Positions 1 through 64,000 of a DNA stretch of 64,000 nucleotides are shown here, in pieces; the first letter of the stretch is position 1, and the number at the start of each line of letters is the position of its first letter. Below the pieces are notes generated by a model. That model searched no databases and had not been told where the DNA came from. It was given only the letters and a program-made list of their open reading frames with translations. A program made the position numbers and the translations under genes. The DNA is from an uncultured Armatimonadota bacterium (lineage in GTDB: Bacteria > Armatimonadota > Fimbriimonadia > Fimbriimonadales > Fimbriimonadaceae): the NCBI GenBank assembly GCA_903927025.1, contig CAIYLG010000014.1, positions 186,001-250,000 on the forward strand. Direction: 5' to 3'.

Positions 1-1
1 T

Positions 2-304
2 TCGCTTGGAATTGACCCACCGCAGTTGCTTTCGGTGGTGTTGAAACCGGCTACGGTGAAGGGTGGGGCAAGCTCGATTGCCACGGTAACAATTTCTGCG
101 GCAGCTCCCTCGGGAGGTTTGTACTTGAAGGCGTCGTCAAGTGCATCCCAGGCTGCTGTCCCCGTCAATATATTTGTCCCAAGTGGACGCACGAGCGCTC
201 AGTTCACGGTTAAGACAACTAAGACTGGGACATCAGGGGGAAGCACGATCACCCTTTCGTTCCTTGGAGTGAGCGTTTCGGCGTTCCTCTCGATAACCCC
301 CTAG
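2..304 (+). CDS. C-terminal end of an Ig-like repeat protein (partial)
   Basis: The reading frame is open at the left edge, so the N-terminus lies outside the window. About 100 residues are visible. They form one Ig-like repeat of the type that ends the proteins at 2701, 5637, 8730 and 54604: a V-L-K-P-A-T-V-K-G-G start, an AP-GGL turn, an IFVPSGRTSAQF segment and a final strand. The protein is therefore probably a secreted or surface repeat protein of the same family. The repeat domain and the frame are visible; the rest of the protein and any propeller domain are inferred from the neighbours. An internal TTG at 26 is not taken as the start because the frame continues upstream of it. Confidence 0.8.
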   Translation, partial: SLGIDPPQLLSVVLKPATVKGGASSIATVTISAAAPSGGLYLKASSSASQAAVPVNIFVPSGRTSAQFTVKTTKTGTSGGSTITLSFLGVSVSAFLSITP

Positions 305-319
305 TTTCAACACGCTCTG

Positions 320-325
320 TATACT
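320..325 (+). promoter_or_regulatory. -10 box TATACT, leaderless start of the beta-helix gene
   Basis: TATACT lies 8 bases before the ATG at 334. A transcript from this box would begin at or next to the start codon. No Shine-Dalgarno sequence is present between the box and the ATG. Confidence 0.55.
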
Positions 326-333
326 GGGCGAGA

Positions 334-2640
334 ATGTTGATTCTGGCCCACCTCCTGGCGATGGCTTCCGTGGTAACTCTGTCCGTCAATCCTCACGGAA
401 GCGACGCCAATTCAGGCCTTCCCGGTCACCCGTTACTTTCTTTAAACGGCGCGAGGCTGGCGGCTAGGAAATATAGCGACAGGACGGTCGTCGTTGAATT
501 CGAAGGCGGGACCTATCGTCAAGTCGAGCCGGTCAAGTTTGAATTGCGAGACAGCGGTCCCAGGATCTATCGGTCTAAAGGGAATGGAAAGGTGATCCTT
601 TCGGGCAGCCAGGCCTTTACTCCTGTTTGGAAGCCGTTCCGGGGGGCAATCCTGCAGTGCCAGGTGCCGAAGGGATTCCGCGCAGATCAAATCTTCATTG
701 GTGGTCAACGGCAGATTCTGGCTCGATATCCGAATGAAGATCTAAGCGTTCCTATTCTTCACGGATTTGCCAGTGATGCGATTTCCTCTGCCCGAGTCAA
801 AGGGTGGCATGACCCGCGAGGCGCCTACCTTCACGCGATGCACTCCGAAATGTGGGGGGATTTTCACTACCGCATCAAGGGCAAAGATGGATCAGGGAAC
901 TTGCAGATGGAGGGTGGTTGGCAAAACAACCGTCGCATGGGAATGCATCCCCAGTATCGCTTTGTAGAAGGAGTCTTTGAAGAACTCGATTCACCTGGAG
1001 AATGGTATCTCGATGAAAACAGGGGGACGCTCTACTTCTATCCCCGCATCGGAATGAAGTTGGATGGGGCAATTGTTGAAGGGGTCAGATCGAGAGGCCT
1101 CCTCGAAGTGGATGGTGCATCCGGTCTGCGGTTTGAGGGACTAACTTTTCGGCACACCGCGAGGACGTTCATGGACAATCGTGAACCTCTGCTTCGAAGC
1201 GATTGGACCATCTATCGTGGCGGTGCGATTCACTTCAAAAATGCCGAGGAATGTGAGGTGGTCGATTGCGACCTGACCAACCTTGGCGGAACCGCAGTCT
1301 TCATTGACGGAATGAATAGCAACATCGCCATTCGTCGATGTTCGATCTCCCATGTTGGTGCGAATGGCGTGGCATTCGTCGGAAGCCCTTCTGCCGTAAG
1401 GAACCCGCTCTTTGAATACGGTGAGCGGCAGTCACTTCAGGCTATTGACTCAACTCCTGGGCCGAAGGGCAACGAGTTCCCGGTCAACTGTGTCGCAGAA
1501 GATTGCCTTCTCTCCTACGTTGGTGAGGTTGAGAAGCAAAGTGCCGGCGTTGAAATATCGATGTCATCCGACATCACAGTGCGGCACTGCTCGATTTGGC
1601 ACACTCCGCGCGCAGGAATCAACATTGGGGACGGCTGCTGGGGCGGTCACTTGATTGAAGGGTGCGATGTTTTCGATACTGTTTTGGAGACTGGAGACCA
1701 CGGCTCGTTCAATTCTTGGGGCCGAGATCGATATTGGGGTCTGACCGATGAGGACATGAACCTTGGTAAGCGTCCGGACCTCGCGCTCCTCGATACCGTC
1801 CGGCCGATTGTCTTGCGAAACAACCGTTGGAGGTGCGATCACGGCTGGGACATCGATCTGGATGATGGCGCGTCCAACTATGTCATTGAGAACAACCTGT
1901 GTCTGCACGGAGGAATCAAGAATCGCGAAGGGTTCTACCGAACGGTTCAGAACAATATCATGGTGGGCAACTCTTTCCACCCCCATGTGTGGTTCCTGAA
2001 CAGTGGGGATCGGTTTCTCCACAACATCGTTTTCGAGGCTTACCATCCAATAGGGGTGCCCAAACCGTGGGGTGAAGACGTGGATTACAACTTCATCCAC
2101 CAATCGGGGCTTCGCAGCGAGAGAGAGGCATCGGCGCTCAGCAGTCTAAGCGGGAGGGACTCTCACTCGGTTAAAGGTGACGCGCTGTTCATCAATCCTT
2201 TAGTAGGGGACTACCGAGTGCGAATAGGCTCCCCCACACTAAGCCTGGGGTTCAAGAATTTTGCGATGGACTCGTTTGGTGTTCGACCCGCAAAACTCAA
2301 AGCCCTCGCCAAGACTCCTAGTCTCCATTCAGTCGTTCCGGTTAAAGAGGGGGCATTACCGACAGGGAGTTTTCTTGGAGCTGAGATAAAGGAGCTTTCC
2401 GACCCGAATGAGATGTCTGCTGTCGGGCTTGGCGAGCGACGGGGTGTGCTGGTCGTACGGGTGATTCCGGGTTCGCCTGCTCAACTTGTAGGGCTGAAGC
2501 CGATGGACGTGGTTCAGGGAGTCGGAGCAAAAGATGTGCACTCGGTTGAGGAACTTGAGCGCGCAGCGCGGGGCAGTCACAGCTTCGATCTCCATATTTG
2601 GCGCGCCCAAAAATCATCGATTCTAAGGGTGCGACTTTAA
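334..2640 (+). CDS. Secreted right-handed beta-helix protein with C-terminal PDZ domain
   Basis: The 768-residue protein starts with a short hydrophobic signal-like segment (about 1-18). Next comes a VNPHGSDANSG stretch typical of secreted parallel beta-helix proteins of the DUF1565/polysaccharide-lyase-like kind. The middle (about 250-600) is rich in short N- and G-containing strands such as VIENNLCLHGG and LRNNRWRC, as expected for beta-helix coils. The last ~90 residues resemble a PDZ domain: GVLVVRVIPGSPAQLVGLKPMD, then a conserved 'V..V.EL' helix. Beta-helix proteins of this sort often bind or cut polysaccharides; no catalytic residues can be assigned here. PDZ domains bind peptide C-termini, so tethering to a partner is possible. 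It sits between repeat-protein genes. An ATG at 361 is an alternative start, but the -10 box favours 334. Confidence 0.75.
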   Translation: MLILAHLLAMASVVTLSVNPHGSDANSGLPGHPLLSLNGARLAARKYSDRTVVVEFEGGTYRQVEPVKFELRDSGPRIYRSKGNGKVILSGSQAFTPVWKPFRGAILQCQVPKGFRADQIFIGGQRQILARYPNEDLSVPILHGFASDAISSARVKGWHDPRGAYLHAMHSEMWGDFHYRIKGKDGSGNLQMEGGWQNNRRMGMHPQYRFVEGVFEELDSPGEWYLDENRGTLYFYPRIGMKLDGAIVEGVRSRGLLEVDGASGLRFEGLTFRHTARTFMDNREPLLRSDWTIYRGGAIHFKNAEECEVVDCDLTNLGGTAVFIDGMNSNIAIRRCSISHVGANGVAFVGSPSAVRNPLFEYGERQSLQAIDSTPGPKGNEFPVNCVAEDCLLSYVGEVEKQSAGVEISMSSDITVRHCSIWHTPRAGINIGDGCWGGHLIEGCDVFDTVLETGDHGSFNSWGRDRYWGLTDEDMNLGKRPDLALLDTVRPIVLRNNRWRCDHGWDIDLDDGASNYVIENNLCLHGGIKNREGFYRTVQNNIMVGNSFHPHVWFLNSGDRFLHNIVFEAYHPIGVPKPWGEDVDYNFIHQSGLRSEREASALSSLSGRDSHSVKGDALFINPLVGDYRVRIGSPTLSLGFKNFAMDSFGVRPAKLKALAKTPSLHSVVPVKEGALPTGSFLGAEIKELSDPNEMSAVGLGERRGVLVVRVIPGSPAQLVGLKPMDVVQGVGAKDVHSVEELERAARGSHSFDLHIWRAQKSSILRVRL

Positions 2641-2700
2641 CCCAATTGGGGCCCATTCCTGGTTGAAGAATCAGGTTGATGGAGTAACCTTGAGGCCTCC

Positions 2701-5532
2701 ATGTCCAACGGCTCTTCTCCTCTATTGCGGATCCTAGCACTGGTCTGCCTTGGCTCGACGGTCGCGCTGAGTTCTGCTCAGCTTGCATCCTCGGCTTGGC
2801 CAAAGTTTCGTGGCAATTCCGCTAACAGTGGGTTGAGCACGGCTGGCGGGGCTACAAGCACCGTAAAGTGGTCCTACAGCTTTGGGGCTGGCAATGAAGT
2901 CCTTTCGAGCCCAGCACTTGGTGTAGATGGAACTATCTACATTGGAGCCACGGACGGAAACGTTTACGCGATCGATCCCAAGACCTCTAAGTCGAAGTGG
3001 ACCTTCTCGACTGGAAACATCATTCTGAGCTCCCCTGTTGTGGGGTCGGACGGCACGGTCTATATTGGATCGGACGATGCCTTCGTCTACGCCATTGATC
3101 CGACGACTGGCAAGAAGAAGTGGTCGTTCAAAACCGGTGGTGCCATTGAGTCTGGCTTAGCGATCTCGAAGACCGGGACACTCTACGTAACAAGCCAAGA
3201 CGGCAAGCTGTACGCCTTTACGGCTTCAACTGGGGCACCGCTTTGGAACTACCCAACCAGTCCTGGTCTAACGTCGAGTCCGGCGGTTGATGCAAACGGA
3301 AACGTTTATTTTGGTTCCTTCTCTGGCAACGTGATTGCACTCACATCAACCGGAAGCCCACTATGGGCGACCTCTGCAGGCGGACAGATCTATTCGTCTC
3401 CCGCGATCTCGGCTGATGGGAAAACACTGTTCATTGGGTCCAATGATAGCCACCTCCACGCATACTCAACCGCGACTGGAGTTCAGCTGTGGTCAGCTGT
3501 AACGACCGGTGCGATCCAAGCAAGTCCAGCCATTGGTGCCGATGGGACGGTTTACGTTGGATCTCTGGATCGGAATTTTTACGCGTTCAACCCGACTACC
3601 GGAGCCATCCTTTGGCACTACACCACTGGCGATCAGGTTGTCTCATCGGCAGCGATTGGATCCGACGGGACGGTTTACTTTGGCTCGGACGACTCATACG
3701 TCTATGCCTTGAACGGTGCAACAGGCGCACACCTTTGGTCGTACCAGACCGGAGACTTTGCGACCAACTCACTTGCAATCGCGGCAGACGGCACCCTTTA
3801 TGCCGGCTCCAATGACTCCAGCCTTTACGCGTTTGCGAGCAGCTCGCTTGCCTCTGTCTCAGTAAGCCCCGCCTCAGTCACCGGTGGCTCAAGTTCGACG
3901 GGTACCGTGTCGATCACAGGTCTTGCTCCAACGGGCGGCCTTTCTGTATCACTCCAGAGCAGCCTGGCAAGCGTGACTGTTCCTGCTACAGCTGTCATCG
4001 CGACCGGCGCATCTTCTGCGACGTTTACGGTTCAGACATCACCCGTCGCAGCCTCGACTGCCGTCACCCTGACTGCATCGGTCCAGGGAGCCTCCAAGAC
4101 CACGACGCTAACCGTGGTACCGCCCACTTTGGCCTCGCTCTCAGTGACACCCTCCACCGTCACGGGTGGCACCGATGTTGCCGCGACATTGACCTTGAAT
4201 GCGCCTGCTCCAGTTGGCGGAACGACTGTATCGCTTTCGGGCAGTGTGTCGGCGATTGCGCCGCCAACCTCAGTGGTGGTTTTGGCAGGGCAAACATCCG
4301 TCAACTTTACTGTTTCAACGAATCCAGTTGGTTCGCAAGCCTCCTCCACACTGACTGCAACCCTCGGAAATGCAACGAAGACAGCCACCATTACGGTGAA
4401 TTCTCCTGTGTTCACTTCGATCAAACTCAACCAAACCTACCTCGTTGGTGGGAACGGAACTTCGGGTGCGGTGAATCTCTCTGGACCAGCGCCTGGGGGA
4501 GGCATCGTCGTTCACCTGTCCAGCAGCAGCACTTCGTTGACGGTTCCTTCGACTGTCACAGTTTCTCCAGGTCAGGTGTCCGGGATCTTCGTAGTCGGAA
4601 CGTCCACCGTCACCAAGTCTCAGTCGGTCACGATTACCGGTACCGTGGGCACCACTCAACAAACGGCTCAGGCGAGTGTGAACCCGCTCGGCCTCGGAAC
4701 TATCAGCGTCAGTCCGACTACTGTGAACGGAGGCGCTTCCGCTTCCGGAACCGTGACTTTGAACGGTGCCGCTCCAAAGGGTGGGTTTGTCCTCAAATTG
4801 GCAAGTTCATCCAAGTCGGTAACAGTTCCTGCTTCGCTTACGATTCCCGCCGGATCGACGTCAGGGACATTTTCCGTCAAGACGGCAGCGGTTTCATCCA
4901 GCACCGTATCCCTGCTGACCGCGACTCTGAACGGGATCACGGCCACTGCCTCTCTGACGGTAAATTCACCGATTCTTCAGTCGATCGTGCTGAACCCAAC
5001 TTCTGTGGTAGGTGGTGTGGCTTCGACGGGAACAGTGACCATCAGTTCCATTGCGGGGGCAGGTGGATATGTTGTCAAGCTCGCTTCCGGTCTCACTGGC
5101 GTCACTCTGCCAGCATCCGTAACGATTCCAGCGGGCAAGACTTCTGCGAACTTCGCCGTCAAATCGTCTCCAGTGAAGACTGTCTCGACGGCGTCGATAA
5201 CAGCAACAGCAGGTGGTGCGACGCTAAAGGCAACTCTGACCGTGAATCCGGTTAGCATCCTTTCCATCACCCTTGCACCAGCATCTGTGAAGGGAGGTGC
5301 TTCATCCACGGCGACTCTGAAATTGACTGGAGTGGCGCCCACTGGAGGCTTGGTCGTGACGCTGTCCAGCAACCTTTCCTCTGCCACAGTGCCGGCTACA
5401 GTGACGATCGCCGCAGGGCGAACATCGGGCGTCTTCACGGTAAAGACAGTAAAGGTGACATCCAAGTCGACTGCGACTATTTCTGCCGCGGCAAACTCGA
5501 CGACGAAGACCGCTCAGCTCACGATATCGTGA
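2701..5532 (+). CDS. Secreted PQQ-type beta-propeller with six Ig-like repeats
   Basis: 943 residues. A signal peptide ends near ALSSAQ (about residue 26). Residues ~30-380 contain about eight blades with the PQQ-like pattern DGTVYIGSDD...VYAID..TGKKKW, typical of PQQ-dependent-enzyme-like propellers (YncE/BamB style). PQQ-binding catalytic residues are not evident, so a structural or binding role is more likely than an enzyme. Residues ~384-943 hold six Ig-like repeats of about 93 residues, each opening with a V-x-P-x-x-V-x-GG motif and containing 'TVPA.VTI.AG.TS..F'. The final strand ends TAQLTIS. GAGG lies shortly before the ATG. It is the first of three tandem paralogues (2701, 5637, 8730). 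Surface adhesion or matrix function is inference. Confidence 0.8.
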   Translation: MSNGSSPLLRILALVCLGSTVALSSAQLASSAWPKFRGNSANSGLSTAGGATSTVKWSYSFGAGNEVLSSPALGVDGTIYIGATDGNVYAIDPKTSKSKWTFSTGNIILSSPVVGSDGTVYIGSDDAFVYAIDPTTGKKKWSFKTGGAIESGLAISKTGTLYVTSQDGKLYAFTASTGAPLWNYPTSPGLTSSPAVDANGNVYFGSFSGNVIALTSTGSPLWATSAGGQIYSSPAISADGKTLFIGSNDSHLHAYSTATGVQLWSAVTTGAIQASPAIGADGTVYVGSLDRNFYAFNPTTGAILWHYTTGDQVVSSAAIGSDGTVYFGSDDSYVYALNGATGAHLWSYQTGDFATNSLAIAADGTLYAGSNDSSLYAFASSSLASVSVSPASVTGGSSSTGTVSITGLAPTGGLSVSLQSSLASVTVPATAVIATGASSATFTVQTSPVAASTAVTLTASVQGASKTTTLTVVPPTLASLSVTPSTVTGGTDVAATLTLNAPAPVGGTTVSLSGSVSAIAPPTSVVVLAGQTSVNFTVSTNPVGSQASSTLTATLGNATKTATITVNSPVFTSIKLNQTYLVGGNGTSGAVNLSGPAPGGGIVVHLSSSSTSLTVPSTVTVSPGQVSGIFVVGTSTVTKSQSVTITGTVGTTQQTAQASVNPLGLGTISVSPTTVNGGASASGTVTLNGAAPKGGFVLKLASSSKSVTVPASLTIPAGSTSGTFSVKTAAVSSSTVSLLTATLNGITATASLTVNSPILQSIVLNPTSVVGGVASTGTVTISSIAGAGGYVVKLASGLTGVTLPASVTIPAGKTSANFAVKSSPVKTVSTASITATAGGATLKATLTVNPVSILSITLAPASVKGGASSTATLKLTGVAPTGGLVVTLSSNLSSATVPATVTIAAGRTSGVFTVKTVKVTSKSTATISAAANSTTKTAQLTIS

Positions 5533-5538
5533 GCTGAG
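5513..5538 (+). terminator. Perfect 26-bp palindrome across the stop codon
   Basis: The arms CTCAGCTCACGAT and ATCGTGAGCTGAG form an unbroken inverted repeat that contains the TGA stop (5530-5532) of the upstream propeller gene. No T-run follows, so it may be a terminator-like or mRNA-protecting hairpin rather than a classical intrinsic terminator. A diverged copy is found after the next paralogue at 8606-8631. Confidence 0.5.
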
Positions 5539-5623
5539 TCCAGCAACATGGCACTTTCAGCGCTCTTACTCGCTGAGTTGGGCTGGTAGGGCGTTTGCAA
5601 CACAAGCAAACTAGGCGCAGTGT

Positions 5624-5629
5624 TATACT
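5624..5629 (+). promoter_or_regulatory. -10 box TATACT of the second propeller gene
   Basis: TATACT is followed by 7 bases (TCGGCCG) and the ATG at 5637. The same box, spacer and start context are repeated at 8717-8730 before the third paralogue, which supports both the promoter and the start choice. Confidence 0.6.
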
Positions 5630-5636
5630 TCGGCCG

Positions 5637-8564
5637 ATGGCACCGTGTTTGCGCCCGGACGATTCGTCGGGCATCTCGAATCAGCGACGATCTCGTCCAG
5701 TTTCCGTTTATTCGATTGGAAAGCATGTGCGTTTGGTCGCCATTGCCGCAGTCGCAGTTTTGCCGATTGTTTCCTTTGCCCAGTTGGCGAATTCCGCCTG
5801 GCCCAAGTTCTTGGGAAGTGCTCAGAACACCTCCCAGGGGCTCGGCCAGGGAGCTACGAAAACTGTAAAGTGGACCTTTAGCGCTCAGGCGCCCGTTTAC
5901 ACTTCGCCATCTATCGGCCCCGATGGAACTCTCTACGTCGGTTCGGACGATTACAACGTCTACGCTCTTGACCCTGGAACGGGTGCAGTGAAGTGGACCT
6001 TCGCGACCCAAAGCTATGTGGAGTCCTCCCCTGCTGTTGGTTCGGATGGAACCGTCTACGTTGGGTCGAGCGATAACTCCATCTACGCGATCAATGGCAA
6101 AACGGGTGCCCTTATCTGGTCGTACGCGACCGCTGGGTTTATTGATGCATCCCCAACGATTGGCCAAGGCGGAACGGTCTACGTTGGCTCAACCGACAGC
6201 AACCTTTACGCACTCAATGGAGCCACGGGGAAGGTCCTTTGGCAGTTCGGCACTCAAGGCGCTGTCGAATCGACTCCCGCGATTGGCTTAGACGGGACGA
6301 TCTATTTCGGTTCGGACGATGGCAACGTTTATGCCCTGGATGGTAAGACTGGTGTGCTGCAGTGGTCGTACGCCCTTCAGGTGCCAGTGTTCAATTCTGT
6401 CAGTCTTGGTCCAGACGGCACCGTCTATGTTGGCGCGGATGCGGTGTACGCGCTAACGGGGAACTCCACAGCAGTCCCAACCCTGCAGTGGACGCAGAAC
6501 TACGGATTCGACGTCACCAGCCCAATCTCCATTACGAGCAACGGCAACCTTGTCGTGGCAACCGCTGATGGTGGGGTTCGATACCTCGCTGGGAATGGAA
6601 CCCAGAAATGGATCTATCAGAGTCCGGGCGGCCTGTACGAAGGCGCTCCGACGATCGGTTCAGACGGAACCATCTACCTCGCCAGCGATGCGGGCATTCT
6701 TTCCGCAGTTTCCGCCACCGGAAATGAGCTTTGGACTTACACCGCACCTTCAGAAGTGTTTGGCTCTTCAAGCGTCATTAGTGCCGACGGAACACTCTTC
6801 TTAGGTGGCCTTTCTGGGAACCTTACAGCCTTTCAAGGTCTTGCCAAATTGGTTTCAATTTCGATCGCGCCCCAACAAGTTACTGGAGGGGTGAGCTCAG
6901 TCGGTACCGTCACATTGGGATCGATCTCTGCCGCAAGTGGGACGATCATTACGCTGTCGTCAAGCGACCCATCTGTCACGGTGCCCGCCTCAGTAACCGT
7001 TCCAGGCGGGGCCATTACGGCCACGTTTTCTCTAGGCACGAATCCAGTGCAGCAGACAGTGGCTTCAACGATAACTGCGGTGCTGAGGGACGTCACCAAG
7101 ACGGCGACGCTCACAGTCCTTCAACCTGTTCTTACGACGATCTCGCTGTCACCTACCGAAGTTGTGGGTGGAACATCATCCACGGGTACCGTGCTGCTTT
7201 CCGGTGCGGCGCCGGCGGGTGGGGAACTCGTCAGCTTGGCAACGAATAGCGGTGCCGCTTCGGTTCTGGCGTCTGTGACCGTCCCAGCAGGTTCGCAAGG
7301 GGCATCGTTTACGGTGCTCACGAGGTCGGTGACATCCGACACCAGTGTTTCCGTCTATGCCATTCTTGGGTCGGTTAGCCTCACCACGACACTGGTGGTG
7401 CATCAGCCTTACTTAGCGGCAGTCTCGGTTGCTCCCACATCCATCGTGGGAGGAAACACTGCATCTGGAACCGTGACTCTTTCTCGACCCGCACCCGTAG
7501 GTGGAATCTCGGTCTCTTTGTCTTCAACAAGTGGGGGCACCGTTCCTAGCACGCTGAACATTCCTAGTGGGAGTTCGAGCGCGACGTTCCCAATTCAGAC
7601 CGTTGGAGTGGCAACTAGTATTCCTGTAACTCTGACGGCAACGTTTGCCGGTGTTTCGCAATCGGCGAATCTCACTCTGACGGTGGCAAGGCTCGCTCAG
7701 GTGAGCGTCAATCCGAATCCGGCGGTAAGTGGAACAAGCCTGACTGGAACCGTTTTGTTGACCGGAAATGCCTCTCCGGCTGGAGTGACGGTGGCGCTCG
7801 TCGCTACTGGAAAGTATGTGTCGGTTCCCGCATCGGTCACGATTCCCGCTAACACGCCATCGACCACTTTTGCGGTGACGACCAAGGTTGCGACTGCGAA
7901 TCAGACGTCGACGATAAATGCCACCTCTGTCGGCGTCATCGTTTCGACGCTTCTGACGATCACGCCAAATGCTGAGGCTTCATTTACGATTGCCCCGGGT
8001 TCGGTTGTAGGCGGCTCTTCAACTGTCGCGACTGGAACGGTGACGTTCAATGGCCCCGCTCCCGGTGCCGGCGAGGCGATCAAGCTTGTGAGCTCTAATC
8101 CTAAGCTTGCGATTGTTCCGCCTTCGGTGAGGCTTCTTAGCGGCAAGACTTCGGTTGCCTTTGCTGTGGTTCACAAGCCTGTGGCCACTTCGACGACGGT
8201 TACGGTAACGGCAACGTACGGAACCAAGTCTCTTACTGCTAGCCTTACTCTGACTCCATTTGAGGTTCAGAGTCTTTCGATGTCTCCCTCGTCCGTTGCG
8301 CCCGGTAGCAAGTCGACGGGAACCGTAACGCTGAATGCGGCGCCGGGGACTTCAAGTGGTGCGATCCTGGTGAAGCTGTCTTCAAGTTCGAAGTCTGTAA
8401 CCGTGCCTTTGACGGTCTCGGTTCCGGTAGGCAAGACCAGCGGGACATTCCTTGCCAGCACCTCTGTGACGGCTGCGACGTCAACCGCCACGATCACTGC
8501 GACGTACGGATCCACATCGGCTCAGGCAACTCTGACGGTAGTGCCTCCACGACCGCCTCGGTGA
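5637..8564 (+). CDS. Secreted PQQ-type beta-propeller with six Ig-like repeats, C-terminus frameshifted
   Basis: 975 residues from the ATG at 5637. A longer TTG start at 5595 is possible, but it would place the conserved TATACT box inside the coding region. An unusually long N-region (about 30 residues, MAPCLRPDDSSG...) precedes a hydrophobic segment ending VSFAQ. The propeller covers ~50-400, with blades reading DGTVYVGS.DN..YA.NG.TG...W. Six Ig-like repeats follow. The last two are nearly identical in DNA to those of the gene at 54604. The protein ends abruptly at VPPRPPR: compared with that gene, one base is missing at about 8549-8551. This shifts the frame into a TGA, and a 57-bp remnant of a seventh repeat lies after the stop. 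The shortened protein may still be functional. Confidence 0.8.
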   Translation: MAPCLRPDDSSGISNQRRSRPVSVYSIGKHVRLVAIAAVAVLPIVSFAQLANSAWPKFLGSAQNTSQGLGQGATKTVKWTFSAQAPVYTSPSIGPDGTLYVGSDDYNVYALDPGTGAVKWTFATQSYVESSPAVGSDGTVYVGSSDNSIYAINGKTGALIWSYATAGFIDASPTIGQGGTVYVGSTDSNLYALNGATGKVLWQFGTQGAVESTPAIGLDGTIYFGSDDGNVYALDGKTGVLQWSYALQVPVFNSVSLGPDGTVYVGADAVYALTGNSTAVPTLQWTQNYGFDVTSPISITSNGNLVVATADGGVRYLAGNGTQKWIYQSPGGLYEGAPTIGSDGTIYLASDAGILSAVSATGNELWTYTAPSEVFGSSSVISADGTLFLGGLSGNLTAFQGLAKLVSISIAPQQVTGGVSSVGTVTLGSISAASGTIITLSSSDPSVTVPASVTVPGGAITATFSLGTNPVQQTVASTITAVLRDVTKTATLTVLQPVLTTISLSPTEVVGGTSSTGTVLLSGAAPAGGELVSLATNSGAASVLASVTVPAGSQGASFTVLTRSVTSDTSVSVYAILGSVSLTTTLVVHQPYLAAVSVAPTSIVGGNTASGTVTLSRPAPVGGISVSLSSTSGGTVPSTLNIPSGSSSATFPIQTVGVATSIPVTLTATFAGVSQSANLTLTVARLAQVSVNPNPAVSGTSLTGTVLLTGNASPAGVTVALVATGKYVSVPASVTIPANTPSTTFAVTTKVATANQTSTINATSVGVIVSTLLTITPNAEASFTIAPGSVVGGSSTVATGTVTFNGPAPGAGEAIKLVSSNPKLAIVPPSVRLLSGKTSVAFAVVHKPVATSTTVTVTATYGTKSLTASLTLTPFEVQSLSMSPSSVAPGSKSTGTVTLNAAPGTSSGAILVKLSSSSKSVTVPLTVSVPVGKTSGTFLASTSVTAATSTATITATYGSTSAQATLTVVPPRPPR

Positions 8565-8600
8565 GCGTTGCTCTAACTTCGGTGAAGGGAAGCTCTGCAT
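8543..8600 (+). pseudogene. Remnant of a seventh Ig-like repeat after a one-base deletion
   Basis: This stretch aligns with 58272-58330 of the gene at 54604: both run on through 'ACTTCGGTGAAGGGAAGC', with about six substitutions. One base is missing after CCTCCA, so the frame hits TGA at 8562-8564. Homology stops at about 8599, where the sequence switches to a copy of the intergenic DNA found after the first propeller gene. Confidence 0.65.
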
Positions 8601-8605
8601 GGGAG

Positions 8606-8631
8606 CTCAGCTCAAGGTATCGCGAGCTGAG
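8606..8631 (+). terminator. Imperfect inverted repeat, copy of the 5513-5538 palindrome
   Basis: The outer arms CTCAGCTC and GAGCTGAG are kept, while the central bases have diverged (AAGGTATCGC). The flanking CCAGCAA..TGG..CTTTC bases also match the DNA after 5538, so both palindrome and surroundings were duplicated. The spacing between copies is 3093 bp. Confidence 0.45.
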
Positions 8632-8716
8632 CCCAGCAATTTGGTCCTTTCGGCGAAGTTCTGCATTGATTTGAAGAGCCGGTAGCCTTACGATACACGT
8701 GACTCTGAGTGAGTGT

Positions 8717-8722
8717 TATACT
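8717..8722 (+). promoter_or_regulatory. -10 box TATACT of the third propeller gene
   Basis: TATACT, then 7 bases (TCGGCCG), then ATG at 8730. The context from GTGTTATA through the start codon is the same as at 5621-5639. Confidence 0.6.
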
Positions 8723-8729
8723 TCGGCCG

Positions 8730-11342
8730 ATGGCAACGTGTGTGCGCCCGGACGTGACGTCGGGCATTGTGGATCAGCGACAATTTCGACTCTTCTCCCC
8801 TCGCTTCCTTAGTCAACACGCCCGATTGCTGGCTGTTGCGGCGGTAGCGCTCTTGCCGCTAGTTGCCTGTGCTCAATTGGCGAACACTGCTTGGCCCAAG
8901 TTCCTAGGGAACGCCCAGAACACTTCGCAAGGACAAGGTCAGGGCGCAACAAACAGCGTCAAGTGGACTTTCACTGCGCAGGCCCCTATTTACACGGCGC
9001 CATCCATCGGAGCAGACGGTACCGTTTATGTCGGCTCGGACGACTTTAACGTCTATGCGCTCAATCCGGCGACAGGTGCGGTGAAATGGACGTTCGCCAC
9101 TCAGAGCTATGTAGAGTCATCACCCGCTATCGGTTCTGACGGTACCGTCTATGTAGGTTCAGACGACAACAATCTGTACGCGCTGAACGGATCGACTGGA
9201 GTCGTTAAGTGGTCCTTCGGAACTACGTCGTTTATTGATGCTTCTCCTTGCATCGGTCCAGATGGAACCGTTTATGTTGGCTCGACCGATGGCAATCTCT
9301 ACGCACTCAACGGTGCAACTGGGGCGCTCCTCTGGAAGTTCGGCACTCAGGGTGCGGTTGAGTCCTCTCCCGCGCTCGGAGCAGATGGAACTGTCTACTT
9401 TGGCTCTGATGATGGAAACGTCTACGCCTTGGTTGGGAAGACTGGGGCCCTCAAGTGGTCCTATGCGCTCCAAGTGCCAGTCTTTAACTCGCCTAGCGTG
9501 GGTCCAGACGGAACCGTGTTTGTGGGCGCTGACGCAATCTATGCACTCGTTGGAAATGCGACCACCGTTCCGACAGTTAAGTGGACTTACAATTACGGTT
9601 ACGACGTCACCTGCCCGATCTCAATCACTTCAACCGGCTTTTTGGTTGTCGCAACTGCAGATGGCCAAGTGCGCTACCTCTCAACCAAGGGAGACCTTCA
9701 GTGGTTCTACCAAGGTGCCGGAGGTATCTATGAAGGAGCCCCATCCATCGGATCGGACGGTACGATCTACCTCGCGAGCGATGCCGGCATTCTTTCGGCA
9801 GTCTCGCCAACCGGAACGGAGATTTGGAACTACACCGCTCCCGCCGAAGTGTTTGGCTCTTCTGCCGTCATTAGTGGGAATGGCACGCTGTATCTTGGTG
9901 GGCTAAGCGGAAACCTTGTTGCCTTTCAGTCGCTAACTCCGCAGGCGCTGACGGTCGCTCCGTCTACGGTCGCAGGAGGTGTATCTGCAACTGGAACCGT
10001 TACTTTAAACCTACCAGCCACAGGGACCGGACTGGTCGTTACGCTTTCAAGCAGTAGCGCTGATGCGGTTGTTCCGGCTTCGGTCACCATACCGAGCGGC
10101 GCTATCACTGCCACATTCCAGATCACCACGAGTTCAGTTACGAAATCAGAGACGGTCACCCTCACCGCAGGTGTTGGAACTACTGCCGTGACAGGGACTG
10201 TAACGATCGTTCCCCCTGCTCTAACCGGCATCAGCTTCTCACCGGCGGCGGTGTCTGGCGGAACTTATGGAGTCGGCACGCTGACTCTAAACGGCCCTGC
10301 GCCCACCGGTGGTGTTACGGTTAGTTTGAAGAGCAGCGCAACCGCATATGTGACGGTTCCTGCGGTCGTCTTTATCGCCGCAGGAAAGTCATCTGTTACA
10401 TTCCAGGCTTCTACAACGGCAGTCACAGCCGCACACAGTTCAGTGGTGACTGCAACATACGGAACTGTCTCTGAAACGGCGACTTTGACTGTCAATCCGG
10501 CGACTTTGTCTGCATTCTCAGTGAGTCCCACCGTCCTTGCCGGTGGCAACACCGCAACTGGAACTGTCTCAATTACGGCTCCGGCAGCGATTGCCATCAC
10601 GATAAAGCTGTCAAGCGATACCAAGGCAGTGACGGTTCCGTTGAGTGTCGTGATCGCAAAAGGGAAGTCCACCGGGACGTTTACGATTCACACGGTTGCG
10701 GTGTCAGCGGCCACAACCGCAACGATTCAAGCCGGCATTGGAACGAGTGTTCTAACCAGCAAACTCACCGTGACGGCACCGAGCCTAGCTTCGCTCACTT
10801 TTGCGGCCAAATCGGTTGTTGGCGGAATCTCCGACACAGGAACGGTCAAATTGACTGGACCAGCAGGTTCCGGCGGCATGACGGTCGGACTCGTGAGCTC
10901 CACTTCGTCCGCAACGGTGCCGGCGACTGTGAAGGTGCCGCAGGGCGCGCTGTCAACCACGTTTGTCGCTAAGACGATTGCGGTAGCGACCAACGTTGCG
11001 GCAACTGTGACGGCATCTCTAAACGACACAACAGTTCAAGGCTCTTTCACCATCACTGCTCCAACGGTTAAAGCACTTGTTCTTGCTCCGCCAACCGTAA
11101 AGGGAGGGAAGTCTGTAACCGGCACGGTGACAATCTCATCGGCCGCACCTGCAGCCGGCCTGACTCTTACACTGGCGAGCGATTCTGGTTCGGCAACGTT
11201 GCCAAAGACGCTTGTCATTCCAGCAGGCAAGCTGATTGGAACGTTCAAGATCGCTACCACCGCCGTCACCGCGAAGACGGTGGCAAACATCTCTGCTGGT
11301 GTAAACGCATCGAGCAAGTCAGCCAAACTCACCATTAGCTGA
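8730..11342 (+). CDS. Secreted PQQ-type beta-propeller with five Ig-like repeats
   Basis: 870 residues from the ATG at 8730. A GTG at 8709 is in frame but would include the -10 box. The N-region MATCVRPDVTSGI parallels that of the gene at 5637, and the hydrophobic segment ends LVACAQ. The propeller (~45-400) is closely similar to its neighbour, including the SYVESSPAIGSDGTVYVGSD blades and the EVFGSSAVIS blade near the end. The Ig-like repeats (five) are more diverged than the propellers, so tails evolve separately from heads. The last repeat ends SAKLTIS, like that of the 2701 gene, so this copy is not truncated. A strong hairpin follows. The substrate or partner is unknown; an exported, surface-exposed location is inferred. 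Confidence 0.8.
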   Translation: MATCVRPDVTSGIVDQRQFRLFSPRFLSQHARLLAVAAVALLPLVACAQLANTAWPKFLGNAQNTSQGQGQGATNSVKWTFTAQAPIYTAPSIGADGTVYVGSDDFNVYALNPATGAVKWTFATQSYVESSPAIGSDGTVYVGSDDNNLYALNGSTGVVKWSFGTTSFIDASPCIGPDGTVYVGSTDGNLYALNGATGALLWKFGTQGAVESSPALGADGTVYFGSDDGNVYALVGKTGALKWSYALQVPVFNSPSVGPDGTVFVGADAIYALVGNATTVPTVKWTYNYGYDVTCPISITSTGFLVVATADGQVRYLSTKGDLQWFYQGAGGIYEGAPSIGSDGTIYLASDAGILSAVSPTGTEIWNYTAPAEVFGSSAVISGNGTLYLGGLSGNLVAFQSLTPQALTVAPSTVAGGVSATGTVTLNLPATGTGLVVTLSSSSADAVVPASVTIPSGAITATFQITTSSVTKSETVTLTAGVGTTAVTGTVTIVPPALTGISFSPAAVSGGTYGVGTLTLNGPAPTGGVTVSLKSSATAYVTVPAVVFIAAGKSSVTFQASTTAVTAAHSSVVTATYGTVSETATLTVNPATLSAFSVSPTVLAGGNTATGTVSITAPAAIAITIKLSSDTKAVTVPLSVVIAKGKSTGTFTIHTVAVSAATTATIQAGIGTSVLTSKLTVTAPSLASLTFAAKSVVGGISDTGTVKLTGPAGSGGMTVGLVSSTSSATVPATVKVPQGALSTTFVAKTIAVATNVAATVTASLNDTTVQGSFTITAPTVKALVLAPPTVKGGKSVTGTVTISSAAPAAGLTLTLASDSGSATLPKTLVIPAGKLIGTFKIATTAVTAKTVANISAGVNASSKSAKLTIS

Positions 11343-11348
11343 ACAAGC

Positions 11349-11383
11349 CGGGCCGATTCTGTCTGGGAATCGGCCCGTTTCTG
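11349..11383 (+). terminator. Rho-independent terminator after the propeller cluster
   Basis: A perfect 11-bp stem (CGGGCCGATTC / GAATCGGCCCG) with a 7-base loop is followed by TTTCTGTG. It starts 6 bases after the stop codon. Confidence 0.8.
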
Positions 11384-11429
11384 TGTCTGGACAAGGTTTG
11401 GCTCCAGCAGGAGGCGACCCCCACTTCGG

Positions 11430-11435
11430 TATAAT
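11430..11435 (+). promoter_or_regulatory. -10 box TATAAT of the tRNA gene
   Basis: Consensus TATAAT lies 10 bases before the first base of the mature tRNA. No clear -35 box was found at 16-18 bp upstream. Confidence 0.6.
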
Positions 11436-11445
11436 CAACGTTCGT

Positions 11446-11521
11446 GCGCTCGTAGCTCAGTGGATAGAGCATCAGCTTGCGGAGCTGAGGGTCGTAGGTT
11501 CGAGTCCTATCGAGCGCGCCA
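11446..11521 (+). tRNA. tRNA-Arg (anticodon GCG)
   Basis: 76 bases fold as a complete cloverleaf. The acceptor stem is GCGCTCG/CGAGCGC, the D stem GCTC/GAGC and the anticodon stem TCAGC/GCTGA with loop TTGCGGA. The T stem GTAGG/CCTAT carries loop TTCGAGT, the discriminator is G, and CCA is encoded. The anticodon GCG reads CGC. The A in the D loop (GTGGATA) fits an arginine tRNA. Confidence 0.93.
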
Positions 11522-12138
11522 ATTTCCTAGACCCGTCCTCCCATGTCGATTCGGATTTTGGGAGCTAATCTATTTCCTGGCTCTAGACTCCAATTCACTC
11601 TTCTGTTGCGAGGTGATCGCATATTACAGAATCCTGGATCAATTGATCAGCAGATATTCCGCGCATTTTGTGCGAATGGGTATCTGTTTTTTCGTGCCTG
11701 AGCCCTGATCCAACAAGGGAGCGATCTAGGCTTTAGGGCGTCTGCGGTAGGGGTATAGCGTTGCGTTCCCCAAGGCTGAAATCTTTGGACGGCATGCTCC
11801 GTTCTTTAAGTCGCTATTGAACTAGCCCACGGCGAATTCCTTAAATGGTTCGTTGAATGCTTTGGCGTCGACGCCCCATCAATATGCTCGACTGGATCGT
11901 GTAAATCCCCCGAATTTTAATAGTACGTTTACGCATTTCAATTGAGCTTGTTTTGAGAAATGAATGGTTCGAGGTGTTTTTCGTTGTTCCAGACCGTCAA
12001 TAGTGAGGAATTTGAGACATAATCGCCTATCTAATTCACATTCTGTCGATTGGATATTCTGAATATTCCCATTTGAAAGGAAATCTGAAGTGCTCGGGAC
12101 CACAAGTATCCGACGCTATTCACCCATAAGGAACAAAA
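11522..12138. other. 617-bp region without a convincing gene
   Basis: This region is more AT-rich than its neighbours. It contains a stem-loop at 11601-11631 (TTCTGTTGCGA...TCGCA..ACAGAA), a 12-bp palindrome GATCAATTGATC at 11637-11648 and a terminator at 11651-11692. From about 11700 to 12138 I see no coding frame, repeat or RNA fold that I recognise. The final bases carry AAGGA before the ATG at 12139. Confidence 0.5.
11651..11692 (+). terminator. Intrinsic terminator 130 bp after the tRNA
   Basis: CAGATA and TATCTG form the base of a stem whose inner part (TTC.GCGCA / TGTGC GAA) also pairs. Six T residues follow at 11687-11692. It may end the tRNA transcript, or a small RNA encoded between 11522 and 11690. 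Confidence 0.65.
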
Positions 12139-12876
12139 ATGAACCTACGCCACACAACGACACTTGCTCTCTGCGTTGCTATTAGCGCCGTTGCTTCTGC
12201 ACAGACTTCGACAACTGATCGCAACTTCCAGCGATTGGATAAGCTTGTTGCAACGAAGGCTGCTTCAAAAACGGATGCAACCACGCCTTCCGCTGTTTCC
12301 TATAGCCTTGCCGTCAACACGACATTCCCTGACACCCAGTTCACCCTCGGTGGCTCGTTCATCTACGGCTACAAGCCGAATGCTAACGGTGTGGGACTCT
12401 TCCAGTCGACGCTTTCGTTCGTTCACGCAAACCCATCTGGCGGAACCATTTCGGAGACGATGAGCGAGACCGCAAGCTATCAGTTGCTCTCCGATGGAGC
12501 CGGTGCTTGGACAATTGGTACCAGCGCTGCCACCGCAACCTTAGGCGTTATCACGGTATCCCCTTACCTGGCGTTCACCTACCCGTCATCAGGCGTGATC
12601 ACGATCACCCCGACGGTGACCTACGTTCATTCCTACGGCAACGGACTTCTAGCTGACGGATACGTCCCAGACTTCTTCCTGACCTTCACGCCGAAGTTCC
12701 TCGGAAAGATTGTTCTGTTCGGCGACTATACCGTGGCAACACGAGAATTTGGCCAGGCAACCGGCCAGGCAGGCTTCTCCTACCCAATTAAGGACAGCTG
12801 GTCTCTCAAGTTTGCAGGTACTGCTTCAAAGGGTCTGCAGACCGGTTTCTCGGCTCAGCTCGGCTACAAGTTCTAA
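12139..12876 (+). CDS. Putative outer-membrane beta-barrel protein
   Basis: 245 residues with a clear signal peptide (MNLRHTTTLALCVAISAVASAQ, cleavage near 21). A low-complexity linker precedes alternating hydrophobic/polar strands rich in Y, F, T and S (for example YSLAVNTTFPDTQF and WSLKFAGTASKG). The protein ends in LGYKF; a C-terminal aromatic residue is the usual signature of proteins inserted by the BAM complex. The start is supported by AAGGA 6 bases upstream of the ATG. No family can be named. It could be a small porin-like barrel, or a secreted beta protein if the organism had no outer membrane. It stands alone between a tRNA region and a convergent small gene. Confidence 0.65.
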   Translation: MNLRHTTTLALCVAISAVASAQTSTTDRNFQRLDKLVATKAASKTDATTPSAVSYSLAVNTTFPDTQFTLGGSFIYGYKPNANGVGLFQSTLSFVHANPSGGTISETMSETASYQLLSDGAGAWTIGTSAATATLGVITVSPYLAFTYPSSGVITITPTVTYVHSYGNGLLADGYVPDFFLTFTPKFLGKIVLFGDYTVATREFGQATGQAGFSYPIKDSWSLKFAGTASKGLQTGFSAQLGYKF

Positions 12877-12877
12877 G

Positions 12878-13111
12878 TTAGCCGTTTGATTTCTTCTTAG
12901 GGCTTTCAGGCTGCTTAGAAGACTTCTTGGGTGGCGTCTGCTTTTTAGCGGACGCCACCTTTTTCTTGGCTAGGACTTGATCTTGTCGATCATTCTTTAG
13001 CTGCTGCAGCGTCGCGCGCGTCGAAGGTCCGTTCCCGGCCTTGCCCTGTGCGAAGGACGCTTGGGTCAGAGCTCCTAGAGCCGTGATTGCTAAAAGTGTT
13101 CGCAACATCAT
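12878..13111 (-). CDS. Small secreted lysine-rich protein
   Basis: 77 residues with a signal peptide (MMLRTLLAITALGALTQASFAQ). The mature part is highly basic, with repeated KK and PKK/SKK motifs toward the C-terminus (KKQTPPKKSSK, PKKKSNG). Low-complexity basic tails of this kind bind nucleic acid or acidic polymers in other proteins; here the role is unknown. Two adjacent ATG codons (13111 and 13108) could start it. AAAGGA directly precedes them, which fits the second better. It converges on the barrel gene, ending 2 bases from it. Confidence 0.6.
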   Translation of the reverse strand: MMLRTLLAITALGALTQASFAQGKAGNGPSTRATLQQLKNDRQDQVLAKKKVASAKKQTPPKKSSKQPESPKKKSNG

Positions 13112-13235
13112 CCTTTAAGACGTCAAAGTCAGCAGGTTTATGTTCAGACCAGCGCGCAATTGATTCAATCTTGAACTTATTCTCTTTCAGCTAGCGTCCC
13201 AGTACAAGTACAGAATTGCATCCGGAGGTTAGAAG

Positions 13236-14027
13236 ATGCGAAAGCAAGATTTGGGTCTGTTGGGAGTTGTCGTTTTGGGCTGTGTTGCCTGCGGTGGCGG
13301 AGGTTCAGCGCCAAATGTTCCCGGAAACTACGCAGGCACCTATGTTGGAGAGCTCGTCGACAACACCGGAAGGACCGGTACGGTCGTTTTCCAAGTTCAG
13401 GGCGGAAATCCCGAGGCGGTCACGGGGCAAGTGACCTACTCGACAGGGTCGCTTGGCTTTACTGGGAAAGTGGTAAACGGTGGAGGGGGAACTATGGTGT
13501 TTGGTGCCCCGTTCTGGAGCTTCTTTGCCCTTGGACCGTCTGGCGCCAAAACGACGACCCTCGTCATAAGCCAAGTCATCCAGACGATTAATCTGCCGAA
13601 TGGTGGAAGCACTTCCCATTCTCCTGCCTCCGTGGTGCCTGTGTCTGGGAAGGTTGCCCTTGTTGCGAACCCTAGTGGCATCTTCGGAAATGGAAATAAT
13701 TTCCAGGGCGAGTTTACGGGCACAATTACGGACACTGCCCTTAACCAGGCCACTGCCCTTGCCGTGAATATTGACAGTGACGGGAACGTGCTGGGAACTG
13801 CTGTGATCCAGAAAAATGGGTCTCCTACGCTGAGTGGGATTTCCGGCACGATCCTCAGTAGTGGGCAGCTCGTGTACACAACGCAGGGGAATCAAATAAG
13901 CGGTCAAGGAACACTAACTTTGAAAGCGGGCGCTCCCAGCGGCACGGTTAAGTTAAGCAACGGTGACTCTGCTACGGTGTCGCTGAATCAGGTTAAGCCA
14001 ATTCCGCCGCCCACCCTGCGGCGATAG
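13236..14027 (+). CDS. Putative lipoprotein of unknown function
   Basis: 263 residues. The N-terminus MRKQDLGLLGVVVLGCVACGGGG is a lipoprotein-type signal with Cys at 16 and 19 followed by a glycine stretch, as in many exported lipoproteins. The body is glycine-, threonine- and valine-rich, with beta-type segments (NYAGTYVGELVD, GNGNNFQGEFTGTITD, GTVVFQVQGG). It resembles calycin-like or pilus-associated beta sandwiches only loosely. The start is fixed by GGAGG 8 bases before the ATG. It is not obviously a relative of the Ig-like repeat proteins. The gene ends just before the convergent cupin gene. Confidence 0.65.
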   Translation: MRKQDLGLLGVVVLGCVACGGGGSAPNVPGNYAGTYVGELVDNTGRTGTVVFQVQGGNPEAVTGQVTYSTGSLGFTGKVVNGGGGTMVFGAPFWSFFALGPSGAKTTTLVISQVIQTINLPNGGSTSHSPASVVPVSGKVALVANPSGIFGNGNNFQGEFTGTITDTALNQATALAVNIDSDGNVLGTAVIQKNGSPTLSGISGTILSSGQLVYTTQGNQISGQGTLTLKAGAPSGTVKLSNGDSATVSLNQVKPIPPPTLRR

Positions 14028-14028
14028 G

Positions 14029-14391
14029 TCATATGTGCTCAGGCTGGTGGACCGTTCTGTATCCAGTTGTGTTGCCCGTATTCAATGTAGAAGCGGGCTC
14101 GAACAGCATGACTTCGACCTCGGCATCCGCATAGGGTTTGTGCACGACTCCTTTTGGAACGACGATCATCTCCCCGGCCTCCACCCATTCAGATCGATCC
14201 CTAAAGTCCATTCGGAAGCGGCCCCGAACGACGAGGAACAGTTCATCCTCGAGCTCGTGGGAGTGCCAGACAAAGTCACCGCTAAACTTGACGAGTTTCA
14301 CTTGCTGGCCATTGAGCTCAGCAATGATTTTGGGCGACCATTGATCAGAGAAGAGGTCCAGCTTTTCTGCAAGGTTTATTTTGTGAAGCAT
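14029..14391 (-). CDS. Small single-domain cupin
   Basis: 120 residues from the ATG at 14391; a longer frame to 14481 adds an arginine-rich stretch that does not fit the family. Cupin motif 1 is complete: H43-x-H45-x4-E50 and G57. Motif 2 is G73-x5-P79-x-G81-x2-H84. The four likely metal ligands are H43, H45, E50 and H84. Such small cupins bind a metal and act as isomerases, dioxygenases or sensors; the substrate here cannot be told. The gene is divergent from the Tat-exported protein at 14500 and convergent with the lipoprotein gene. Confidence 0.8.
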   Translation of the reverse strand: MLHKINLAEKLDLFSDQWSPKIIAELNGQQVKLVKFSGDFVWHSHELEDELFLVVRGRFRMDFRDRSEWVEAGEMIVVPKGVVHKPYADAEVEVMLFEPASTLNTGNTTGYRTVHQPEHI

Positions 14392-14486
14392 GGTGAACCG
14401 GCAATGAATTCGTAGGGTTATTCTACGTGACAACCGACCGCGGGACACTGGCTTTGAAACTCGTGTTGGGTTTTTGAGCAAGGTGC

Positions 14487-14492
14487 AATAAT
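14487..14492 (+). promoter_or_regulatory. -10 box AATAAT of the Tat-exported protein gene
   Basis: AATAAT is followed by 7 bases (TGCGGGG) and the ATG at 14500, in the same leaderless layout as several genes in the window. Confidence 0.45.
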
Positions 14493-14499
14493 TGCGGGG

Positions 14500-16179
14500 A
14501 TGCTTTCCCGGCGTGACCTTCTTAAGTATTCAGGACAGACACTTTTGGCGGCTGGGTGCGCTCCCCTTGCCATGGCTATTACCGAACCCAACGCAGTCGC
14601 AGGCACGCACGGACTCCGCTGCATCAACGTTATCAATTTCATCCGTGCCGTAGAGCCTAGGTTTGCCACAGACCTCCTCCTTCCCGTGCAGAAGCAAATG
14701 GAGCTCATCCTTGCACACCAGCTCCCCGCAACGTGGCTGCTCCAATTTGATGCGCTCGTATCGGGACCCTTTGTGACGTACCTAAAGACTCACATGGCGG
14801 AAGGGCATGAAGTTGGCTTTTGGTTTGAGATGAATGAGATGCACTGCCGAGCCGCTGACGTGGAATGGCGGGGAAGACCGGGATACGAGTGGGACAGTCA
14901 TCCGCCAGTGGCGTTCACCATCGGCTACACGCACCAGGAGCGAATCAAGCTGGCAGACACGGCAATGGAGACATTCAAGAAGGTTTGGGGGCAATACCCA
15001 AGCTCTGTGGCCAGTTGGAACCTGGACTCCATCACGGTCGCCCATCTCAGCGATCACTACGGTGTGGATGCCTTTGCGGTCTGCCGCGATCAGATCGCCA
15101 CGGATGGATTCACGATTTGGGGTGCTCCTATAGCGGGTTACTATCCCAGCAAGACGAACTGCTGGAGTCCCGCGCTGCATCGCGAGAACCAGATTGGATC
15201 TCCCATCTTTCGCATGTTGGGCCAAGACCCCGTTTATTACTACCAAAAGGATTTCTCCCTGCCCACCGGCCAACGCATCGGCGAGCCAGACACGATGGAG
15301 CCAGTTTGGACCTCGGGTCGGTCGGAAGAGTTTATCAAAGGCTTCCTAGAGATGATCGCCGCCGCGCCAACAATGAAATTCGGTTACGCCCAACTCGGCC
15401 AGGAGAACAGCTTCTCTTGGCCGGATATGGCGGAAGCCTATCCAAAGCAGATGACCGCCCTCGCGCAGCTCAGGGAAAAGGGAACAGTGCACGTGGAAAC
15501 GATGGGGGATTCTGGTCGGCGATTTAAGAGGGCCTTCGCGACAACGCCAACCCAAGCTCAGGTTCAGTTGACCGATCCGTTTGGCAACACGAATCCAGCG
15601 CAGGGGTCGATTTGGTACCAGAGCCGATTTTATCGCGCAAATCTCCACATCACTGGAGATTTGCCGTTCCTGCGCGATATCACGGTGTACAGCGATCAAA
15701 ATCCACAGCCGTTCCTTGACCAGGCCACAAGAAGCCACGAAGTGGAGCAGCGAATGCCCGCGATCTTGGACGGCTACCACTGGCGAAAGGAGCCCAAGCC
15801 TATGGAACCAGGAGCCGGCGGGTTTTTCATGCTTGGCGACAAGCGCCTGCGTCTCAAAGGGAAACCCAAGATCACGGAGACGGGGAATACGCTCCAAGTT
15901 GTGTTGGCCTGCACGGATGGAAGCACGCTCTCGATCCACTTTGAGGAGGAATCCATCGTCGTCTCGATCAAGCCAGCAACGACAGAACGCCTGTCGCTTT
16001 CACTGGAATGGGACCCTGCCAAGTCGAGCCTTGCCAACGTCCAACCGAAACGAGCCGAGTATGTCTGGCAGGAGTTTCGATACGGTGTGTCCGCTGATAG
16101 CGCCACCCTGGAGCAGACTTCGGGCGGTTGGTCGGCGACTGCGTCAGGGAAGTCCTTCCGTTTGAACCTGGCACAGTAG
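14500..16179 (+). CDS. Tat-exported protein with polysaccharide-deacetylase-like barrel
   Basis: 559 residues. The N-terminus MLSRRDLLKYSG carries a twin-arginine motif (RR at 4-5) and a hydrophobic stretch with LAAGC at 16-20, so export by Tat is likely, perhaps with lipid attachment. Residues ~40-340 resemble the NodB/glycoside-hydrolase-deacetylase alpha/beta barrel in layout: a strand with LLQFDALV, an EGHEVGFWFEM strand and an SVASWNLDS strand. A complete D-H-H metal triad is not obvious. The C-terminal ~170 residues (from about TDPFGNTNPAQ) look like a beta-rich carbohydrate-type domain. A role on cell-wall or exported polysaccharide is inference. Confidence 0.55.
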   Translation: MLSRRDLLKYSGQTLLAAGCAPLAMAITEPNAVAGTHGLRCINVINFIRAVEPRFATDLLLPVQKQMELILAHQLPATWLLQFDALVSGPFVTYLKTHMAEGHEVGFWFEMNEMHCRAADVEWRGRPGYEWDSHPPVAFTIGYTHQERIKLADTAMETFKKVWGQYPSSVASWNLDSITVAHLSDHYGVDAFAVCRDQIATDGFTIWGAPIAGYYPSKTNCWSPALHRENQIGSPIFRMLGQDPVYYYQKDFSLPTGQRIGEPDTMEPVWTSGRSEEFIKGFLEMIAAAPTMKFGYAQLGQENSFSWPDMAEAYPKQMTALAQLREKGTVHVETMGDSGRRFKRAFATTPTQAQVQLTDPFGNTNPAQGSIWYQSRFYRANLHITGDLPFLRDITVYSDQNPQPFLDQATRSHEVEQRMPAILDGYHWRKEPKPMEPGAGGFFMLGDKRLRLKGKPKITETGNTLQVVLACTDGSTLSIHFEEESIVVSIKPATTERLSLSLEWDPAKSSLANVQPKRAEYVWQEFRYGVSADSATLEQTSGGWSATASGKSFRLNLAQ

Positions 16180-16229
16180 GGCTCCTTTGATTGCCATTAC
16201 GTGCGGATTCGATTGACGAAAATAGGGAT

Positions 16230-16255
16230 TGATACCCTTAGGGGGTATGGTATCA
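16230..16255 (+). promoter_or_regulatory. CsoR/RcnR-type copper operator-like palindrome
   Basis: Nested inverted repeats overlap the start of the MerC-like gene. The outer arms are TGATACC (16230-16236) and GGTATCA (16249-16255); the inner arms are ATACCC and GGGTAT around a G-tract. The layout (TACCC..A/T..GGGGGTATGGTA) closely resembles operators described for CsoR copper sensors before copZA-type operons. TTGACG at 16213-16218 may be part of the -35 region. No csoR gene is in the window. Confidence 0.5.
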
Positions 16256-16701
16256 TGACTTCGTCGATGATGATCAGAGGTCGCTTTAACGTGGATAAAC
16301 TTGGTGCGTGCGCCAGCGGGATCTGCGCGGTGCACTGCCTGCTCACGGGAATTGCCTTTGGTGTGCTTTCCGTGATGGGTTTAAAGTGGTTCGGGTCGGT
16401 CACCACCGACATCGTATTCCTTTCCGTAACCCTATCGATTGCCAGCATCGCTATCTTCTCAGGCTATCGACGTCACGCATCCCTTTTGCCCGCCATTCTG
16501 TTTGCATTGGGCGTTTGCGCCATTGTGATCAGCCACTTTGTGCTTAAGCACGATTCAGGACCTTCTGGGGAAGGAATGTTGACGACTGTCCTTTCGGTTG
16601 GTGGAGGCTGTTGCCTCGTCGCTTTTCACTTATTGAACATGCGGCTCCCTGAATCAGGCGCTTGCGCCGTTCAGGGACAGCACGAGCATCAGCTCGGCTG
16701 A
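16255..16701 (+). CDS. MerC-family membrane protein
   Basis: 148 residues from the ATG at 16255; ATGs at 16267 and 16270 are alternatives. The N-terminal sequence DKLGACASGICAVHCLLTG matches the MerC family, in which paired cysteines near the first membrane segment bind a soft metal such as Hg(II). Four hydrophobic segments are visible (ACASGICAVHC..., TTDIVFLSVTLSIASIAIF, LPAILFALGVCAIVISHFV, LTTVLSVGGGCCLVAFHLL). The C-terminus ends QHEHQLG, a possible extra metal-binding tail. There is no mer operon here, so metal uptake or homeostasis other than mercury resistance is possible. The operator-like palindrome over the start suggests metal-responsive control. Confidence 0.75.
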   Translation: MTSSMMIRGRFNVDKLGACASGICAVHCLLTGIAFGVLSVMGLKWFGSVTTDIVFLSVTLSIASIAIFSGYRRHASLLPAILFALGVCAIVISHFVLKHDSGPSGEGMLTTVLSVGGGCCLVAFHLLNMRLPESGACAVQGQHEHQLG

Positions 16702-16757
16702 TGAAACCCTTGTGACAGCCCCCGGGTTGCGGGGACATTTCAGCCAGCGACGTCGGT

Positions 16758-17030
16758 CTACTCCTCTAAGGGCACCCAATCTCCATATCGGCGAACGTAA
16801 AGAGTCTTCTCATCGATCTCCAGCTTCTCCCACCATGGGCCAGCAAAAAGTTCAACCATCGTCGATTCGGATCCCGGTGGTAGCGGATCCCACATACCCT
16901 CATTAATGCTTCCAGGAACACGCAAATCCAAGTGGGGAGAACCGGCGAAGATCGCTGGCTCGAGGCATCCGTAATTCCCGGTGGCAATGTCCGACTGAGC
17001 CAGCGAAGTCTTTAGTAGACAATCCTCAGG
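16758..17030 (-). pseudogene. Beheaded gene remnant, about 90 codons, family unknown
   Basis: On the minus strand a continuous frame from 17030 down to a TAG at 16758-16760 encodes a protein-like sequence. It begins EDCLLKTSLAQSDIATGNYG, continues through a proline/glycine-rich centre (SINEGMWDPLPPGSESTMV) and ends DEKTLYVRRYGDWVPLEE. Amino-acid make-up and codon choice look like a real protein. There is no usable start codon in its first half; the frame enters the hairpin-rich repeat at 17028 and meets a stop (TAA, 17097-17099) inside it. The simplest reading is a gene whose N-terminal part was lost or displaced by the repeat array. I do not recognise the family. A shorter product from an internal TTG is conceivable. 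Confidence 0.5.
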
Positions 17031-17355
17031 AGCGCGGGCTTCAGCACGCTTGCACCCCGAAACTTCAGTTCGGGGTCTTGTAGGAGCGCAGTGGGGTTAT
17101 CGCCCAAGAGACCCGGATTCAAATCCGGGCCGCAAGCGTGATAAATCCCGCGCTCCTTGGGTTCGCGACCAACTGAAGGAGCGCGGGCTTCAGCAAGCGT
17201 GCACCGCGAAACTTCAGTTCGGGGTCTTGTAGGAGCGCAAAGGGGTTATGGCAAAAGAGACCCGGATTCAAATCCGGGCCGCAAGCGTGATAAATCCCGC
17301 ACTCCTTGAGTCCGCGACCAACCGAATGATTGCGGGTTTTCAACACGCTTGCTCG
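17028..17355. repeat. Tandem 149-bp hairpin-rich repeats (two full copies plus a fragment)
   Basis: Copy 1 is 17028-17176, copy 2 is 17177-17325, and a degenerate third copy runs to about 17355. Each copy is a ~130-bp element plus a ~19-bp spacer. The element has imperfect terminal inverted repeats: AGGAGCGCGGG (17028) with CCCGCGCTCCT (17147-17157), and CACGCTTGC with GCAAGCGTG (17132-17140). Inside are two hairpins, CCCCGAA/TTCGGGG (17055-17075) and CCCGGAT/ATCCGGG (17112-17129). The core AGGAGCGC recurs inside each copy at +54. The layout resembles REP doublets (REPINs) or a small MITE. No transposase is present in the window. Confidence 0.75.
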
Positions 17356-17377
17356 CAACCCGGAGGGCAGAACCGGA

Positions 17378-17863
17378 TTAGCCTACGACCTGCGCGGGCG
17401 ACTCCCTAAACCGCATCTTGAACTCACGGTAAATCAGCATGACTACGACAAGGTCGAGGGCGCCGAATGCGGCGGTTACGATCTCTTGCCGCATAGCAGC
17501 TCGAGTAACCTCAACTACCGTGAACACGGTGAGGACTCCGATGAGCCACAAGTAGGCCCAACGGTACCCTTTGAGGATCGCGGCGATGAGGAAGACTTTG
17601 ATGCCACCGTGGACCATCAGATAGGCCGCAGTTCCCATCGAAGGGTGGGTGGTGACTGTCTCCGCCAACCGACCCAACCTGCCCGACATCGCCTCATGAT
17701 GCCGAAAGGCCTCGTGCTGTGAGGCTAGCAGGAGTAGGCGTTGAACCTTGAACGGCATGGTCAGAGCAATGCCTCCTAGGACTTCAAGCAAAGAGTCAAA
17801 GCCTTTGATCGCCATGCCGACGCGGAAGAAAAGCTCAGTCAGTCGGTCAGAACGCGTGCTCAT
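17378..17863 (-). CDS. DUF2127 membrane protein
   Basis: 161 residues. The N-terminal helix FRVGMAIKGFDSLLEVLGG, the central HGGIKVFLIAAILKGYRWAYLWLIGVLTVF segment and the terminal ALDLVVVMLIYREFKMR match the layout of DUF2127, a family of small predicted integral membrane proteins with four helices. The family has no established function. It lies downstream of dnaN but beyond a clear terminator, so it is probably transcribed on its own. The start ATG at 17863 is the only good one. It is preceded by no clear Shine-Dalgarno sequence. Confidence 0.75.
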   Translation of the reverse strand: MSTRSDRLTELFFRVGMAIKGFDSLLEVLGGIALTMPFKVQRLLLLASQHEAFRHHEAMSGRLGRLAETVTTHPSMGTAAYLMVHGGIKVFLIAAILKGYRWAYLWLIGVLTVFTVVEVTRAAMRQEIVTAAFGALDLVVVMLIYREFKMRFRESPAQVVG

Positions 17864-17891
17864 CAGTCTTTACACGGGCTTAAAATGAGAG

Positions 17892-17923
17892 CGGTTGCCA
17901 GAAAACAATGTTCCTGGCAACCG
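17892..17923 (-). terminator. Terminator of dnaN
   Basis: A perfect 10-bp stem (CGGTTGCCAG / CTGGCAACCG) with a 12-base loop lies 18 bases after the dnaN stop on the minus strand. It is followed by CTCTCATTTT. Confidence 0.7.
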
Positions 17924-17940
17924 AAATGGGGTTTGTCGGC

Positions 17941-19041
17941 TTAGGCGAGTGCCATCGGCATGATCACGCAGAAGTAACCGTTATCGTCCGCAGGTCTGAA
18001 GATAGCAGATCGTGAACTCTCCGTCATTTCAATACGAACACCAGGACCTTCGATGGGTCCAAGCGCCTCTTGGACATACTTGCCATTGAAGGCAATTTCC
18101 ACATCGCCGTTGCTGGAGATCATCGGCACTTCTTCTTTGCCCTCGCCTTTCTCTTCGGATCGAGCGGCAAGCACGATCTGGTCGCCGTCTCCCTTGAACC
18201 GAACTCGGCTAGCATTGTCTCGTGCAAAAATCATGATTCGACGGACCTTCTCTCCGAGCTGGTCTGCCTCAACACTCCACACTCGGGTGCTTTCCGCCGG
18301 GACAACGCGCTCCCAGTTTGGATATGTGCCGGCGAGAAGCTGGCTCACAACCTTTGCTCCACCCGACTCCACGCCTATTCGGCCAGCGCCAAATCGGATC
18401 TCGATATCCGCATCGTCCGCAATCGGAAGTGCCTTAATCGACTTGAGCGCCTTTTCGGGGACCACCGCATTGATGCTCGTCCCAATACCTTCCTGGTCGA
18501 TTTTTCGAACCGCGAGGCGGTGGGTATCTGTGGCGGCGAGCGTCAGCGTCTTTCCGTTGTAGGTGAAAAGAACTCCGGTGAGAACCGCTTTGTGCTGCTC
18601 CTGAGTGACTGCGAAGATCACGGAATCGACTGCCTTTCGCAAGGTGCCCATCCTGAGCGTCAGCTCGCCTTCGCCGCCATAAGCTGGGGGCTCAGGAAAG
18701 TCTTCCGCATCAAGGCTAATCATCCGATACTCGGAAGCGCCCTGTCTGAGCAGAACCTGATTAGCGTCAATCGTGGTGAGCTCGATGTCTCCGTCTGGCA
18801 TCGAACTGACGATGTCAGACAGGAGTCGAGCCTGAAGGCAGATTGCCCCTGGTTCGGAGACGAGGCAGGCCACTTCACGAGTGACCCACATTTCACCGTC
18901 GCATCCCATCACCGTGATGAAGCCGTCTTTTGCTTCAATTTTTAGGTTTTGGAGAATGCTGACCGACGTGCGGACACTCGCAGCCGCGGTAGCGGCGCTA
19001 ACGGCCTCAAAGAACTCCTTGCGTGGACAATCAAGCTTCAT
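17941..19041 (-). CDS. dnaN: DNA polymerase III beta subunit (sliding clamp)
   Basis: 366 residues, the usual length for the beta clamp. Three repeats of the clamp fold can be followed. The first begins MKLDCPRKEFFEAVSAA; the second carries AVTQEQHKAVLTGVLF and AATDTHRLAVRK, the most conserved part of the family. The third ends YFCVIMPMALA, matching the typical C-terminal 'IMPM' strand that contributes to the peptide-binding pocket. The clamp encircles DNA and tethers polymerase and other partners. The gene lies 14 bp after the sigma-partner gene on the same strand, away from any dnaA in the window. Cotranscription with the ECF sigma gene is possible; TAGACC 10 bases before the ATG could also serve as its own -10 box. 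Confidence 0.95.
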   Translation of the reverse strand: MKLDCPRKEFFEAVSAATAAASVRTSVSILQNLKIEAKDGFITVMGCDGEMWVTREVACLVSEPGAICLQARLLSDIVSSMPDGDIELTTIDANQVLLRQGASEYRMISLDAEDFPEPPAYGGEGELTLRMGTLRKAVDSVIFAVTQEQHKAVLTGVLFTYNGKTLTLAATDTHRLAVRKIDQEGIGTSINAVVPEKALKSIKALPIADDADIEIRFGAGRIGVESGGAKVVSQLLAGTYPNWERVVPAESTRVWSVEADQLGEKVRRIMIFARDNASRVRFKGDGDQIVLAARSEEKGEGKEEVPMISSNGDVEIAFNGKYVQEALGPIEGPGVRIEMTESSRSAIFRPADDNGYFCVIMPMALA

Positions 19042-19055
19042 AAGTTGCGCTGGGT

Positions 19056-19343
19056 CTACCCTTGGATGGGCAGATGGTATTGGAGATAGGTGGGTGCTGG
19101 TGCCTTAGGCTCAATCGCGGCGCCTCTGGCATACAGCTTCATTAGAATTCGTTGGTAGGTTTCCTCGTTGAAGGTGGGGCCTGGATCCTGCTGAAGCAGG
19201 TCAACAGTCTGGCGAAGTGAACTCATCTCCGCCTTCATCAATGGATCCGCCTCAGCGGCAAGCTCCATCTGAGCTTCAAGTTCGCTGGGCAAATCTCTCT
19301 CAGCGTACAAATCGACGAGTTTCTTTAGTAGATCGTTGTTCAA
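19056..19343 (-). CDS. Small acidic protein coupled to the ECF sigma gene, possible anti-sigma factor
   Basis: 95 residues starting with TTG; the start overlaps the sigma factor stop in the sequence TTGA, so translation is probably coupled. The N-terminal 45 residues (LLKKLVDLYAERDLPSELE...) look helical, like the cytoplasmic part of anti-sigma proteins. Neither a zinc-binding HxxxCxxC motif nor a membrane segment is present, unlike classical ZAS anti-sigma factors. Position suggests a regulator of the sigma factor; the sequence alone does not prove it. Confidence 0.55.
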   Translation of the reverse strand: MNNDLLKKLVDLYAERDLPSELEAQMELAAEADPLMKAEMSSLRQTVDLLQQDPGPTFNEETYQRILMKLYARGAAIEPKAPAPTYLQYHLPIQG

Positions 19344-19885
19344 GGTGTCCTCTCCATGGCACTTCCTAGCTTGTCTCGTAAAGCTCGCCGACCTCGATAG
19401 AGTCTTGACTTCAGCGCGGGAACGCTAATGTTCAAAATGTCGGCAGCCTCCTTTGCACTCATCTCTTCCAGGTCACAGTAGACCAGCGGCTCTCTATATT
19501 CAAGCGGCAGATCGGCGAGAGCTTGGTGAACGGTGACCCTGAGGGTCGTTCGTTCTTCGGCGCCCGAATACTGTGCGTCCGGTGGCAGCTCCATAAGCTT
19601 GTGCTGCCGCAGCTTGTCGATGCAGAGATTGCGTGCGATTCGAAACAGCCACGTACGGAATGCTCCGTCTGCTCGTAGCTCTGCTGAACGCCGAACGACC
19701 CGTAGAAAGGTTTCTGCGGTGGCATCTTCCGCATCCGTGCGGTTGCCAAGCATTCGAAAGGTGTATCGGAAGATCCGCTCACCATATAGCTCATAGATTC
19801 CGCCAAGCGCAGTGGGGTCGCCCTCGGAGAGGGCGGTGAGCCAGCGCTTCTCGGCCAGTGAGTCTCGTAATGCGTCATTCTGCAT
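19340..19885 (-). CDS. ECF-type RNA polymerase sigma factor
   Basis: 181 residues from the ATG at 19885; a longer GTG frame to 19969 adds a 28-residue non-conserved stretch. Region 2 is seen at YELYGERIFRYTFRMLGNRTDAEDATAETFLRVVR, including the D-A-E-D/E-T-F signature for core binding and -10 recognition. Region 4 is the helix-turn-helix LPLEYREPLVYCDLEEMSAKEAADILNISVPALKSRLYRGR. These two regions define ECF sigma factors. Its small downstream partner overlaps it by 4 bp. The target promoters are unknown. It is transcribed toward dnaN. Confidence 0.9.
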   Translation of the reverse strand: MQNDALRDSLAEKRWLTALSEGDPTALGGIYELYGERIFRYTFRMLGNRTDAEDATAETFLRVVRRSAELRADGAFRTWLFRIARNLCIDKLRQHKLMELPPDAQYSGAEERTTLRVTVHQALADLPLEYREPLVYCDLEEMSAKEAADILNISVPALKSRLYRGRRALRDKLGSAMERTP

Positions 19886-20051
19886 AGGGAAGGACGGGCG
19901 CACCGATTGATTCGATGCGCGGGTTGTCAGTTTAACACCCCACCCGGTCTGATTGCTTACCGTTCGCACCTAACAATAGGCGCAATTGAAAAGCTGGTAC
20001 CGCATGAGATTTTGTCGCTCTCCATCGTATCCTGCTTGGAGGCCGTCTCGC

Positions 20052-20082
20052 AAGAAAAAACACAGGAAGTTGCAGTTTGTGG
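20052..20082 (-). terminator. Weak terminator-like site after the McsA-like gene
   Basis: On the minus strand CACA...TGTG is followed by six T residues a few bases after the stop at 20084. The stem is short, so termination is uncertain. Confidence 0.3.
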
Positions 20083-20083
20083 C

Positions 20084-20419
20084 CTAGAACCCTGTTTCCG
20101 GAACGCTTAGGTTCCAAGGTTTCTCGTCTGGGCGGAACGCTCTATGGATTCCAAAATGAGCCAGGGATGCCTCGCTCAGCATCTCATAGCAGAGGGGGCA
20201 GCCCACTAGGCCCGAATCCACAGCCTGCTCCTCCTTCATGCCGCAGTTTGGGCATTGTCCAGGAACTCGGCGTGCGCGAAGCATGGCGGAGGCAAGGGTA
20301 TGGAGCCCGGCACCGGGAACCGCGCGGTCTGTGCAGACCGTGCACGCCCAGGTGCGGACGCCATCTTGTACGATGCTGAAAGCTGATAACCCGCCGCATG
20401 TGCTGCACGGAGGATTCAG
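20084..20419 (-). CDS. McsA-like double zinc-finger protein, probable CTG start
   Basis: The frame codes for 111 residues with four CxxC pairs. C5/C8 and C26/C29 surround a strand AFSIVQDGVRTWAC, as in the first zinc finger of McsA. C56/C59 and C74/C77 form the second in GQCPNCGM...GLVGCPLCYEML, the McsA pattern. McsA activates the protein-arginine kinase McsB and regulates CtsR/Clp proteolysis in Firmicutes. The UVR domain that ends McsA is missing. No ATG/GTG/TTG precedes the first finger; the only ATG (20284) would delete it. A CTG at 20419 overlaps the ilvE stop as CTGA, so non-AUG initiation by coupling is likely. Other starts (ATT/ATC) cannot be excluded. No mcsB or ctsR is nearby. Confidence 0.65.
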   Translation of the reverse strand: MNPPCSTCGGLSAFSIVQDGVRTWACTVCTDRAVPGAGLHTLASAMLRARRVPGQCPNCGMKEEQAVDSGLVGCPLCYEMLSEASLAHFGIHRAFRPDEKPWNLSVPETGF

Positions 20420-21291
20420 AAGGGAACACCTTCAACCCCCGTTTTTGCTCGGAAGCGGGCCATTAGGTCTCTGGTGACTGGGCCAGGAGTTCCTGCACCA
20501 ATCGGTTTCGTGTCCAGGCTGATCATCGGAATCACTTCCGCAGCTGTGCCGGTTAGAAACGCCTCATCAGCGGCAAACGCATCAAACGTAGACAGGAAAG
20601 TCTCCTCTACGGTGTAGCCCGCTTCCTTTGCGATCTCAATGACCGTGTCTCGCGTGACACCCTTGAGGATGCCGCAAGATGCGTGAGGTGTTCGAATAAT
20701 CCCCTTGGAGATGAGGAAGATGTTGTCGCCGGTACATTCGGCAATCTGGCCGAGAGCATTCAGCATGAGGCCCTCACCGGCACCAGCACGGTTTGCTTCA
20801 GCCTTCGCCAGGATATTCGACGCATATCTACCGATGCACTTGAGCCGAGGATCCAAAGCATCAGCAGAAATCACCCGAATAGATGATGTGACTACGCTCA
20901 AACCCATCTCATAGGCTTCCTGCGGATAGAGCGCGAGTGTCGAAACCATGATCATCACGTTTGGCGTTGTATCGATACCCTTCGGGTCGAGACCTAAACC
21001 CGTTCCGCGAGTGACGTTGAGGCGGATATATCCGTCGCTAATCTGCGCCTGGCTGCAGACATCAAGAAGGGTCTTTCGGAGCTCTGCACACTCGATATGC
21101 ATGTGAAACCCAAGCAGTCGAATGCCGTGGTAGAGGCGCTCTAGATGCTCATCAAGCTTCCAGACGAGGCTGTTGTATATGCGGATCCCCTCGAAGAGGC
21201 CATCTCCATACAAATGAGCGTGGTCTGCGACGCTCGTCGTAGCGGTCTCTAGCGGCATGACCTGTCCGTTTAGCCAGACTAATTTGGGCAT
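20416..21291 (-). CDS. ilvE: Branched-chain amino-acid aminotransferase
   Basis: 291 residues. It is a class IV PLP-dependent aminotransferase: DHAHLYGDGLFEGIRIYN near the N-terminus, RLNVTRGTG, and the pyridoxal lysine in PRLKCIGRYASN (K151). The signature AGAGEGLMLNALGQIAECTGDNIF follows. The enzyme transfers the amino group between glutamate and the keto acids of Leu, Ile and Val. D-amino-acid aminotransferases share this fold, so the substrate call is likely but not certain. TAAACT lies 6 bases before the ATG. The McsA-like gene follows by a CTGA overlap. Confidence 0.85.
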   Translation of the reverse strand: MPKLVWLNGQVMPLETATTSVADHAHLYGDGLFEGIRIYNSLVWKLDEHLERLYHGIRLLGFHMHIECAELRKTLLDVCSQAQISDGYIRLNVTRGTGLGLDPKGIDTTPNVMIMVSTLALYPQEAYEMGLSVVTSSIRVISADALDPRLKCIGRYASNILAKAEANRAGAGEGLMLNALGQIAECTGDNIFLISKGIIRTPHASCGILKGVTRDTVIEIAKEAGYTVEETFLSTFDAFAADEAFLTGTAAEVIPMISLDTKPIGAGTPGPVTRDLMARFRAKTGVEGVPF

Positions 21292-21297
21292 TTCGAA

Positions 21298-21303
21298 AGT
21301 TTA
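21298..21303 (-). promoter_or_regulatory. -10 box TAAACT of ilvE
   Basis: On the minus strand TAAACT is followed by 6 bases (TTCGAA) and the ATG at 21291. Confidence 0.55.
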
Positions 21304-21350
21304 CTCAATGGCTATATTCTCGCCAATCTGAACTCGTTGACTAGTGCCGC

Positions 21351-21379
21351 AAAGAGCTCGGAACAGATCAGAGCTCTTT
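21351..21379. repeat. Inverted repeat in the ilvE/vanW divergent promoter region
   Basis: Perfect 9-bp arms AAAGAGCTC and GAGCTCTTT with an 11-base spacer sit 48 bp upstream of the ilvE -10 box and about 95 bp before the VanW -10-like box. No T-run follows on either strand, so an operator is more likely than a terminator. Confidence 0.4.
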
Positions 21380-21482
21380 GAAGTCAAATGAATTCTAATC
21401 CTGGGGTTTTAGCGGGGATACAGATTGTAGTTCCATTGCCCTACTTTGGGCGTCAGACCCCTGAGTCGGCTTGTCATAATGT

Positions 21483-22883
21483 ATGGCTGGCGTTTCTGAA
21501 TCGCAAATGAATAAGGTTGTCGTTGGTTTGTTGCTTGGCGTTGGTGGCAGCGGTGGTGTATGCACCGTCGCGATGTCTCGGCATTTGCCGACTATTCGTC
21601 CGAATGTCTTTGTGGCCGGAGTCCCTTTAGGTGGACTTACAGTTGAGGATGCGCGCAAGGCTGTAAGAGTTTGGTGGGAGCAGGAAAAGCTTCATCCCCT
21701 CCGTTTGCATTCCAACGCTGTATCGGGAGAACTCCCTGATATGAGACCAGGTGAATTGGGAGTCGGTGTTGACGACGTTGCGACAGTGGCACGCCTTCCT
21801 ATTCAGGACTCATTCACCGAAGTAAAGGCAAGCGTCACACGCGAGACATTTGCTGAGCAGAAGTTCGATCCCGTTTTTCGGCCGAATGGCGCTGTACCCG
21901 TTGAGCTCGTCAAACTGATTCGCCAGCGGATCGGTAGCCCGCGGCCAGCAAAAGTTTCGTTTGTAAACGGCCAGATCGTAAAGAACGCCGAAGTTACCGC
22001 GAGTGTGCTGGACTTAAATGTGTTGCCAGCAGCCGTTTCGGAAGCGCTCAAAACCAGTTCTCCGGTTGAATTGACGGTCGTGTCCGAGCCAAAGAAGCTT
22101 TCTGATGAGGCGCTTGCTCAGATCACTGAGGTTGTGGCAGAGTTTAAAACGCACTTCCCAAAGAGGCAGTACAACCGCAACCAGAATATCAAACTGGCCA
22201 GCAGTCGCTTAAACGGTGTTGTGCTTATGCCTGGTGACCAGCTGAGCTTTAACAAGACAGTCGGGCAGAGAACGCTTCAACAGGGTTTCATGCTTGCCGG
22301 CGTCTACAAGAACGGCCGACACGATACCGGTGTCGGCGGAGGCATCTGCCAGGTTAGCACGACTCTTTACAACGCTTCGCTCTATGGCAACCTCGATATC
22401 GTTCGCCGATCCAATCACTCCATGCCGGTGGCTTATGTGCCGCTGGGGCGGGATGCGACGGTGGACTATGGTTCTCTGGACCTGGTCATTCGAAACAGCT
22501 ACTCGACCCCGATAGCGGTGACTTCCCAATTTGAGCCAGGAACGTTAACCTTTAGGATCCTCGGAAAGCGAGTGCCAGGGCAGTGGGTGAAGATCGTTCA
22601 GGAAGGCGGTAAATCTTGGGATCGTGCTGTCCAAGTAAAGCAAGATCGATCATTGGCACCTGGTGCCAAAGTTGTGGTTGAGAAGGGAAGCCGGGGCCAC
22701 TCCATTCGAACCTACCGTCTGGTGTACGAAGGTGATTCTGTCGTCAAAAAGCAGTCGCTCGGCTTCAGCTACTATGGCGGTGGAGACAGAGTGATTGCAG
22801 TTGGACCCGGTGCACCGGTTCCTGCCCCATCTCCGTTTGGCGTGAGGCCAGCAGGCGCTGCAACCATGCCTAGACGTGGATAA
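21483..22883 (+). CDS. VanW-family protein with peptidoglycan-binding-like domain
   Basis: 466 residues. A single N-terminal membrane segment (about 10-30, KVVVGLLLGVGGSGGV) anchors the protein. Residues ~40-230 resemble the PG_binding_4/YoaR-type region, with FVAGVPLGGLTVEDARKAV at its start. The VanW domain follows (~235-365): PGDQLSFNKTVGQR, VGGGICQVSTTLYNA and SMPVAYVPLGRDATVDYG are its hallmarks. The C-terminal ~90 residues may be a G5-like extension, ending in a proline/alanine tail. VanW domains occur in vancomycin clusters and many cell-wall proteins, with no defined reaction. CATAAT is at 21475-21480; an ATG at 21507 would fit it better than the one at 21483. The 3' end overlaps the convergent gene by 14 bp. 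Confidence 0.85.
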   Translation: MAGVSESQMNKVVVGLLLGVGGSGGVCTVAMSRHLPTIRPNVFVAGVPLGGLTVEDARKAVRVWWEQEKLHPLRLHSNAVSGELPDMRPGELGVGVDDVATVARLPIQDSFTEVKASVTRETFAEQKFDPVFRPNGAVPVELVKLIRQRIGSPRPAKVSFVNGQIVKNAEVTASVLDLNVLPAAVSEALKTSSPVELTVVSEPKKLSDEALAQITEVVAEFKTHFPKRQYNRNQNIKLASSRLNGVVLMPGDQLSFNKTVGQRTLQQGFMLAGVYKNGRHDTGVGGGICQVSTTLYNASLYGNLDIVRRSNHSMPVAYVPLGRDATVDYGSLDLVIRNSYSTPIAVTSQFEPGTLTFRILGKRVPGQWVKIVQEGGKSWDRAVQVKQDRSLAPGAKVVVEKGSRGHSIRTYRLVYEGDSVVKKQSLGFSYYGGGDRVIAVGPGAPVPAPSPFGVRPAGAATMPRRG

Positions 22884-24750
22884 GGCAGAATCGCTTACCT
22901 TGAACGACGACAGTTCCAAGCTTTTTGAAGTCGAAGAGGCTGTCCTTTGGAAATGCTTCCGGAACTAGAGCGATGATGAAGTCGGCCCCAGTTTTCTTGA
23001 CCGCATCGGCTCTTTCTTGATCGCTCAGCTTCCCGAAGAACACCTGTTGAACCAGGGCTCGCCGCCTGTCGTACTGGGGCGTCTCGCTCCAGTGACCTGC
23101 GTATGTGTAGGCTCCGGTGAGGCCGGAGACGATTGGGTTTAGGTCCGGAATCTGAGGCTCAATGCTTACTTTGCCCGATTCCTGGTCTGCATCCTTGTTG
23201 AATGCCGGGGATGGAATACCCGGGGGAGCAATGACGACGTGTCGGCCGGTCTGCTTGTTTAGATAGCTGACGATCTGCGTCTCATCGGCATCTAGGAAGA
23301 CTGGCTGAACCGAGGTTCGCGAAGTGTTGGCCTGGATAAACTGGAATTCTCGGGAAAGCCATCGGAGTGAAGTTGCGCCTAGGAGCAGGCATGCCAATGC
23401 TGTTCCGAGGATCTTGACGTTCTTTTCCTGCTTGGCTAAGAGCTGCTGCAGTCCGTAAGCGGCAAGAATTGCCCAGGGAATGCTGAGGCCCATCGCCAGT
23501 TTGCGCTGGAAGAGCCCAGGGAAGTAAATCGCGACCGTTCCCACAATCGCCCAGGAGATCACAAGATTCCAAACTGGACGCTCGTCGGCAAGGAGGACGG
23601 TTGCGCCAACCGCCGCGATGAAGGCGATTGCCCAGGTGGCGAAGTCCATGAAGTACACGGCCTTGGCGCCGTCAGTAGGAGCATTCCCGGCGGCAATGAA
23701 CATCGCCAGGAACATAAATGCACACAGCGCGGTGCCGCCGAGGCGCCACTTTCGCTCAGTTTCATCCTTGAATGGCCGCATCGCAAGGCCAGTGAGGGCG
23801 AGAATCGCCATAAGACCATAGGCGGCAATCACGGCACGAAAGTTAGCGGATGGAGTATCAGTCGCGGCTCTTGCCTGAAAGACGGGGTCCAGCTTGTAAA
23901 CGTGAGAAAACCAAAGGGCGGAAGGGATGGCTCCCGCTCCGATGGCTGCCGCTCGAATCACCCACTCCTTAGTCACCTCACGGCGATACGCGGTGGCCGC
24001 CGCAAAGCCGACCATCACGAGGGCAATGATGAGCACATCATAGCTGTGGATATTCATGAGCACCATCAGCGCGATGGCGCCGGGCGCGACTGGCTTCCAA
24101 CTTGTGCGTGCATCCAAGAGCGAGAGGAGCACGAAGAGAATCAGACACAGGCTGACCATGAACAATCCGTTGGTCAGCATGGAAGGGAACACGAACGCCT
24201 CAGGCTGCCAGACGTCTATCGGAAGATGGACGCCGATGATGTCTCCCAAAATCGGAGGCGCAGGTTTAACAACAACTACCCCGAACATGTGCCAAACGAG
24301 AAAGCCGATTCCGCCGCCAACAACGGTAAGCACCATCGCAAGCCTTGTGGTTGTTTCTTCCCACTGGAGTCGGCGCACCAGTTTCATCGCCAAAGTGATG
24401 AACAGAGCGCTGAACGCAAGTCGGGAAATGGTTGATGCCGCACTGATGCCGACGACCTTGGAAATGAGCCCCAGCGCAAAGAAGTACACATTGAGGGTGA
24501 GGCTCGGCTGAGCGTCCGTGGTGAACCTGTTGTCCATCAGGAACCGCCCGTCCATTGCCTGCCTCATCCATGCCGAATAGACCATGTGGTCATCGGTGTT
24601 GTACTGGTAGCCCAAGTACGTTCCCCCTGCCGGAGCGGAGAGCATCCCGATGAGGTATGGAAGGCCTGCAAGGAGCAGGGTGGCAACAATAAGCCCGATC
24701 AGAAATTTTCTTTCAGATCGGGCCGAATTTAGGGTTGTTGTGTCTGGCAC
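22870..24750 (-). CDS. Large polytopic membrane protein, GT-C glycosyltransferase-like
   Basis: 626 residues, GTG start. About 12 hydrophobic helices span residues ~15-470, followed by a ~150-residue soluble C-terminal domain. After the first helix comes NTDDHMVYSAWMRQAMDG; an acidic pair in the first external loop is the usual catalytic site of GT-C-fold glycosyltransferases, which move sugars from lipid carriers. The C-terminal part contains FLDADETQIVSYLNKQTGRH and GADFIIAL, typical of the soluble domain of such proteins. The precise family is not recognised. A glycosyl- or polyprenol-sugar-transfer role in the envelope is inferred. It is last in the minus-strand series that begins at 28284. 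Confidence 0.55.
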   Translation of the reverse strand: MPDTTTLNSARSERKFLIGLIVATLLLAGLPYLIGMLSAPAGGTYLGYQYNTDDHMVYSAWMRQAMDGRFLMDNRFTTDAQPSLTLNVYFFALGLISKVVGISAASTISRLAFSALFITLAMKLVRRLQWEETTTRLAMVLTVVGGGIGFLVWHMFGVVVVKPAPPILGDIIGVHLPIDVWQPEAFVFPSMLTNGLFMVSLCLILFVLLSLLDARTSWKPVAPGAIALMVLMNIHSYDVLIIALVMVGFAAATAYRREVTKEWVIRAAAIGAGAIPSALWFSHVYKLDPVFQARAATDTPSANFRAVIAAYGLMAILALTGLAMRPFKDETERKWRLGGTALCAFMFLAMFIAAGNAPTDGAKAVYFMDFATWAIAFIAAVGATVLLADERPVWNLVISWAIVGTVAIYFPGLFQRKLAMGLSIPWAILAAYGLQQLLAKQEKNVKILGTALACLLLGATSLRWLSREFQFIQANTSRTSVQPVFLDADETQIVSYLNKQTGRHVVIAPPGIPSPAFNKDADQESGKVSIEPQIPDLNPIVSGLTGAYTYAGHWSETPQYDRRRALVQQVFFGKLSDQERADAVKKTGADFIIALVPEAFPKDSLFDFKKLGTVVVQGKRFCLIHV

Positions 24751-24787
24751 AGCGGCTCGTTAATGGATATGTGTCTGCTGAGTGAGA

Positions 24788-25180
24788 TCAGACTTTGGGA
24801 ATAGGACGACCCATCTGCTTATAGATGCTGATGATGAGCTCGGACTCCTTCTTGGCCGTTGGCTCGTTCGGGTCTACCTTGAGGACTTCGCCATAGACGC
24901 GCAGTGCCTGAGGATATTTCACTCGAGGCGCGAGTGCAGGTGAGATCATGCTCTCATGGCCATAGGCGACTCCGATCGATGCAAAGTCTTTCTTTGCCTT
25001 TGCATTCTTTGGTGCCTTTGCCAGCACTGCCTTGGCTGCCTTGTAGGCTTTCTCAAGCTTGGTCAGTCGAGCCTGATCTGCAGCGGTTGGTTTAGCCTGC
25101 TGAAAGGGGCCTTGGGCCAGCGCAGAAATGATGCTCAGGGCGCACAGCACCAAGATCGCAAACGGAGTTGCCTTTTTCAT
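24788..25180 (-). CDS. Small secreted helical (TPR-like) protein
   Basis: 130 residues with a signal peptide ending ISALAQ (about 22). The rest is lysine- and alanine-rich and helical: ARLTKLEKAYKAAKAVLAKAPKNAKAKKDFASIGVAYG and YPQALRVYGEVLKVDPNEPTAKKE look like two TPR-type helical hairpins (the 'LKVDPNEPTA' turn is characteristic). TPR motifs mediate protein contacts. The start lies 2 bases after the stop of the DUF4350 gene and has its own -10 box in the end of that gene. Function unknown. Confidence 0.65.
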   Translation of the reverse strand: MKKATPFAILVLCALSIISALAQGPFQQAKPTAADQARLTKLEKAYKAAKAVLAKAPKNAKAKKDFASIGVAYGHESMISPALAPRVKYPQALRVYGEVLKVDPNEPTAKKESELIISIYKQMGRPIPKV

Positions 25181-25182
25181 TC

Positions 25183-26358
25183 CTATAGTTTAGCAAGGCC
25201 ACGCGCTCTCGGGCGCTTCGGACCCAAGAATGCATCGATCTCTCGATGGGCATTCTTAATCAGGCTGAGGCCCTGCTCTTGGGTCATGTTGGTCATCTCA
25301 CTTCCAACCTCGAGTCTTGCGAGAGCCTTTTGAAGCGATTCAGGAAGATGTTTGTCTCGGTCTGTTCGAGGGGAGTCTTTTGACAGCTTAAGCACGGTCC
25401 TTAAGTCGGAGTCAGCATCGCGATACGCGTTTAAGAGCGCCGTTTGGGTCGTACCAGCACGTTGGTAGGTGTCTGCGATGGCATCAAGCAGTTCTCGGGA
25501 TCCCCGCTGAGTTCGCTTTGTTTCTTCCGGCAATCCGAATCTCTTGCCCAAAGTGAAGGCGATCACGATTCCGAGAATGAGGAGCTGTTGCCAGGCTGCG
25601 TTCGCCCAAGGACCGATGCTTTCCAGCAGTCCTCGATCGTAGATATGCCCAAAGCTCGCCTCAGTGAACACAATTCGCTTACCGGAGGCTGCGGCCATTG
25701 AGAAAATCCGCCCAAAGGCTTCGGCGTTGTCCGACTTGTCAATGAAGCGATTCGTGATTCCAATGGCGTCACTAGCGATGAACACCGTGCCTTTGCCGCT
25801 GCGATAAGCTCGAAGAAAGGGATGTGGCCCGGCTCCCCACAGGTCCATCGCGGTGGAGTCTTCCTCATCGTCATCCATGACCGAAAAACTTTGATCCGCG
25901 GAGATTCCTGATTGGGTGATGGAAAGTTTTTGCGAACTTGCGCCCAATGTTATGGGGTCGGCAGGAGTCTTTAATGTGCTTCGCGAAGCCTCAAGAAAAT
26001 CTTGTCGAAGGGGAAGGATAAGGGCCGTCCCCCCTTTGTGAACGTGCTGAAGAACCTTTTCCGTGCACTTTTGAGCTTGCTTCGTAAGTATTTCGCTCAG
26101 CTTGGTGTTGCTGTCAACCAGTCGAAAAGCCACAGGGATGTCACCTGGCTTGAGGTCTGGCTCCGTGTTTGTGTCGACCGAATAGGGAATTCCGCGCTCT
26201 CGCAACAGGCCAACAAACGCAGCGACCCCACTTGGAGAGCTGGACGCCGCTTCCGGCCGAGCTTCGGCATCCTGTTGCCCCGCGTTCAAAATGACCGCCG
26301 ACAGCGCCAAGATTCCAACGAGAACCACACAAATGGACGCCACGGAGTTTCGTTTCAA
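25183..26358 (-). CDS. DUF4350-type membrane protein
   Basis: 391 residues from a TTG at 26358 that overlaps the stop of the preceding gene (TTGA), with GGGA 5 bases upstream. A longer frame to 26451 is only the shadow of that gene's end. An N-terminal helix (VASICVVLVGILALSAVIL) precedes a soluble domain with SPSGVAAFVGLLRERGIPY and a GKGTVFIASDAIGITNRFID segment. A second helix lies near 270-290 (WQQLLILGIVIAFTLGKRFG), followed by a helical C-terminus. This is the DUF4350 layout. The family is found beside DUF4129, DUF58 and MoxR ATPase genes, in operons thought to act on the envelope or on protein maturation. Confidence 0.75.
   Translation of the reverse strand: MKRNSVASICVVLVGILALSAVILNAGQQDAEARPEAASSSPSGVAAFVGLLRERGIPYSVDTNTEPDLKPGDIPVAFRLVDSNTKLSEILTKQAQKCTEKVLQHVHKGGTALILPLRQDFLEASRSTLKTPADPITLGASSQKLSITQSGISADQSFSVMDDDEEDSTAMDLWGAGPHPFLRAYRSGKGTVFIASDAIGITNRFIDKSDNAEAFGRIFSMAAASGKRIVFTEASFGHIYDRGLLESIGPWANAAWQQLLILGIVIAFTLGKRFGLPEETKRTQRGSRELLDAIADTYQRAGTTQTALLNAYRDADSDLRTVLKLSKDSPRTDRDKHLPESLQKALARLEVGSEMTNMTQEQGLSLIKNAHREIDAFLGPKRPRARGLAKL
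25187..25192 (-). promoter_or_regulatory. -10 box TAAACT of the TPR-like gene
   Basis: TAAACT then 6 bases (ATAGGA) then the ATG at 25180. The box lies in the last codons of the upstream DUF4350 gene; the spacer also contains AGGA. Confidence 0.45.
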
Positions 26359-27293
26359 CTTCGTCCCTCTTTGAGCTGAGAGAGCAGGGAGGTGTACCAG
26401 TTCCTGAAGGTGTTGACGTCCTCTTGGCCGTTGACCTGATAGCCGTACCAAACTCGATCAAATTTCTGAGTAGCAGTCCTGAAATCGACATTGGCGGGCA
26501 GCTTTGGGCTGGCTTGAATCCGAGCAAGGTGTTCCCAGTTCGTTTCGGTTCTAATAAACCGGGCAACGTCAAACTCGTCGAATCTCAGAAGGCAAGCCAG
26601 GTAGAGCGCGCGCACGGCTTCTCGGAAGCGTCCATTGGCCGCTTCTTCGTCGGCAAGCTTCAGCCATTCGTCAACCGTGCGGTCTGGCTCCGTATCCTCC
26701 AGCAGGGCCTTGGCCTTTCGCTTGAGGGATCCCTTCCAGCTCAAATGTCTCACTGCAAGGAAGATCACCCCGATCGCGGCAGCTGCAAGAAGGGCCCATG
26801 CGATGTAAACGAAGATAGCTCCGAATACACCCGATCCCCCAGCTCTCGCGGTCGGGTCTTCCTGTTCGGGCTTGAGGTTTTTGAGCCGCCGCAGGGCGTC
26901 CGCCAACCAGTTTCTTTGACGTTCGAAGCCCGGATCCGCGTATAGCCCCGATTTCTTGACGGCGGCGGCGTCGGCTTGAGACATCGGCTTACCAGCAAAC
27001 TTCTGTTCGGATTGAGCTCCCAGTTGTGCATAGGTGCGCAGATATTGGGCCGCATCGGCCTCCGTCTCCGTTCCGTCCTTGACCTCCTTCAGCATCGAAA
27101 CAACATCCGACTGCTGAGAGGCGACCGGGCTGTTTCGGATCAACCTGATCACCTCGGCGTCTGATTTTGCTTTGCTCAGGGACCGTGTGAGTTGGCTGAA
27201 CGTGTCTGCCGCGCTAAGAAGCGGTGCGGACAACAGAGCACTACCGACGAGTAGAGGTAGCCAAGGTTTTTGGTATTTCGGCAGCCAGTTCAT
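26355..27293 (-). CDS. DUF4129 membrane protein
   Basis: 312 residues from the ATG at 27293, which lies inside the end of the preceding gene (53-bp overlap). A signal-like N-terminus (WLPLLVGSALLSAPLLSAAD) leads to a ~130-residue helical region. Next is one strong membrane helix (VFGAIFVYIAWALLAAAAIGVIFLAV). The cytoplasmic C-terminal DUF4129 domain follows: ANGRFREAVRALYLACLLRFDEFD with RTETNWEHL. The domain is common near MoxR/DUF58 genes and transglutaminase-like proteins; no activity is established. It is translationally coupled to DUF4350 downstream. Confidence 0.75.
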   Translation of the reverse strand: MNWLPKYQKPWLPLLVGSALLSAPLLSAADTFSQLTRSLSKAKSDAEVIRLIRNSPVASQQSDVVSMLKEVKDGTETEADAAQYLRTYAQLGAQSEQKFAGKPMSQADAAAVKKSGLYADPGFERQRNWLADALRRLKNLKPEQEDPTARAGGSGVFGAIFVYIAWALLAAAAIGVIFLAVRHLSWKGSLKRKAKALLEDTEPDRTVDEWLKLADEEAANGRFREAVRALYLACLLRFDEFDVARFIRTETNWEHLARIQASPKLPANVDFRTATQKFDRVWYGYQVNGQEDVNTFRNWYTSLLSQLKEGRS

Positions 27294-28284
27294 CAATATC
27301 AAAGCCTTCCAGGCGAATTCTGCGCTCGTAATAAACAATGGTGATGGCAACTGCCCAAACGGGAATCAGCACCCAAAGAATGGCATAGGTTGGCAAGAGG
27401 TCAACCGCAGCGACAAAAAGGGCATGTCCGGGAAGGGCACTTAGCGCCGAAGATAGGTGATCTTCAACAGAAAAAATGCTGAGGCAGAGTGCCAGCCCCC
27501 CAAAAAGCACCGTCGCCATAAACAGCAGCAACATATAGGCGGACCAGATAGTGGACGTACCCGAGGGGTGGTATCCCACGCGGCGCAGGAGGCTCCTGCT
27601 CCGTTTTCCGGCGCTTTTGGCTCCTGCCCCCTCCAGAACCGCAATTGGGACAGCAAGCGCATCCAGGGCGATAATCGCCAGAAAAATCAATCCGCCGGCG
27701 CAGAGCCCCATGATTCCGATCACGCTGATGACACCTGCAGAGGAGTCAGATTGGGGCGTTGCCTCTGCGACAAACCCGCCAATCGCCATCACAACCAGAG
27801 AAACGAAGACTCCAGATAGGGAGAGCATCAGTTCTTTGAGGTTGACCAAGAAGAGGCGGGGAAGCACCTGACGCGCTGTCTGCACCGCTGCCGCTTCGTC
27901 TGGCTCGTTGCCCGTAAGGTACGAGGAGACGAGGTGGACTACCACCGAAGATGCGTAGGAGACGCCAATTAGCACCAGTGGGCCACCGACAAGAAGGGCA
28001 AGGGCTAGTGCGAATCCCAGGTCCTGTAGAACCAAAAACGAATTCCCCGACGACTTGGTTGTGAACAGTCGCGGCGACACGTATGTGTCAAAAAAGCCAA
28101 ACGCAGCCAGACACAGTAACGCAGGAGCGGCTGTTAATCGTAGAAACGTCAGTCCGAGGCGCTGATAGATGCGCAGGGAGGAATCTAGGATTTCCCCTGA
28201 GCTCATCGTTCGCAAGCGATTCTTGCGGTCGAACTTTGACCCGTGCTTGGACAGATATCTTGCAACTGGATCCGACGTCACCAT
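27241..28284 (-). CDS. Integral membrane protein, first gene of the DUF4129/DUF4350 operon
   Basis: 347 residues with about six hydrophobic helices. A cytoplasmic N-terminus reads RTMSSGEILDSSLRIYQRLGLTFLRL, and the C-terminus is IVYYERRIRLEGFDIDELA. This combination ('GEILD.alRlYrr' at the front, 'YYdlRiRkEGfDle' at the end) is typical of the membrane domain annotated as glycerophosphodiester-phosphodiesterase-like or YciC-like, which carries no catalytic site. GATACA, 6 bases before the ATG, may be the -10 box of the operon. The gene overlaps the DUF4129 gene. The MoxR and DUF58 partners normally found in such operons are not in the window. Confidence 0.65.
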   Translation of the reverse strand: MVTSDPVARYLSKHGSKFDRKNRLRTMSSGEILDSSLRIYQRLGLTFLRLTAAPALLCLAAFGFFDTYVSPRLFTTKSSGNSFLVLQDLGFALALALLVGGPLVLIGVSYASSVVVHLVSSYLTGNEPDEAAAVQTARQVLPRLFLVNLKELMLSLSGVFVSLVVMAIGGFVAEATPQSDSSAGVISVIGIMGLCAGGLIFLAIIALDALAVPIAVLEGAGAKSAGKRSRSLLRRVGYHPSGTSTIWSAYMLLLFMATVLFGGLALCLSIFSVEDHLSSALSALPGHALFVAAVDLLPTYAILWVLIPVWAVAITIVYYERRIRLEGFDIDELAAEIPKTLATSTRR

Positions 28285-28335
28285 AACCAGTGTATCTAAC
28301 GACGGAACGTTTCAAGGCAAAGAAACAGGAAAGGA

Positions 28336-28341
28336 TAAAAT
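28336..28341 (+). promoter_or_regulatory. -10 box TAAAAT of the LolA-like gene
   Basis: TAAAAT is followed by 6 bases (CACACG) and the ATG at 28348. No ribosome-binding site is present. Confidence 0.55.
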
Positions 28342-28347
28342 CACACG

Positions 28348-29055
28348 ATGACAACGATGATCGCATTGGCCTCCCTCGCAGTGGGAGGCGTACAGGGTCC
28401 CAGCATTCTGGACTTTGTACAGCAGAACCTTCAAGATGCAACGCTGGTTGCGAAAATTGTCCGAGGCGATCAGAAGGAACTTGTAAAGATCAACAAAGAC
28501 TTTGGACAATCCTATCGGTTCAACTCGAGCACGATTTACTTCAAGGAACCGTTCAAGATGCGAGCCGAGGCTCACGTTGAGGAAACAAACGTGGTCTATA
28601 TCATCAATGGGAACACTCTCTGGATTAAGATTCCAAACTTCAAGTCTCAGCAAAACCTGGCCAAAGCTCCTGGCAGACGGCAAACGCTGATGGACGTAGG
28701 CCTCCTAACTCCTACTCTCTTCAACAATTTCTTAGATGCCAAGTTCATCCGCAACGATCGGGAAACTGGCAACATCGTATTTGACTTAACTTATAAGCCA
28801 AATCTGGATGACTCAAGTCGATATCGTGTATGGATCGATCGGACCAAGAAATTTGTCACCAAGCGAGAGTGGTTTAACCAGTGGGGAAGGCAACTCGCAA
28901 CTTTTTATTACTTAGACCCAACTGAGGTCAGTGGAGTTTGGCTGCCAACGCGACTTGAAGTGAAGAACGTCGACAACGTAATCGCTGGGATTACGAAATA
29001 CGATTCGATCAAAGTGAATACTGGCCTTTCTGATGGGTTGTTCACGTCCAAGTAG
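28348..29055 (+). CDS. LolA-like outer-membrane lipoprotein-sorting fold protein
   Basis: 235 residues. The N-terminus MTTMIALASLAVGGVQG is short and weakly signal-like. The pattern that follows (FVQQNLQDATLVAKIVRGDQ, YFKEPFKMRAEAHVEETNVVYIINGNTLWIKIP, VWIDRTKKFVTKREWFNQWGRQLATFYYLDP) is that of the half-open beta barrel of LolA/LolB-type proteins. In these, a 'P.k.R.e' strand is followed by 'i.dG..lw...p'. Such proteins bind acyl chains or lipoproteins in the periplasm. There is no LolCDE here, so carrier function is only inferred. It is transcribed alone and ends in a strong terminator. Confidence 0.6.
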   Translation: MTTMIALASLAVGGVQGPSILDFVQQNLQDATLVAKIVRGDQKELVKINKDFGQSYRFNSSTIYFKEPFKMRAEAHVEETNVVYIINGNTLWIKIPNFKSQQNLAKAPGRRQTLMDVGLLTPTLFNNFLDAKFIRNDRETGNIVFDLTYKPNLDDSSRYRVWIDRTKKFVTKREWFNQWGRQLATFYYLDPTEVSGVWLPTRLEVKNVDNVIAGITKYDSIKVNTGLSDGLFTSK

Positions 29056-29070
29056 GATTGGTCCCACCGC

Positions 29071-29109
29071 AAAAAAGGGCTCGCTCTTCAACTGGAGAGC
29101 GGGCCCTTT
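29071..29109 (+). terminator. Bidirectional-looking intrinsic terminator
   Basis: An 11-bp stem (GGGCTCGCTCT / AGAGCGGGCCC, one G-T pair) with an 8-base loop is preceded by six A and followed by TTTG. It terminates the LolA-like gene and could also work on the other strand. Confidence 0.75.
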
Positions 29110-29110
29110 G

Positions 29111-29333
29111 CATCATTTAGTCTCCATTCTCTCCGGATTGGGCCTAGTCCAAGGACCCGGGACCGTTAATCCCGGACAAACGTTGTCCTAAGATCTGATC
29201 GTCGCCGAAAAGCGACATCTTGGCTGGGTGTGGTCGCAGTGAGTACGTCACGGAAAGGAGAAGCCAGTGCCTACGGCATCAAGCGTACTGCTCGACCCAC
29301 TCGGCCTCGGCAACGGTGCCTAGGAGCGGGAAT
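29111..29333. other. Structured non-coding stretch between convergent genes
   Basis: Several inverted repeats follow one another: CGGGA/TCCCG (about 29158-29176), GGACAA-ACG-TTGTCC (29175-29189), AAGAT..GTCGC/GCGAC..ATCTT (29192-29221), and TGGCT/AGCCA (29220-29266) enclosing GTGA-GTAC-GTCAC. I match it to no known riboswitch, RNase P, tmRNA or SRP RNA motif. It may hold a small RNA, or be the remnant of one. Confidence 0.3.
29267..29323 (+). CDS. Possible 18-codon small ORF with a strong ribosome-binding site
   Basis: GTG start, 6 bases after AAGGAG, then 18 codons (VPTASSVLLDPLGLGNGA) and TAG. The Shine-Dalgarno sequence and spacing are ideal, but the length is so small that chance is a serious alternative. 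It lies downstream of the hairpins at 29158-29266. Confidence 0.2.
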   Translation: MPTASSVLLDPLGLGNGA

Positions 29334-30335
29334 CTACGCAGACCAACCATAGGTGACGTAGTCGTGGTGCCAACTTCCATCTTCGAACAAATCGACCAAA
29401 GCGTAGCCAGGAGGCGTCTCTTGAAAATTGCCCTTCCACCAATTCCCACTGACGGACCCACTCGAAGCGTAGCCGATTCCGTTGTACTGGAGGCCCTCCA
29501 GAAGATGGACGTGTCCGCTGATGCACAGGTTGACGTTGCTGTGCCGGACGAATACATCTTTGATTCGGCGACCGTCTATGTGCATGTGGGCACCGGATAC
29601 ATGCCAGTGTGATCCGTCAGTTTCCGACCGAGGAGTCACCAGTCCAGCGCAGGCGGACATGAGAGGAATGTGGGAGGTCACCAACGTCGGCATCGAGGCA
29701 TGCGCCGCCAAATCGGCGTCTAGCCACGCAATCTGCTCCTCATCCAGCTTTCCTACGTAGCCTCCCTTGTGGCGGTGGATGCTGTCCAAAACCACGATGT
29801 GCCAGCCGTTCCGGTCCATGCTGTAATACGGCTTATTCAGGCTCAATCCGTCCTGAACCCATTGCTTTCCGTATTGACGGTCCAAAGAATCGGCATCCCG
29901 GCTAAACCAGCCCCAGACATCGTGATTGCCGATGCAGTAGTTGACAGGGAGACTGTTGTGGTCTCGAACCGTGTCATGGAAGGTCTTCCATTGCGCTGCC
30001 ATTCGGCTCTTTGAAACGGACGTTCCATCAAGCACCATATCGCCACCAAACAGGATCATGTTCGGGCGCTGGGGCAGGCTGTTGGCGTGCTCCAGCGCTT
30101 TGGCCAGCCACTTTGCCGATGGACCCTCGGGTGAAATGTGCGGATCTGTAAAATGTGCGATTCGGAGAACGTTTCTCCGCGATAAACGGTCGTGATGGTG
30201 ATGATGCCTTCCTCCAAGACTAATGGATGGAAGGAGGCTGGCGGCGCCAAGTAGGCCGGCCCTTTTTAGCAGATCTCGACGGGTTGTATTGCTCTCCAAA
30301 TGCAGTCCTCGAATCGGTAAGAGTTCGCTAACCAT
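29334..30335 (-). CDS. Tat-exported calcineurin-like metallophosphoesterase
   Basis: 333 residues. A twin-arginine motif TTRRDLLKRAGLLGAASLLP near the N-terminus marks Tat export. The five metallophosphoesterase motifs are present: FTDPHIS (D-x-H), GGDMV, GNHDVW, a lone histidine in VTSHIP, and SGHVH. They bind a two-metal centre that cleaves phosphomono- or diesters; the substrate is unknown. A run of five histidines follows the signal region (RHHHHHD) and could add a metal-binding site. A TTG further in, before the arginine pair, is an alternative start. A GC-rich hairpin lies just upstream. Confidence 0.85.
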   Translation of the reverse strand: MVSELLPIRGLHLESNTTRRDLLKRAGLLGAASLLPSISLGGRHHHHHDRLSRRNVLRIAHFTDPHISPEGPSAKWLAKALEHANSLPQRPNMILFGGDMVLDGTSVSKSRMAAQWKTFHDTVRDHNSLPVNYCIGNHDVWGWFSRDADSLDRQYGKQWVQDGLSLNKPYYSMDRNGWHIVVLDSIHRHKGGYVGKLDEEQIAWLDADLAAHASMPTLVTSHIPLMSACAGLVTPRSETDGSHWHVSGAHMHIDGRRIKDVFVRHSNVNLCISGHVHLLEGLQYNGIGYASSGSVSGNWWKGNFQETPPGYALVDLFEDGSWHHDYVTYGWSA

Positions 30336-30343
30336 TAACGGAT

Positions 30344-30369
30344 ACCTTTGGGCCCAAGGGCCTAAAGGT
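30344..30369. repeat. GC-rich hairpin between purD and the phosphoesterase gene
   Basis: ACCTTT/AAAGGT outer arms and GGCCC/GGGCC inner arms form a stem with one bulge, ending 8 bases before the phosphoesterase start. There is no T-run; it may slow transcription from purD or shield the downstream start. Confidence 0.35.
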
Positions 30370-30430
30370 TCGAACTATTGCGCCGAACATCGCTCATTTG
30401 CGAGGCTTGACGATTCAGGACTGCCGCGAG

Positions 30431-31684
30431 TTACGCTGATTTCTCGCCGATGTCGCTTCTCACCCGAGCACCGGAGAAGTGAACCGACGCTGCGGCAGCG
30501 TAGGCAAGTGCTTTGGCTTCTTCCAAGGTTTTCCCGATAGCGCTTGCGGCAAAGACTCTTCCGCCATTGGTCACCAGGTTTCCATCGACCAACGCGGTTC
30601 CAGCATGAAAGAGCTTGCTGCCGATTGGAACCTGATCGACTTGAATGGGTATCCCTTTCGAACTTTGCAATGGATAATCCTTACCCGCGACCACCACGGT
30701 CAACGCCGCTAGCGGGCTGACCGTTATTTCTGGCACAACAGTCCCCGTGGCGGAAGCGAATAGTGCCTGGGCGTAGCCTGACTCGATTCTCATCATGAGT
30801 GCCTGTGTCTCGGGGTCACCCATTCGAACGTTGAATTCGAGGCAGTAAGGCTTTCCGCCATCGACAAGGACCCCGGTGAACAGTGTTCCTCGGTAGGAGA
30901 TCCCCCTTGCCTTAAGGGCACGGATCGTCGGCTCGACCATTTCGCTTTCAACTTGGCGAATCAGGGAGTCTGAGATCGATGCGACGGGCGAGAAGGCGCC
31001 CATTCCCCCGGTGTTCGGACCCAAGTCGCCATCAAATGCCCGCTTGTGGTCCTGAGCGACGGGAAGGCTGACGTAGTTTTCGTCGCCTACGATCGTGAGC
31101 AGGCTAAACTCGGGGCCCACGAGGCGATCCTCGATAACGATTGTCTCGCCCGCGCTCCCAAATTCCCGATCCACCATCATGCGGTGAATTGCATCCTTCG
31201 CTGCCTCAAAATTATCCGCAACGACGACTCCCTTTCCGAGGGCATTTCCGCTGGCCTTCACAACGACACTTCGTCCTGTGTCGTACTTGACCCTGGCATA
31301 GTCCGTAGCGGCAACCGGGTCAGAAAAAGCCTGAAAGGCTGCCGTTGGCACGCCTGCTTCCACCATCAACTGTTTTGAGAAGGCCTTGGAGCCTTCCAAC
31401 TCTGCGCCTGCTTGGTCGGGTCCGTAGACGGCAAAGCCCTCTGCCCTCAGCCGATTACCGAGTCCCTCAATCAGGGGGTCTTCGGGACCCACAACCACCA
31501 GATCAATGTGGCGAGATCGGCAGAGATCCACTAGCCCGTCTTGATCCTTGGCTGAAACTGCAACGGTCTCACAGTCTTCACCGATTCCCGGATTTCCGGG
31601 CGCTACGATGACTTCAGCTTCTTTAGAGAGTCTCCAAGCCAGGGCATGCTCTCTCCCACCACTGCCAACAACAAGAATTTTCAC
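30431..31684 (-). CDS. purD: Phosphoribosylamine-glycine ligase
   Basis: 417 residues from the GTG at 31684, which gives the family N-terminus VKILVVGSGGREHALAWRL. The longer frame to 31729 adds 15 non-conserved residues. ATP-grasp features follow: SKAFSKQLMVEAGVPTA, VVVKASGNALGKGVVVADN, VIEDRLVGPEFSLLTIV, TGGMGAFSPV and VLVDGGKPYCLEFNVRMGDPETQ. The enzyme joins 5-phosphoribosylamine and glycine, the second step of purine synthesis, and pairs functionally with guaA at the end of the window. It starts 54 bases after dnaB and may be cotranscribed, though CAAAAT 8 bases before the GTG could be its own -10 box. Confidence 0.93.
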   Translation of the reverse strand: MKILVVGSGGREHALAWRLSKEAEVIVAPGNPGIGEDCETVAVSAKDQDGLVDLCRSRHIDLVVVGPEDPLIEGLGNRLRAEGFAVYGPDQAGAELEGSKAFSKQLMVEAGVPTAAFQAFSDPVAATDYARVKYDTGRSVVVKASGNALGKGVVVADNFEAAKDAIHRMMVDREFGSAGETIVIEDRLVGPEFSLLTIVGDENYVSLPVAQDHKRAFDGDLGPNTGGMGAFSPVASISDSLIRQVESEMVEPTIRALKARGISYRGTLFTGVLVDGGKPYCLEFNVRMGDPETQALMMRIESGYAQALFASATGTVVPEITVSPLAALTVVVAGKDYPLQSSKGIPIQVDQVPIGSKLFHAGTALVDGNLVTNGGRVFAASAIGKTLEEAKALAYAAAASVHFSGARVRSDIGEKSA

Positions 31685-31738
31685 TTCTCGTGATTTTGAC
31701 ACCGGCGGAGGTCTTTGGCTAAGGCGCAAGTTTGCAGG

Positions 31739-33139
31739 CTAGTCATCACTCGAAAAATGAGTGCCTTCAGAAGGGTTGCGGAACCTCGCGTAGGCAGGTT
31801 GGAATCCCAGCAGTACCTTCCCTGTGGGACCGTTTCGATGCTTAGCGACGATAATCTCTGCGGTTTGGACGTCGTCGTAGTTCTCAACTTCTGGACGATG
31901 CTCTTCCTTCGCTTTGTAGTAGCTCTCGCGATACAACAGCATCACCAAGTCCGCTTCAGCCTCGATAGAGCCAGATTCGCGAATATCGCTTAACTGAGGG
32001 CGCTTATCATCGCGAGTTTCAACTGCTCGGCTCAACTGACTCAGCGCGATGACGGGTACTTCAAGCTCTTTTGCCATCGACTTGCATGCTCGGGCAATTT
32101 CAGAAATTTCTTGGACGCGGTTTTCTGTGCGCTTACCACCTTTCATGAGCTGAAGGTAGTCAATCACAACCAGAGAGAGCCCATGCTCCGCCTTGAGCCG
32201 GCGACACTTTCCTCGCATCTCGAGAGGGGTGACGTCTGATGCGTCGTCAATATAGATGGGAAGGCTGTACAACTCGTCGCATGCGTCGGCAAGCGCTTTA
32301 TATTGCCTGTCTGAAATTGGCTTGTCCTGTCTGAGGACATTCGCCGACACTCCAGAAATCATGGATGCCATTCTGCGAACAAGCTGGATTGCACCCATTT
32401 CCAGCGAGAAAACGGCGATGGCAGCCCGCTTTTCTTCACGAACCATTCTTTGGGCAACGTTTACCACCATGTCCAAAGCGAACGAGGTTTTCCCCATCGA
32501 TGGCCGGGCGCCGATGATCACGAAGTCGCCAGGATAGAAGCCGGTGGTCAGGCGATCCAGATCATAGAATCCGACATGAAGCCCGGACATCGGGCGGCCG
32601 GTTTCGATAATGTTGTCGACGTCGACAAAGAACTCTTTTGCGAGGCTCTTCACGTGCTGGAAGTATTTTCCAAGCGACTTTCGACCCACTTCAAAAACGA
32701 GCTGCTCTGCTTTGTCGACTTTTTCATCCACCGTGCCGGAATCCGGGTCGTGAACGACTCCGCGAATCTTGTGACCGGCATCCTCAAGTCGACGCAGTGT
32801 CGATTTGTCGAGCACAATTGCTGCGTAAAAGTTCGAGTTGGCTGGGCTTGGGACGTACTCCGCTATTTCGAGCAGATAATCCTCACCACCGATATCACCG
32901 AGGTTGCCTCGGTCCATCAGTTCCGCCTTCAGCGTGAGGATATCGATGGGCTTGTGGTTGTGGATGAGCTGTTTCATCGCCCGATAGATCAGGCGATGGG
33001 CAGGGCGGTAGAAATCTCCCTCGTCGAGAATGGTGACGATTTCTTCTGCGGCTCTCTCCGAGAGGAGCATTGAGCCCAGCGTGCTCATCTCGGCTTCATA
33101 GCTATAAAGGGGTGTTAGTTCATCCGGACTGAAGGACAA
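31739..33139 (-). CDS. dnaB: Replicative DNA helicase
   Basis: 466 residues with a TTG start preceded by AGGAG at a 6-base distance. The N-terminal domain (about 8-110) begins LTPLYSYEAEMSTLGSMLL. The RecA-like helicase domain carries Walker A GARPSMGKTS (210-219), LEMGAIQLVRRM, the Walker B strand LVVIDYLQLM, LSQLSRAVE and the DIRESGSIEAEADLV segment. It unwinds DNA at the fork as a hexamer. No intein interrupts it. A consensus TATAAT stands 21 bases before the TTG. Transcription continues toward purD. Confidence 0.95.
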   Translation of the reverse strand: MSFSPDELTPLYSYEAEMSTLGSMLLSERAAEEIVTILDEGDFYRPAHRLIYRAMKQLIHNHKPIDILTLKAELMDRGNLGDIGGEDYLLEIAEYVPSPANSNFYAAIVLDKSTLRRLEDAGHKIRGVVHDPDSGTVDEKVDKAEQLVFEVGRKSLGKYFQHVKSLAKEFFVDVDNIIETGRPMSGLHVGFYDLDRLTTGFYPGDFVIIGARPSMGKTSFALDMVVNVAQRMVREEKRAAIAVFSLEMGAIQLVRRMASMISGVSANVLRQDKPISDRQYKALADACDELYSLPIYIDDASDVTPLEMRGKCRRLKAEHGLSLVVIDYLQLMKGGKRTENRVQEISEIARACKSMAKELEVPVIALSQLSRAVETRDDKRPQLSDIRESGSIEAEADLVMLLYRESYYKAKEEHRPEVENYDDVQTAEIIVAKHRNGPTGKVLLGFQPAYARFRNPSEGTHFSSDD

Positions 33140-33145
33140 TGGAGG

Positions 33146-33166
33146 CTCCTAGGGGCTTCCATTATA
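33146..33166 (-). promoter_or_regulatory. Promoter -10 TATAAT and ribosome-binding site of dnaB
   Basis: On the minus strand TATAAT (33161-33166) is followed by AGGAG (33146-33150) and the TTG start at 33139. This is the classic leader arrangement, in contrast to the leaderless genes around it. Confidence 0.6.
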
Positions 33167-33175
33167 GTTGAGGAT

Positions 33176-33508
33176 TTAGGTGTTTCTCGGTCTCGGTTTC
33201 CGCACATTTCCCCTAAGGAATGTGGCAAACCTCATGGCAAGAGTTCGAAACCAGGATTTTCTCGATGTGGCCGGCAGGCTTTCAAACATGGCGCTTGCCA
33301 ACTCGGGAAGTCGCTCAAACAGTTCCTGAACGCCTGCCTCCACCTCACTCTCAGAGGTGTCAAAGTTCCCGCGCCAACGACAAACAAAGCATTCTTTGTT
33401 CGAAATGATATTTACGGCACCGCACAGCGTACATCGCTTGAGCGTGTGGGAACTAACGATTCGTTTCGTTTCCCACCGGATGTCTCGCTCGTCTGTCTTC
33501 CTATTCAT
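33176..33508 (-). CDS. Small zinc-ribbon protein of unknown function
   Basis: 110 residues. A four-cysteine ribbon, C-T-L-C-G...C-F-V-C (about residues 26-43), follows a basic N-terminus and precedes a helical acidic region (EVEAGVQELFERLPELASAMFES) and a basic tail. Zinc ribbons of this kind bind nucleic acid or partner proteins. I do not recognise the family. It is divergent from the gene at 33577 and sits upstream of dnaB on the same strand, but dnaB has its own promoter in between. Confidence 0.6.
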   Translation of the reverse strand: MNRKTDERDIRWETKRIVSSHTLKRCTLCGAVNIISNKECFVCRWRGNFDTSESEVEAGVQELFERLPELASAMFESLPATSRKSWFRTLAMRFATFLRGNVRKPRPRNT

Positions 33509-33576
33509 TCTGCTACCATCGGGGCGGGGCGCAACTGTCGCTTGGTCTTCCCGTGATGCGTTTCAACCTGTCAACA

Positions 33577-34479
33577 ATGAGCCGTGCTCTGCAGTTTCGA
33601 TATACCGACGATGAGCGTCTGTATACCGACCACGATGGGCGGAGAGTCATTGTAGATGTCGAAGGCTCCGGGGAGATGCGCTTGATGCATGCCGAACCTG
33701 ATGTCCTAACTGTTAGAGAGGGGGAACCGCCCCAGATGTTCTGCCCAAAGTTCGAAGATGGCTCAATAGTCCTAGCAGAAGGTCCTGGACCGACCCACAT
33801 ACAGGTTGCGTTTCCTTTTATCCCAAATCTTTCGAGCGCAAAGTCTGAAGAGGTTGCCCTTCCGATTCGAGGTTGCGGTTGGCTGATCGGTGCCTCAAAT
33901 CGGGTCGTGGTGGACGACTTGCACGAATGGTCCCCCGATCCATCACCGCAATTTCCTGTGCCATACCGTCTCGGGGCCGAGGGATCGGGTTGGGTGACAG
34001 TCGTTCCTGTCTCTAACTTGCGGTGTGAGTTGGCTTCAGCATTTGACATCGATGACGACGCTGGGCGACGGACGCACCACTTTCAAGTCCAGAATTTGAG
34101 TGCTGTGCGCGTCTTAGAGTCTCAGTTCGAAGACGGTGCCGTACGAGCTGCATCCGTCGCCTGCCACCTTAACGCGGCTGAGTTTGAAGTTGAATTTCCA
34201 TCCAACAATATCGGCATCCTTCTTCGGAAGATTTACGATAGGTTTCATGGCCGCCAACGAGCACGAGTTTTGATCGACGGCATCTTTGCAGGTTGGTGGT
34301 ACGAGCCTGGAGAGGATAGAAAGTATCGGTGGCACGTCTCCGATTTCGGTGTTCCGGCATCCCTTACAGAGGGGAAAGCGAAGGTTCGAATCACGGTTGA
34401 TCCTCCGGCGGGAGTTGCGCTTTGGAGCCTGTCACGGATAGAGGTTTATGTGCTCCGGCCCAACGGCGGGATCCTATGA
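33577..34479 (+). CDS. Protein with C-terminal DUF2961-like beta domain
   Basis: 300 residues from the ATG at 33577; a GTG at 33553 is in frame. No signal peptide is visible. The N-terminal half is beta-rich and unfamiliar. The C-terminal ~110 residues (ILLRKIYDRFHGRQRARVLIDGIFAGWWYEPGED..., WHVSDFGVPASLTEGKAKVRITVDPP, ALWSLSRIEVYVLRP) resemble the second jelly-roll of DUF2961 proteins, a family linked to glycan degradation (difructose-dianhydride synthase/hydrolase relatives). The catalytic first domain of DUF2961 is not apparent, so an enzymatic role is doubtful. Carbohydrate binding is a guess. Confidence 0.5.
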   Translation: MSRALQFRYTDDERLYTDHDGRRVIVDVEGSGEMRLMHAEPDVLTVREGEPPQMFCPKFEDGSIVLAEGPGPTHIQVAFPFIPNLSSAKSEEVALPIRGCGWLIGASNRVVVDDLHEWSPDPSPQFPVPYRLGAEGSGWVTVVPVSNLRCELASAFDIDDDAGRRTHHFQVQNLSAVRVLESQFEDGAVRAASVACHLNAAEFEVEFPSNNIGILLRKIYDRFHGRQRARVLIDGIFAGWWYEPGEDRKYRWHVSDFGVPASLTEGKAKVRITVDPPAGVALWSLSRIEVYVLRPNGGIL

Positions 34480-34555
34480 GCCGACGCTTGACTCTGTAGC
34501 CCAGGCTCAAAATTAGCTACACAGGTCGCGATGCAGGGTTAAATTGAGCCCCACC

Positions 34556-35464
34556 ATGTCTAAATCACTCGGTCCTAGCCAGGTGGATCCCCTCAAGCGG
34601 CAAGCATCGCTTGTATCTTTGGTCGGCAACCTCTGCCTCACTATCATAAAGACCGCCGCTGCCGTTCTGACCGGCTCCCTGAGCCTGATCTCGGAAAGCA
34701 TCCATTCGGCGATTGATTTGGTCGCCTCTATTGTCACGTTCATCTCCGTGCGGGCTGCGGCACTTCCACCCGACGAAGAGCACCCCTATGGGCATGGGAA
34801 AATTGAGAGCCTCGCTGGGTTTGGCGAGGCGATCTTTCTGCTGATGGTGGTGCTGTACATCGTGGTGGAGTCCGTGGAGCGACTCATTCATGGTGGTCAG
34901 GTACGACATCTAAACGTTGGAATCTGGATCATGGCTGTCAGCGCGGCGGTGAGCTTTGGGGGGGGCTTCTACATGCGAAGGGTCGCTAGTAAGACGGAGA
35001 GCATGGCGCTGCAATCGAATGCTCGTCACCAACTCATTGATTTTGCGACAAGCGTGGGAGTCTTGTTGGCGCTTGCGACTGCCAAGCTGACTGGATGGCA
35101 GCAGGCCGATGCGTACTTCGCCCTGGGATTGGCGGTATGGATCGCCTTCAATGCTTATGTCATCGGACGAGAATGTGCGGAGCAACTAATCGATCGACGT
35201 GTGACCGACGAGGATCTCCAGCAGATAATCGCCATTCTGGAGTCTGGTGACGGGATGTTGAGCTACCACCATCTCCGATCACGACACAGCGGCAATGTTC
35301 ACTACGTGGATGTGCACATTGTCGTGCCAAACACCTGGACGGTCGTGCAGGGGCACAACTTAGCCGACTCGCTGGAGAAGCAAATTCAGGCAACATTGAC
35401 GCCGGCTCAGGTCGTGATTCATATCGACCCATACGACGAGCAAAAGGCTCTCGGACGCAAATGA
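34556..35464 (+). CDS. Cation diffusion facilitator (CDF) metal transporter
   Basis: 302 residues from the ATG at 34556. Six membrane helices and a cytoplasmic C-terminal domain (~215-302) fit the CDF family. The metal-binding motifs are present: H50-x3-D54 in helix 2 (ESIHSAIDLVAS) and H158-x3-D162 in helix 5 (ARHQLIDFATS). The latter HxxxD pattern often, but not always, indicates Zn/Co/Cd rather than Mn. EEHPYGHGKIE between helices 2 and 3 is the family signature. The protein exports divalent metal in exchange for protons. TTAAAT lies 11 bases upstream. The DinB-like gene follows after 19 bases. Confidence 0.88.
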   Translation: MSKSLGPSQVDPLKRQASLVSLVGNLCLTIIKTAAAVLTGSLSLISESIHSAIDLVASIVTFISVRAAALPPDEEHPYGHGKIESLAGFGEAIFLLMVVLYIVVESVERLIHGGQVRHLNVGIWIMAVSAAVSFGGGFYMRRVASKTESMALQSNARHQLIDFATSVGVLLALATAKLTGWQQADAYFALGLAVWIAFNAYVIGRECAEQLIDRRVTDEDLQQIIAILESGDGMLSYHHLRSRHSGNVHYVDVHIVVPNTWTVVQGHNLADSLEKQIQATLTPAQVVIHIDPYDEQKALGRK

Positions 35465-35471
35465 ACTTCGG

Positions 35472-35477
35472 TATCCT
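35472..35477 (+). promoter_or_regulatory. -10 box TATCCT of the DinB-like gene
   Basis: TATCCT, 6 bases (TGCCGC), then the ATG at 35484. It lies in the 19-bp gap after the CDF gene. Confidence 0.5.
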
Positions 35478-35483
35478 TGCCGC

Positions 35484-35953
35484 ATGCATCCGTACCTTTT
35501 GCAAGGTCTGCCATTAGGGCCGATTCTGGTGCGTCGATTCGCGGAAAGGATCCCCGACTACCAACTGGACCACTGCTTTGAAGAGGACAGATTCACGACT
35601 CGTGAGGTCGTTGCCCACCTAGCCGACTGGGAAAAGCTGTTTCGGGCAAGAATGGAACTTGCACTTGCCACCCCAGGGGCCTCAATAACAGTTTATGAAG
35701 AAGGTGAGCGGGCCGAGGCAGAGCGGTATTGCGACCGGGATCTGTGCGATCAGCTCAACCTCTTCGAAGTCGAGCGTGCAAAGACGATTGATTTTCTAAG
35801 TGGCCTGTCCGGCGATCAGCTCCGATGCCCTTATCTCCATCCTTTCTTTGGAGTCATGGTTGTTGAGGACCAGGCCAATATGTTGCTGGGTCACGATCTG
35901 TACCACGTCGAGCAGCTTAGTGCTTACCTCGACGCGGCATCAGAATTATGTGG

Positions 35954-35957
<4 letters not shown>
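35484..35957 (+). CDS. DinB-like metal-binding four-helix protein
   Basis: 157 residues. The histidine triad of the DinB/YfiT superfamily is visible: H45 in REVVAHLADWE, and H137 and H141 in LLGHDLYHVEQL. Members are four-helix bundles with a divalent metal bound by these histidines. Some are thiol-dependent S-transferases (bacillithiol, mycothiol), but most are uncharacterised. FFGVMVVEDQANMLLGHD is also typical. It is convergent with enolase, with a hairpin across both 3' ends. Confidence 0.8.
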
Positions 35958-37359
<1,402 letters not shown>

Positions 37360-37367
37360 TTACTGTT

Positions 37368-38099
37368 ATGTCGCTCGCAATTGATAAAGAGAACTACCTT
37401 CTGCACAAGCTGCATTCTCTGACGGGGATTATTCCCGTGGGCTATTACATGGTTCAGCACCTTGTGCTGAATTCATTCACCATTGCGGGGCCAGAAAAGT
37501 TCAACGCAGTCATTGGCTTTTTCGAGTCAATGCCCAAGTTTTTCTTGTTGACCCTAGAAGTCTGCGCGATTTGGCTACCGTTGGTCTTCCACGCGGTTTA
37601 CGGAGTCTTCATTGTCTCGCGAGCCAAGCCCAACTACTTTGGAAGCGTCTACGGGTGGTCTCAGAACCTTATGTACACCCTCCAGCGCTGGACGGGGATC
37701 TTCCTGTTCCTCTTCCTCATCGTCCACGTCGTGACGACCACGGGAGCAAAATATCTGAAGGGTTCGGCATCTGTGATCGAATTTGATGCCTGGTACACCA
37801 AGCTTACGAGCCTTCACTACATTTGGCTGATTTTCTACATGGCGGGTGTTGCCGCGGCCTCATACCACTTGGCTTACGGTCTTTGGAACTTTGGAATTCG
37901 CTGGGGCATCACTGTTTCGGACAAGGCTCAGAACACGATGCAGCGGTTCGCTCTTGGCTTCTTCATCGTGGTGACCCTCATCGGATGGGGAGCTCTCGGA
38001 GGATTCCTGATTCACGGAAACCACACCACTCCTGCAGAATCAACTTCTGGTCAAGCTCAGGTGTCCCGAACGCACAGCCAGCTCTTGGCTACTCGATAA
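37368..38099 (+). CDS. sdhC: Succinate dehydrogenase cytochrome b558-type subunit
   Basis: 243 residues with five membrane helices, as in the single-subunit anchors of b558-type succinate dehydrogenases. Histidines that can bind heme are in the helices: LHKLHSLTG (H13, H16), VQHL (H31), LVFHAVYG, LIVHVVTT and YHLAYGLWNFGIRWG. It anchors the SdhA/SdhB catalytic pair to the membrane and passes electrons to quinone. No sdhA or sdhB follows; the next gene is on the other strand. The catalytic subunits must therefore be elsewhere in the genome, or the protein works with a different partner. TAATTA is 5 bases before the ATG. Confidence 0.85.
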   Translation: MSLAIDKENYLLHKLHSLTGIIPVGYYMVQHLVLNSFTIAGPEKFNAVIGFFESMPKFFLLTLEVCAIWLPLVFHAVYGVFIVSRAKPNYFGSVYGWSQNLMYTLQRWTGIFLFLFLIVHVVTTTGAKYLKGSASVIEFDAWYTKLTSLHYIWLIFYMAGVAAASYHLAYGLWNFGIRWGITVSDKAQNTMQRFALGFFIVVTLIGWGALGGFLIHGNHTTPAESTSGQAQVSRTHSQLLATR

Positions 38100-38116
38100 A
38101 CCGAGGGAAGGCCGCT

Positions 38117-40078
38117 TTACTCCATCACAGTGGAGATTGCGGCCAAAACCTGCTCAACATCGGGCAATGCTGCATATTCATACACCGGATTGAATCCGAT
38201 GTGAACGTCATCCCGCGTCACCAATTGAGGTGGGGATAGGAAGAGGTTAAAGCTCTCCGGCTTACTGGAGATCTCGGCAATCACCGCCTGCCCAAACCCA
38301 CACGTTCGATTGTCTTCGTGTACCACGACGAGTCTCCCCGTCTTCTCCAGTGACTTTGTGATTGTTTCGTAGTCGCACGGCACAATCGAGCGCAAGTCGA
38401 TAATCTCGATCGATGCGTCCGATTTGGCGGCTGCCTCTTCGGCGAGTTCTATGCAGTTGCCCCAGGCCACAAGCGTTACGTCTGACCCTGCCCTCACAAT
38501 CTTGGCTTTGCCAAACGGAACCGGTGGCACTGCCTTGATGTCGGACTGCTTTCGGAAGATGTGCTTGGGTACCAGAATAAATGTCGGGTCTTGAGACTGC
38601 ATTGCGGTCCAGAAGAGGCCGGCGGCATCTTCTGGCGTCGATGGGATGGCCACTCGGATACCTGGAGCGTGGGCTAGAGCCGCTTCATTGCTGTGGCTGT
38701 GCCAGAGCGAACCGCCTGGCAGATACGCGCCGTAGGGAGCGTAGATGACGAGTGGGCAAGTCCATTCGCCACCGGTTCGCCAGCGCAGAGTGGACATATT
38801 CGTCGTAATTTGATTCCAGCCTGGGGCGATGAAATCGATAAATTGGAGCTCGAACACCGGACGGTATCCATACGCTGCCATTCCGACCGCGACACCCATG
38901 ATAGTGGCTTCAGCGAGGGGTGAGTTAAACACCTGCTTCGGAAATGCGTCGCTAAGGCCCTTGGTCATCCCGAAAACTCCACCCTTAGGATCTTCGATAT
39001 CTTCACCGAAGAACACGATTTTGGGGTCGCTTTCGAGAGCCTGCTTGAAGGTGCCATTGATCGCGGAGACCATAGTGGTCCGCTGGTCCGACTTAAGCGG
39101 TGGGGTCTCCGCAGTTGGCTCAGGACCAAAGCAGTTCGACAGCTTATCATCCGGCAGAGGATCAGGTTCCTTTTCAGCCTCCAGATAGTCAGCGTCAACC
39201 TGTTTTGCGGTGTCTTCCTGGAGCTGCTTCCACGCTTGTTCGGTTAATTCTCCCGATGCGATCAACTCGTTCGCCAGGAGCGTAAGCGGATCTCGCGCCG
39301 TCATCGCCTCAATTTCCTCCATGGGGCGATAGACGCGGTGGTCATCGCTGGAGGTGTGCGAAGAAAGTCGATCCAAATCCGCCCAAATCAGAGTGGGGCC
39401 ATGACCCGCTCGCGCCTTTTCTACGGCAGCGGAGGTTTCGTCAAACACCGTATCGGCGTTCCGCGCATCAATTTTTACGACCGCATCCTCGCTGAGAATG
39501 CCTAGGTTGAAGGGTAGGAATTTCGCAGTCGGGGTTGAGATGCCGTATTTGTTGTCCTCAACAATAAACACCACAGGAAGATTCTCCTGCACGGCAAAAG
39601 CGACCGCTTCAAAGAATTCACCCTGTCTGGAGGCGGCATCGCCGACGGTGGCCACGCAGACTGAATCGGTTCCAGCCAATTTCATTGCCCATGCCGTTCC
39701 GCAGGCAGGAAGCAGCGAGCCGCCGGTAGGCGTGCAGACGCTGAAGATGTTCTTTTCCCGGCTGGAGTAGTGACCGGGCATCTGACGACCCTGTGAGCTG
39801 CTGGATTTCTTCGCGAAGTAGGCCAACGCCAGATCGTAGTTGCTTACTCCACGAGCGAGGACGATCGACCGATCGCGGTAGTAGGGAAAGATGTAGTCAT
39901 CGGGACGAAGGGTTAAGGAAACGGCTCCAAGAGCCTCATGACCCATGCCGCTGACCTGAAACCAGCCCTTGCTTTGACGGAGAAGAATTCCTTCTCGGCG
40001 GTCTCCCTCGCGGCTCAGAACCATGAGCTTGAGGAGATCGAGTTTTGAATAAGCCTTTTTGGCTGGTATGGCAGACAT
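38117..40078 (-). CDS. Fused E1 alpha-beta subunit of a 2-oxoacid dehydrogenase
   Basis: 653 residues. The alpha part (about 1-310) contains QVSGMGHEALGA, the thiamine-diphosphate motif region TVGDAASRQGEFFEAVAFAVQENLPVVFIVEDNKYG, and SSHTSSDDHRVY. A ~35-residue linker with acidic and proline residues follows. The beta part (about 335-653) has IVFFGEDIEDPKGGVFG, FNSPLAEATIMGVAVGMA, the WRTGGEWTCPLVIYAPYG segment and RLVVVHEDNRTCGFG. Such fusions use ThDP to decarboxylate pyruvate or branched-chain keto acids and need E2 and E3, which are not in the window. The substrate cannot be fixed. AAGAGGT sits 4 bases before the ATG. Confidence 0.88.
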   Translation of the reverse strand: MSAIPAKKAYSKLDLLKLMVLSREGDRREGILLRQSKGWFQVSGMGHEALGAVSLTLRPDDYIFPYYRDRSIVLARGVSNYDLALAYFAKKSSSSQGRQMPGHYSSREKNIFSVCTPTGGSLLPACGTAWAMKLAGTDSVCVATVGDAASRQGEFFEAVAFAVQENLPVVFIVEDNKYGISTPTAKFLPFNLGILSEDAVVKIDARNADTVFDETSAAVEKARAGHGPTLIWADLDRLSSHTSSDDHRVYRPMEEIEAMTARDPLTLLANELIASGELTEQAWKQLQEDTAKQVDADYLEAEKEPDPLPDDKLSNCFGPEPTAETPPLKSDQRTTMVSAINGTFKQALESDPKIVFFGEDIEDPKGGVFGMTKGLSDAFPKQVFNSPLAEATIMGVAVGMAAYGYRPVFELQFIDFIAPGWNQITTNMSTLRWRTGGEWTCPLVIYAPYGAYLPGGSLWHSHSNEAALAHAPGIRVAIPSTPEDAAGLFWTAMQSQDPTFILVPKHIFRKQSDIKAVPPVPFGKAKIVRAGSDVTLVAWGNCIELAEEAAAKSDASIEIIDLRSIVPCDYETITKSLEKTGRLVVVHEDNRTCGFGQAVIAEISSKPESFNLFLSPPQLVTRDDVHIGFNPVYEYAALPDVEQVLAAISTVME

Positions 40079-40135
40079 AGTTACCTCTTTCTTCGTTGAA
40101 TTGGGGCCGACTCTTCGCCAGTGAAGCAGAAAAGA

Positions 40136-40690
40136 TTATAGCTTGAGGATGCTTCCGTCCACCGCTATCCCCCTGTTTCCACCTGGGCGATTTGGGGCCG
40201 GCAAGAGGTGTTTGGGGTCTCCGTGGGCGTTTCGGGCAGTATCGCTTGAGTCAAAGATCAATGGAGTTTTGGGGTCCTTTAGGTCCCCCTTGTATTTACC
40301 GGCCGCCGCATCGTTCAATGCATAGCCAAACTGGGCAACTTTTGATGCCAGTGCGGGTGAAATAAATTTTTTCTCAGACTCACCTTTGGCGAGATCGGAG
40401 GCGGCCCCGTAATTCTTCAGCGCGTCCATCCAATTCGCGGCGAGGGGGAAGGCCCCTTCAGACTCGTGGTACATCATGAGCGCGGTGTACATCGCCTTGA
40501 GATTCGTTTCCGTGCTGGCGTTGTACTTTCTCTCATCGTCTGGAGAAAGATACGCCTGAGCGAAGCCGTGGCTGAACAGAGTGCGGATATCCCGAAGGGT
40601 TCCTGTAAACCAGAGCACCGCAAACAGCACGACAAAGACCGCGCCGCAGCCGATGGACAGTCGCTTGACAACCTTTCCCCCTAAAGCCAT
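40136..40690 (-). CDS. Membrane-anchored pseudopilin-like protein
   Basis: 184 residues from the ATG at 40690. A single N-terminal membrane helix (SIGCGAVFVVLFAVLWFTG) is followed by a soluble domain. Its parts resemble the C-terminal region of bacterial pseudopilin-like proteins: ETNLKAMYTALMMYHESEGAFPLAANWMDALKNYG, YALNDAAAGKYKGDL, TPLIFDSSD, DPKHLLPAPNRPGGNRGIAVDGSI. A G/A-F-T-L-x-E prepilin cleavage site is lacking, so it is an anchored relative rather than a secreted pilin. Function unknown. The -10 box and divergent start of the neighbour overlap at 40698-40703. Confidence 0.6.
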   Translation of the reverse strand: MALGGKVVKRLSIGCGAVFVVLFAVLWFTGTLRDIRTLFSHGFAQAYLSPDDERKYNASTETNLKAMYTALMMYHESEGAFPLAANWMDALKNYGAASDLAKGESEKKFISPALASKVAQFGYALNDAAAGKYKGDLKDPKTPLIFDSSDTARNAHGDPKHLLPAPNRPGGNRGIAVDGSILKL

Positions 40691-40697
40691 AGGGAGC

Positions 40698-40703
40698 ATT
40701 ATG
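40698..40703 (-). promoter_or_regulatory. -10 box CATAAT of the pseudopilin-like gene
   Basis: On the minus strand CATAAT is followed by 7 bases (GCTCCCT) and the ATG at 40690. The same bases contain the ATG (40701) of the divergent gene, so the two starts share one small region. Confidence 0.45.
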
Positions 40704-41678
40704 GCGCGAAGCCGTAAACTTACACCTGTGCTTCCACCCCGAATGAATTTGATTCAGTCACCAACGCCGCTTCATCGGCTCAACCGCCTTTCAGAGGAAC
40801 TCGGCCTTGATGTTTGGATCAAGAGAGATGACTTGACGGGTTTTGCGATGGGAGGGAACAAGGGGAGAAAGCTTGAGTATTTGATAGCCGATGTATTGGC
40901 GCAGAAGGCGGAGGTAGTTGTCACGTGTGGGGCCGCACAATCTAACTTCATTCGACAATTAGGGGCCGCGTGCAGCATTTGCAGCGTCCATTGCGCGGCG
41001 GCAGTGATGGCAATGCCATTTGATATTCAGGCGCCTGAAGGTGCTGCTATCGAAGAAGGAGGCAACCTCGTTCTGGATGAGCTCCTGGGAGTGGATCTAA
41101 GATTCCACCCGAACGGCACTTGGGATCACCTCGACGTTCTTGCGGAGCAGCTTGCGGTGGAGTTTGAGAGGGAGGGGAAGCGGACCTATCGACTTCCGGT
41201 GGGTGGGTCTTCTCCGTTAGGCGCCTACGCTTTCATCAAAGCGGCGGAAGAACTCACTGAGTCGTTCGATTTCATCGTCTTCGCCAGTTCGAGCGGAAGC
41301 ACCCATACTGGCCTCCAGACTGCCTTTAGGGACACTGGAACAAGGATTCTTGGCATCGCCTGCGATCCTGAGCCCGAAATCGCTGAGGATTTCGCTGAGC
41401 TTTCATCAGGGCTGAATGGAATGGATCCAACCTTTCCTAAGCTTGATGCGGGTGACTATCAACTGAATTTCGACTACGTCGGGCCGGGGTACGGGATTCC
41501 TAGTGCTGAGGGGAATGCGGCGATACGGCTGCTCGCAAGAACCGAAGGCATCTTTCTAGATCCGATCTATTCTGGAAAGGCGTTTGCAGGCTTGCTGGAC
41601 CTTGCGGAAAGGGGCCAGATATCTGGAAAGGTTTTGTTTTGGCACACAGGAGGAACGCCGGGGCTGTTTGTCCACTAG
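40701..41678 (+). CDS. D-cysteine desulfhydrase / ACC-deaminase-like PLP enzyme
   Basis: 325 residues from the ATG at 40701 (GGGAG 4 bases upstream); an ATG at 40740 is an alternative. QSPTPLHRLNRLSEELGLDVWIKRDDLTG followed by GFAMGGNKGRKLEYL gives the pyridoxal lysine, and TCGAAQSNFIRQLGAAC is the next motif. ASSSGSTHTGLQTAF is the phosphate-binding loop and HTGGTPGLFV the end motif. The family contains D-cysteine desulfhydrase (DcyD-like), which makes pyruvate, sulfide and ammonia from D-cysteine, and ACC deaminase. The sequence does not separate the two safely, so no symbol is given. It converges on the DUF2752 gene with a 4-bp overlap. Confidence 0.82.
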   Translation: MARSRKLTPVLPPRMNLIQSPTPLHRLNRLSEELGLDVWIKRDDLTGFAMGGNKGRKLEYLIADVLAQKAEVVVTCGAAQSNFIRQLGAACSICSVHCAAAVMAMPFDIQAPEGAAIEEGGNLVLDELLGVDLRFHPNGTWDHLDVLAEQLAVEFEREGKRTYRLPVGGSSPLGAYAFIKAAEELTESFDFIVFASSSGSTHTGLQTAFRDTGTRILGIACDPEPEIAEDFAELSSGLNGMDPTFPKLDAGDYQLNFDYVGPGYGIPSAEGNAAIRLLARTEGIFLDPIYSGKAFAGLLDLAERGQISGKVLFWHTGGTPGLFVH

Positions 41679-42154
41679 CGCTTCTGGACAAAGCTGGACA
41701 TCATCCGCTCGCCGTCAGTCGCAAAGTGGGGCGACATCACCATTCTGGCGATTCCGAATACAACAAACGCTCCGAGACCCCAATTGATGAATTGCGTGAA
41801 CTTCACCGAATCGGAACGGAATTTCAGACCTTTCACATAACCGTAAAGGGATATGAAGGCGGTTGCGGTGAAAACCATGTACGCGATCGGCCCAAGCGGA
41901 TGAGCATGAAAAGCCTCAGCAAAATGACCGTGGATAAAGGCAGTCCAACTTGTCGTGAGTCCGCACCCAGGGCAAGGACGGTCAAAGAAGAGGACGCTGG
42001 GACAGGGTGGAAGCCCTAATTGCTGATGGGTGCCGTGCCCGCTCTTATCCGGAGTTAGGACCGCGCCGGTGAGGGTCACGCCAAACCAGATGCCAAACCA
42101 AACAATTTGGTTCAGGAGCTTCTTTCGTTCATAGCCTGGTTCAAGCAGCTCCAT
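41675..42154 (-). CDS. DUF2752 membrane protein
   Basis: 159 residues from the ATG at 42154, which lies inside the end of truB (14-bp overlap). Three hydrophobic helices are visible. The central motif CPSVLFFDRPCPGCGLTTSWTAFIHGHFAEAFHAHPLGPIAY is the DUF2752 signature, with the conserved CPGCG cysteines. The family is widespread near membrane-protein genes and has no known function. Coupling to truB and nrnA is by overlap only; a functional link is not evident. Confidence 0.82.
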   Translation of the reverse strand: MELLEPGYERKKLLNQIVWFGIWFGVTLTGAVLTPDKSGHGTHQQLGLPPCPSVLFFDRPCPGCGLTTSWTAFIHGHFAEAFHAHPLGPIAYMVFTATAFISLYGYVKGLKFRSDSVKFTQFINWGLGAFVVFGIARMVMSPHFATDGERMMSSFVQKR

Positions 42155-43013
42155 AGGGGATCTCACTTGGAATGACGCATTCTGGCTGCAGGAGGTTTCC
42201 GATGATCTTGGCAACGCTGAAAACGTTGCCATTTGGCTCAATGAGGCCGATTAATTGGGATTCGGGAGGCTCGGCAAGAAAGATTGCCCTTCCTTCCCGA
42301 ATATTTGCAGTCTGGAGGGCATCCAATTCAATGAGCGGCATCGGTGGGAGCGCTTCGCGAAGAGGGATCAGGTCGCTGATCGAACTCGAATCGAGTGCTA
42401 TAGATTCTGTGAGATGAAATCGACCCACCTGGGTTCGAACAAGGCTCTTTAGGTAACCGCCACATCCCAACGCTGCGCCAAGGTCATGGGCGAGCGACCG
42501 AATGTACGTTCCCCCTGAGCAACAAATCCTTGCCTTTGCCACCGTCCCGGTGACATCAAGGATTTCAAAGCTGTCGATGTGGACGGTTCTTGGCTCTCTG
42601 ACGGCTTCCTTGCCCTCTCTCGCGTACTTGTAAAGTGGCTTTCCAGACACCTTGACAGCGCTGTACATTGGCGGATACTGCTGAATCAACCCGTGAAAAG
42701 CAGGTAGGGAAGTTCGGATGGCTCCGGCAAGATCATCCGGAACGGGGGAGGATTCTGAGAGTTCACCTTCCGCATCGTAGGTGGTGGTGGATTGCCCAAA
42801 CTGAATTTCGGCTACGTAGACCTTAGGCTCGAGGGGTAGATACTGCAAAAAACGAGTCGCAGGACCTACCGCCACAACGAGTAGGCCAGTCGCAAGCGGG
42901 TCCAGGGTGCCAGCATGGCCCACCCTTTTGGTGCCAAATCGCCTCCGAATCGTGTTGACGACATCGTGCGATGTCATCGAAAGTGGCTTGTGGACTAGGA
43001 GGATTCCCAGCAA
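42141..43013 (-). CDS. truB: tRNA pseudouridine(55) synthase
   Basis: 290 residues, TTG start overlapping the end of nrnA by 19 bp. N-terminus LLGILLVHKPLSMTSHDVVNTIRR matches TruB. The catalytic aspartate is D38 in VGHAGTLDPLATGLL; YVAEIQFGQSTTTYDAEGE and QYPPMYSAVKVSGKPLYKYAREG follow. The thumb/C-terminal part (CSGGTYIRSLAHDLGAALGCGGYLKSLVRT) is complete. It makes the universal pseudouridine in the T loop of tRNAs. The order nrnA-truB is common in bacteria next to rbfA and ribF, which are absent here. Confidence 0.93.
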   Translation of the reverse strand: MLGILLVHKPLSMTSHDVVNTIRRRFGTKRVGHAGTLDPLATGLLVVAVGPATRFLQYLPLEPKVYVAEIQFGQSTTTYDAEGELSESSPVPDDLAGAIRTSLPAFHGLIQQYPPMYSAVKVSGKPLYKYAREGKEAVREPRTVHIDSFEILDVTGTVAKARICCSGGTYIRSLAHDLGAALGCGGYLKSLVRTQVGRFHLTESIALDSSSISDLIPLREALPPMPLIELDALQTANIREGRAIFLAEPPESQLIGLIEPNGNVFSVAKIIGNLLQPECVIPSEIPYGAA

Positions 43014-43972
43014 TCCTTCAGCCTCCGAATGAGGCGATCCTCAACCTCTTGCAGCGGAAGGTCAAATACACAGCCAGCAGCATTCTTGTGCCCGCCGCCG
43101 CCAAATTCTCGAGCGATTTCGGCGACATCAAAATTGCCGCGAGACCGGATCGAAACCCGCACCTTGCCTGGCTTTGGTTCGCGAAGCATCACTGCGATTT
43201 GAACCGAGGTGATGAAGAGAATTTCGTTGACGAATCCCTCTGTGTCTTCATCTTTGGCACCTGTTCTCGTGAAATCCTCGAAGCTGATGCTGGACCATGC
43301 GAGCCGGTCCTTGGAGGCGAGTTTCATGGTGTTGAGAACATGGCCCAGCAACTTAGCCCCGGAAAGCGGCTTGCTCTGGAATACTTCCTCGCTGATTTGG
43401 TTGAGGTCGCCACCCTGCTCCAGCAAATACGCAGAAGTGCTTAGCGCATCTGGAGTCGTGTTTCTAAACCTGAACGATCCGGTGTCGGTCACGATTCCGG
43501 TGAGAAGGCAGGTAGCCATGTCAGGGGTGATATGGGCACCAATCTGTTGCAGCAGCCGAGTGAGAATCACCGCAGTTGCAGGAGCATCAACATCAACGAT
43601 CCGAAGATCCCCGGGTGCGTCATGGGGGATGTGGTGATCAATAACGATGATTCGCTTGCAGGTGGAGAAGAAAGGCTCGGTGCGGCCAAGTCTGTCCATG
43701 GCATCGAGATCAAGAATGACTCCAAGGTCATAGGACTCTCGGCTGGCAACTTGCTTGACTTCGCCTACTTTCGGCAAAAAAGCCAGATTTCGCGGAGCGG
43801 AGTGATGACACATCACTTCGTTAAACTTTCCGATCGAATCCATGTACAGGGAGAATGCCAGGGCAGACCCAAGCGCGTCACCGTCTGGATTCAGGTGCGT
43901 TCCGATAAGGATCGAGGTCGCCTTGCCCACTTCTTCCTTGAACGCTTCAGCCAATTCTATAGAGATGTTCAT
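42995..43972 (-). CDS. nrnA: DHH-family oligoribonuclease / pAp phosphatase
   Basis: 325 residues from the ATG at 43972; a TTG at 43984 is an alternative. The DHH motifs are present: GTHLNPDGDALGSALA, ILDLDAMDRLG, VIDHHIPH (the DHH triad), and LLTGIVTDTGSFRFRNTT. The DHHA1 domain ends in EFGGGGHKNAAGCVF, which binds the RNA substrate. NrnA degrades short RNAs and dephosphorylates 3'-phosphoadenosine 5'-phosphate using manganese. Its end overlaps truB. Confidence 0.9.
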   Translation of the reverse strand: MNISIELAEAFKEEVGKATSILIGTHLNPDGDALGSALAFSLYMDSIGKFNEVMCHHSAPRNLAFLPKVGEVKQVASRESYDLGVILDLDAMDRLGRTEPFFSTCKRIIVIDHHIPHDAPGDLRIVDVDAPATAVILTRLLQQIGAHITPDMATCLLTGIVTDTGSFRFRNTTPDALSTSAYLLEQGGDLNQISEEVFQSKPLSGAKLLGHVLNTMKLASKDRLAWSSISFEDFTRTGAKDEDTEGFVNEILFITSVQIAVMLREPKPGKVRVSIRSRGNFDVAEIAREFGGGGHKNAAGCVFDLPLQEVEDRLIRRLKDCWESS

Positions 43973-44025
43973 CGGCTGTTCCAATCCTTTGAGAACCGTT
44001 TCAAACTTCGGTCATTGTACTCGAC

Positions 44026-45462
44026 TCAGAAAAGTCCAAGCCTTTTGGCAAGGTTTGAGGTCAGCAGAGTATCGGGATCAAGTTCAGTCTTAAGTGCTCG
44101 GAACTTTGCAAGGGTCTCTTCGCCAAGGTAGCCCTCGACATCTGACTTCCTGAGAGTTGAGTCCTTCGCGAAGTAGAACCTTCCGCCTGCCTCCAGCACC
44201 ACATCGTTCATCTTGTGGCAAAGCTCTTGAATCCGCTTCCAATTCTTCTTCGTCACCTTGAAGTCCATTGCCAGCGAATAGCCGTCGACGGCATGACTGA
44301 ATATGAACTTATCGGGCTTGTGCAGTTTGAGCACGCCTAGGAAAGACTCAAGTTTGGCCTCCTGCTGAAGCTGAAGCTGCTTGGTGAAGACCTCCTTTGC
44401 CTTGGCTCTGGGAACAAATGTTTGATACTGGATAAAGCCACCCGGCAGATACGCATTGCGCCAGTTGGGCACGTAATCGAGGAGGAAAGAGAACCCAACG
44501 AGGCTCTGCTCGATTTCTTTGCCGTTTCCTAGGAGCATCGAGGCGTGGTGCTTGGCCCAGTTCACAAATCGCATCCCTGGGCGATTGTTCAGGAGTTTGA
44601 GGAACCTCCAGACGACTGACTTTGGGAACGCGCCAAGAATGGTGTCCGGCAGATCCTGAGATTCCGGTTTCAGACTCGGTGGGAATGCGTAAGGCTCGTC
44701 TTGATACCAGGCAACGTGTATCTGACCTCGGCCGAGCTCTTTGCCCTTGCCAAAGCAATCGATCCAACTGACGAGGTAGTCGGAATTGTGCTCAAACTTT
44801 TCGAACACCTCAAACTGCTCATCCCAACTTTCACATGAAACGGCTAAGACCTTCAGGTTGCCGCTATGGACTTCCTTCATCTTGAGCTTTACCCGCGTGA
44901 TAATTCCCAAGAGGCCCGCGCTGCTAATAACTTGATAGAACAGGTCATCTGCTGGAGTCAGCACTCTCAGTTCGCCAGTTGGGAACAGCACTTCGAGTTC
45001 GAGCGCCTGATCACCAAGCGTGCCGACTTTGAATGAGTTCTTGCCATGGATGTTCATTCCGAGGGCACCCGCCATCGTTGGAAACATGGTTCCGCTGACG
45101 ACAGGGGGCCAGTAGCCGTCTTCGATTGTGGTTCGCCAAAGCCCTTCGACGGTCACTCCAGCCTCGCAGTCAATAATGCCCGTGTGTGGGTTCCAGGAGA
45201 GCACCCGGTTCATGCGTGTGATGTCCACGATGATGCATTCCGAGCCGATGTTTGCATCGCCATAGCTTCGCCCCGCGCCTCGCAGGACGATCTGCCGTCC
45301 TGTTTCTTTAGCGAGCTGGAGGAGGTACCGCAGGTCCTCTACCGACGTGGGGCGGAAAAGATAGCCATCTGACGATGACCGCATTCCATATCCAGCAACC
45401 TTAGCCACGCGCTCTGGCGGCAATTTCGGAGCTGGATGCGATAGCGGAATCATTGTACTCAT
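44026..45462 (-). CDS. DprE1-like FAD-dependent oxidase
   Basis: 478 residues. The FAD-binding (PCMH-type) domain shows RPTSVEDLRYLLQLAKETGRQIVLRGAGRSYGDANIG and TPADDLFYQVISSAGLLGIITRVKLKMKEV. The G-R-S-Y-G-D motif is typical of DprE1, the flavin oxidase of decaprenylphosphoryl-ribose epimerisation. The C-terminal ~250 residues match the long substrate domain of this group (VPNWRNAYLPGGFIQYQTFVP, FSHAVDGYSLAMDFKVTKKNW). DprE1 usually pairs with a DprE2 reductase, which is not adjacent. The sugar-lipid substrate is therefore inferred. The gene is divergent from glmS. Confidence 0.75.
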   Translation of the reverse strand: MSTMIPLSHPAPKLPPERVAKVAGYGMRSSSDGYLFRPTSVEDLRYLLQLAKETGRQIVLRGAGRSYGDANIGSECIIVDITRMNRVLSWNPHTGIIDCEAGVTVEGLWRTTIEDGYWPPVVSGTMFPTMAGALGMNIHGKNSFKVGTLGDQALELEVLFPTGELRVLTPADDLFYQVISSAGLLGIITRVKLKMKEVHSGNLKVLAVSCESWDEQFEVFEKFEHNSDYLVSWIDCFGKGKELGRGQIHVAWYQDEPYAFPPSLKPESQDLPDTILGAFPKSVVWRFLKLLNNRPGMRFVNWAKHHASMLLGNGKEIEQSLVGFSFLLDYVPNWRNAYLPGGFIQYQTFVPRAKAKEVFTKQLQLQQEAKLESFLGVLKLHKPDKFIFSHAVDGYSLAMDFKVTKKNWKRIQELCHKMNDVVLEAGGRFYFAKDSTLRKSDVEGYLGEETLAKFRALKTELDPDTLLTSNLAKRLGLF

Positions 45463-45595
45463 TTGTGGATTTACCTTCCCTGGCTTACAAAGTATACAGA
45501 GCGATTGGGGTGCGCAGTTTCTGGCAGCGGAACAAGTGACGTCACGATTATTTGGTTACTCCAATCTGGGACCCGGACCCGCCGTTGGGCGCTGG

Positions 45596-45601
45596 TAGTA
45601 T
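45596..45601 (+). promoter_or_regulatory. -10 box TAGTAT of glmS
   Basis: TAGTAT, then 7 bases (TCCGAGT), then ATG at 45609. The start is fixed by biochemistry, because the nucleophile must be Cys2 of MCGIAG. This makes it the best-supported leaderless start in the window. No glmS ribozyme precedes it. Confidence 0.65.
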
Positions 45602-45608
45602 TCCGAGT

Positions 45609-47438
45609 ATGTGTGGTATCGCCGGATATATTGGTCCACGGAATGCGGTCGAAGTGGTTTTTGACCAGCTTAAACGCTTGGAATATCGTGGATATGACAG
45701 TGCTGGCGTCGCGTTTCCAGTGAATGGACACATAGAAGTGCTCAAGCGCGCAGGGAAGCTGACCGAACTTCAGAAGCTGATTGGTGAGGAGCCAAGGGAC
45801 TCCAGAATTGCCATCGCGCATTCCCGATGGGCGACCCATGGTGGACCCACCAATGAGAATGCCCATCCGCACTACGATGCCTATGAGCGCATCGCCATCA
45901 TCCACAACGGCATTATCGAAAATTATCTCGAGCTTCGAGAAGAACTCCTTGCGAAGGGTCACAAATTTCGATCTCAGACGGATACAGAAGTAGCTGCCCA
46001 CGTGATCGGTGAGGAGTATGCGGGCGGAATTTCGCTGGAAGAAGCGGTACGCAAAGGCGTCAAAAGACTGCGAGGCGCCTACGCTCTCGTCGTGCTGTCT
46101 CAAAGTGAGGAAGGGAAGATCGTCGCCGCTCGAAATGCCAGCCCGCTTGTTCTTGGGGTCGGCTCCGGAGAGAACCTCTTGGCTAGCGACATTCCGGCGC
46201 TGTTGCCGTACACGCGAGAAGTGGTAATTCTAGAAGAGGATTCAATCGCAACACTCACGACTGCGGGCATACAAGTGATGGATCTGGACGGCAGACCCAA
46301 GCCGCTTGAACCGATTCATATTGAGTGGGACATTGCCGCGGCTGAACGCGGAGGATACGAGCACTTCATGCTCAAGGAGATCCACGAACAGCCAGAAGTT
46401 TTGCGCCAATGTATTGCAGGAAGAGTTGACGATAAACTCGAAATTCGGCTGGATCAGGTTTTTTCTGAGCATGTTTGGACAGAAATCGATCGCGTGAATA
46501 TCATTGCGTGCGGTACCGCCTACAACGCTGGATTGATGGGTAAGCATCTTTTCGAGAAGCTCCTCAGGCTTCCCACAGATGTCTACTACTCGAGCGAATT
46601 TCGTTATGGCGATCCGGTCTTATCACCTCGCTCACTTGCCATTTTTGTGAGTCAGTCCGGTGAAACCGCAGATACCTTAGCCGCTCTCAGGCTGTGTAAG
46701 TCCCGCCGAATTCGAACTCTGGGAATCGTGAACGTCATCGGATCTAGCATTGCCCGTGAATGTGATCGAACGATCTTTACTCAGGCCGGTCCGGAGATTT
46801 CGGTCGCCAGCACCAAGGCATATACGGCTCAGGTTACTGTTCTTACTCTGCTGGCGATGTACATCGCCCAGGTTCAAGAGATGCCCGGTGTCCGAGTTGA
46901 AGAGGCTGTACAAGAGCTTGTAGGGCTGGCCGAGCGTGCGGAAGTGTGCCTCAAACTCGAGGATCAGATGATTGGCCTGGCTGAGAAGTACAAGGATATG
47001 CCGCTGTGCTTCTTTTTAGGCCGTGGGGCAGACGCGAACGTCGCTTTGGAAGGCGCGCTTAAATTGAAAGAAATTGCATACATCCCGACAGAGGAGTCAC
47101 CCGCGGGTGAAATGAAGCACGGCCCATTGGCGCTGGTGCAGCCGGGTGTGATCGCGATGTTTGGATCTACGGATCGCGAGGTTCGGGATAAGGTCGTCAG
47201 CAGCATGAAGGAGATACAGGCGCGTGGCGGCACGGTCATCGCGATCGTGACGGACGACGACACGGTTACAGAGAAGGCGGCGGATGAAATCGTCCGAATT
47301 CCAGGTTCGAAACTAGAGTTCCTGTCTGCGCTGCTGACGATCATCCCAATGCAGCTGTTTGCCTATCACGTGGCTCGTCTCCGGGGATGTGAGATTGACC
47401 AACCGCGGAATCTTGCAAAATCCGTCACGGTGGAATAA
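45609..47438 (+). CDS. glmS: Glutamine-fructose-6-phosphate aminotransferase (isomerizing)
   Basis: 609 residues, normal for GlmS. The glutaminase domain starts MCGIAGYIG, with Cys2 as nucleophile after Met removal; HSRWATHGGPTNENAHPH is its signature. Two SIS domains follow: IACGTAYNAGLMGKHLFEKL with FVSQSGETADTLAALR and the STKAYTAQV segment, then FLGRGADANVALEGALKLKEI and PAGEMKHGPLALV. The C-terminus ends LAKSVTVE, as in the family. It makes glucosamine-6-phosphate for peptidoglycan and LPS. A longer frame from 45552 is not used. The gene ends 3 bases from convergent miaB. Confidence 0.96.
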   Translation: MCGIAGYIGPRNAVEVVFDQLKRLEYRGYDSAGVAFPVNGHIEVLKRAGKLTELQKLIGEEPRDSRIAIAHSRWATHGGPTNENAHPHYDAYERIAIIHNGIIENYLELREELLAKGHKFRSQTDTEVAAHVIGEEYAGGISLEEAVRKGVKRLRGAYALVVLSQSEEGKIVAARNASPLVLGVGSGENLLASDIPALLPYTREVVILEEDSIATLTTAGIQVMDLDGRPKPLEPIHIEWDIAAAERGGYEHFMLKEIHEQPEVLRQCIAGRVDDKLEIRLDQVFSEHVWTEIDRVNIIACGTAYNAGLMGKHLFEKLLRLPTDVYYSSEFRYGDPVLSPRSLAIFVSQSGETADTLAALRLCKSRRIRTLGIVNVIGSSIARECDRTIFTQAGPEISVASTKAYTAQVTVLTLLAMYIAQVQEMPGVRVEEAVQELVGLAERAEVCLKLEDQMIGLAEKYKDMPLCFFLGRGADANVALEGALKLKEIAYIPTEESPAGEMKHGPLALVQPGVIAMFGSTDREVRDKVVSSMKEIQARGGTVIAIVTDDDTVTEKAADEIVRIPGSKLEFLSALLTIIPMQLFAYHVARLRGCEIDQPRNLAKSVTVE

Positions 47439-47441
47439 CCG

Positions 47442-48827
47442 CTAGATCAGCTCAGCCGACAATCCCCACACCCGGCTGTCTGTAACTCTCACCTGAGCGA
47501 GTCTTCCGATTCGCTCAGGTGAGGCTTTGAAGTGCACCATCTTCCACTCTCGTGAGTAGCCCTGCATGACGCTTGGATCCTTGGCAGAAGGTCCTTCGAC
47601 CAGTACTTCCAGGGTAGCGCCAATCATCTTTGCGTTGATTTCGCAGGTGATCCGGTTCTGCAAATCGATCAGTTGGGCCAATCGGTTCTTCTTGATGATC
47701 TCGGGAACCTGATCCTTTCTGTCACCGGCCGGGGTTCCTGGTCGAATGGAGTAGGCAAACATGTAGGCGCCGTCGAATCGGACCCGCTCCATGAGCCTCA
47801 TCGTGTTAAGAAACTGTTCATCCGTCTCGCCTGGGAATCCAACGATGACATCGGTGGTGAGGCCCACTCCAGGAATTTCTCGGCGAAGCTCGTCGATAAT
47901 TTCGAGATACGAATCCACTGAATAGAGTCTGTGCATCTCCTTCAGCATCTCGTCGTCTCCGGATTGGATTGGGAGATGGCAATGCTCCATCACCTTAGGA
48001 CAGTCACGAATGGTTTCGATCAGGTCAGCTTTAAAGTCCCGAGGATAGGGGGAAGTGTAGCGAATCCGCTTCAAGTCTGGAATTTCGCTGAGTTGCCACA
48101 GAAGGGTGCTGAACGGCACTTTTCCTTCCAATAAATTTTTCCCGTAAGAGTTTACGGTCTGACCCAAAAGCGTAACTTCCCGAGTTCCTGCTTCAGCCAG
48201 GACTCTCACTTCCTCAAGAATGTCTGCCGTGGGTCGTGATCGTTCCCGACCTCGTGTCGTGGGCACGATACAGAAGGTGCAGAATTTATCGCATCCGTAT
48301 TGAATGGGAACAAAGGACTTCACCTTTGCCGGGCGCCCGAGGTGGCGCTGAGGAACATCCTCCACCACATTGCCTTTTCTTTCTGGAAGCGACACTCGCT
48401 TTTGGAACTTGCGCTTTTGAGCGGCTTCCTGCACCAATCCAGGCAACAGACCAAGATCACCGGTCCCGAGAACAAAATCGACGTGCGGAGCTCGGCGACG
48501 GATTTCATCCGCTCGGGCTTGAGCCATGCAGCCACAGACGCCCAAAATCAGGTCCTTCGAAGTTCGGAGTGGCACCAGCTCGCCAAGCAGAGAAAACGCC
48601 TTGTCTTCAGGCTTCTTTCTGACGCTGCAGGTGTTCAAGAGAATCACCTGAGCTTCCAGAATGTTAGCCGCCGGTTTGAATCCGATCCCTTCGAGGTAGA
48701 GCCCCATCTGTTCGGTGTCCTCTTCGTTCATCTGGCAACCCCAGGTTTGAATGAAGTAGGTGCCAAGGCGCATCTTGGGGCGCTCGCCTAAGGACACGTT
48801 TCGCAGCAAAGCAGTCTGTGCACTCAT
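47442..48827 (-). CDS. miaB: tRNA-2-methylthio-N6-dimethylallyladenosine synthase
   Basis: 461 residues. UPF0004 domain: TYFIQTWGCQMNEEDTEQMG, LLNTCSVR and LGVCGCMAQ hold the cysteines of the auxiliary cluster. The radical-SAM domain has PIQYGCDKFCTFCIVPTTRGRERSR (the C-x3-C-x2-C cluster), and ends with the TRAM domain (TLEVLVEGPS... to the C-terminus). MiaB adds a methylthio group to N6-prenylated A37 of tRNAs. The first 18 residues are not conserved, so an internal ATG before RLGTYF is possible. It converges on glmS. Confidence 0.93.
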   Translation of the reverse strand: MSAQTALLRNVSLGERPKMRLGTYFIQTWGCQMNEEDTEQMGLYLEGIGFKPAANILEAQVILLNTCSVRKKPEDKAFSLLGELVPLRTSKDLILGVCGCMAQARADEIRRRAPHVDFVLGTGDLGLLPGLVQEAAQKRKFQKRVSLPERKGNVVEDVPQRHLGRPAKVKSFVPIQYGCDKFCTFCIVPTTRGRERSRPTADILEEVRVLAEAGTREVTLLGQTVNSYGKNLLEGKVPFSTLLWQLSEIPDLKRIRYTSPYPRDFKADLIETIRDCPKVMEHCHLPIQSGDDEMLKEMHRLYSVDSYLEIIDELRREIPGVGLTTDVIVGFPGETDEQFLNTMRLMERVRFDGAYMFAYSIRPGTPAGDRKDQVPEIIKKNRLAQLIDLQNRITCEINAKMIGATLEVLVEGPSAKDPSVMQGYSREWKMVHFKASPERIGRLAQVRVTDSRVWGLSAELI

Positions 48828-48990
48828 GGATGTGGGAAGGTTTCAGCTCTTTGGATCAATTATTGAACCAGGGAAGTGAGCGTGAATTGACGCCAGAACA
48901 TGAGAATACCGGAACGCTGGGAATTCGCGAGATGTTGCTGATGCTTGTGCTCTTATGTCTACTCCAATAATTCTCGAAACCGCTGGGACG

Positions 48991-48996
48991 TATACT
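48991..48996 (+). promoter_or_regulatory. -10 box TATACT of the VKOR-DsbA gene
   Basis: TATACT is followed by 6 bases (CGGGGA) and the GTG at 49003. The box falls within the longer open frame that begins with the ATG at 48955, which argues that the GTG is the true start. Confidence 0.6.
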
Positions 48997-49002
48997 CGGG
49001 GA

Positions 49003-50121
49003 GTGAAGGCGATCCTTCTTAATAGAATTCTTGTCATCCTTTCCTTTGTCGGCCTGTTTGTCGCAGGTGCCCTCAGCATAGAAAAGGCGCTCAATATCTC
49101 TCTCCCGTGTGGCAACCAAACCGGGTGCGACATGGTCGCTTCCCATCCAAGTTCCTACATTTTTGGAATTCCTGTAGCCTACATCGGCTTGGCTGGATAC
49201 CTTCTGTTGGCCGGCTTGGCGATCTCCCGAACGATCAAGACACCGTACGACACGCGGCTGGTTACGATCGGCTTAGCCGCATCGGTGATTGGTGCCATCT
49301 TCAGCATCTATCTTCAGTTCATTTCGCTCACAAAGATCCATGCGATTTGCCCTTACTGCATGACATCGGCAATTACGATGATCCTCACCGTCATCGTGTA
49401 CATCATGCTCTACAAGGCGCACTTGGCGGATCCGACTCCAGAGACGGAAATGAGCAAACTCGACCTCTATCTGGTCGCTGGCGTTCCGTTTCTGATTGTT
49501 GTGACGCTGGGAATGCTTGGAAATGCAGACAAGAGCGGCACAAAGCTGGACATTGGCAACATTGAGCTCAACGAGAAAGAGCTGATACCAGAGAACGCCA
49601 ACGTTTATGGCCCGGCTGACGCGAAGATGACAATCGTTGAATTTGCGGATATGTGCTGTCCTTCCTGCCAGAAGAACGAACCGAAGCTGAAGGAGTTCGC
49701 AACGACAAACCCAAAGACGGTTAAGATCGTGTTCCGCGAGTTTCCTCTATCCATTCACAAGTACGGAAAGACAGCGGCGGCGATGGGCGAATATGCGGCT
49801 GAGAAGCATAAGTTCTGGGACTTCACATTTAGTGTAATGGACCTTCAGCGGCAGCCAGAGTCTATCGACGAGCTGTTGGGCATCGCTCGATCGGTTGGTC
49901 TAGATCCTGACGACATTCGAAAGAGATTGTCGGATCCAAAGGATGCCGTTTATGACCGAGTTGCGCGAGATATGAACCTTGCCCACACTTTGAAGATCAA
50001 TTCAACCCCCACGTTCATCATCCTGGCTCCGGGGCAGAGACCAGACAGCGCTGGACCTACTGAGGTGTTTGACAAGCTGAACGGTCCTGCTTACAAGTCA
50101 ATTCTGCTGGGGCATGGCTAA
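49003..50121 (+). CDS. Vitamin-K-epoxide-reductase / DsbA-like fusion
   Basis: 372 residues from the GTG at 49003. Residues ~5-140 form a four-helix VKOR domain with loop cysteines C36 and C42 (PCGNQTGC) and the active pair C116-P-Y-C119. A fifth helix (~155-172) leads to a thioredoxin-fold DsbA-like domain (~195-372) with C219-P-S-C222, [10 protein letters not shown] and the cis-proline loop NSTPTFI. VKOR passes electrons from the thiol oxidase to quinone, so the fusion unites DsbB- and DsbA-like steps in one protein for disulfide formation outside the cytoplasm. It overlaps mnmA by 8 bp. Confidence 0.9.
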
Positions 50122-51214
50122 AAAGGGACCCATTCTCGTCGCCATGTCCGGCGGCGTAGACAGCAGCGTCGCAGCCGCGCTTCTCGTGAAGCGCGGCTAT
50201 GACGTAATTGGGCTCACCATGCAGATTTGGCAGGAGAGTCAGACCGACCCGCGGCACGCTGGATGCTGTTCACTTGGTGCTGTAGAGGACGCGAGACGAG
50301 TTGCTCGGGTTCTTGGAATTCCGCATTACGTGATGAATTTCAAGGAGGAGTTTCGCGCTTCGGTCATTGAGAACTTCATTCAGGAATATGCTGCCGGAAG
50401 AACGCCCAATCCCTGCGTTCAGTGCAACAAGCATGTCAAGTTCGAAATCCTTCTTCAGAAGATGCACGAACTCGGCTGTACAAAGTTGGTAACAGGCCAT
50501 TACGCCCGGGTGCGGCTTGATAAGGCGACCGGCACGTACCGACTCATGAGGGCGCGCGGAGACGAGAAGGATCAAAGCTACGTGCTGTACAGCCTTGATC
50601 AAGAGCAACTATCCCACGCATGGTTTCCTTTGGGCGAAGTGCCGAACAAGGCTGCAGTGAGGCAGATGGCAACCGACCTTGGGTTGTCGGTTGCGGATAA
50701 ACCGGACTCACAGGAGATCTGTTTCGTAAGTGAGGCAGGCGGCTATAGCGAGTTCCTTCGAAACCAGCGCCCTGAGATTTTTCAGGCCGGAAAGTTAGTT
50801 GACAAGTCTGGTGCCGAAGTTGGCTCACACGACGGGATCGCGGATTTCACGATCGGCCAGCGCCGAGGGATTGGCCTTACTGCCAAGCATGGTAAGCCGC
50901 TGTACGTCATTGAGCTCAAGCCGTCAGAGAATCGTGTTGTCGTTGGACTGGCAGACGAGCTATTGAGGCAAGAAGTACCGCTTGATGATGTGTATTGGGG
51001 AGGACTCGGGAAGGTTGAAGAAGCCGTCCGAGTAATGGCAAAAATCCGATACAACATGGATCCGCAAAAGGCGACTCTCTTTGGAGGTTCCAAACCTCGC
51101 CTCGTATTTGATAAGCCGGTCAAAGCCGTTACGCCTGGCCAGATTGCGGTGGCGTATAAGGGCAAACTCGTTGTTGCGGGCGGCACGATTTCGAGCGAGA
51201 CCGTTGCGGCTTAG
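50114..51214 (+). CDS. mnmA: tRNA-specific 2-thiouridylase
   Basis: 366 residues. The ATP-binding loop [28 protein letters not shown] opens the protein. The catalytic cysteines are in [14 protein letters not shown] and [18 protein letters not shown] and [13 protein letters not shown] mark the central and C-terminal domains. MnmA makes 2-thiouridine at the wobble position of Lys, Glu and Gln tRNAs. Its start (ATGGCTAA) overlaps the stop of the VKOR-DsbA gene, so the two are coupled in translation although their roles differ. The last codons ETVAA are 13 bases from a convergent gene. Confidence 0.95.
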
Positions 51215-51227
51215 TGGAACTCGGAGT

Positions 51228-52820
51228 CTATTGGTCTCCCTTGGTCTGTCCCATTGCCTGTTTGAATGCTTTGGCAATCTCGGGCGGCAGCTGACTCCAA
51301 ACCACCGGCTTGGATCCGTTCAGAACTGCCTCTGAAAAGCCAGTTTTCACGGTTTCCTTTGGCGTGCCTGCTGAGACCGTGATTGCGAGGCGCCTGCGCA
51401 AGCAAGGCTGGTAGAGGGGCTCTCTGCCCAGTTCCTTCTTTCGCCTCTCGTAGTTGAAAACAGCCTGATCCACAGTGTCCACTTCTCCAGGGACTTTTGC
51501 CGAGCCGATCAGTGCTGACTCTTCTTTGAGCTCAGTATCAATGGTAAGGTGCTGGAAATCTAATGTTGACCACAGCGCCGGGTCTGTCCCTGAATCACGT
51601 TGTACGCGGGACCGGGATTGAAGCAGCACGTTCAGCAGCTCTTCCTGGGCAAATCCTGAGAGGCTCGAAGCTCGAAATGGCTTATGCGCCCTTATCAGAA
51701 GCCAGTCTTGAGGTGTGAGCGCAGCATAGAGACGGATATTGAATGGATAGTCTCCAATGAACTCCTGGTCCACTGTCGCGCCCGCCATCACAAGCAACAT
51801 CGCATCGGTCCAACATTCACTTGCGGTGGGTCGCTGGCTTGAGTTGTATCGGGAAAGGCTAACGATGTCTGCGACTCCATGCTCTCCCACTTCGTCAATA
51901 AAATCCGAGATCGCCTTCCGGACGGTTTGGGAAGGGTGGTCAATTTCGCAAGTAGTCAGGCTGGCGACCGCTGCTCCGTCAACAACGTTCCAGCGGTCGC
52001 AGAGGCTAAACCCCTCAAGGATGCTCTCGATGGATGGCGTGCCTTGTCCGGGCAACATCGCGAAGATTGAGAAGTCAGGCAGCGCCATAACCAGGTCCTT
52101 GTCGAGTTGACCGGCAAGCGGTTTCAGCATCAATTCGAGCATTGAGGCTATTGGGTCTGCTGATGCTGAATTCTTCCAGCCAGATCGGATTGCGGAAGGA
52201 TCGTTCATCAGCTTTCCGATCAATTGTTGCTGCTCTGGGCTAAGAGGATGTTTTTGGAGTGAAGCTGACAGTAGGGATCGGATACTCGGTGGAAGCCCTT
52301 TGAAATTGACTTCATGGCCACCCATGTCGTACTCATAGGCCCCAGGGGCAACCCTGCGAATCAACACGAAATCGTCCGCTTCTGTCCCTTTTGATGCCGA
52401 TGGGGTCGGCAATTGGCGGATGTAGGGAGTCGGGGATGAGCTGTATCTGAGAATTCTTCCGGGTGGAAGTTCGTAAAGATCACGAATGGGAAGGCCAAGC
52501 GACACCTTGTCTTTGGCCGCAGCTGCTTGGAATAGTCGCTTGAATTCGAGGAAATCGTCGTTCCCGCCCTGCTTCTTGAACCTAAGGCGAAGTTTCCCAC
52601 CATCGCTCACCCACTCACTTAGAAGTGCTGATGCCACTAGATTTCGGATCCGTGCCGGATCCCCTGATTTAACGGAAACAAACACTGGGTAGTCCCAGAG
52701 GTTGGCTGTGGCGACATGCCTGGTGCCAGTGACCTCCGACAGTCTTTGACATAAGCTTGTTATTCCGTAGCAACCAGGTTGAATAGGAGCAAGGACGGCG
52801 ACTGCGAGGAGCGCAAGCAT
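51228..52820 (-). CDS. Large secreted protein of unknown function
   Basis: 530 residues from the ATG at 52820. The N-terminal segment MLALLAVAVLAPIQPGCYG is signal-like, with a cysteine near its end (lipoprotein not excluded). The next stretch, ITSLCQRLSEVTGTRHVATANLWDYPVFVSVKSGDPARIRNLVASALL, has the shape of a secretin/TonB short N-terminal (STN) domain, a possibility only. The rest is alpha/beta with no motif that I recognise, and lacks repeats. The longer frame to 52874 adds a polar stretch. TACCGT, 9 bases before the ATG, may be a -10 box. It has no apparent operon partner. Confidence 0.5.
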   Translation of the reverse strand: MLALLAVAVLAPIQPGCYGITSLCQRLSEVTGTRHVATANLWDYPVFVSVKSGDPARIRNLVASALLSEWVSDGGKLRLRFKKQGGNDDFLEFKRLFQAAAAKDKVSLGLPIRDLYELPPGRILRYSSSPTPYIRQLPTPSASKGTEADDFVLIRRVAPGAYEYDMGGHEVNFKGLPPSIRSLLSASLQKHPLSPEQQQLIGKLMNDPSAIRSGWKNSASADPIASMLELMLKPLAGQLDKDLVMALPDFSIFAMLPGQGTPSIESILEGFSLCDRWNVVDGAAVASLTTCEIDHPSQTVRKAISDFIDEVGEHGVADIVSLSRYNSSQRPTASECWTDAMLLVMAGATVDQEFIGDYPFNIRLYAALTPQDWLLIRAHKPFRASSLSGFAQEELLNVLLQSRSRVQRDSGTDPALWSTLDFQHLTIDTELKEESALIGSAKVPGEVDTVDQAVFNYERRKKELGREPLYQPCLRRRLAITVSAGTPKETVKTGFSEAVLNGSKPVVWSQLPPEIAKAFKQAMGQTKGDQ

Positions 52821-53008
52821 AGTTGGAAGACGGTATTGGGACTTCTGCGGTTCAAATTCGTACCCTGTTTGCAATCGTGGAGCTATTGAGACTCGATTAC
52901 ACGGGAAATCGCAACCAAATCTGTCCGTGATGACGTTGACATTGTTAAAGCCGCGCCAAAACGTTTACCCTGGGGCGTACAATCTAGACCACATATCGGA
53001 GGAATCAA

Positions 53009-53242
53009 GTGAGCAACAACAACGACGACAGCAACGTGCTTATCTATATGCTTGCAGGCGTAGGCCTCGGTGCCATTATCGGCGCCGCAGCAGGTCTGCT
53101 TTTTGCGCCTAAGGCTGGCAATGAGCTTCGAGACGAACTGACAGGGAAGCTTAAGGAACTGAAGGACAAGACCGATGACTGGGTCAGCGAACAGCGCGCA
53201 AAGCGAGCTGTTGAAGGCGCAGCCGAAGAACTCGGCGTCTAA
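53009..53242 (+). CDS. YtxH-type small membrane protein
   Basis: 77 residues, GTG start with GGAGG 6 bases upstream and TACAAT at 52978-52983. One N-terminal helix (IYMLAGVGLGAIIGAAAGLLFAPKAGNELRDEL) carries the YtxH pattern: glycine-rich helix followed by AP-K-x-G-x-x-x-R. The rest is a charged helix. YtxH proteins are stress-induced in Bacillus and have no known activity. The permease gene follows after 11 bases, so the two probably form an operon. Confidence 0.8.
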   Translation: MSNNNDDSNVLIYMLAGVGLGAIIGAAAGLLFAPKAGNELRDELTGKLKELKDKTDDWVSEQRAKRAVEGAAEELGV

Positions 53243-53253
53243 TCTCTCAACCT

Positions 53254-54459
53254 ATGCAAGGCTGGAGAATCGCTCTGTGGGTGGTCATCGTGATGACCAT
53301 CCTCCTCTTCCTTTACTTTGTAAGAGGCATTCTCCTGCCCTTTATCGTGGCGTTCGCGATCAGCGCCATGCTAGAGCCAACCATCAAGCGTCTTCGATTG
53401 CGCGGATGGCCAAGGCCGTTGGCGATCTGGTCCATCTTCCTCGTCTTCATCGGCGTGATGACCGCGATGGGATTGTGGCTGACCCCGATTATTTCGAATC
53501 AGGTTGGCGGGTTTCGGACCAAGATTGATGACATCACTTCGAACCTGACCCATCAGGACGAGTCAGACAACTTCTTTGTCCGCTGGAATCCAGCCGTGCA
53601 AATCGCGCACCCAGACGACAATCCGCTCGACAAGTTCCTCGAGCAATATCAAGACTCGTTGCAGCGGTTCGGACTTCCAACAACCAGAAGGGCTCTCATG
53701 GCCCAATATATTGAGCCTCAGCGCAGTCAGCTTGGGAAATCCATTCAGAAGTTCCTGCAAGGATTTCTAGGACTGGCGAGCGGCTTGGTGTCAAACGTCT
53801 TGACCTTGATGTTTGTGCCGCTTCTTGTTCTGCTGATGCTGTTCAACATGGATCAGATTCGGCGCAGAAGTGTGACATGGATTCCGCCATCCATACGAGC
53901 CAACACTCTTTCGATCCTCTCCGAAATTGGCAATGTTTTCACCAGCTATTTGAGGGGGGTAACCATCGCCGTGATTGGCTATATGACGGTCATGAGCATC
54001 TGCCTGGAAGTTTTGGGGGCACCCTACTCGATCCTGCTCGGCGTGCTGTTCGGCGCCCTTTACCTAGTCCCCTATCTAAATGTGCTCATCAGTGGAACGC
54101 TTTTAGTCGTTGTCACAGGGTTGAGTGATAAAACGGGAGGTCTGCTATTTCATGCAAGCAGTTCCTGGGGATTTGCGATCCTACTGCTGTTCTGCTACAT
54201 GGCGTGCCACTTTACCTACGACTCCCTGGTCTATCCGAGAGTGGTGGGCAGGGCAGTGGGACTTGATCCAGTCGTCAGCATGTTTGTGATCTTCAGCGGA
54301 GGAGCCTTATTCGGCTTGGTCGGGATGATCATCGCGTTTCCCCTGGCGGGATCAGTGAAGGTGATTCTTGACCGGCTTCTGCGAATCACCTCGGGTAGCC
54401 AGGATGCCCTCCGGCTGCCGAGCGTGCCACTCCGGCATCGTTCAACCACTGCTGGCTGA
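53254..54459 (+). CDS. AI-2E/PerM-family membrane permease
   Basis: 401 residues. The N-terminal two-helix unit RGILLPFIVAFAISAMLEPTIKRLRLRGWPRPLAI is the family signature. A long soluble loop (~80-180) precedes five or six helices with SYLRGVTIAVIGYMTVMSICLEVLGAPYSILLGVLFGALYLVPYLN and the terminal GGALFGLVGMIIAFPLAGSVKVI motif. The UPF0118/PerM family includes exporters of autoinducer-2 (TqsA) and Na/H exchangers, so the substrate is uncertain. It lies downstream of the YtxH gene. Confidence 0.85.
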   Translation: MQGWRIALWVVIVMTILLFLYFVRGILLPFIVAFAISAMLEPTIKRLRLRGWPRPLAIWSIFLVFIGVMTAMGLWLTPIISNQVGGFRTKIDDITSNLTHQDESDNFFVRWNPAVQIAHPDDNPLDKFLEQYQDSLQRFGLPTTRRALMAQYIEPQRSQLGKSIQKFLQGFLGLASGLVSNVLTLMFVPLLVLLMLFNMDQIRRRSVTWIPPSIRANTLSILSEIGNVFTSYLRGVTIAVIGYMTVMSICLEVLGAPYSILLGVLFGALYLVPYLNVLISGTLLVVVTGLSDKTGGLLFHASSSWGFAILLLFCYMACHFTYDSLVYPRVVGRAVGLDPVVSMFVIFSGGALFGLVGMIIAFPLAGSVKVILDRLLRITSGSQDALRLPSVPLRHRSTTAG

Positions 54460-54515
54460 TCCATATTCCGGTTGCCGCTATATTCCTCGCTAAATTGCGG
54501 TGGAAATCTAGGACT

Positions 54516-54605
54516 TCACACGGAATCCGGTGACACGGGCTTCTCAAAGTCGTAGACTGTTGGAATCTTCTTACGCAGCGTCGCGTCTGCCCGGTTTTCA
54601 CTCAT
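54516..54605 (-). CDS. Possible 29-codon ORF divergent from the Kelch gene
   Basis: ATG at 54605, preceded by GAAGG at 6 bases, then 29 codons (begins MSENRADATLRKKIPTVYDF, ends VSPDSV) and TGA. The start overlaps the ATG of the Kelch gene on the other strand (CATG). Composition looks protein-like and the ribosome-binding site is good. Chance cannot be excluded at this length. Confidence 0.3.
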   Translation of the reverse strand: MSENRADATLRKKIPTVYDFEKPVSPDSV

Positions 54606-57600
54606 GTTTAACCTTCGTAGAGTTCTCCTACTTGCAGTGATCTTTATCTCTGTGTTTGTATCAATTCCTGCTTTCGGGCAGTCCTGGACACCCGTTAATA
54701 ATGTTCCGGGCATTAGTGCCTACAACCCCACACTGCTGACGGATGGCTCAGTGATGATCCAGGACGGGGACAATTCTGTGTGGTGGAAGCTCACGCCGGA
54801 CAACAACGGTAACTACGCAAACGGCACTTGGACCCAGCTGTCCGCACCTGACAATTACGGTCCGCTGTACTACGCTTCCGCAGTGCTCCCGGACGGCCGG
54901 GTATTCACGATGGGTGGTGAGTACAACATGGGGCAGGGACCGCTCTGGCAGAACCAAGGCTTCATCTACGACCCTATGTCCGATACATGGACCCAAATCT
55001 CGGCGCCTGCTGGATGGGACCAGATTGGTGATATGGGATGCGTGACGCTGCCCAATGGCAAGGTGATGATCTGCAACCCGCTTAGCAACCAGGCGGCCTT
55101 GTTTGATCCTGTCACCAACACCATTACATCTCCGTACGGCTCGGGCAAAGCGGATGGGAATGATGAAGAAGGTTTGACTCTGTTGCCGAATGGCACGATC
55201 CTCACCGTCGATACCACTCCGAACAATTCAGAGATTTTTAACCCCGCGACTGGGTTGTGGACTTCTGCAGGTCAGACTCCAGCGACTCTAGTGGGAGGTG
55301 GTGAAGAGATTGGACCACAGGTTCTGCGACCGGATGGCACTGTCATCTGCTTCGGCGGTGGCGGCCACAACTGCGTTTACGATACAAAGACCGGAACTTG
55401 GTCAGTAGCCCCTGATTTTCCCAACGGGTTGGACTGTGCGGACGCGCCTGCGTGCCTTTTGCCCAACGGAAAGGTGCTCGTTATGGCTGCTCCAGGCCTG
55501 TTTGGATCTGGAGTTCAATTCTTCGAGTGGGATGGCACAAACCTTAATCCTGCTCCAACTACGGACAATGCTCCGTTTGAGCCGTCTTTTGTGGGCAACA
55601 TGCTCATGCTGCCGAGCGGACAGGTGCTCCTCACTGATCAGTCCAACACCATTCTTCTCTACACGCCTACGGGAAGTGCCGACCCTTCATGGGCACCCAC
55701 GATCACGAATTATCCCAGTGTCGTAGCTTCCGGCTTTTCCTTCCAAATCTTTGGAACGCAGTTCAACGGTCTATCCACCTGTTCAGCGTACGGAGACGAC
55801 GAGGAGAACTTCACGAACTATCCGATGATTCGGATCACGAACAAGGCGACCGGGCACGTGTTCTATTGCCGCGAGTTCAATCCGAGCACGATGGCAATCT
55901 GTACTGGTAGCCAGACGGTGAACACCAACTTTACGGTGCCCGACAATATCGAGCTTGGTGCCTCAACGATTCAAGTAGTCACGAATGGAATTGCGTCCGC
56001 ACCAAAGGACATTACCGTTGCGAAATCGCTCCAGCTGTCAATTTCGCCGAATGTCGTTCCAGGTGGTTCGAGTTCCACAGGAACTGTCACCTACTTTGAG
56101 CCTGCACCGGCCGGTGGAGTGACTCTGAAGGTCGTCTCAGATACTTCTTTGGCCACGGTCCCAGCAACGATCACGATTCCTTCTGGGGCTTCAGTAGCTA
56201 CATTCGCGATCGCCACCGCAACAACCACAAGCTCCTACGTTGCGAACATCACCTGCAGTCAAGGAACTGCAAAGGTGACGGCGGCCATTAATGTATTTGG
56301 TGTCGCTTCGATCGCTTTCTCACCCGGCTCCGTTTCTGGTGGAAACACCTCAACCGGTACGGTGACCTTGGGAACAGCCGCCCCGGCTGGCGGTGTGTCG
56401 ATAAGCTTGAGCAGCAATTCAGCGACGGTTACCGTGCCTGGATCCGTGACAATTCCAGCAGGCGCAACTTCGGCAACCATCACGGCAACAACCCAACCGG
56501 TTGCTGCGACCGTGAACGCCACGATCAGTGCAACTCTCGGGAACACTGTGACGGGCGGCCTCACAGTGACCCCTGCAACCCTAACTTCGATCGCACTCGC
56601 ACCGCCACAGGTGGTTGGAGGCGTTAATTCTGTAGGGACAGTTACCCTGGGATCGGTATCGGTGGCAGGAGGAACTGTCATCGGTTTGACATCCAGTGAC
56701 CCTTCTGTGACCGTTCCTGCCTCCGTTACTGTGCCGGGCGGAGCAACCTCAGCAACATTTACAATCGCCACAACGCCAATTCAGCAGACGTTGACATCCA
56801 CCATTACCGCAAGTCAGGGGACGGTCTCTAAGACGGCAACTCTGACCGTGCTTCAACCCGCTTTGACGACGATATCCGTCTCGCCAAATGCGGTCGTGGG
56901 CGGGGTGTCTTCGACGGGAACAGTGGTCCTGTCTGGTGCCGCACCGCAGGGTGGGGAAGTCGTCGCGCTATCCTCGAACAGTGGGTCGGCCTCCGTGCTT
57001 GCGTCGGTGACTGTTCCAGCCGGATCGAAGAGCGCAACCTTCACGGTGCTCACCAAGTCGGTGACGTCCGATACAAATGTTTCGATCACGGGCATCTTGG
57101 GAACGGTGAGCCTGAGCGCCACGCTTACTGTTCAAAAGCCATACCTGGCTAGCGTTTCAATAGCACCTTCGTCCATCATCGGTGGGAATACGGCAACGGG
57201 AACGGTTACCCTCGCAAGAGCCGCTCCAGCTGGAGGCATTGTGGTTTCTCTGTCCGTGGATGCTGGTGCCACGGTCCCCAGTACGCTAACCGTTCCGGTG
57301 GGAGCGTCTAGCGCCACTTTCCCAGTCCAAACATTTGGGGTTGCCATAAAATCAGTGGTCACTGTGACCGCATCGACGGTTGGGGTTTCGCTCTCTGCCA
57401 GTGTTACTGTCACGGTGGCTAGCCTCGGTCAAGTGACGGTCAATCCTAATCCAGCAGTAGGGGGAACAAGCCCAGTTGGGACTGCTTCCTTGAACGGGAC
57501 TTCGCCAACAGATACCAAGGTTGCACTTGTGGCAACCGGAACTTACGCGTCTGTTCCCGCAACGGTCACGATTCCTGCGAACACGCCATCGACCACTTTT

Positions 57601-58569
57601 GCGGTGACCACCAAGGTTGTGACTGCGAATCAGACGTCCACGATCAATGCCACGGCAGGTGGCGTCATCGTTTCGACTCTTCTGACGATCACTCCAAATG
57701 CTGAGGCTTCATTTACAATTGCCCCGGGTTCGGTTGTGGGCGGCTCTTCAACTGTCGCGACTGGAACGGTGACGTTCAATGGCCCCGCTCCCGGTGCCGG
57801 CGAGGCGATCAAGCTTGTAAGCTCTAATCCCAAGCTGGCGATTGTTCCGCCTTCGGTGAGGCTTCTGAGCGGCAAGACTTCGGTTGCCTTTGCTGTGGTT
57901 CACAAGCCTGTAACCTCTTCGACGACGGTTACGGTAACGGCAACATACGGCACTAAGTCTCTGACTGCCAGCATCACTCTGACTCCGTTTGAAGTTCAGA
58001 GCGTTTCGATGTCTCCTTCATCGGTTACCGGTGGTGGCAAGTCGACGGGAACGGTAACGCTGAATGCGGCGCCGGGGACTTCGAGCGGTGCGATCCTGGT
58101 GAAGCTGTCTTCAAGCTCGAAGTCTGTAACCGTGCCTTTGACGGTCTCGATTCCGGTAGGCAAGACCAGCGGGACATTCCTTGCCAGCACCTCTGTGACG
58201 GCCGCGACGTCAACCGCCACGATCACGGCGACTTACGGATCCACATCGGCTCAGGCAACTCTGACGGTGGTGCCTCCAACGATCTCCTCGCTGAGCGTCT
58301 CTCCAACTTCGGTGAAGGGAAGCTCTGCTGCGGCTGTAACAGGCACAGTGACCTTGTCTGGTGTTGCTCCCACCGGTGGAGTGGTGGTTTCGCTCAGCAG
58401 CTCTGCCGCGAATGCCGGATCGGTACCGGCCAGCGTCACGGTTCCAGCAGGCAAGTCGACGGTTACGTTCAAAGTCAGCCACTCTGCGGTCACTGCGCAG
58501 ACAGCGGTCACGATCTCGGGAACCACAGGCACGGTTACCAAGTCAGCCGTGCTCACGGTTAAGCCGTAA
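54604..58569 (+). CDS. Secreted Kelch/galactose-oxidase-like propeller with nine Ig-like repeats
   Basis: 1321 residues. The signal peptide ends IPAFGQ (about 26). Residues ~27-370 form a Kelch-type propeller (ASAVLPDGRVFTMGGEYN, LLPNGTILTVDTTPNNSEIFNPATGLW, LRPDGTVICFGGGGHN), and ~375-475 a domain like the C-terminal sandwich of galactose-oxidase relatives (QIFGTQFNGLSTCSAYGDDEEN...TNYPMIRIT). The copper ligands and Tyr-Cys cofactor of galactose oxidase are not evident. Nine Ig-like repeats follow. Six of them match, in order, those of the propeller at 5637, with near-identical DNA over the last ~600 bp. The head is thus different but the tail shared. No ribosome-binding site or close -10 box is seen before the ATG. 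Confidence 0.8.
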   Translation: MFNLRRVLLLAVIFISVFVSIPAFGQSWTPVNNVPGISAYNPTLLTDGSVMIQDGDNSVWWKLTPDNNGNYANGTWTQLSAPDNYGPLYYASAVLPDGRVFTMGGEYNMGQGPLWQNQGFIYDPMSDTWTQISAPAGWDQIGDMGCVTLPNGKVMICNPLSNQAALFDPVTNTITSPYGSGKADGNDEEGLTLLPNGTILTVDTTPNNSEIFNPATGLWTSAGQTPATLVGGGEEIGPQVLRPDGTVICFGGGGHNCVYDTKTGTWSVAPDFPNGLDCADAPACLLPNGKVLVMAAPGLFGSGVQFFEWDGTNLNPAPTTDNAPFEPSFVGNMLMLPSGQVLLTDQSNTILLYTPTGSADPSWAPTITNYPSVVASGFSFQIFGTQFNGLSTCSAYGDDEENFTNYPMIRITNKATGHVFYCREFNPSTMAICTGSQTVNTNFTVPDNIELGASTIQVVTNGIASAPKDITVAKSLQLSISPNVVPGGSSSTGTVTYFEPAPAGGVTLKVVSDTSLATVPATITIPSGASVATFAIATATTTSSYVANITCSQGTAKVTAAINVFGVASIAFSPGSVSGGNTSTGTVTLGTAAPAGGVSISLSSNSATVTVPGSVTIPAGATSATITATTQPVAATVNATISATLGNTVTGGLTVTPATLTSIALAPPQVVGGVNSVGTVTLGSVSVAGGTVIGLTSSDPSVTVPASVTVPGGATSATFTIATTPIQQTLTSTITASQGTVSKTATLTVLQPALTTISVSPNAVVGGVSSTGTVVLSGAAPQGGEVVALSSNSGSASVLASVTVPAGSKSATFTVLTKSVTSDTNVSITGILGTVSLSATLTVQKPYLASVSIAPSSIIGGNTATGTVTLARAAPAGGIVVSLSVDAGATVPSTLTVPVGASSATFPVQTFGVAIKSVVTVTASTVGVSLSASVTVTVASLGQVTVNPNPAVGGTSPVGTASLNGTSPTDTKVALVATGTYASVPATVTIPANTPSTTFAVTTKVVTANQTSTINATAGGVIVSTLLTITPNAEASFTIAPGSVVGGSSTVATGTVTFNGPAPGAGEAIKLVSSNPKLAIVPPSVRLLSGKTSVAFAVVHKPVTSSTTVTVTATYGTKSLTASITLTPFEVQSVSMSPSSVTGGGKSTGTVTLNAAPGTSSGAILVKLSSSSKSVTVPLTVSIPVGKTSGTFLASTSVTAATSTATITATYGSTSAQATLTVVPPTISSLSVSPTSVKGSSAAAVTGTVTLSGVAPTGGVVVSLSSSAANAGSVPASVTVPAGKSTVTFKVSHSAVTAQTAVTISGTTGTVTKSAVLTVKP

Positions 58570-58577
58570 GCCGGAAG

Positions 58578-58616
58578 GGTCTCTAAGCGCTAATTCTCTT
58601 TTGGCGCTTAGAGACC
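58578..58616. terminator. 13-bp perfect hairpin between convergent genes
   Basis: GGTCTCTAAGCGC and its exact complement GCGCTTAGAGACC flank a 13-base loop. The right arm contains the stop codon of the kinase gene (58608-58610). The T-rich loop but absent 3' T-run makes it a plausible bidirectional transcription barrier. Confidence 0.55.
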
Positions 58617-60761
58617 AAGATCGTTTGAGATTCGGATCGCCAAATCCTTGGCGGATACCGTGATGGTTTGGTCGCCGGAACTCAAGTGCGCCACCAATAC
58701 CACCGGATTGAGACCAAACGAGATGGTGTCCCTTTGCCCACTGAATTGAAGGTGGATGTCTGTCTCGTCTGCCCAAACTCCGACGACCGCATCGGTCGGT
58801 TGGCGCTTTTTCATGAAGATGCCCCCGTAGGTGATTTCTGAACGGTTGATGGAAAGGCTGATCACCTTTCCGTCTCCGTCCTTCACGGCGTTACCCTTCC
58901 AAAGCGTGTCTCCGCTGTCATCAAATGAAATTTTGCCTGTGTGATAGGCCTGACGTAAAACGATCTCCACCCGATCCGCAAAATCCTGTTCAGCGTGAAT
59001 GGTGGGTAGCCCCTTGGCGAGGCGGTGCCAGTCCTCCATGACCTTGGGCTCGCCAACGTGCTTTACGAGTCTGCGATTTGTCGTTGCGCTCAATCGCAGA
59101 TATTGTTGGTCTCGGTCAAATTCCGTAGTGCAGTGTTCGCACAATAGCCCCGGGTTTGGACTCGTTTTTCCTGCGCCCAGCCATCGAGCACTCTCCAAAT
59201 TGAGGAGGCGTCCAATGAACGCTTCGGAAAACCCATACGGATCTTCTGGAGCTCCTAGGAGAGTCAGATGCTCGCCTTCGAGGTAGTAGTCTGCCGCACA
59301 ACTGTCACAGTAAGCATTTCCCGAACCTGGTTCTAGTCCAGCGGCGACCCTTGCCCATTCCTCTGGATAAAGGGTCTTGTGTCCCTTTGGCGAAGGGCGA
59401 ATTTGTTGCCATCGACCATCGGATAGGACGTCGTATTGGGCAGTGCAATCACCACACACCCAAATTTGAGCTGAGCGCCCTAACTTATTCCTCCAGAAGT
59501 CGAATGGCTGAAAATCTTGATCCGCGTCCATTTTCGCCATTTGGTTCCCCTTGGTCTCAAACCGAGATTCGCAAGACTGGCAATTTGCGGCCTGATCAGT
59601 GGAGAGGATGGACTTTCGGCGATATTGGAGAATGCCGACTCCACAGGATGGGCAGAGTGCAATAGGGCTGAAATTCTTGACGAGCGACAGCACTCCAGAC
59701 TTGCAGGAAGGGCAGAGTCGCTCCTGAATGTCCCTACGCCTAACGTTTCCGTTACGGCAAACGGGGCATAGCTCTCGTCTCAGGGGTCGGGGTTCTGACA
59801 TAACCGCGTTGCAGACCGGACATCCCCTTCGGTCAAACGAGAACCGCTTGAGACGCACGAGGGTTTCATCAAGGTAGTCGAGCGAGTCATGCTCAGGAAC
59901 CTCTGGATCAGATTCGAGAAGGTCTCTAAACTCAGCTACGGTCTGCGGTCTTTCGCTGTAGCTCAGTGAAAGCGTCTGGGTAATGGCCCTTGCCACGATA
60001 GGGTCCAAGTCTGGCCGTAACTCGCCCAAATGTGGAAGGGACATCCCAGAGGCTCGCTCTGCAGAACTTGCTGGAGCAGATCCGGTCAGCAACGCAAAAA
60101 AGGTTGCCGCAAGGGCAAAGAGGTCTGTCGCAGGTCCGCGTCGCGCTCGTTCCGACATCTGTTCTGGTGGCGCGAAGCCTGGCGTGTAGAGAACTGTGTG
60201 CGTGGTTGTGGAGTCAGCATGCCACTCACGAGCCGCACCGAAGTCGATGAGAAACACTTCTCCATCCGACCTTACGAGGATGTTCGACGGCTTGATGTCA
60301 CGATGCAGGATCCTCTTTGCGTGAACGGCTTCTAGGACGACCAAGAGCCGATTGAGCTTGTCGATTGCATCATCGCAGGAAAGCGTCCCTGACGTCCTTA
60401 ACAGTTCATCCAATGTTTTGGAGTTGGGAATGTAATCTGTCGCAAAGTAGGCCGTTCCGTTTTCGCGAAACGTGGCGCGAATTGGTGGCACACCGGCAAG
60501 ATCAAATCGGCTGAGAAGGGCGGCCTCTTCCAGAAACTGCTCTCGAAGGCGGACCGCTTCAGATCCGTCAAATACCAGGAGGCCACTTGGTAGCCTTGGC
60601 GTCCCGATCGGAGCGAGTTCCTTGACAACCACAGAATCTCCGCGCGAAAGGTCAGTGCATAGGTACGCAATGCCAAATCCACCACGGCCCAGAACCTTTC
60701 GCAGTTCAAAGCGGTCGTTGAACCGGTATCCGGGGTCCAGTGGCCTCGGGTCAGAGGGCAT
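58608..60761 (-). CDS. Ser/Thr protein kinase with eight CxxC zinc-ribbon pairs
   Basis: 717 residues, no membrane helix. The Hanks-type kinase domain (about 15-285) is complete: G-loop GRGGFG (25-30), K47, HRDIKPSN (153-160), DFG (173-175), APPE (197-200). Then come CxxC pairs at 314/317, 332/335, 350/353, 370/373, 394/397, 436/439, 485/488 and 541/544, a chain of zinc ribbons. The C-terminal ~150 residues are alpha/beta with no recognised family. Kinases of this type phosphorylate Ser/Thr in signalling; the zinc section probably binds a partner or nucleic acid. TATATT is 5 bases before the ATG. Confidence 0.88.
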   Translation of the reverse strand: MPSDPRPLDPGYRFNDRFELRKVLGRGGFGIAYLCTDLSRGDSVVVKELAPIGTPRLPSGLLVFDGSEAVRLREQFLEEAALLSRFDLAGVPPIRATFRENGTAYFATDYIPNSKTLDELLRTSGTLSCDDAIDKLNRLLVVLEAVHAKRILHRDIKPSNILVRSDGEVFLIDFGAAREWHADSTTTHTVLYTPGFAPPEQMSERARRGPATDLFALAATFFALLTGSAPASSAERASGMSLPHLGELRPDLDPIVARAITQTLSLSYSERPQTVAEFRDLLESDPEVPEHDSLDYLDETLVRLKRFSFDRRGCPVCNAVMSEPRPLRRELCPVCRNGNVRRRDIQERLCPSCKSGVLSLVKNFSPIALCPSCGVGILQYRRKSILSTDQAANCQSCESRFETKGNQMAKMDADQDFQPFDFWRNKLGRSAQIWVCGDCTAQYDVLSDGRWQQIRPSPKGHKTLYPEEWARVAAGLEPGSGNAYCDSCAADYYLEGEHLTLLGAPEDPYGFSEAFIGRLLNLESARWLGAGKTSPNPGLLCEHCTTEFDRDQQYLRLSATTNRRLVKHVGEPKVMEDWHRLAKGLPTIHAEQDFADRVEIVLRQAYHTGKISFDDSGDTLWKGNAVKDGDGKVISLSINRSEITYGGIFMKKRQPTDAVVGVWADETDIHLQFSGQRDTISFGLNPVVLVAHLSSGDQTITVSAKDLAIRISNDLGL

Positions 60762-60766
60762 GACTT

Positions 60767-60772
60767 AATATA
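60767..60772 (-). promoter_or_regulatory. -10 box TATATT of the kinase gene
   Basis: On the minus strand TATATT is followed by 5 bases (AAGTC) and the ATG at 60761. Confidence 0.5.
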
Positions 60773-60886
60773 GCCCGTTAGGTGCCTATCGGTGTCGGTG
60801 CCAACTCCTGGTGGAATGAGGAAGATCATGATATGATCCGAGGCGGCTGTACAGCGTCCGCAGTAAGCCCTGCTTGAGTGAACTCC

Positions 60887-61954
60887 ATGAAGTCATTGCC
60901 CATTTGCGTCGCCTCCTTAGCCCTCACAACGGTTTCCCTCGGTGGAAGCGCACCATTCCCGTGGCGTGCAAACCTGTCTCGCGAGCACAGGCAAGCCCTT
61001 GACAGGATCACTTCGGACGACCTAAAGGGGCACTTGTGGTTTATCGCCTCCGATTTATTGGAGGGAAGAGGCACGCCCTCGCGTGGACTAGATGTCGCGG
61101 CAGAGTACATCGCCGCCCAATTTCGAAGATGCGGACTCGAACCAGCTGGCGATGATGACTACTTCCAAACATCGGAAATGGCCCCACGCGGAAGTTCAGA
61201 AAAGCAAAAAGTCAGGAATGTGATCGGCATCCTCAGGGGCTCGGATCCAAAGTTGAAGGACACATATGTGATGGTCACTGCACATTACGATCACCTGGGA
61301 ATTCGAAAGACGGAGCAGGGAGAAGTGATCTACAACGGTGCCAATGACGACGGAAGCGGCACCGTGTCCGTGATAGCGCTGGCAGAAGCGCTCTCTTCAC
61401 TCAAAACTCGACCTCGTCGATCCATAGTCTTCATGACGTTTTTTGGTGAAGAACGAGGCGAATTGGGATCCGCTTACTATGGGAAACATCCAGTGGTGCC
61501 GCTGGACAAAACGATCGCCGATGTCAATTTGGAGCAGGTAGGCCGAACCGATGACTCCGAAGGGCCACGCGTCGGTGCGGTATCGATGACCGGGTTTGAC
61601 TACTCTGATGTTGGAAATATCTTCCTTGAGGCAGGCAAGGCGATCGGCGTAGGGGTTCAGAAGCATCCGAAATTTAGCGATGCATTCTTTTCCCGCAGCG
61701 ATAATCAGGCGATTGCCTACTTCGGCGTGCCAGCCCACACGATCTGCACGGCCTTTGTCTATCCTGACTACCATCGGCCGAGCGACCACCGAGACAAAGT
61801 CGACTATGCGAATATGGCGAAGGTTGATCAAATGGTGGGTCTGGGACTCTTGATGCTCGCGGATTCAAGCGCTGAGCCGAAATGGAATGAGGCAAATCCT
61901 AAGACTTCTGCCTACGTGAAGGCCTGGAAGGAGCATCATGGCCAAACCCAATAG
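60887..61954 (+). CDS. Exported M28-family metallopeptidase
   Basis: 355 residues from the ATG at 60887 (a GTG at 60878 is in frame). A signal peptide-like N-terminus ends near SLGGSA. The M28 zinc ligands are visible in order: AHYDHLG, GANDDGSG, FGEERGELGS, VNLEQVGR and a final histidine in YPDYHRPSDH. They form a two-zinc aminopeptidase site. DLLEGRGTPSRGLDVAAEYIAAQFRRCGLEPAG is the usual N-terminal motif. It probably trims peptides outside the cytoplasm. guaA follows after 71 bases with its own promoter. Confidence 0.88.
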   Translation: MKSLPICVASLALTTVSLGGSAPFPWRANLSREHRQALDRITSDDLKGHLWFIASDLLEGRGTPSRGLDVAAEYIAAQFRRCGLEPAGDDDYFQTSEMAPRGSSEKQKVRNVIGILRGSDPKLKDTYVMVTAHYDHLGIRKTEQGEVIYNGANDDGSGTVSVIALAEALSSLKTRPRRSIVFMTFFGEERGELGSAYYGKHPVVPLDKTIADVNLEQVGRTDDSEGPRVGAVSMTGFDYSDVGNIFLEAGKAIGVGVQKHPKFSDAFFSRSDNQAIAYFGVPAHTICTAFVYPDYHRPSDHRDKVDYANMAKVDQMVGLGLLMLADSSAEPKWNEANPKTSAYVKAWKEHHGQTQ

Positions 61955-62025
61955 CATTTGGCTCGCTTGAAGACCGCCGCTTGGATGCATTCGGGCGGGT
62001 TGGGCTGTCATACTACAAAGGGTCT

Positions 62026-63558
62026 ATGACCCATCAGACCGTTTACGTCGTTGATTTCGGCGGCCAGTACACCCAGCTCATTGTCCGCAGAGTTAGAGAA
62101 TTCGGCGTGTACTCGGAAATGATTCCGTGGACCACCGCCGCGGAGAAGATCAGCAGTTCCAAACCTTCTGCCGTAATTTTGAGCGGAGGTCCTAAATCCG
62201 TTTTGGAGCCGGGTGCGCCAACTTTGGACTTCAGTGTGCTTGAGGGCATTCCCGTCCTTGGCATCTGCTACGGCCAGCAGCTGATGGCCCATCAGCTTGG
62301 CGGAAAGGTCGAAAAGGCCTCACACAAAGAGTACGGACTTCGAACGCTTGTTCCCACTGGCACCAAGCCTCACAGCCTTGTTGCCGACTTGACGAGCGAC
62401 CAAGTATGGATGAGCCACGGAGACCAAGTCCTGGGAGTTCCGCAGGGATTCACGGTGACTGCTTCTACAGACTCTTGCCCGATCGCGGCTTTTGAGAATG
62501 CGTCAAAGGTTCAGTACGGAGTTCAATTTCACCCAGAAGTCACGCACACGCCAGACGGGAAGACGGTTCTGAAGAGGTTCCTGTTCGACCACGCCAAGCT
62601 CAAGGCGGATTGGACCAGTGAAAGTTTTATCGATGAGCAAATTGCCTCCATTCGAGCCACGGTAGGCGAAGGCAAGGTCCTCTGCGCCGTTTCAGGTGGA
62701 GTGGATAGCTCTGTTATGGCGGCACTTCTGATTCGAGCCATCGGAGACCGAGCTGTCTGCGTCTTTGTGGATCATGGACTTCTGCGAAAAGATGAGGCGG
62801 CTCAGGTGAAGGAGACGTTCCTTGGTCACTTCTCGGGGAACCTCAAAGCCTTTGATGTGCAGGATCAGTTCTTCGATGCATTGAAAGGTGAGACCGATCC
62901 TGAGAGGAAGCGCAAGATTGTAGGCGAGAACTTCGTCAAGGTGTTTGAGGATCACGCTTCCGAACTCCAGGGATGCGATTTTCTTGCTCAGGGAACGCTC
63001 TATCCAGACGTCATCGAATCTGGCTCGCCAACCGCCGCGAAGATCAAGACCCATCACAACGTGGGTGGACTTCCTGCTTGGATGACGATGAAGCTGATCG
63101 AACCCCTGAGGTGGCTGTTCAAGGATGAAGTTCGAAGTGTGGGGCGTCGGCTGGGTCTTCCTGAGGATATGGTCGAGCGCGAGCCATTCCCGGGTCCCGG
63201 ACTTGCCGTCCGAGTTTTGGGCGAAGTGACGCGAGAGCGTGTTCACATGACTCAAGAGGCAGACTGGATCTTCCGAAGCGAGCTGAAGGCTCGTGGTCTC
63301 AATCGTGGAATATGGCAAAGCTACGCAGCGCTGTTGGACGTGAGAAGTGTTGGCGTAATGGGTGACGAGCGCACCTACGAGCAACCCATCGTCCTCCGAG
63401 CTGTGGAAAGTGAAGACGCTATGACAGCTCGCGCAGTGAACATTCCGTTTGAAGCGCTTGAGGCGATCTCAAGACGAATTGTCAACGAAGTACAAGGGGT
63501 CAACCGGGTGTTTTACGATCTAACCAGCAAACCACCGGCGACCATCGAACTGGAGTAG
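62026..63558 (+). CDS. guaA: GMP synthase (glutamine-hydrolysing)
   Basis: 510 residues from the ATG at 62026, which gives the expected start MTHQTVYVVDFGGQYTQLIVRR; a longer frame from 61981 is not conserved. Class I glutaminase: GICYGQQLMAHQLGG (Cys nucleophile), HPEVTHT. ATP-pyrophosphatase: [16 protein letters not shown]; then the dimerisation domain EREPFPGPGLAVRVLGEV and the C-terminal RVFYDLTSKPPATIELE. It converts XMP to GMP. CATACT lies 11 bases, and TACAAA 6 bases, before the ATG. Confidence 0.96.
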   Translation: MTHQTVYVVDFGGQYTQLIVRRVREFGVYSEMIPWTTAAEKISSSKPSAVILSGGPKSVLEPGAPTLDFSVLEGIPVLGICYGQQLMAHQLGGKVEKASHKEYGLRTLVPTGTKPHSLVADLTSDQVWMSHGDQVLGVPQGFTVTASTDSCPIAAFENASKVQYGVQFHPEVTHTPDGKTVLKRFLFDHAKLKADWTSESFIDEQIASIRATVGEGKVLCAVSGGVDSSVMAALLIRAIGDRAVCVFVDHGLLRKDEAAQVKETFLGHFSGNLKAFDVQDQFFDALKGETDPERKRKIVGENFVKVFEDHASELQGCDFLAQGTLYPDVIESGSPTAAKIKTHHNVGGLPAWMTMKLIEPLRWLFKDEVRSVGRRLGLPEDMVEREPFPGPGLAVRVLGEVTRERVHMTQEADWIFRSELKARGLNRGIWQSYAALLDVRSVGVMGDERTYEQPIVLRAVESEDAMTARAVNIPFEALEAISRRIVNEVQGVNRVFYDLTSKPPATIELE

Positions 63559-63567
63559 CGGCTACTC
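63553..63567. terminator. Small hairpin at the guaA 3' end
   Basis: GAGTAG and CTACTC with a 3-base loop span the guaA stop and lie against the convergent AraC-type gene. Short and without a T-run. Confidence 0.25.
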
Positions 63568-63999
63568 TAGGCCTTCAATGAGGGGCTCCGGAATCGAACG
63601 GAGCTCCGAAGGTACCAACCCGAGATATTCCTTGACGGATTCTCTGAGGCCCTGTGTTGTGCCAAAACCGCAGCTAGAGGCGACTTGGTCGACGGCCTGA
63701 TCGGTTGTGCAGAGAAGCTCCACCGCACTCTCTGTTCTGCAACGGTCCACGTATTCGTGGAATCCATACCCAACCAAGTTCTTAAAGACCCTCGAGAAGT
63801 GAAACGGCGAATATCCAGCCGCGTCTGCCGCATCTCGCAATGGCCAGCCAAGAGATGGCTTTTGCCTGACCCGTAGGATGAGTTCTCGTATAGTGTCGGG
63901 CAAGTCGGCAGGAACCGCAGCCAACTGAACTTGATCGGAACCCGTCATGAGACGAGCTACGAATTCATAGATGACTGAAACCATCAGAGGTTCCATCGT
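63562..63999 (-). CDS. AraC-family transcriptional regulator (partial)
   Basis: About 145 residues are in the window; the frame is still open at the right edge, so the N-terminal sensor domain is probably outside. The two helix-turn-helix units are complete: WPLRDAADAAGYSPFHFSRVFKNLVGYGFHEYVDRCR and VDQVASSCGFGTTQGLRESVKEYLGLVPSELR. This is the AraC/XylS DNA-binding layout. The ATG at 63996 may be internal. The effector and targets are unknown. Confidence 0.82.
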   Translation of the reverse strand, partial: TMEPLMVSVIYEFVARLMTGSDQVQLAAVPADLPDTIRELILRVRQKPSLGWPLRDAADAAGYSPFHFSRVFKNLVGYGFHEYVDRCRTESAVELLCTTDQAVDQVASSCGFGTTQGLRESVKEYLGLVPSELRSIPEPLIEGLE

Positions 64000-64000
64000 C

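Follow-up and report, generated by a model that had tools for sequence, protein, structure and literature searches.

A Hanks-type Ser/Thr kinase of Armatimonadota with eight CxxC knuckles and a predicted PH-like domain, and the repeated decay of the kinase domain in its family

The kinases of the TerY-P triad are Ser/Thr kinases (STKs) with a C-terminal zinc ribbon, for which a role in metal sensing or nucleic-acid binding has been proposed (PMC11090510). In Synechocystis, the activity of SpkB is modulated by redox state via a Cys-rich N-terminal extension (PMC10651672), and in PknG the Rdx domain downregulates catalysis (PMC8546545). Neither zinc nor Armatimonadota appears in the text of a 2025 review on pseudokinase families in bacteria (PMC12599244). 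The Armatimonadota protein described here resembles each of these kinases in part. Like the TerY-P kinases, it is a soluble Ser/Thr kinase with a putative zinc-ribbon part at its C-terminal side; unlike them, it has eight knuckles and a predicted PH-like domain and is encoded without VWA or PP2C neighbors. It shares with SpkB the combination of a Hanks kinase and a Cys-rich extension, but the extension of SpkB is N-terminal, whereas the 230-residue chain found here is C-terminal. PknG, too, is soluble and combines a kinase with a metal domain, and it has a C-terminal docking domain that couples the signal to substrate choice (PMC8546545); however, its single metal domain lies on the N-terminal side, and its docking part is a TPR rather than a PH-like domain. 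The preliminary description of this DNA regarded the architecture as unrecognized. On the one hand, no family specific to the combination of a kinase, eight CxxC motifs, and a PH-like domain was found in Pfam or NCBIfam, no published description of this arrangement was found in the open-access literature, and the open-access papers searched did not yield the many kinases with a zinc-ribbon chain that would have made it familiar. On the other hand, kinases with a C-terminal zinc ribbon were already known. We regard the architecture as real and conserved; none of the sources searched describes it, although its general kind, a kinase plus a zinc ribbon, was known before.

The analyzed stretch of DNA, referred to here as the window, comprises 64,000 nucleotides (G000:C14:186001-250000) of a 5.25-Mb genome, the relatives of which were placed in Fimbriimonadales (Armatimonadota) by an alignment-based scan. 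The kinase gene is a stand-alone gene: a large secreted protein gene (54604-58569, plus strand) converges on it, and an M28 peptidase gene, followed by guaA (60878 onward, plus strand), diverges from it. Its features are as follows.

58608..60761, minus strand: whole gene for the kinase, putative zinc-knuckle tail, and predicted PH-like domain (717 aa, ATG start)
59892..60719, minus strand: Hanks-type Ser/Thr kinase domain, residues 15-290 (Pfam, fold match, motif table)
59604..59840, minus strand: A block, four CPxCxxGxL knuckles (C314/317, C332/335, C350/353, C370/373), net charge +10
59811..59822, minus strand: knuckle 1, CPVC 314-317; proposed partner knuckle 8, co-loss in L018, L086, and L092/L093
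59757..59768, minus strand: knuckle 2, CPVC 332-335; proposed partner knuckle 7, co-loss in L096
59703..59714, minus strand: knuckle 3, CPSC 350-353; never lost, partner knuckle 6 proposed by exclusion only
59643..59654, minus strand: knuckle 4, CPSC 370-373; proposed partner knuckle 5, co-loss in L040 and L042
58992..59603, minus strand: B block, four CxxCxAxF knuckles (C394/397, C436/439, C485/488, C541/544), net charge -6
59571..59582, minus strand: knuckle 5, CQSC 394-397; proposed partner knuckle 4
59445..59456, minus strand: knuckle 6, CGDC 436-439; proposed partner knuckle 3
59298..59309, minus strand: knuckle 7, CDSC 485-488; proposed partner knuckle 2
59130..59141, minus strand: knuckle 8, CEHC 541-544; proposed partner knuckle 1
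58617..58934, minus strand: predicted PH-like domain, residues 610-715 (fold match of the model)

The kinase domain matches the Pfam model PF00069 with an E-value of 1.2e-32 (113.8 bits; cut-off 31.7), and the catalytic residues are present in the window protein (K47, E79, H153-R154-D155, N160, and D173-F174-G175). The nearest kinase domain in the PDB is that of PpkA (5hnv, 5x1r), a type VI secretion kinase, at 32-33% identity (E 1.2e-36); the comparison concerns the kinase domain of PpkA only, on which the model superimposes with a VIA Z of 31.8 and an rmsd of 2.5 over 265 residues. Scores against NCBIfam kinase families were far below the cut-offs (MAD6, 114 bits vs. 460; PASTA kinase, 105 vs. 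450; PglW, 57 vs. 990). No membrane helix was suggested by hydropathy in the 717-aa protein, as the top 19-residue Kyte-Doolittle mean is 1.55 and falls within the kinase lobe. The open reading frame, the Pfam match, the motif count, and hydropathy all agree with the preliminary description of a soluble Ser/Thr kinase joined to eight CxxC pairs. The AlphaFold2 model of the whole chain, built with 22 relatives as input, has a pLDDT of 87; that of the tail alone, built with 46 relatives, has a pLDDT of 96 and a pTM of 0.79.

Sixteen of the 18 cysteines of the protein fall within the eight CxxC motifs, which start at residues 314, 332, 350, 370, 394, 436, 485, and 541; 20,000 composition shuffles contained 0.43 such motifs on average and never more than 5. 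From 314 to 544 the chain spans 231 residues, in line with an early estimate of about 230. The motifs had also been thought to be evenly repeated, but the gaps between successive motifs (18, 18, 20, 24, 42, 49, and 56 residues) widen toward the C terminus. Proline follows the first cysteine in 86-98% of sequences in knuckles 1-4 vs. 6-18% in knuckles 5-8, the consensus glycine of the A block is missing from knuckle 1, and a helix is predicted ahead of each of the last three knuckles of the B block (6, 7, and 8). According to single-comparison profile scores, which are rough, the A block consists of two homologous halves and the B block of four mutually homologous units. Known zinc-ribbon models score below their cut-offs (Zn_ribbon_6, 12.7-16.9 bits vs. 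25; DZR likewise). Weak matches to PHROG families (HNH endonuclease, Lar) were rejected, as they look like shared cysteines. Most likely, the eight knuckles bind four structural zinc ions.

In ordinary zinc ribbons, the CPxCxxGxL-type half comes first and the CxxCxAxF-type half second. Taken together with the order of the knuckles in the tail (AAAABBBB), this usual order suggests that the putative ribbons are nested within one another, pairing 1-8, 2-7, 3-6, and 4-5. The stretch comprising knuckles 4 and 5 has weak profile matches to the eL43 and TFIIB ribbons (E 0.03-0.4), and a 4-5 pair would leave three knuckles on each side, so that at least one site would have to cross over. Losses of cysteines among relatives bear on the same arrangement. 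Double losses affected knuckles 1 and 8 in L018 and again in the L086/L092/L093 group, knuckles 4 and 5 in the sisters L040 and L042, and knuckles 2 and 7 in L096; four nested double losses out of four occurred in 0.4% of shuffles in which losses per knuckle and per lineage were held. These amount to about four events, however, and knuckles 1 and 8 are the ends of the chain while 4 and 5 are neighbors; the only diagnostic double loss is that of 2 and 7, in a member that is degenerate and lies at the edge of a contig. Two cases count against nesting: in the g4 lineage (L028, L094, L095), knuckle 8 is short of one cysteine although knuckle 1 is complete, and in L073 knuckle 2 is short of one although knuckle 7 is complete. 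The pairing of 3 with 6 is proposed by exclusion alone. In the model, the strands after knuckles 2, 3, and 4 are 4, 6, and 6 residues long and those leading into knuckles 7, 6, and 5 are 3, 5, and 5, predicted lengths that fit nested pairing. Mean-field DCA and mutual information between knuckles (35-49 sequences) returned noise driven by gaps and lineages. If true, nested pairing would be an unusual way of constructing a long rigid arm out of repeated zinc ribbons, and the order of the ribbons would be readable from cysteine losses alone.

The C-terminal domain had been described as an alpha/beta domain of unknown type; the prediction is instead a PH-like beta-barrel with a helix. In the model, strands are predicted between residues 619 and 702 and a closing helix at 704-715, and the best fold match is a FERM F3/PH lobe (VIA Z 9.5, rmsd 2.3 over 83 residues). 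The best 50 VIA matches of the tail model are all of the PH, FERM F3, Rtt106, or SSRP1 type (Z 8.2-9.5) and so bear on this domain but hardly on the putative zinc part, and residues 610-715 are thus predicted, at moderate Z, to adopt the PH superfamily fold. Conservation within the family is lowest in this domain (median 26% identity). Its likeness to the bacterial bPH_6 and GRAM domains consists of the modeled PH fold and of profile matches that stay under the curated cut-offs: bPH_6 (PF10756) was detected below threshold in 6 of 46 relatives, scores of 16.8-17.5 bits vs. a cut-off of 22 were obtained in two relatives, and GRAM was detected below threshold in L072, while a Pfam search of the window protein gave no bPH_6 match.

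Profile searches identified the tail in 52 of 291 Armatimonadota genomes, mostly from the family to which the window belongs and one sister family. Full-length relatives are mostly 36-59% identical to the window protein, and a relative at 47% is encoded in a complete genome (G007, one contig of 5,231,762 bases). Three genomes from two other Armatimonadota families encode longer proteins (899-968 aa) with the parts in identical order; these outliers are 20-26% identical and keep 15-16 of the 16 cysteines, and two of them (L072 and L073) carry an extra N-terminal zinc ribbon. Most of the 51 relatives have all 16 cysteines, which stay almost invariant down to about 20-30% identity, and none of the aligned members has lost the tail; the homologs thus retain the cysteines, the loss of which would have spoken against the preliminary description. 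The alignment-based scan of GTDB found 22 loci, all in Armatimonadota, but did not pick up the three outliers recovered by the profile search within this phylum, so that distant relatives in other phyla may exist. A strict scan of GTDB genomes with a single sequence found no relatives, and the tail had no match in viral contigs or in phage and plasmid collections; plasmid matches of the whole protein were rejected as relatives because they cover kinase domains only. In the genus of the window, 8 of 20 genomes have the gene, and these are larger (median 5.2 vs. 3.25 Mb, p 0.003, with kinship ignored). In many genomes its neighbors are perM, mnmA, and a gene for a secreted protein; given this conserved place, the gene appears to be ancient, inherited vertically, and repeatedly lost.

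The kinase domain has fared differently from the tail. Of 48 scorable members, 12 have lost K47, D155, or D173, and several kinase motifs are gone in the L075/L088 and L028/L094/L095 groups. On a tree built from the tail alone, these losses require 6 state changes, of which well-supported branches force at least 3. In one incomplete assembly (G054, L043:1530-2858), a kinase-less open reading frame consists of the cysteine tail and the PH-like domain only, flanked by the same two genes as the full gene in L041/G052. Knuckles 1 and 8 are somewhat eroded in degenerate members. Since the tail was kept after the kinase decayed or where it is absent, the tail and the PH-like domain are likely to have a job of their own, which suggests that the tail is the main working part of the protein. 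A combined picture, in which four nested zinc ribbons form a ladder with 4-5 at its tip and the attached kinase decayed several times while the ladder and the PH-like domain were kept, appears to us about evenly balanced between right and wrong. Members with an active, degenerate, or absent kinase and a kept tail form a natural series for probing the non-catalytic part of a bacterial kinase, in a phylum where work on signaling is scarce.

Our best explanation, to which we give about even odds, is that the tail serves as a docking or scaffold module and that the kinase is dispensable. In this view, a rigid arm built with zinc and a PH-like domain would be attached to a soluble Hanks Ser/Thr kinase, all encoded by a single gene; knuckles 1-4 (CPxCxxGxL) would fold back against knuckles 5-8 (CxxCxAxF) to give four nested ribbons. 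The arm and the PH-like domain would dock the protein onto a partner protein or a membrane, and an intact kinase would phosphorylate a target held at the docking place. The gene neighborhoods contain no neighbor that indicates a docking partner.

It is rather unlikely that the tail is instead a redox or metal switch, in which oxidation or loss of metal from the CxxC pairs turns the attached kinase on or off. Such pairs are capable of acting as redox switches, the conserved tail directly follows the kinase, and there is precedent in the Cys-rich end of SpkB (PMC10651672) and the rubredoxin part of PknG (PMC8546545). However, members whose kinase is degenerate or absent still have the cysteines, which argues against a tail that solely switches the kinase in the same chain, and we have lowered a redox-only reading for this reason; moreover, a structural role is suggested by the near-invariance of sixteen cysteines within a scaffold that is predicted with confidence. 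Unlikely, too, is a kinase brought by a basic A block bound to RNA or DNA to ribosomes, transcription, or damaged DNA. Throughout the family the A block is strongly basic (median +11.4 charges per 100 aa), the 4-5 ribbon weakly resembles those of ribosomal eL43 and of TFIIB in profile comparisons, and nucleic-acid binding was suggested for the zinc ribbons of TerY-P kinases (PMC11090510). The B block is acidic, though (about -5 per 100 aa), and the tail near neutral overall, so that the charges fit A-B pairing within the protein equally well; the PH-like domain favors protein or lipid binding, and no genomic link to nucleic-acid systems was found at the neighborhoods examined. That the protein is the kinase of a TerY-P stress/defense triad is very improbable: TerY-P kinases do have a C-terminal zinc ribbon (PMC11090510) and the kinase domain scores well against PADLOC defense kinases such as PD-T4-6, but these scores reflect similarity of kinase domains in general, the neighbors are GuaA, an M28 peptidase, PerM, or a secreted protein rather than an adjacent TerY-like VWA or PP2C (both on other contigs in the window's genome), the nearest PP2C is about 9 kb away in only one of 21 genomes, and VWA-PP2C-kinase triads elsewhere in the same genomes use a different kinase with a single CxxC.

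Those triads are TerY-P-like arrangements in Armatimonadota in their own right: VWA-PP2C pairs adjoin an unrelated one-CxxC kinase at L103, L105, G019:C103, G025:C1, and G020:C1. Against the profile of the family described here, the triad kinases of the same genomes are remote (E 4e-5 to 5e-7). Another arrangement was seen in an outlying member (L071:5185-8088), which has a Cys-bearing insert inside the kinase domain (CPVCGRVFRGTRVCPEH) and a further set of CxxC motifs right after the kinase.

A smaller family of secreted proteins, about 260-340 aa in length, is encoded divergently from the kinase at 15 loci (L018:9221-10243, L030:2985-3761, and 13 more). The genome of the window, G004, and G019 lack it and have the M28 and guaA genes at that place. 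A functional link between the kinase and the divergent secreted protein was rejected, as the latter is present in 52 of 61 genomes irrespective of the kinase; the shared neighborhood therefore reads as common descent. The window also encodes four large secreted proteins with Ser/Thr-rich repeats in common (54604-58569, 2701-5532, 5595-8564, and 8709-11342, all on the plus strand). The 3' 1.5 kb of the first is 80% identical at the DNA level to the end of 5595-8564, and this copy lies between the kinase and perM in the window's genome only, the syntenic loci L029, L030, and L038 being without it.
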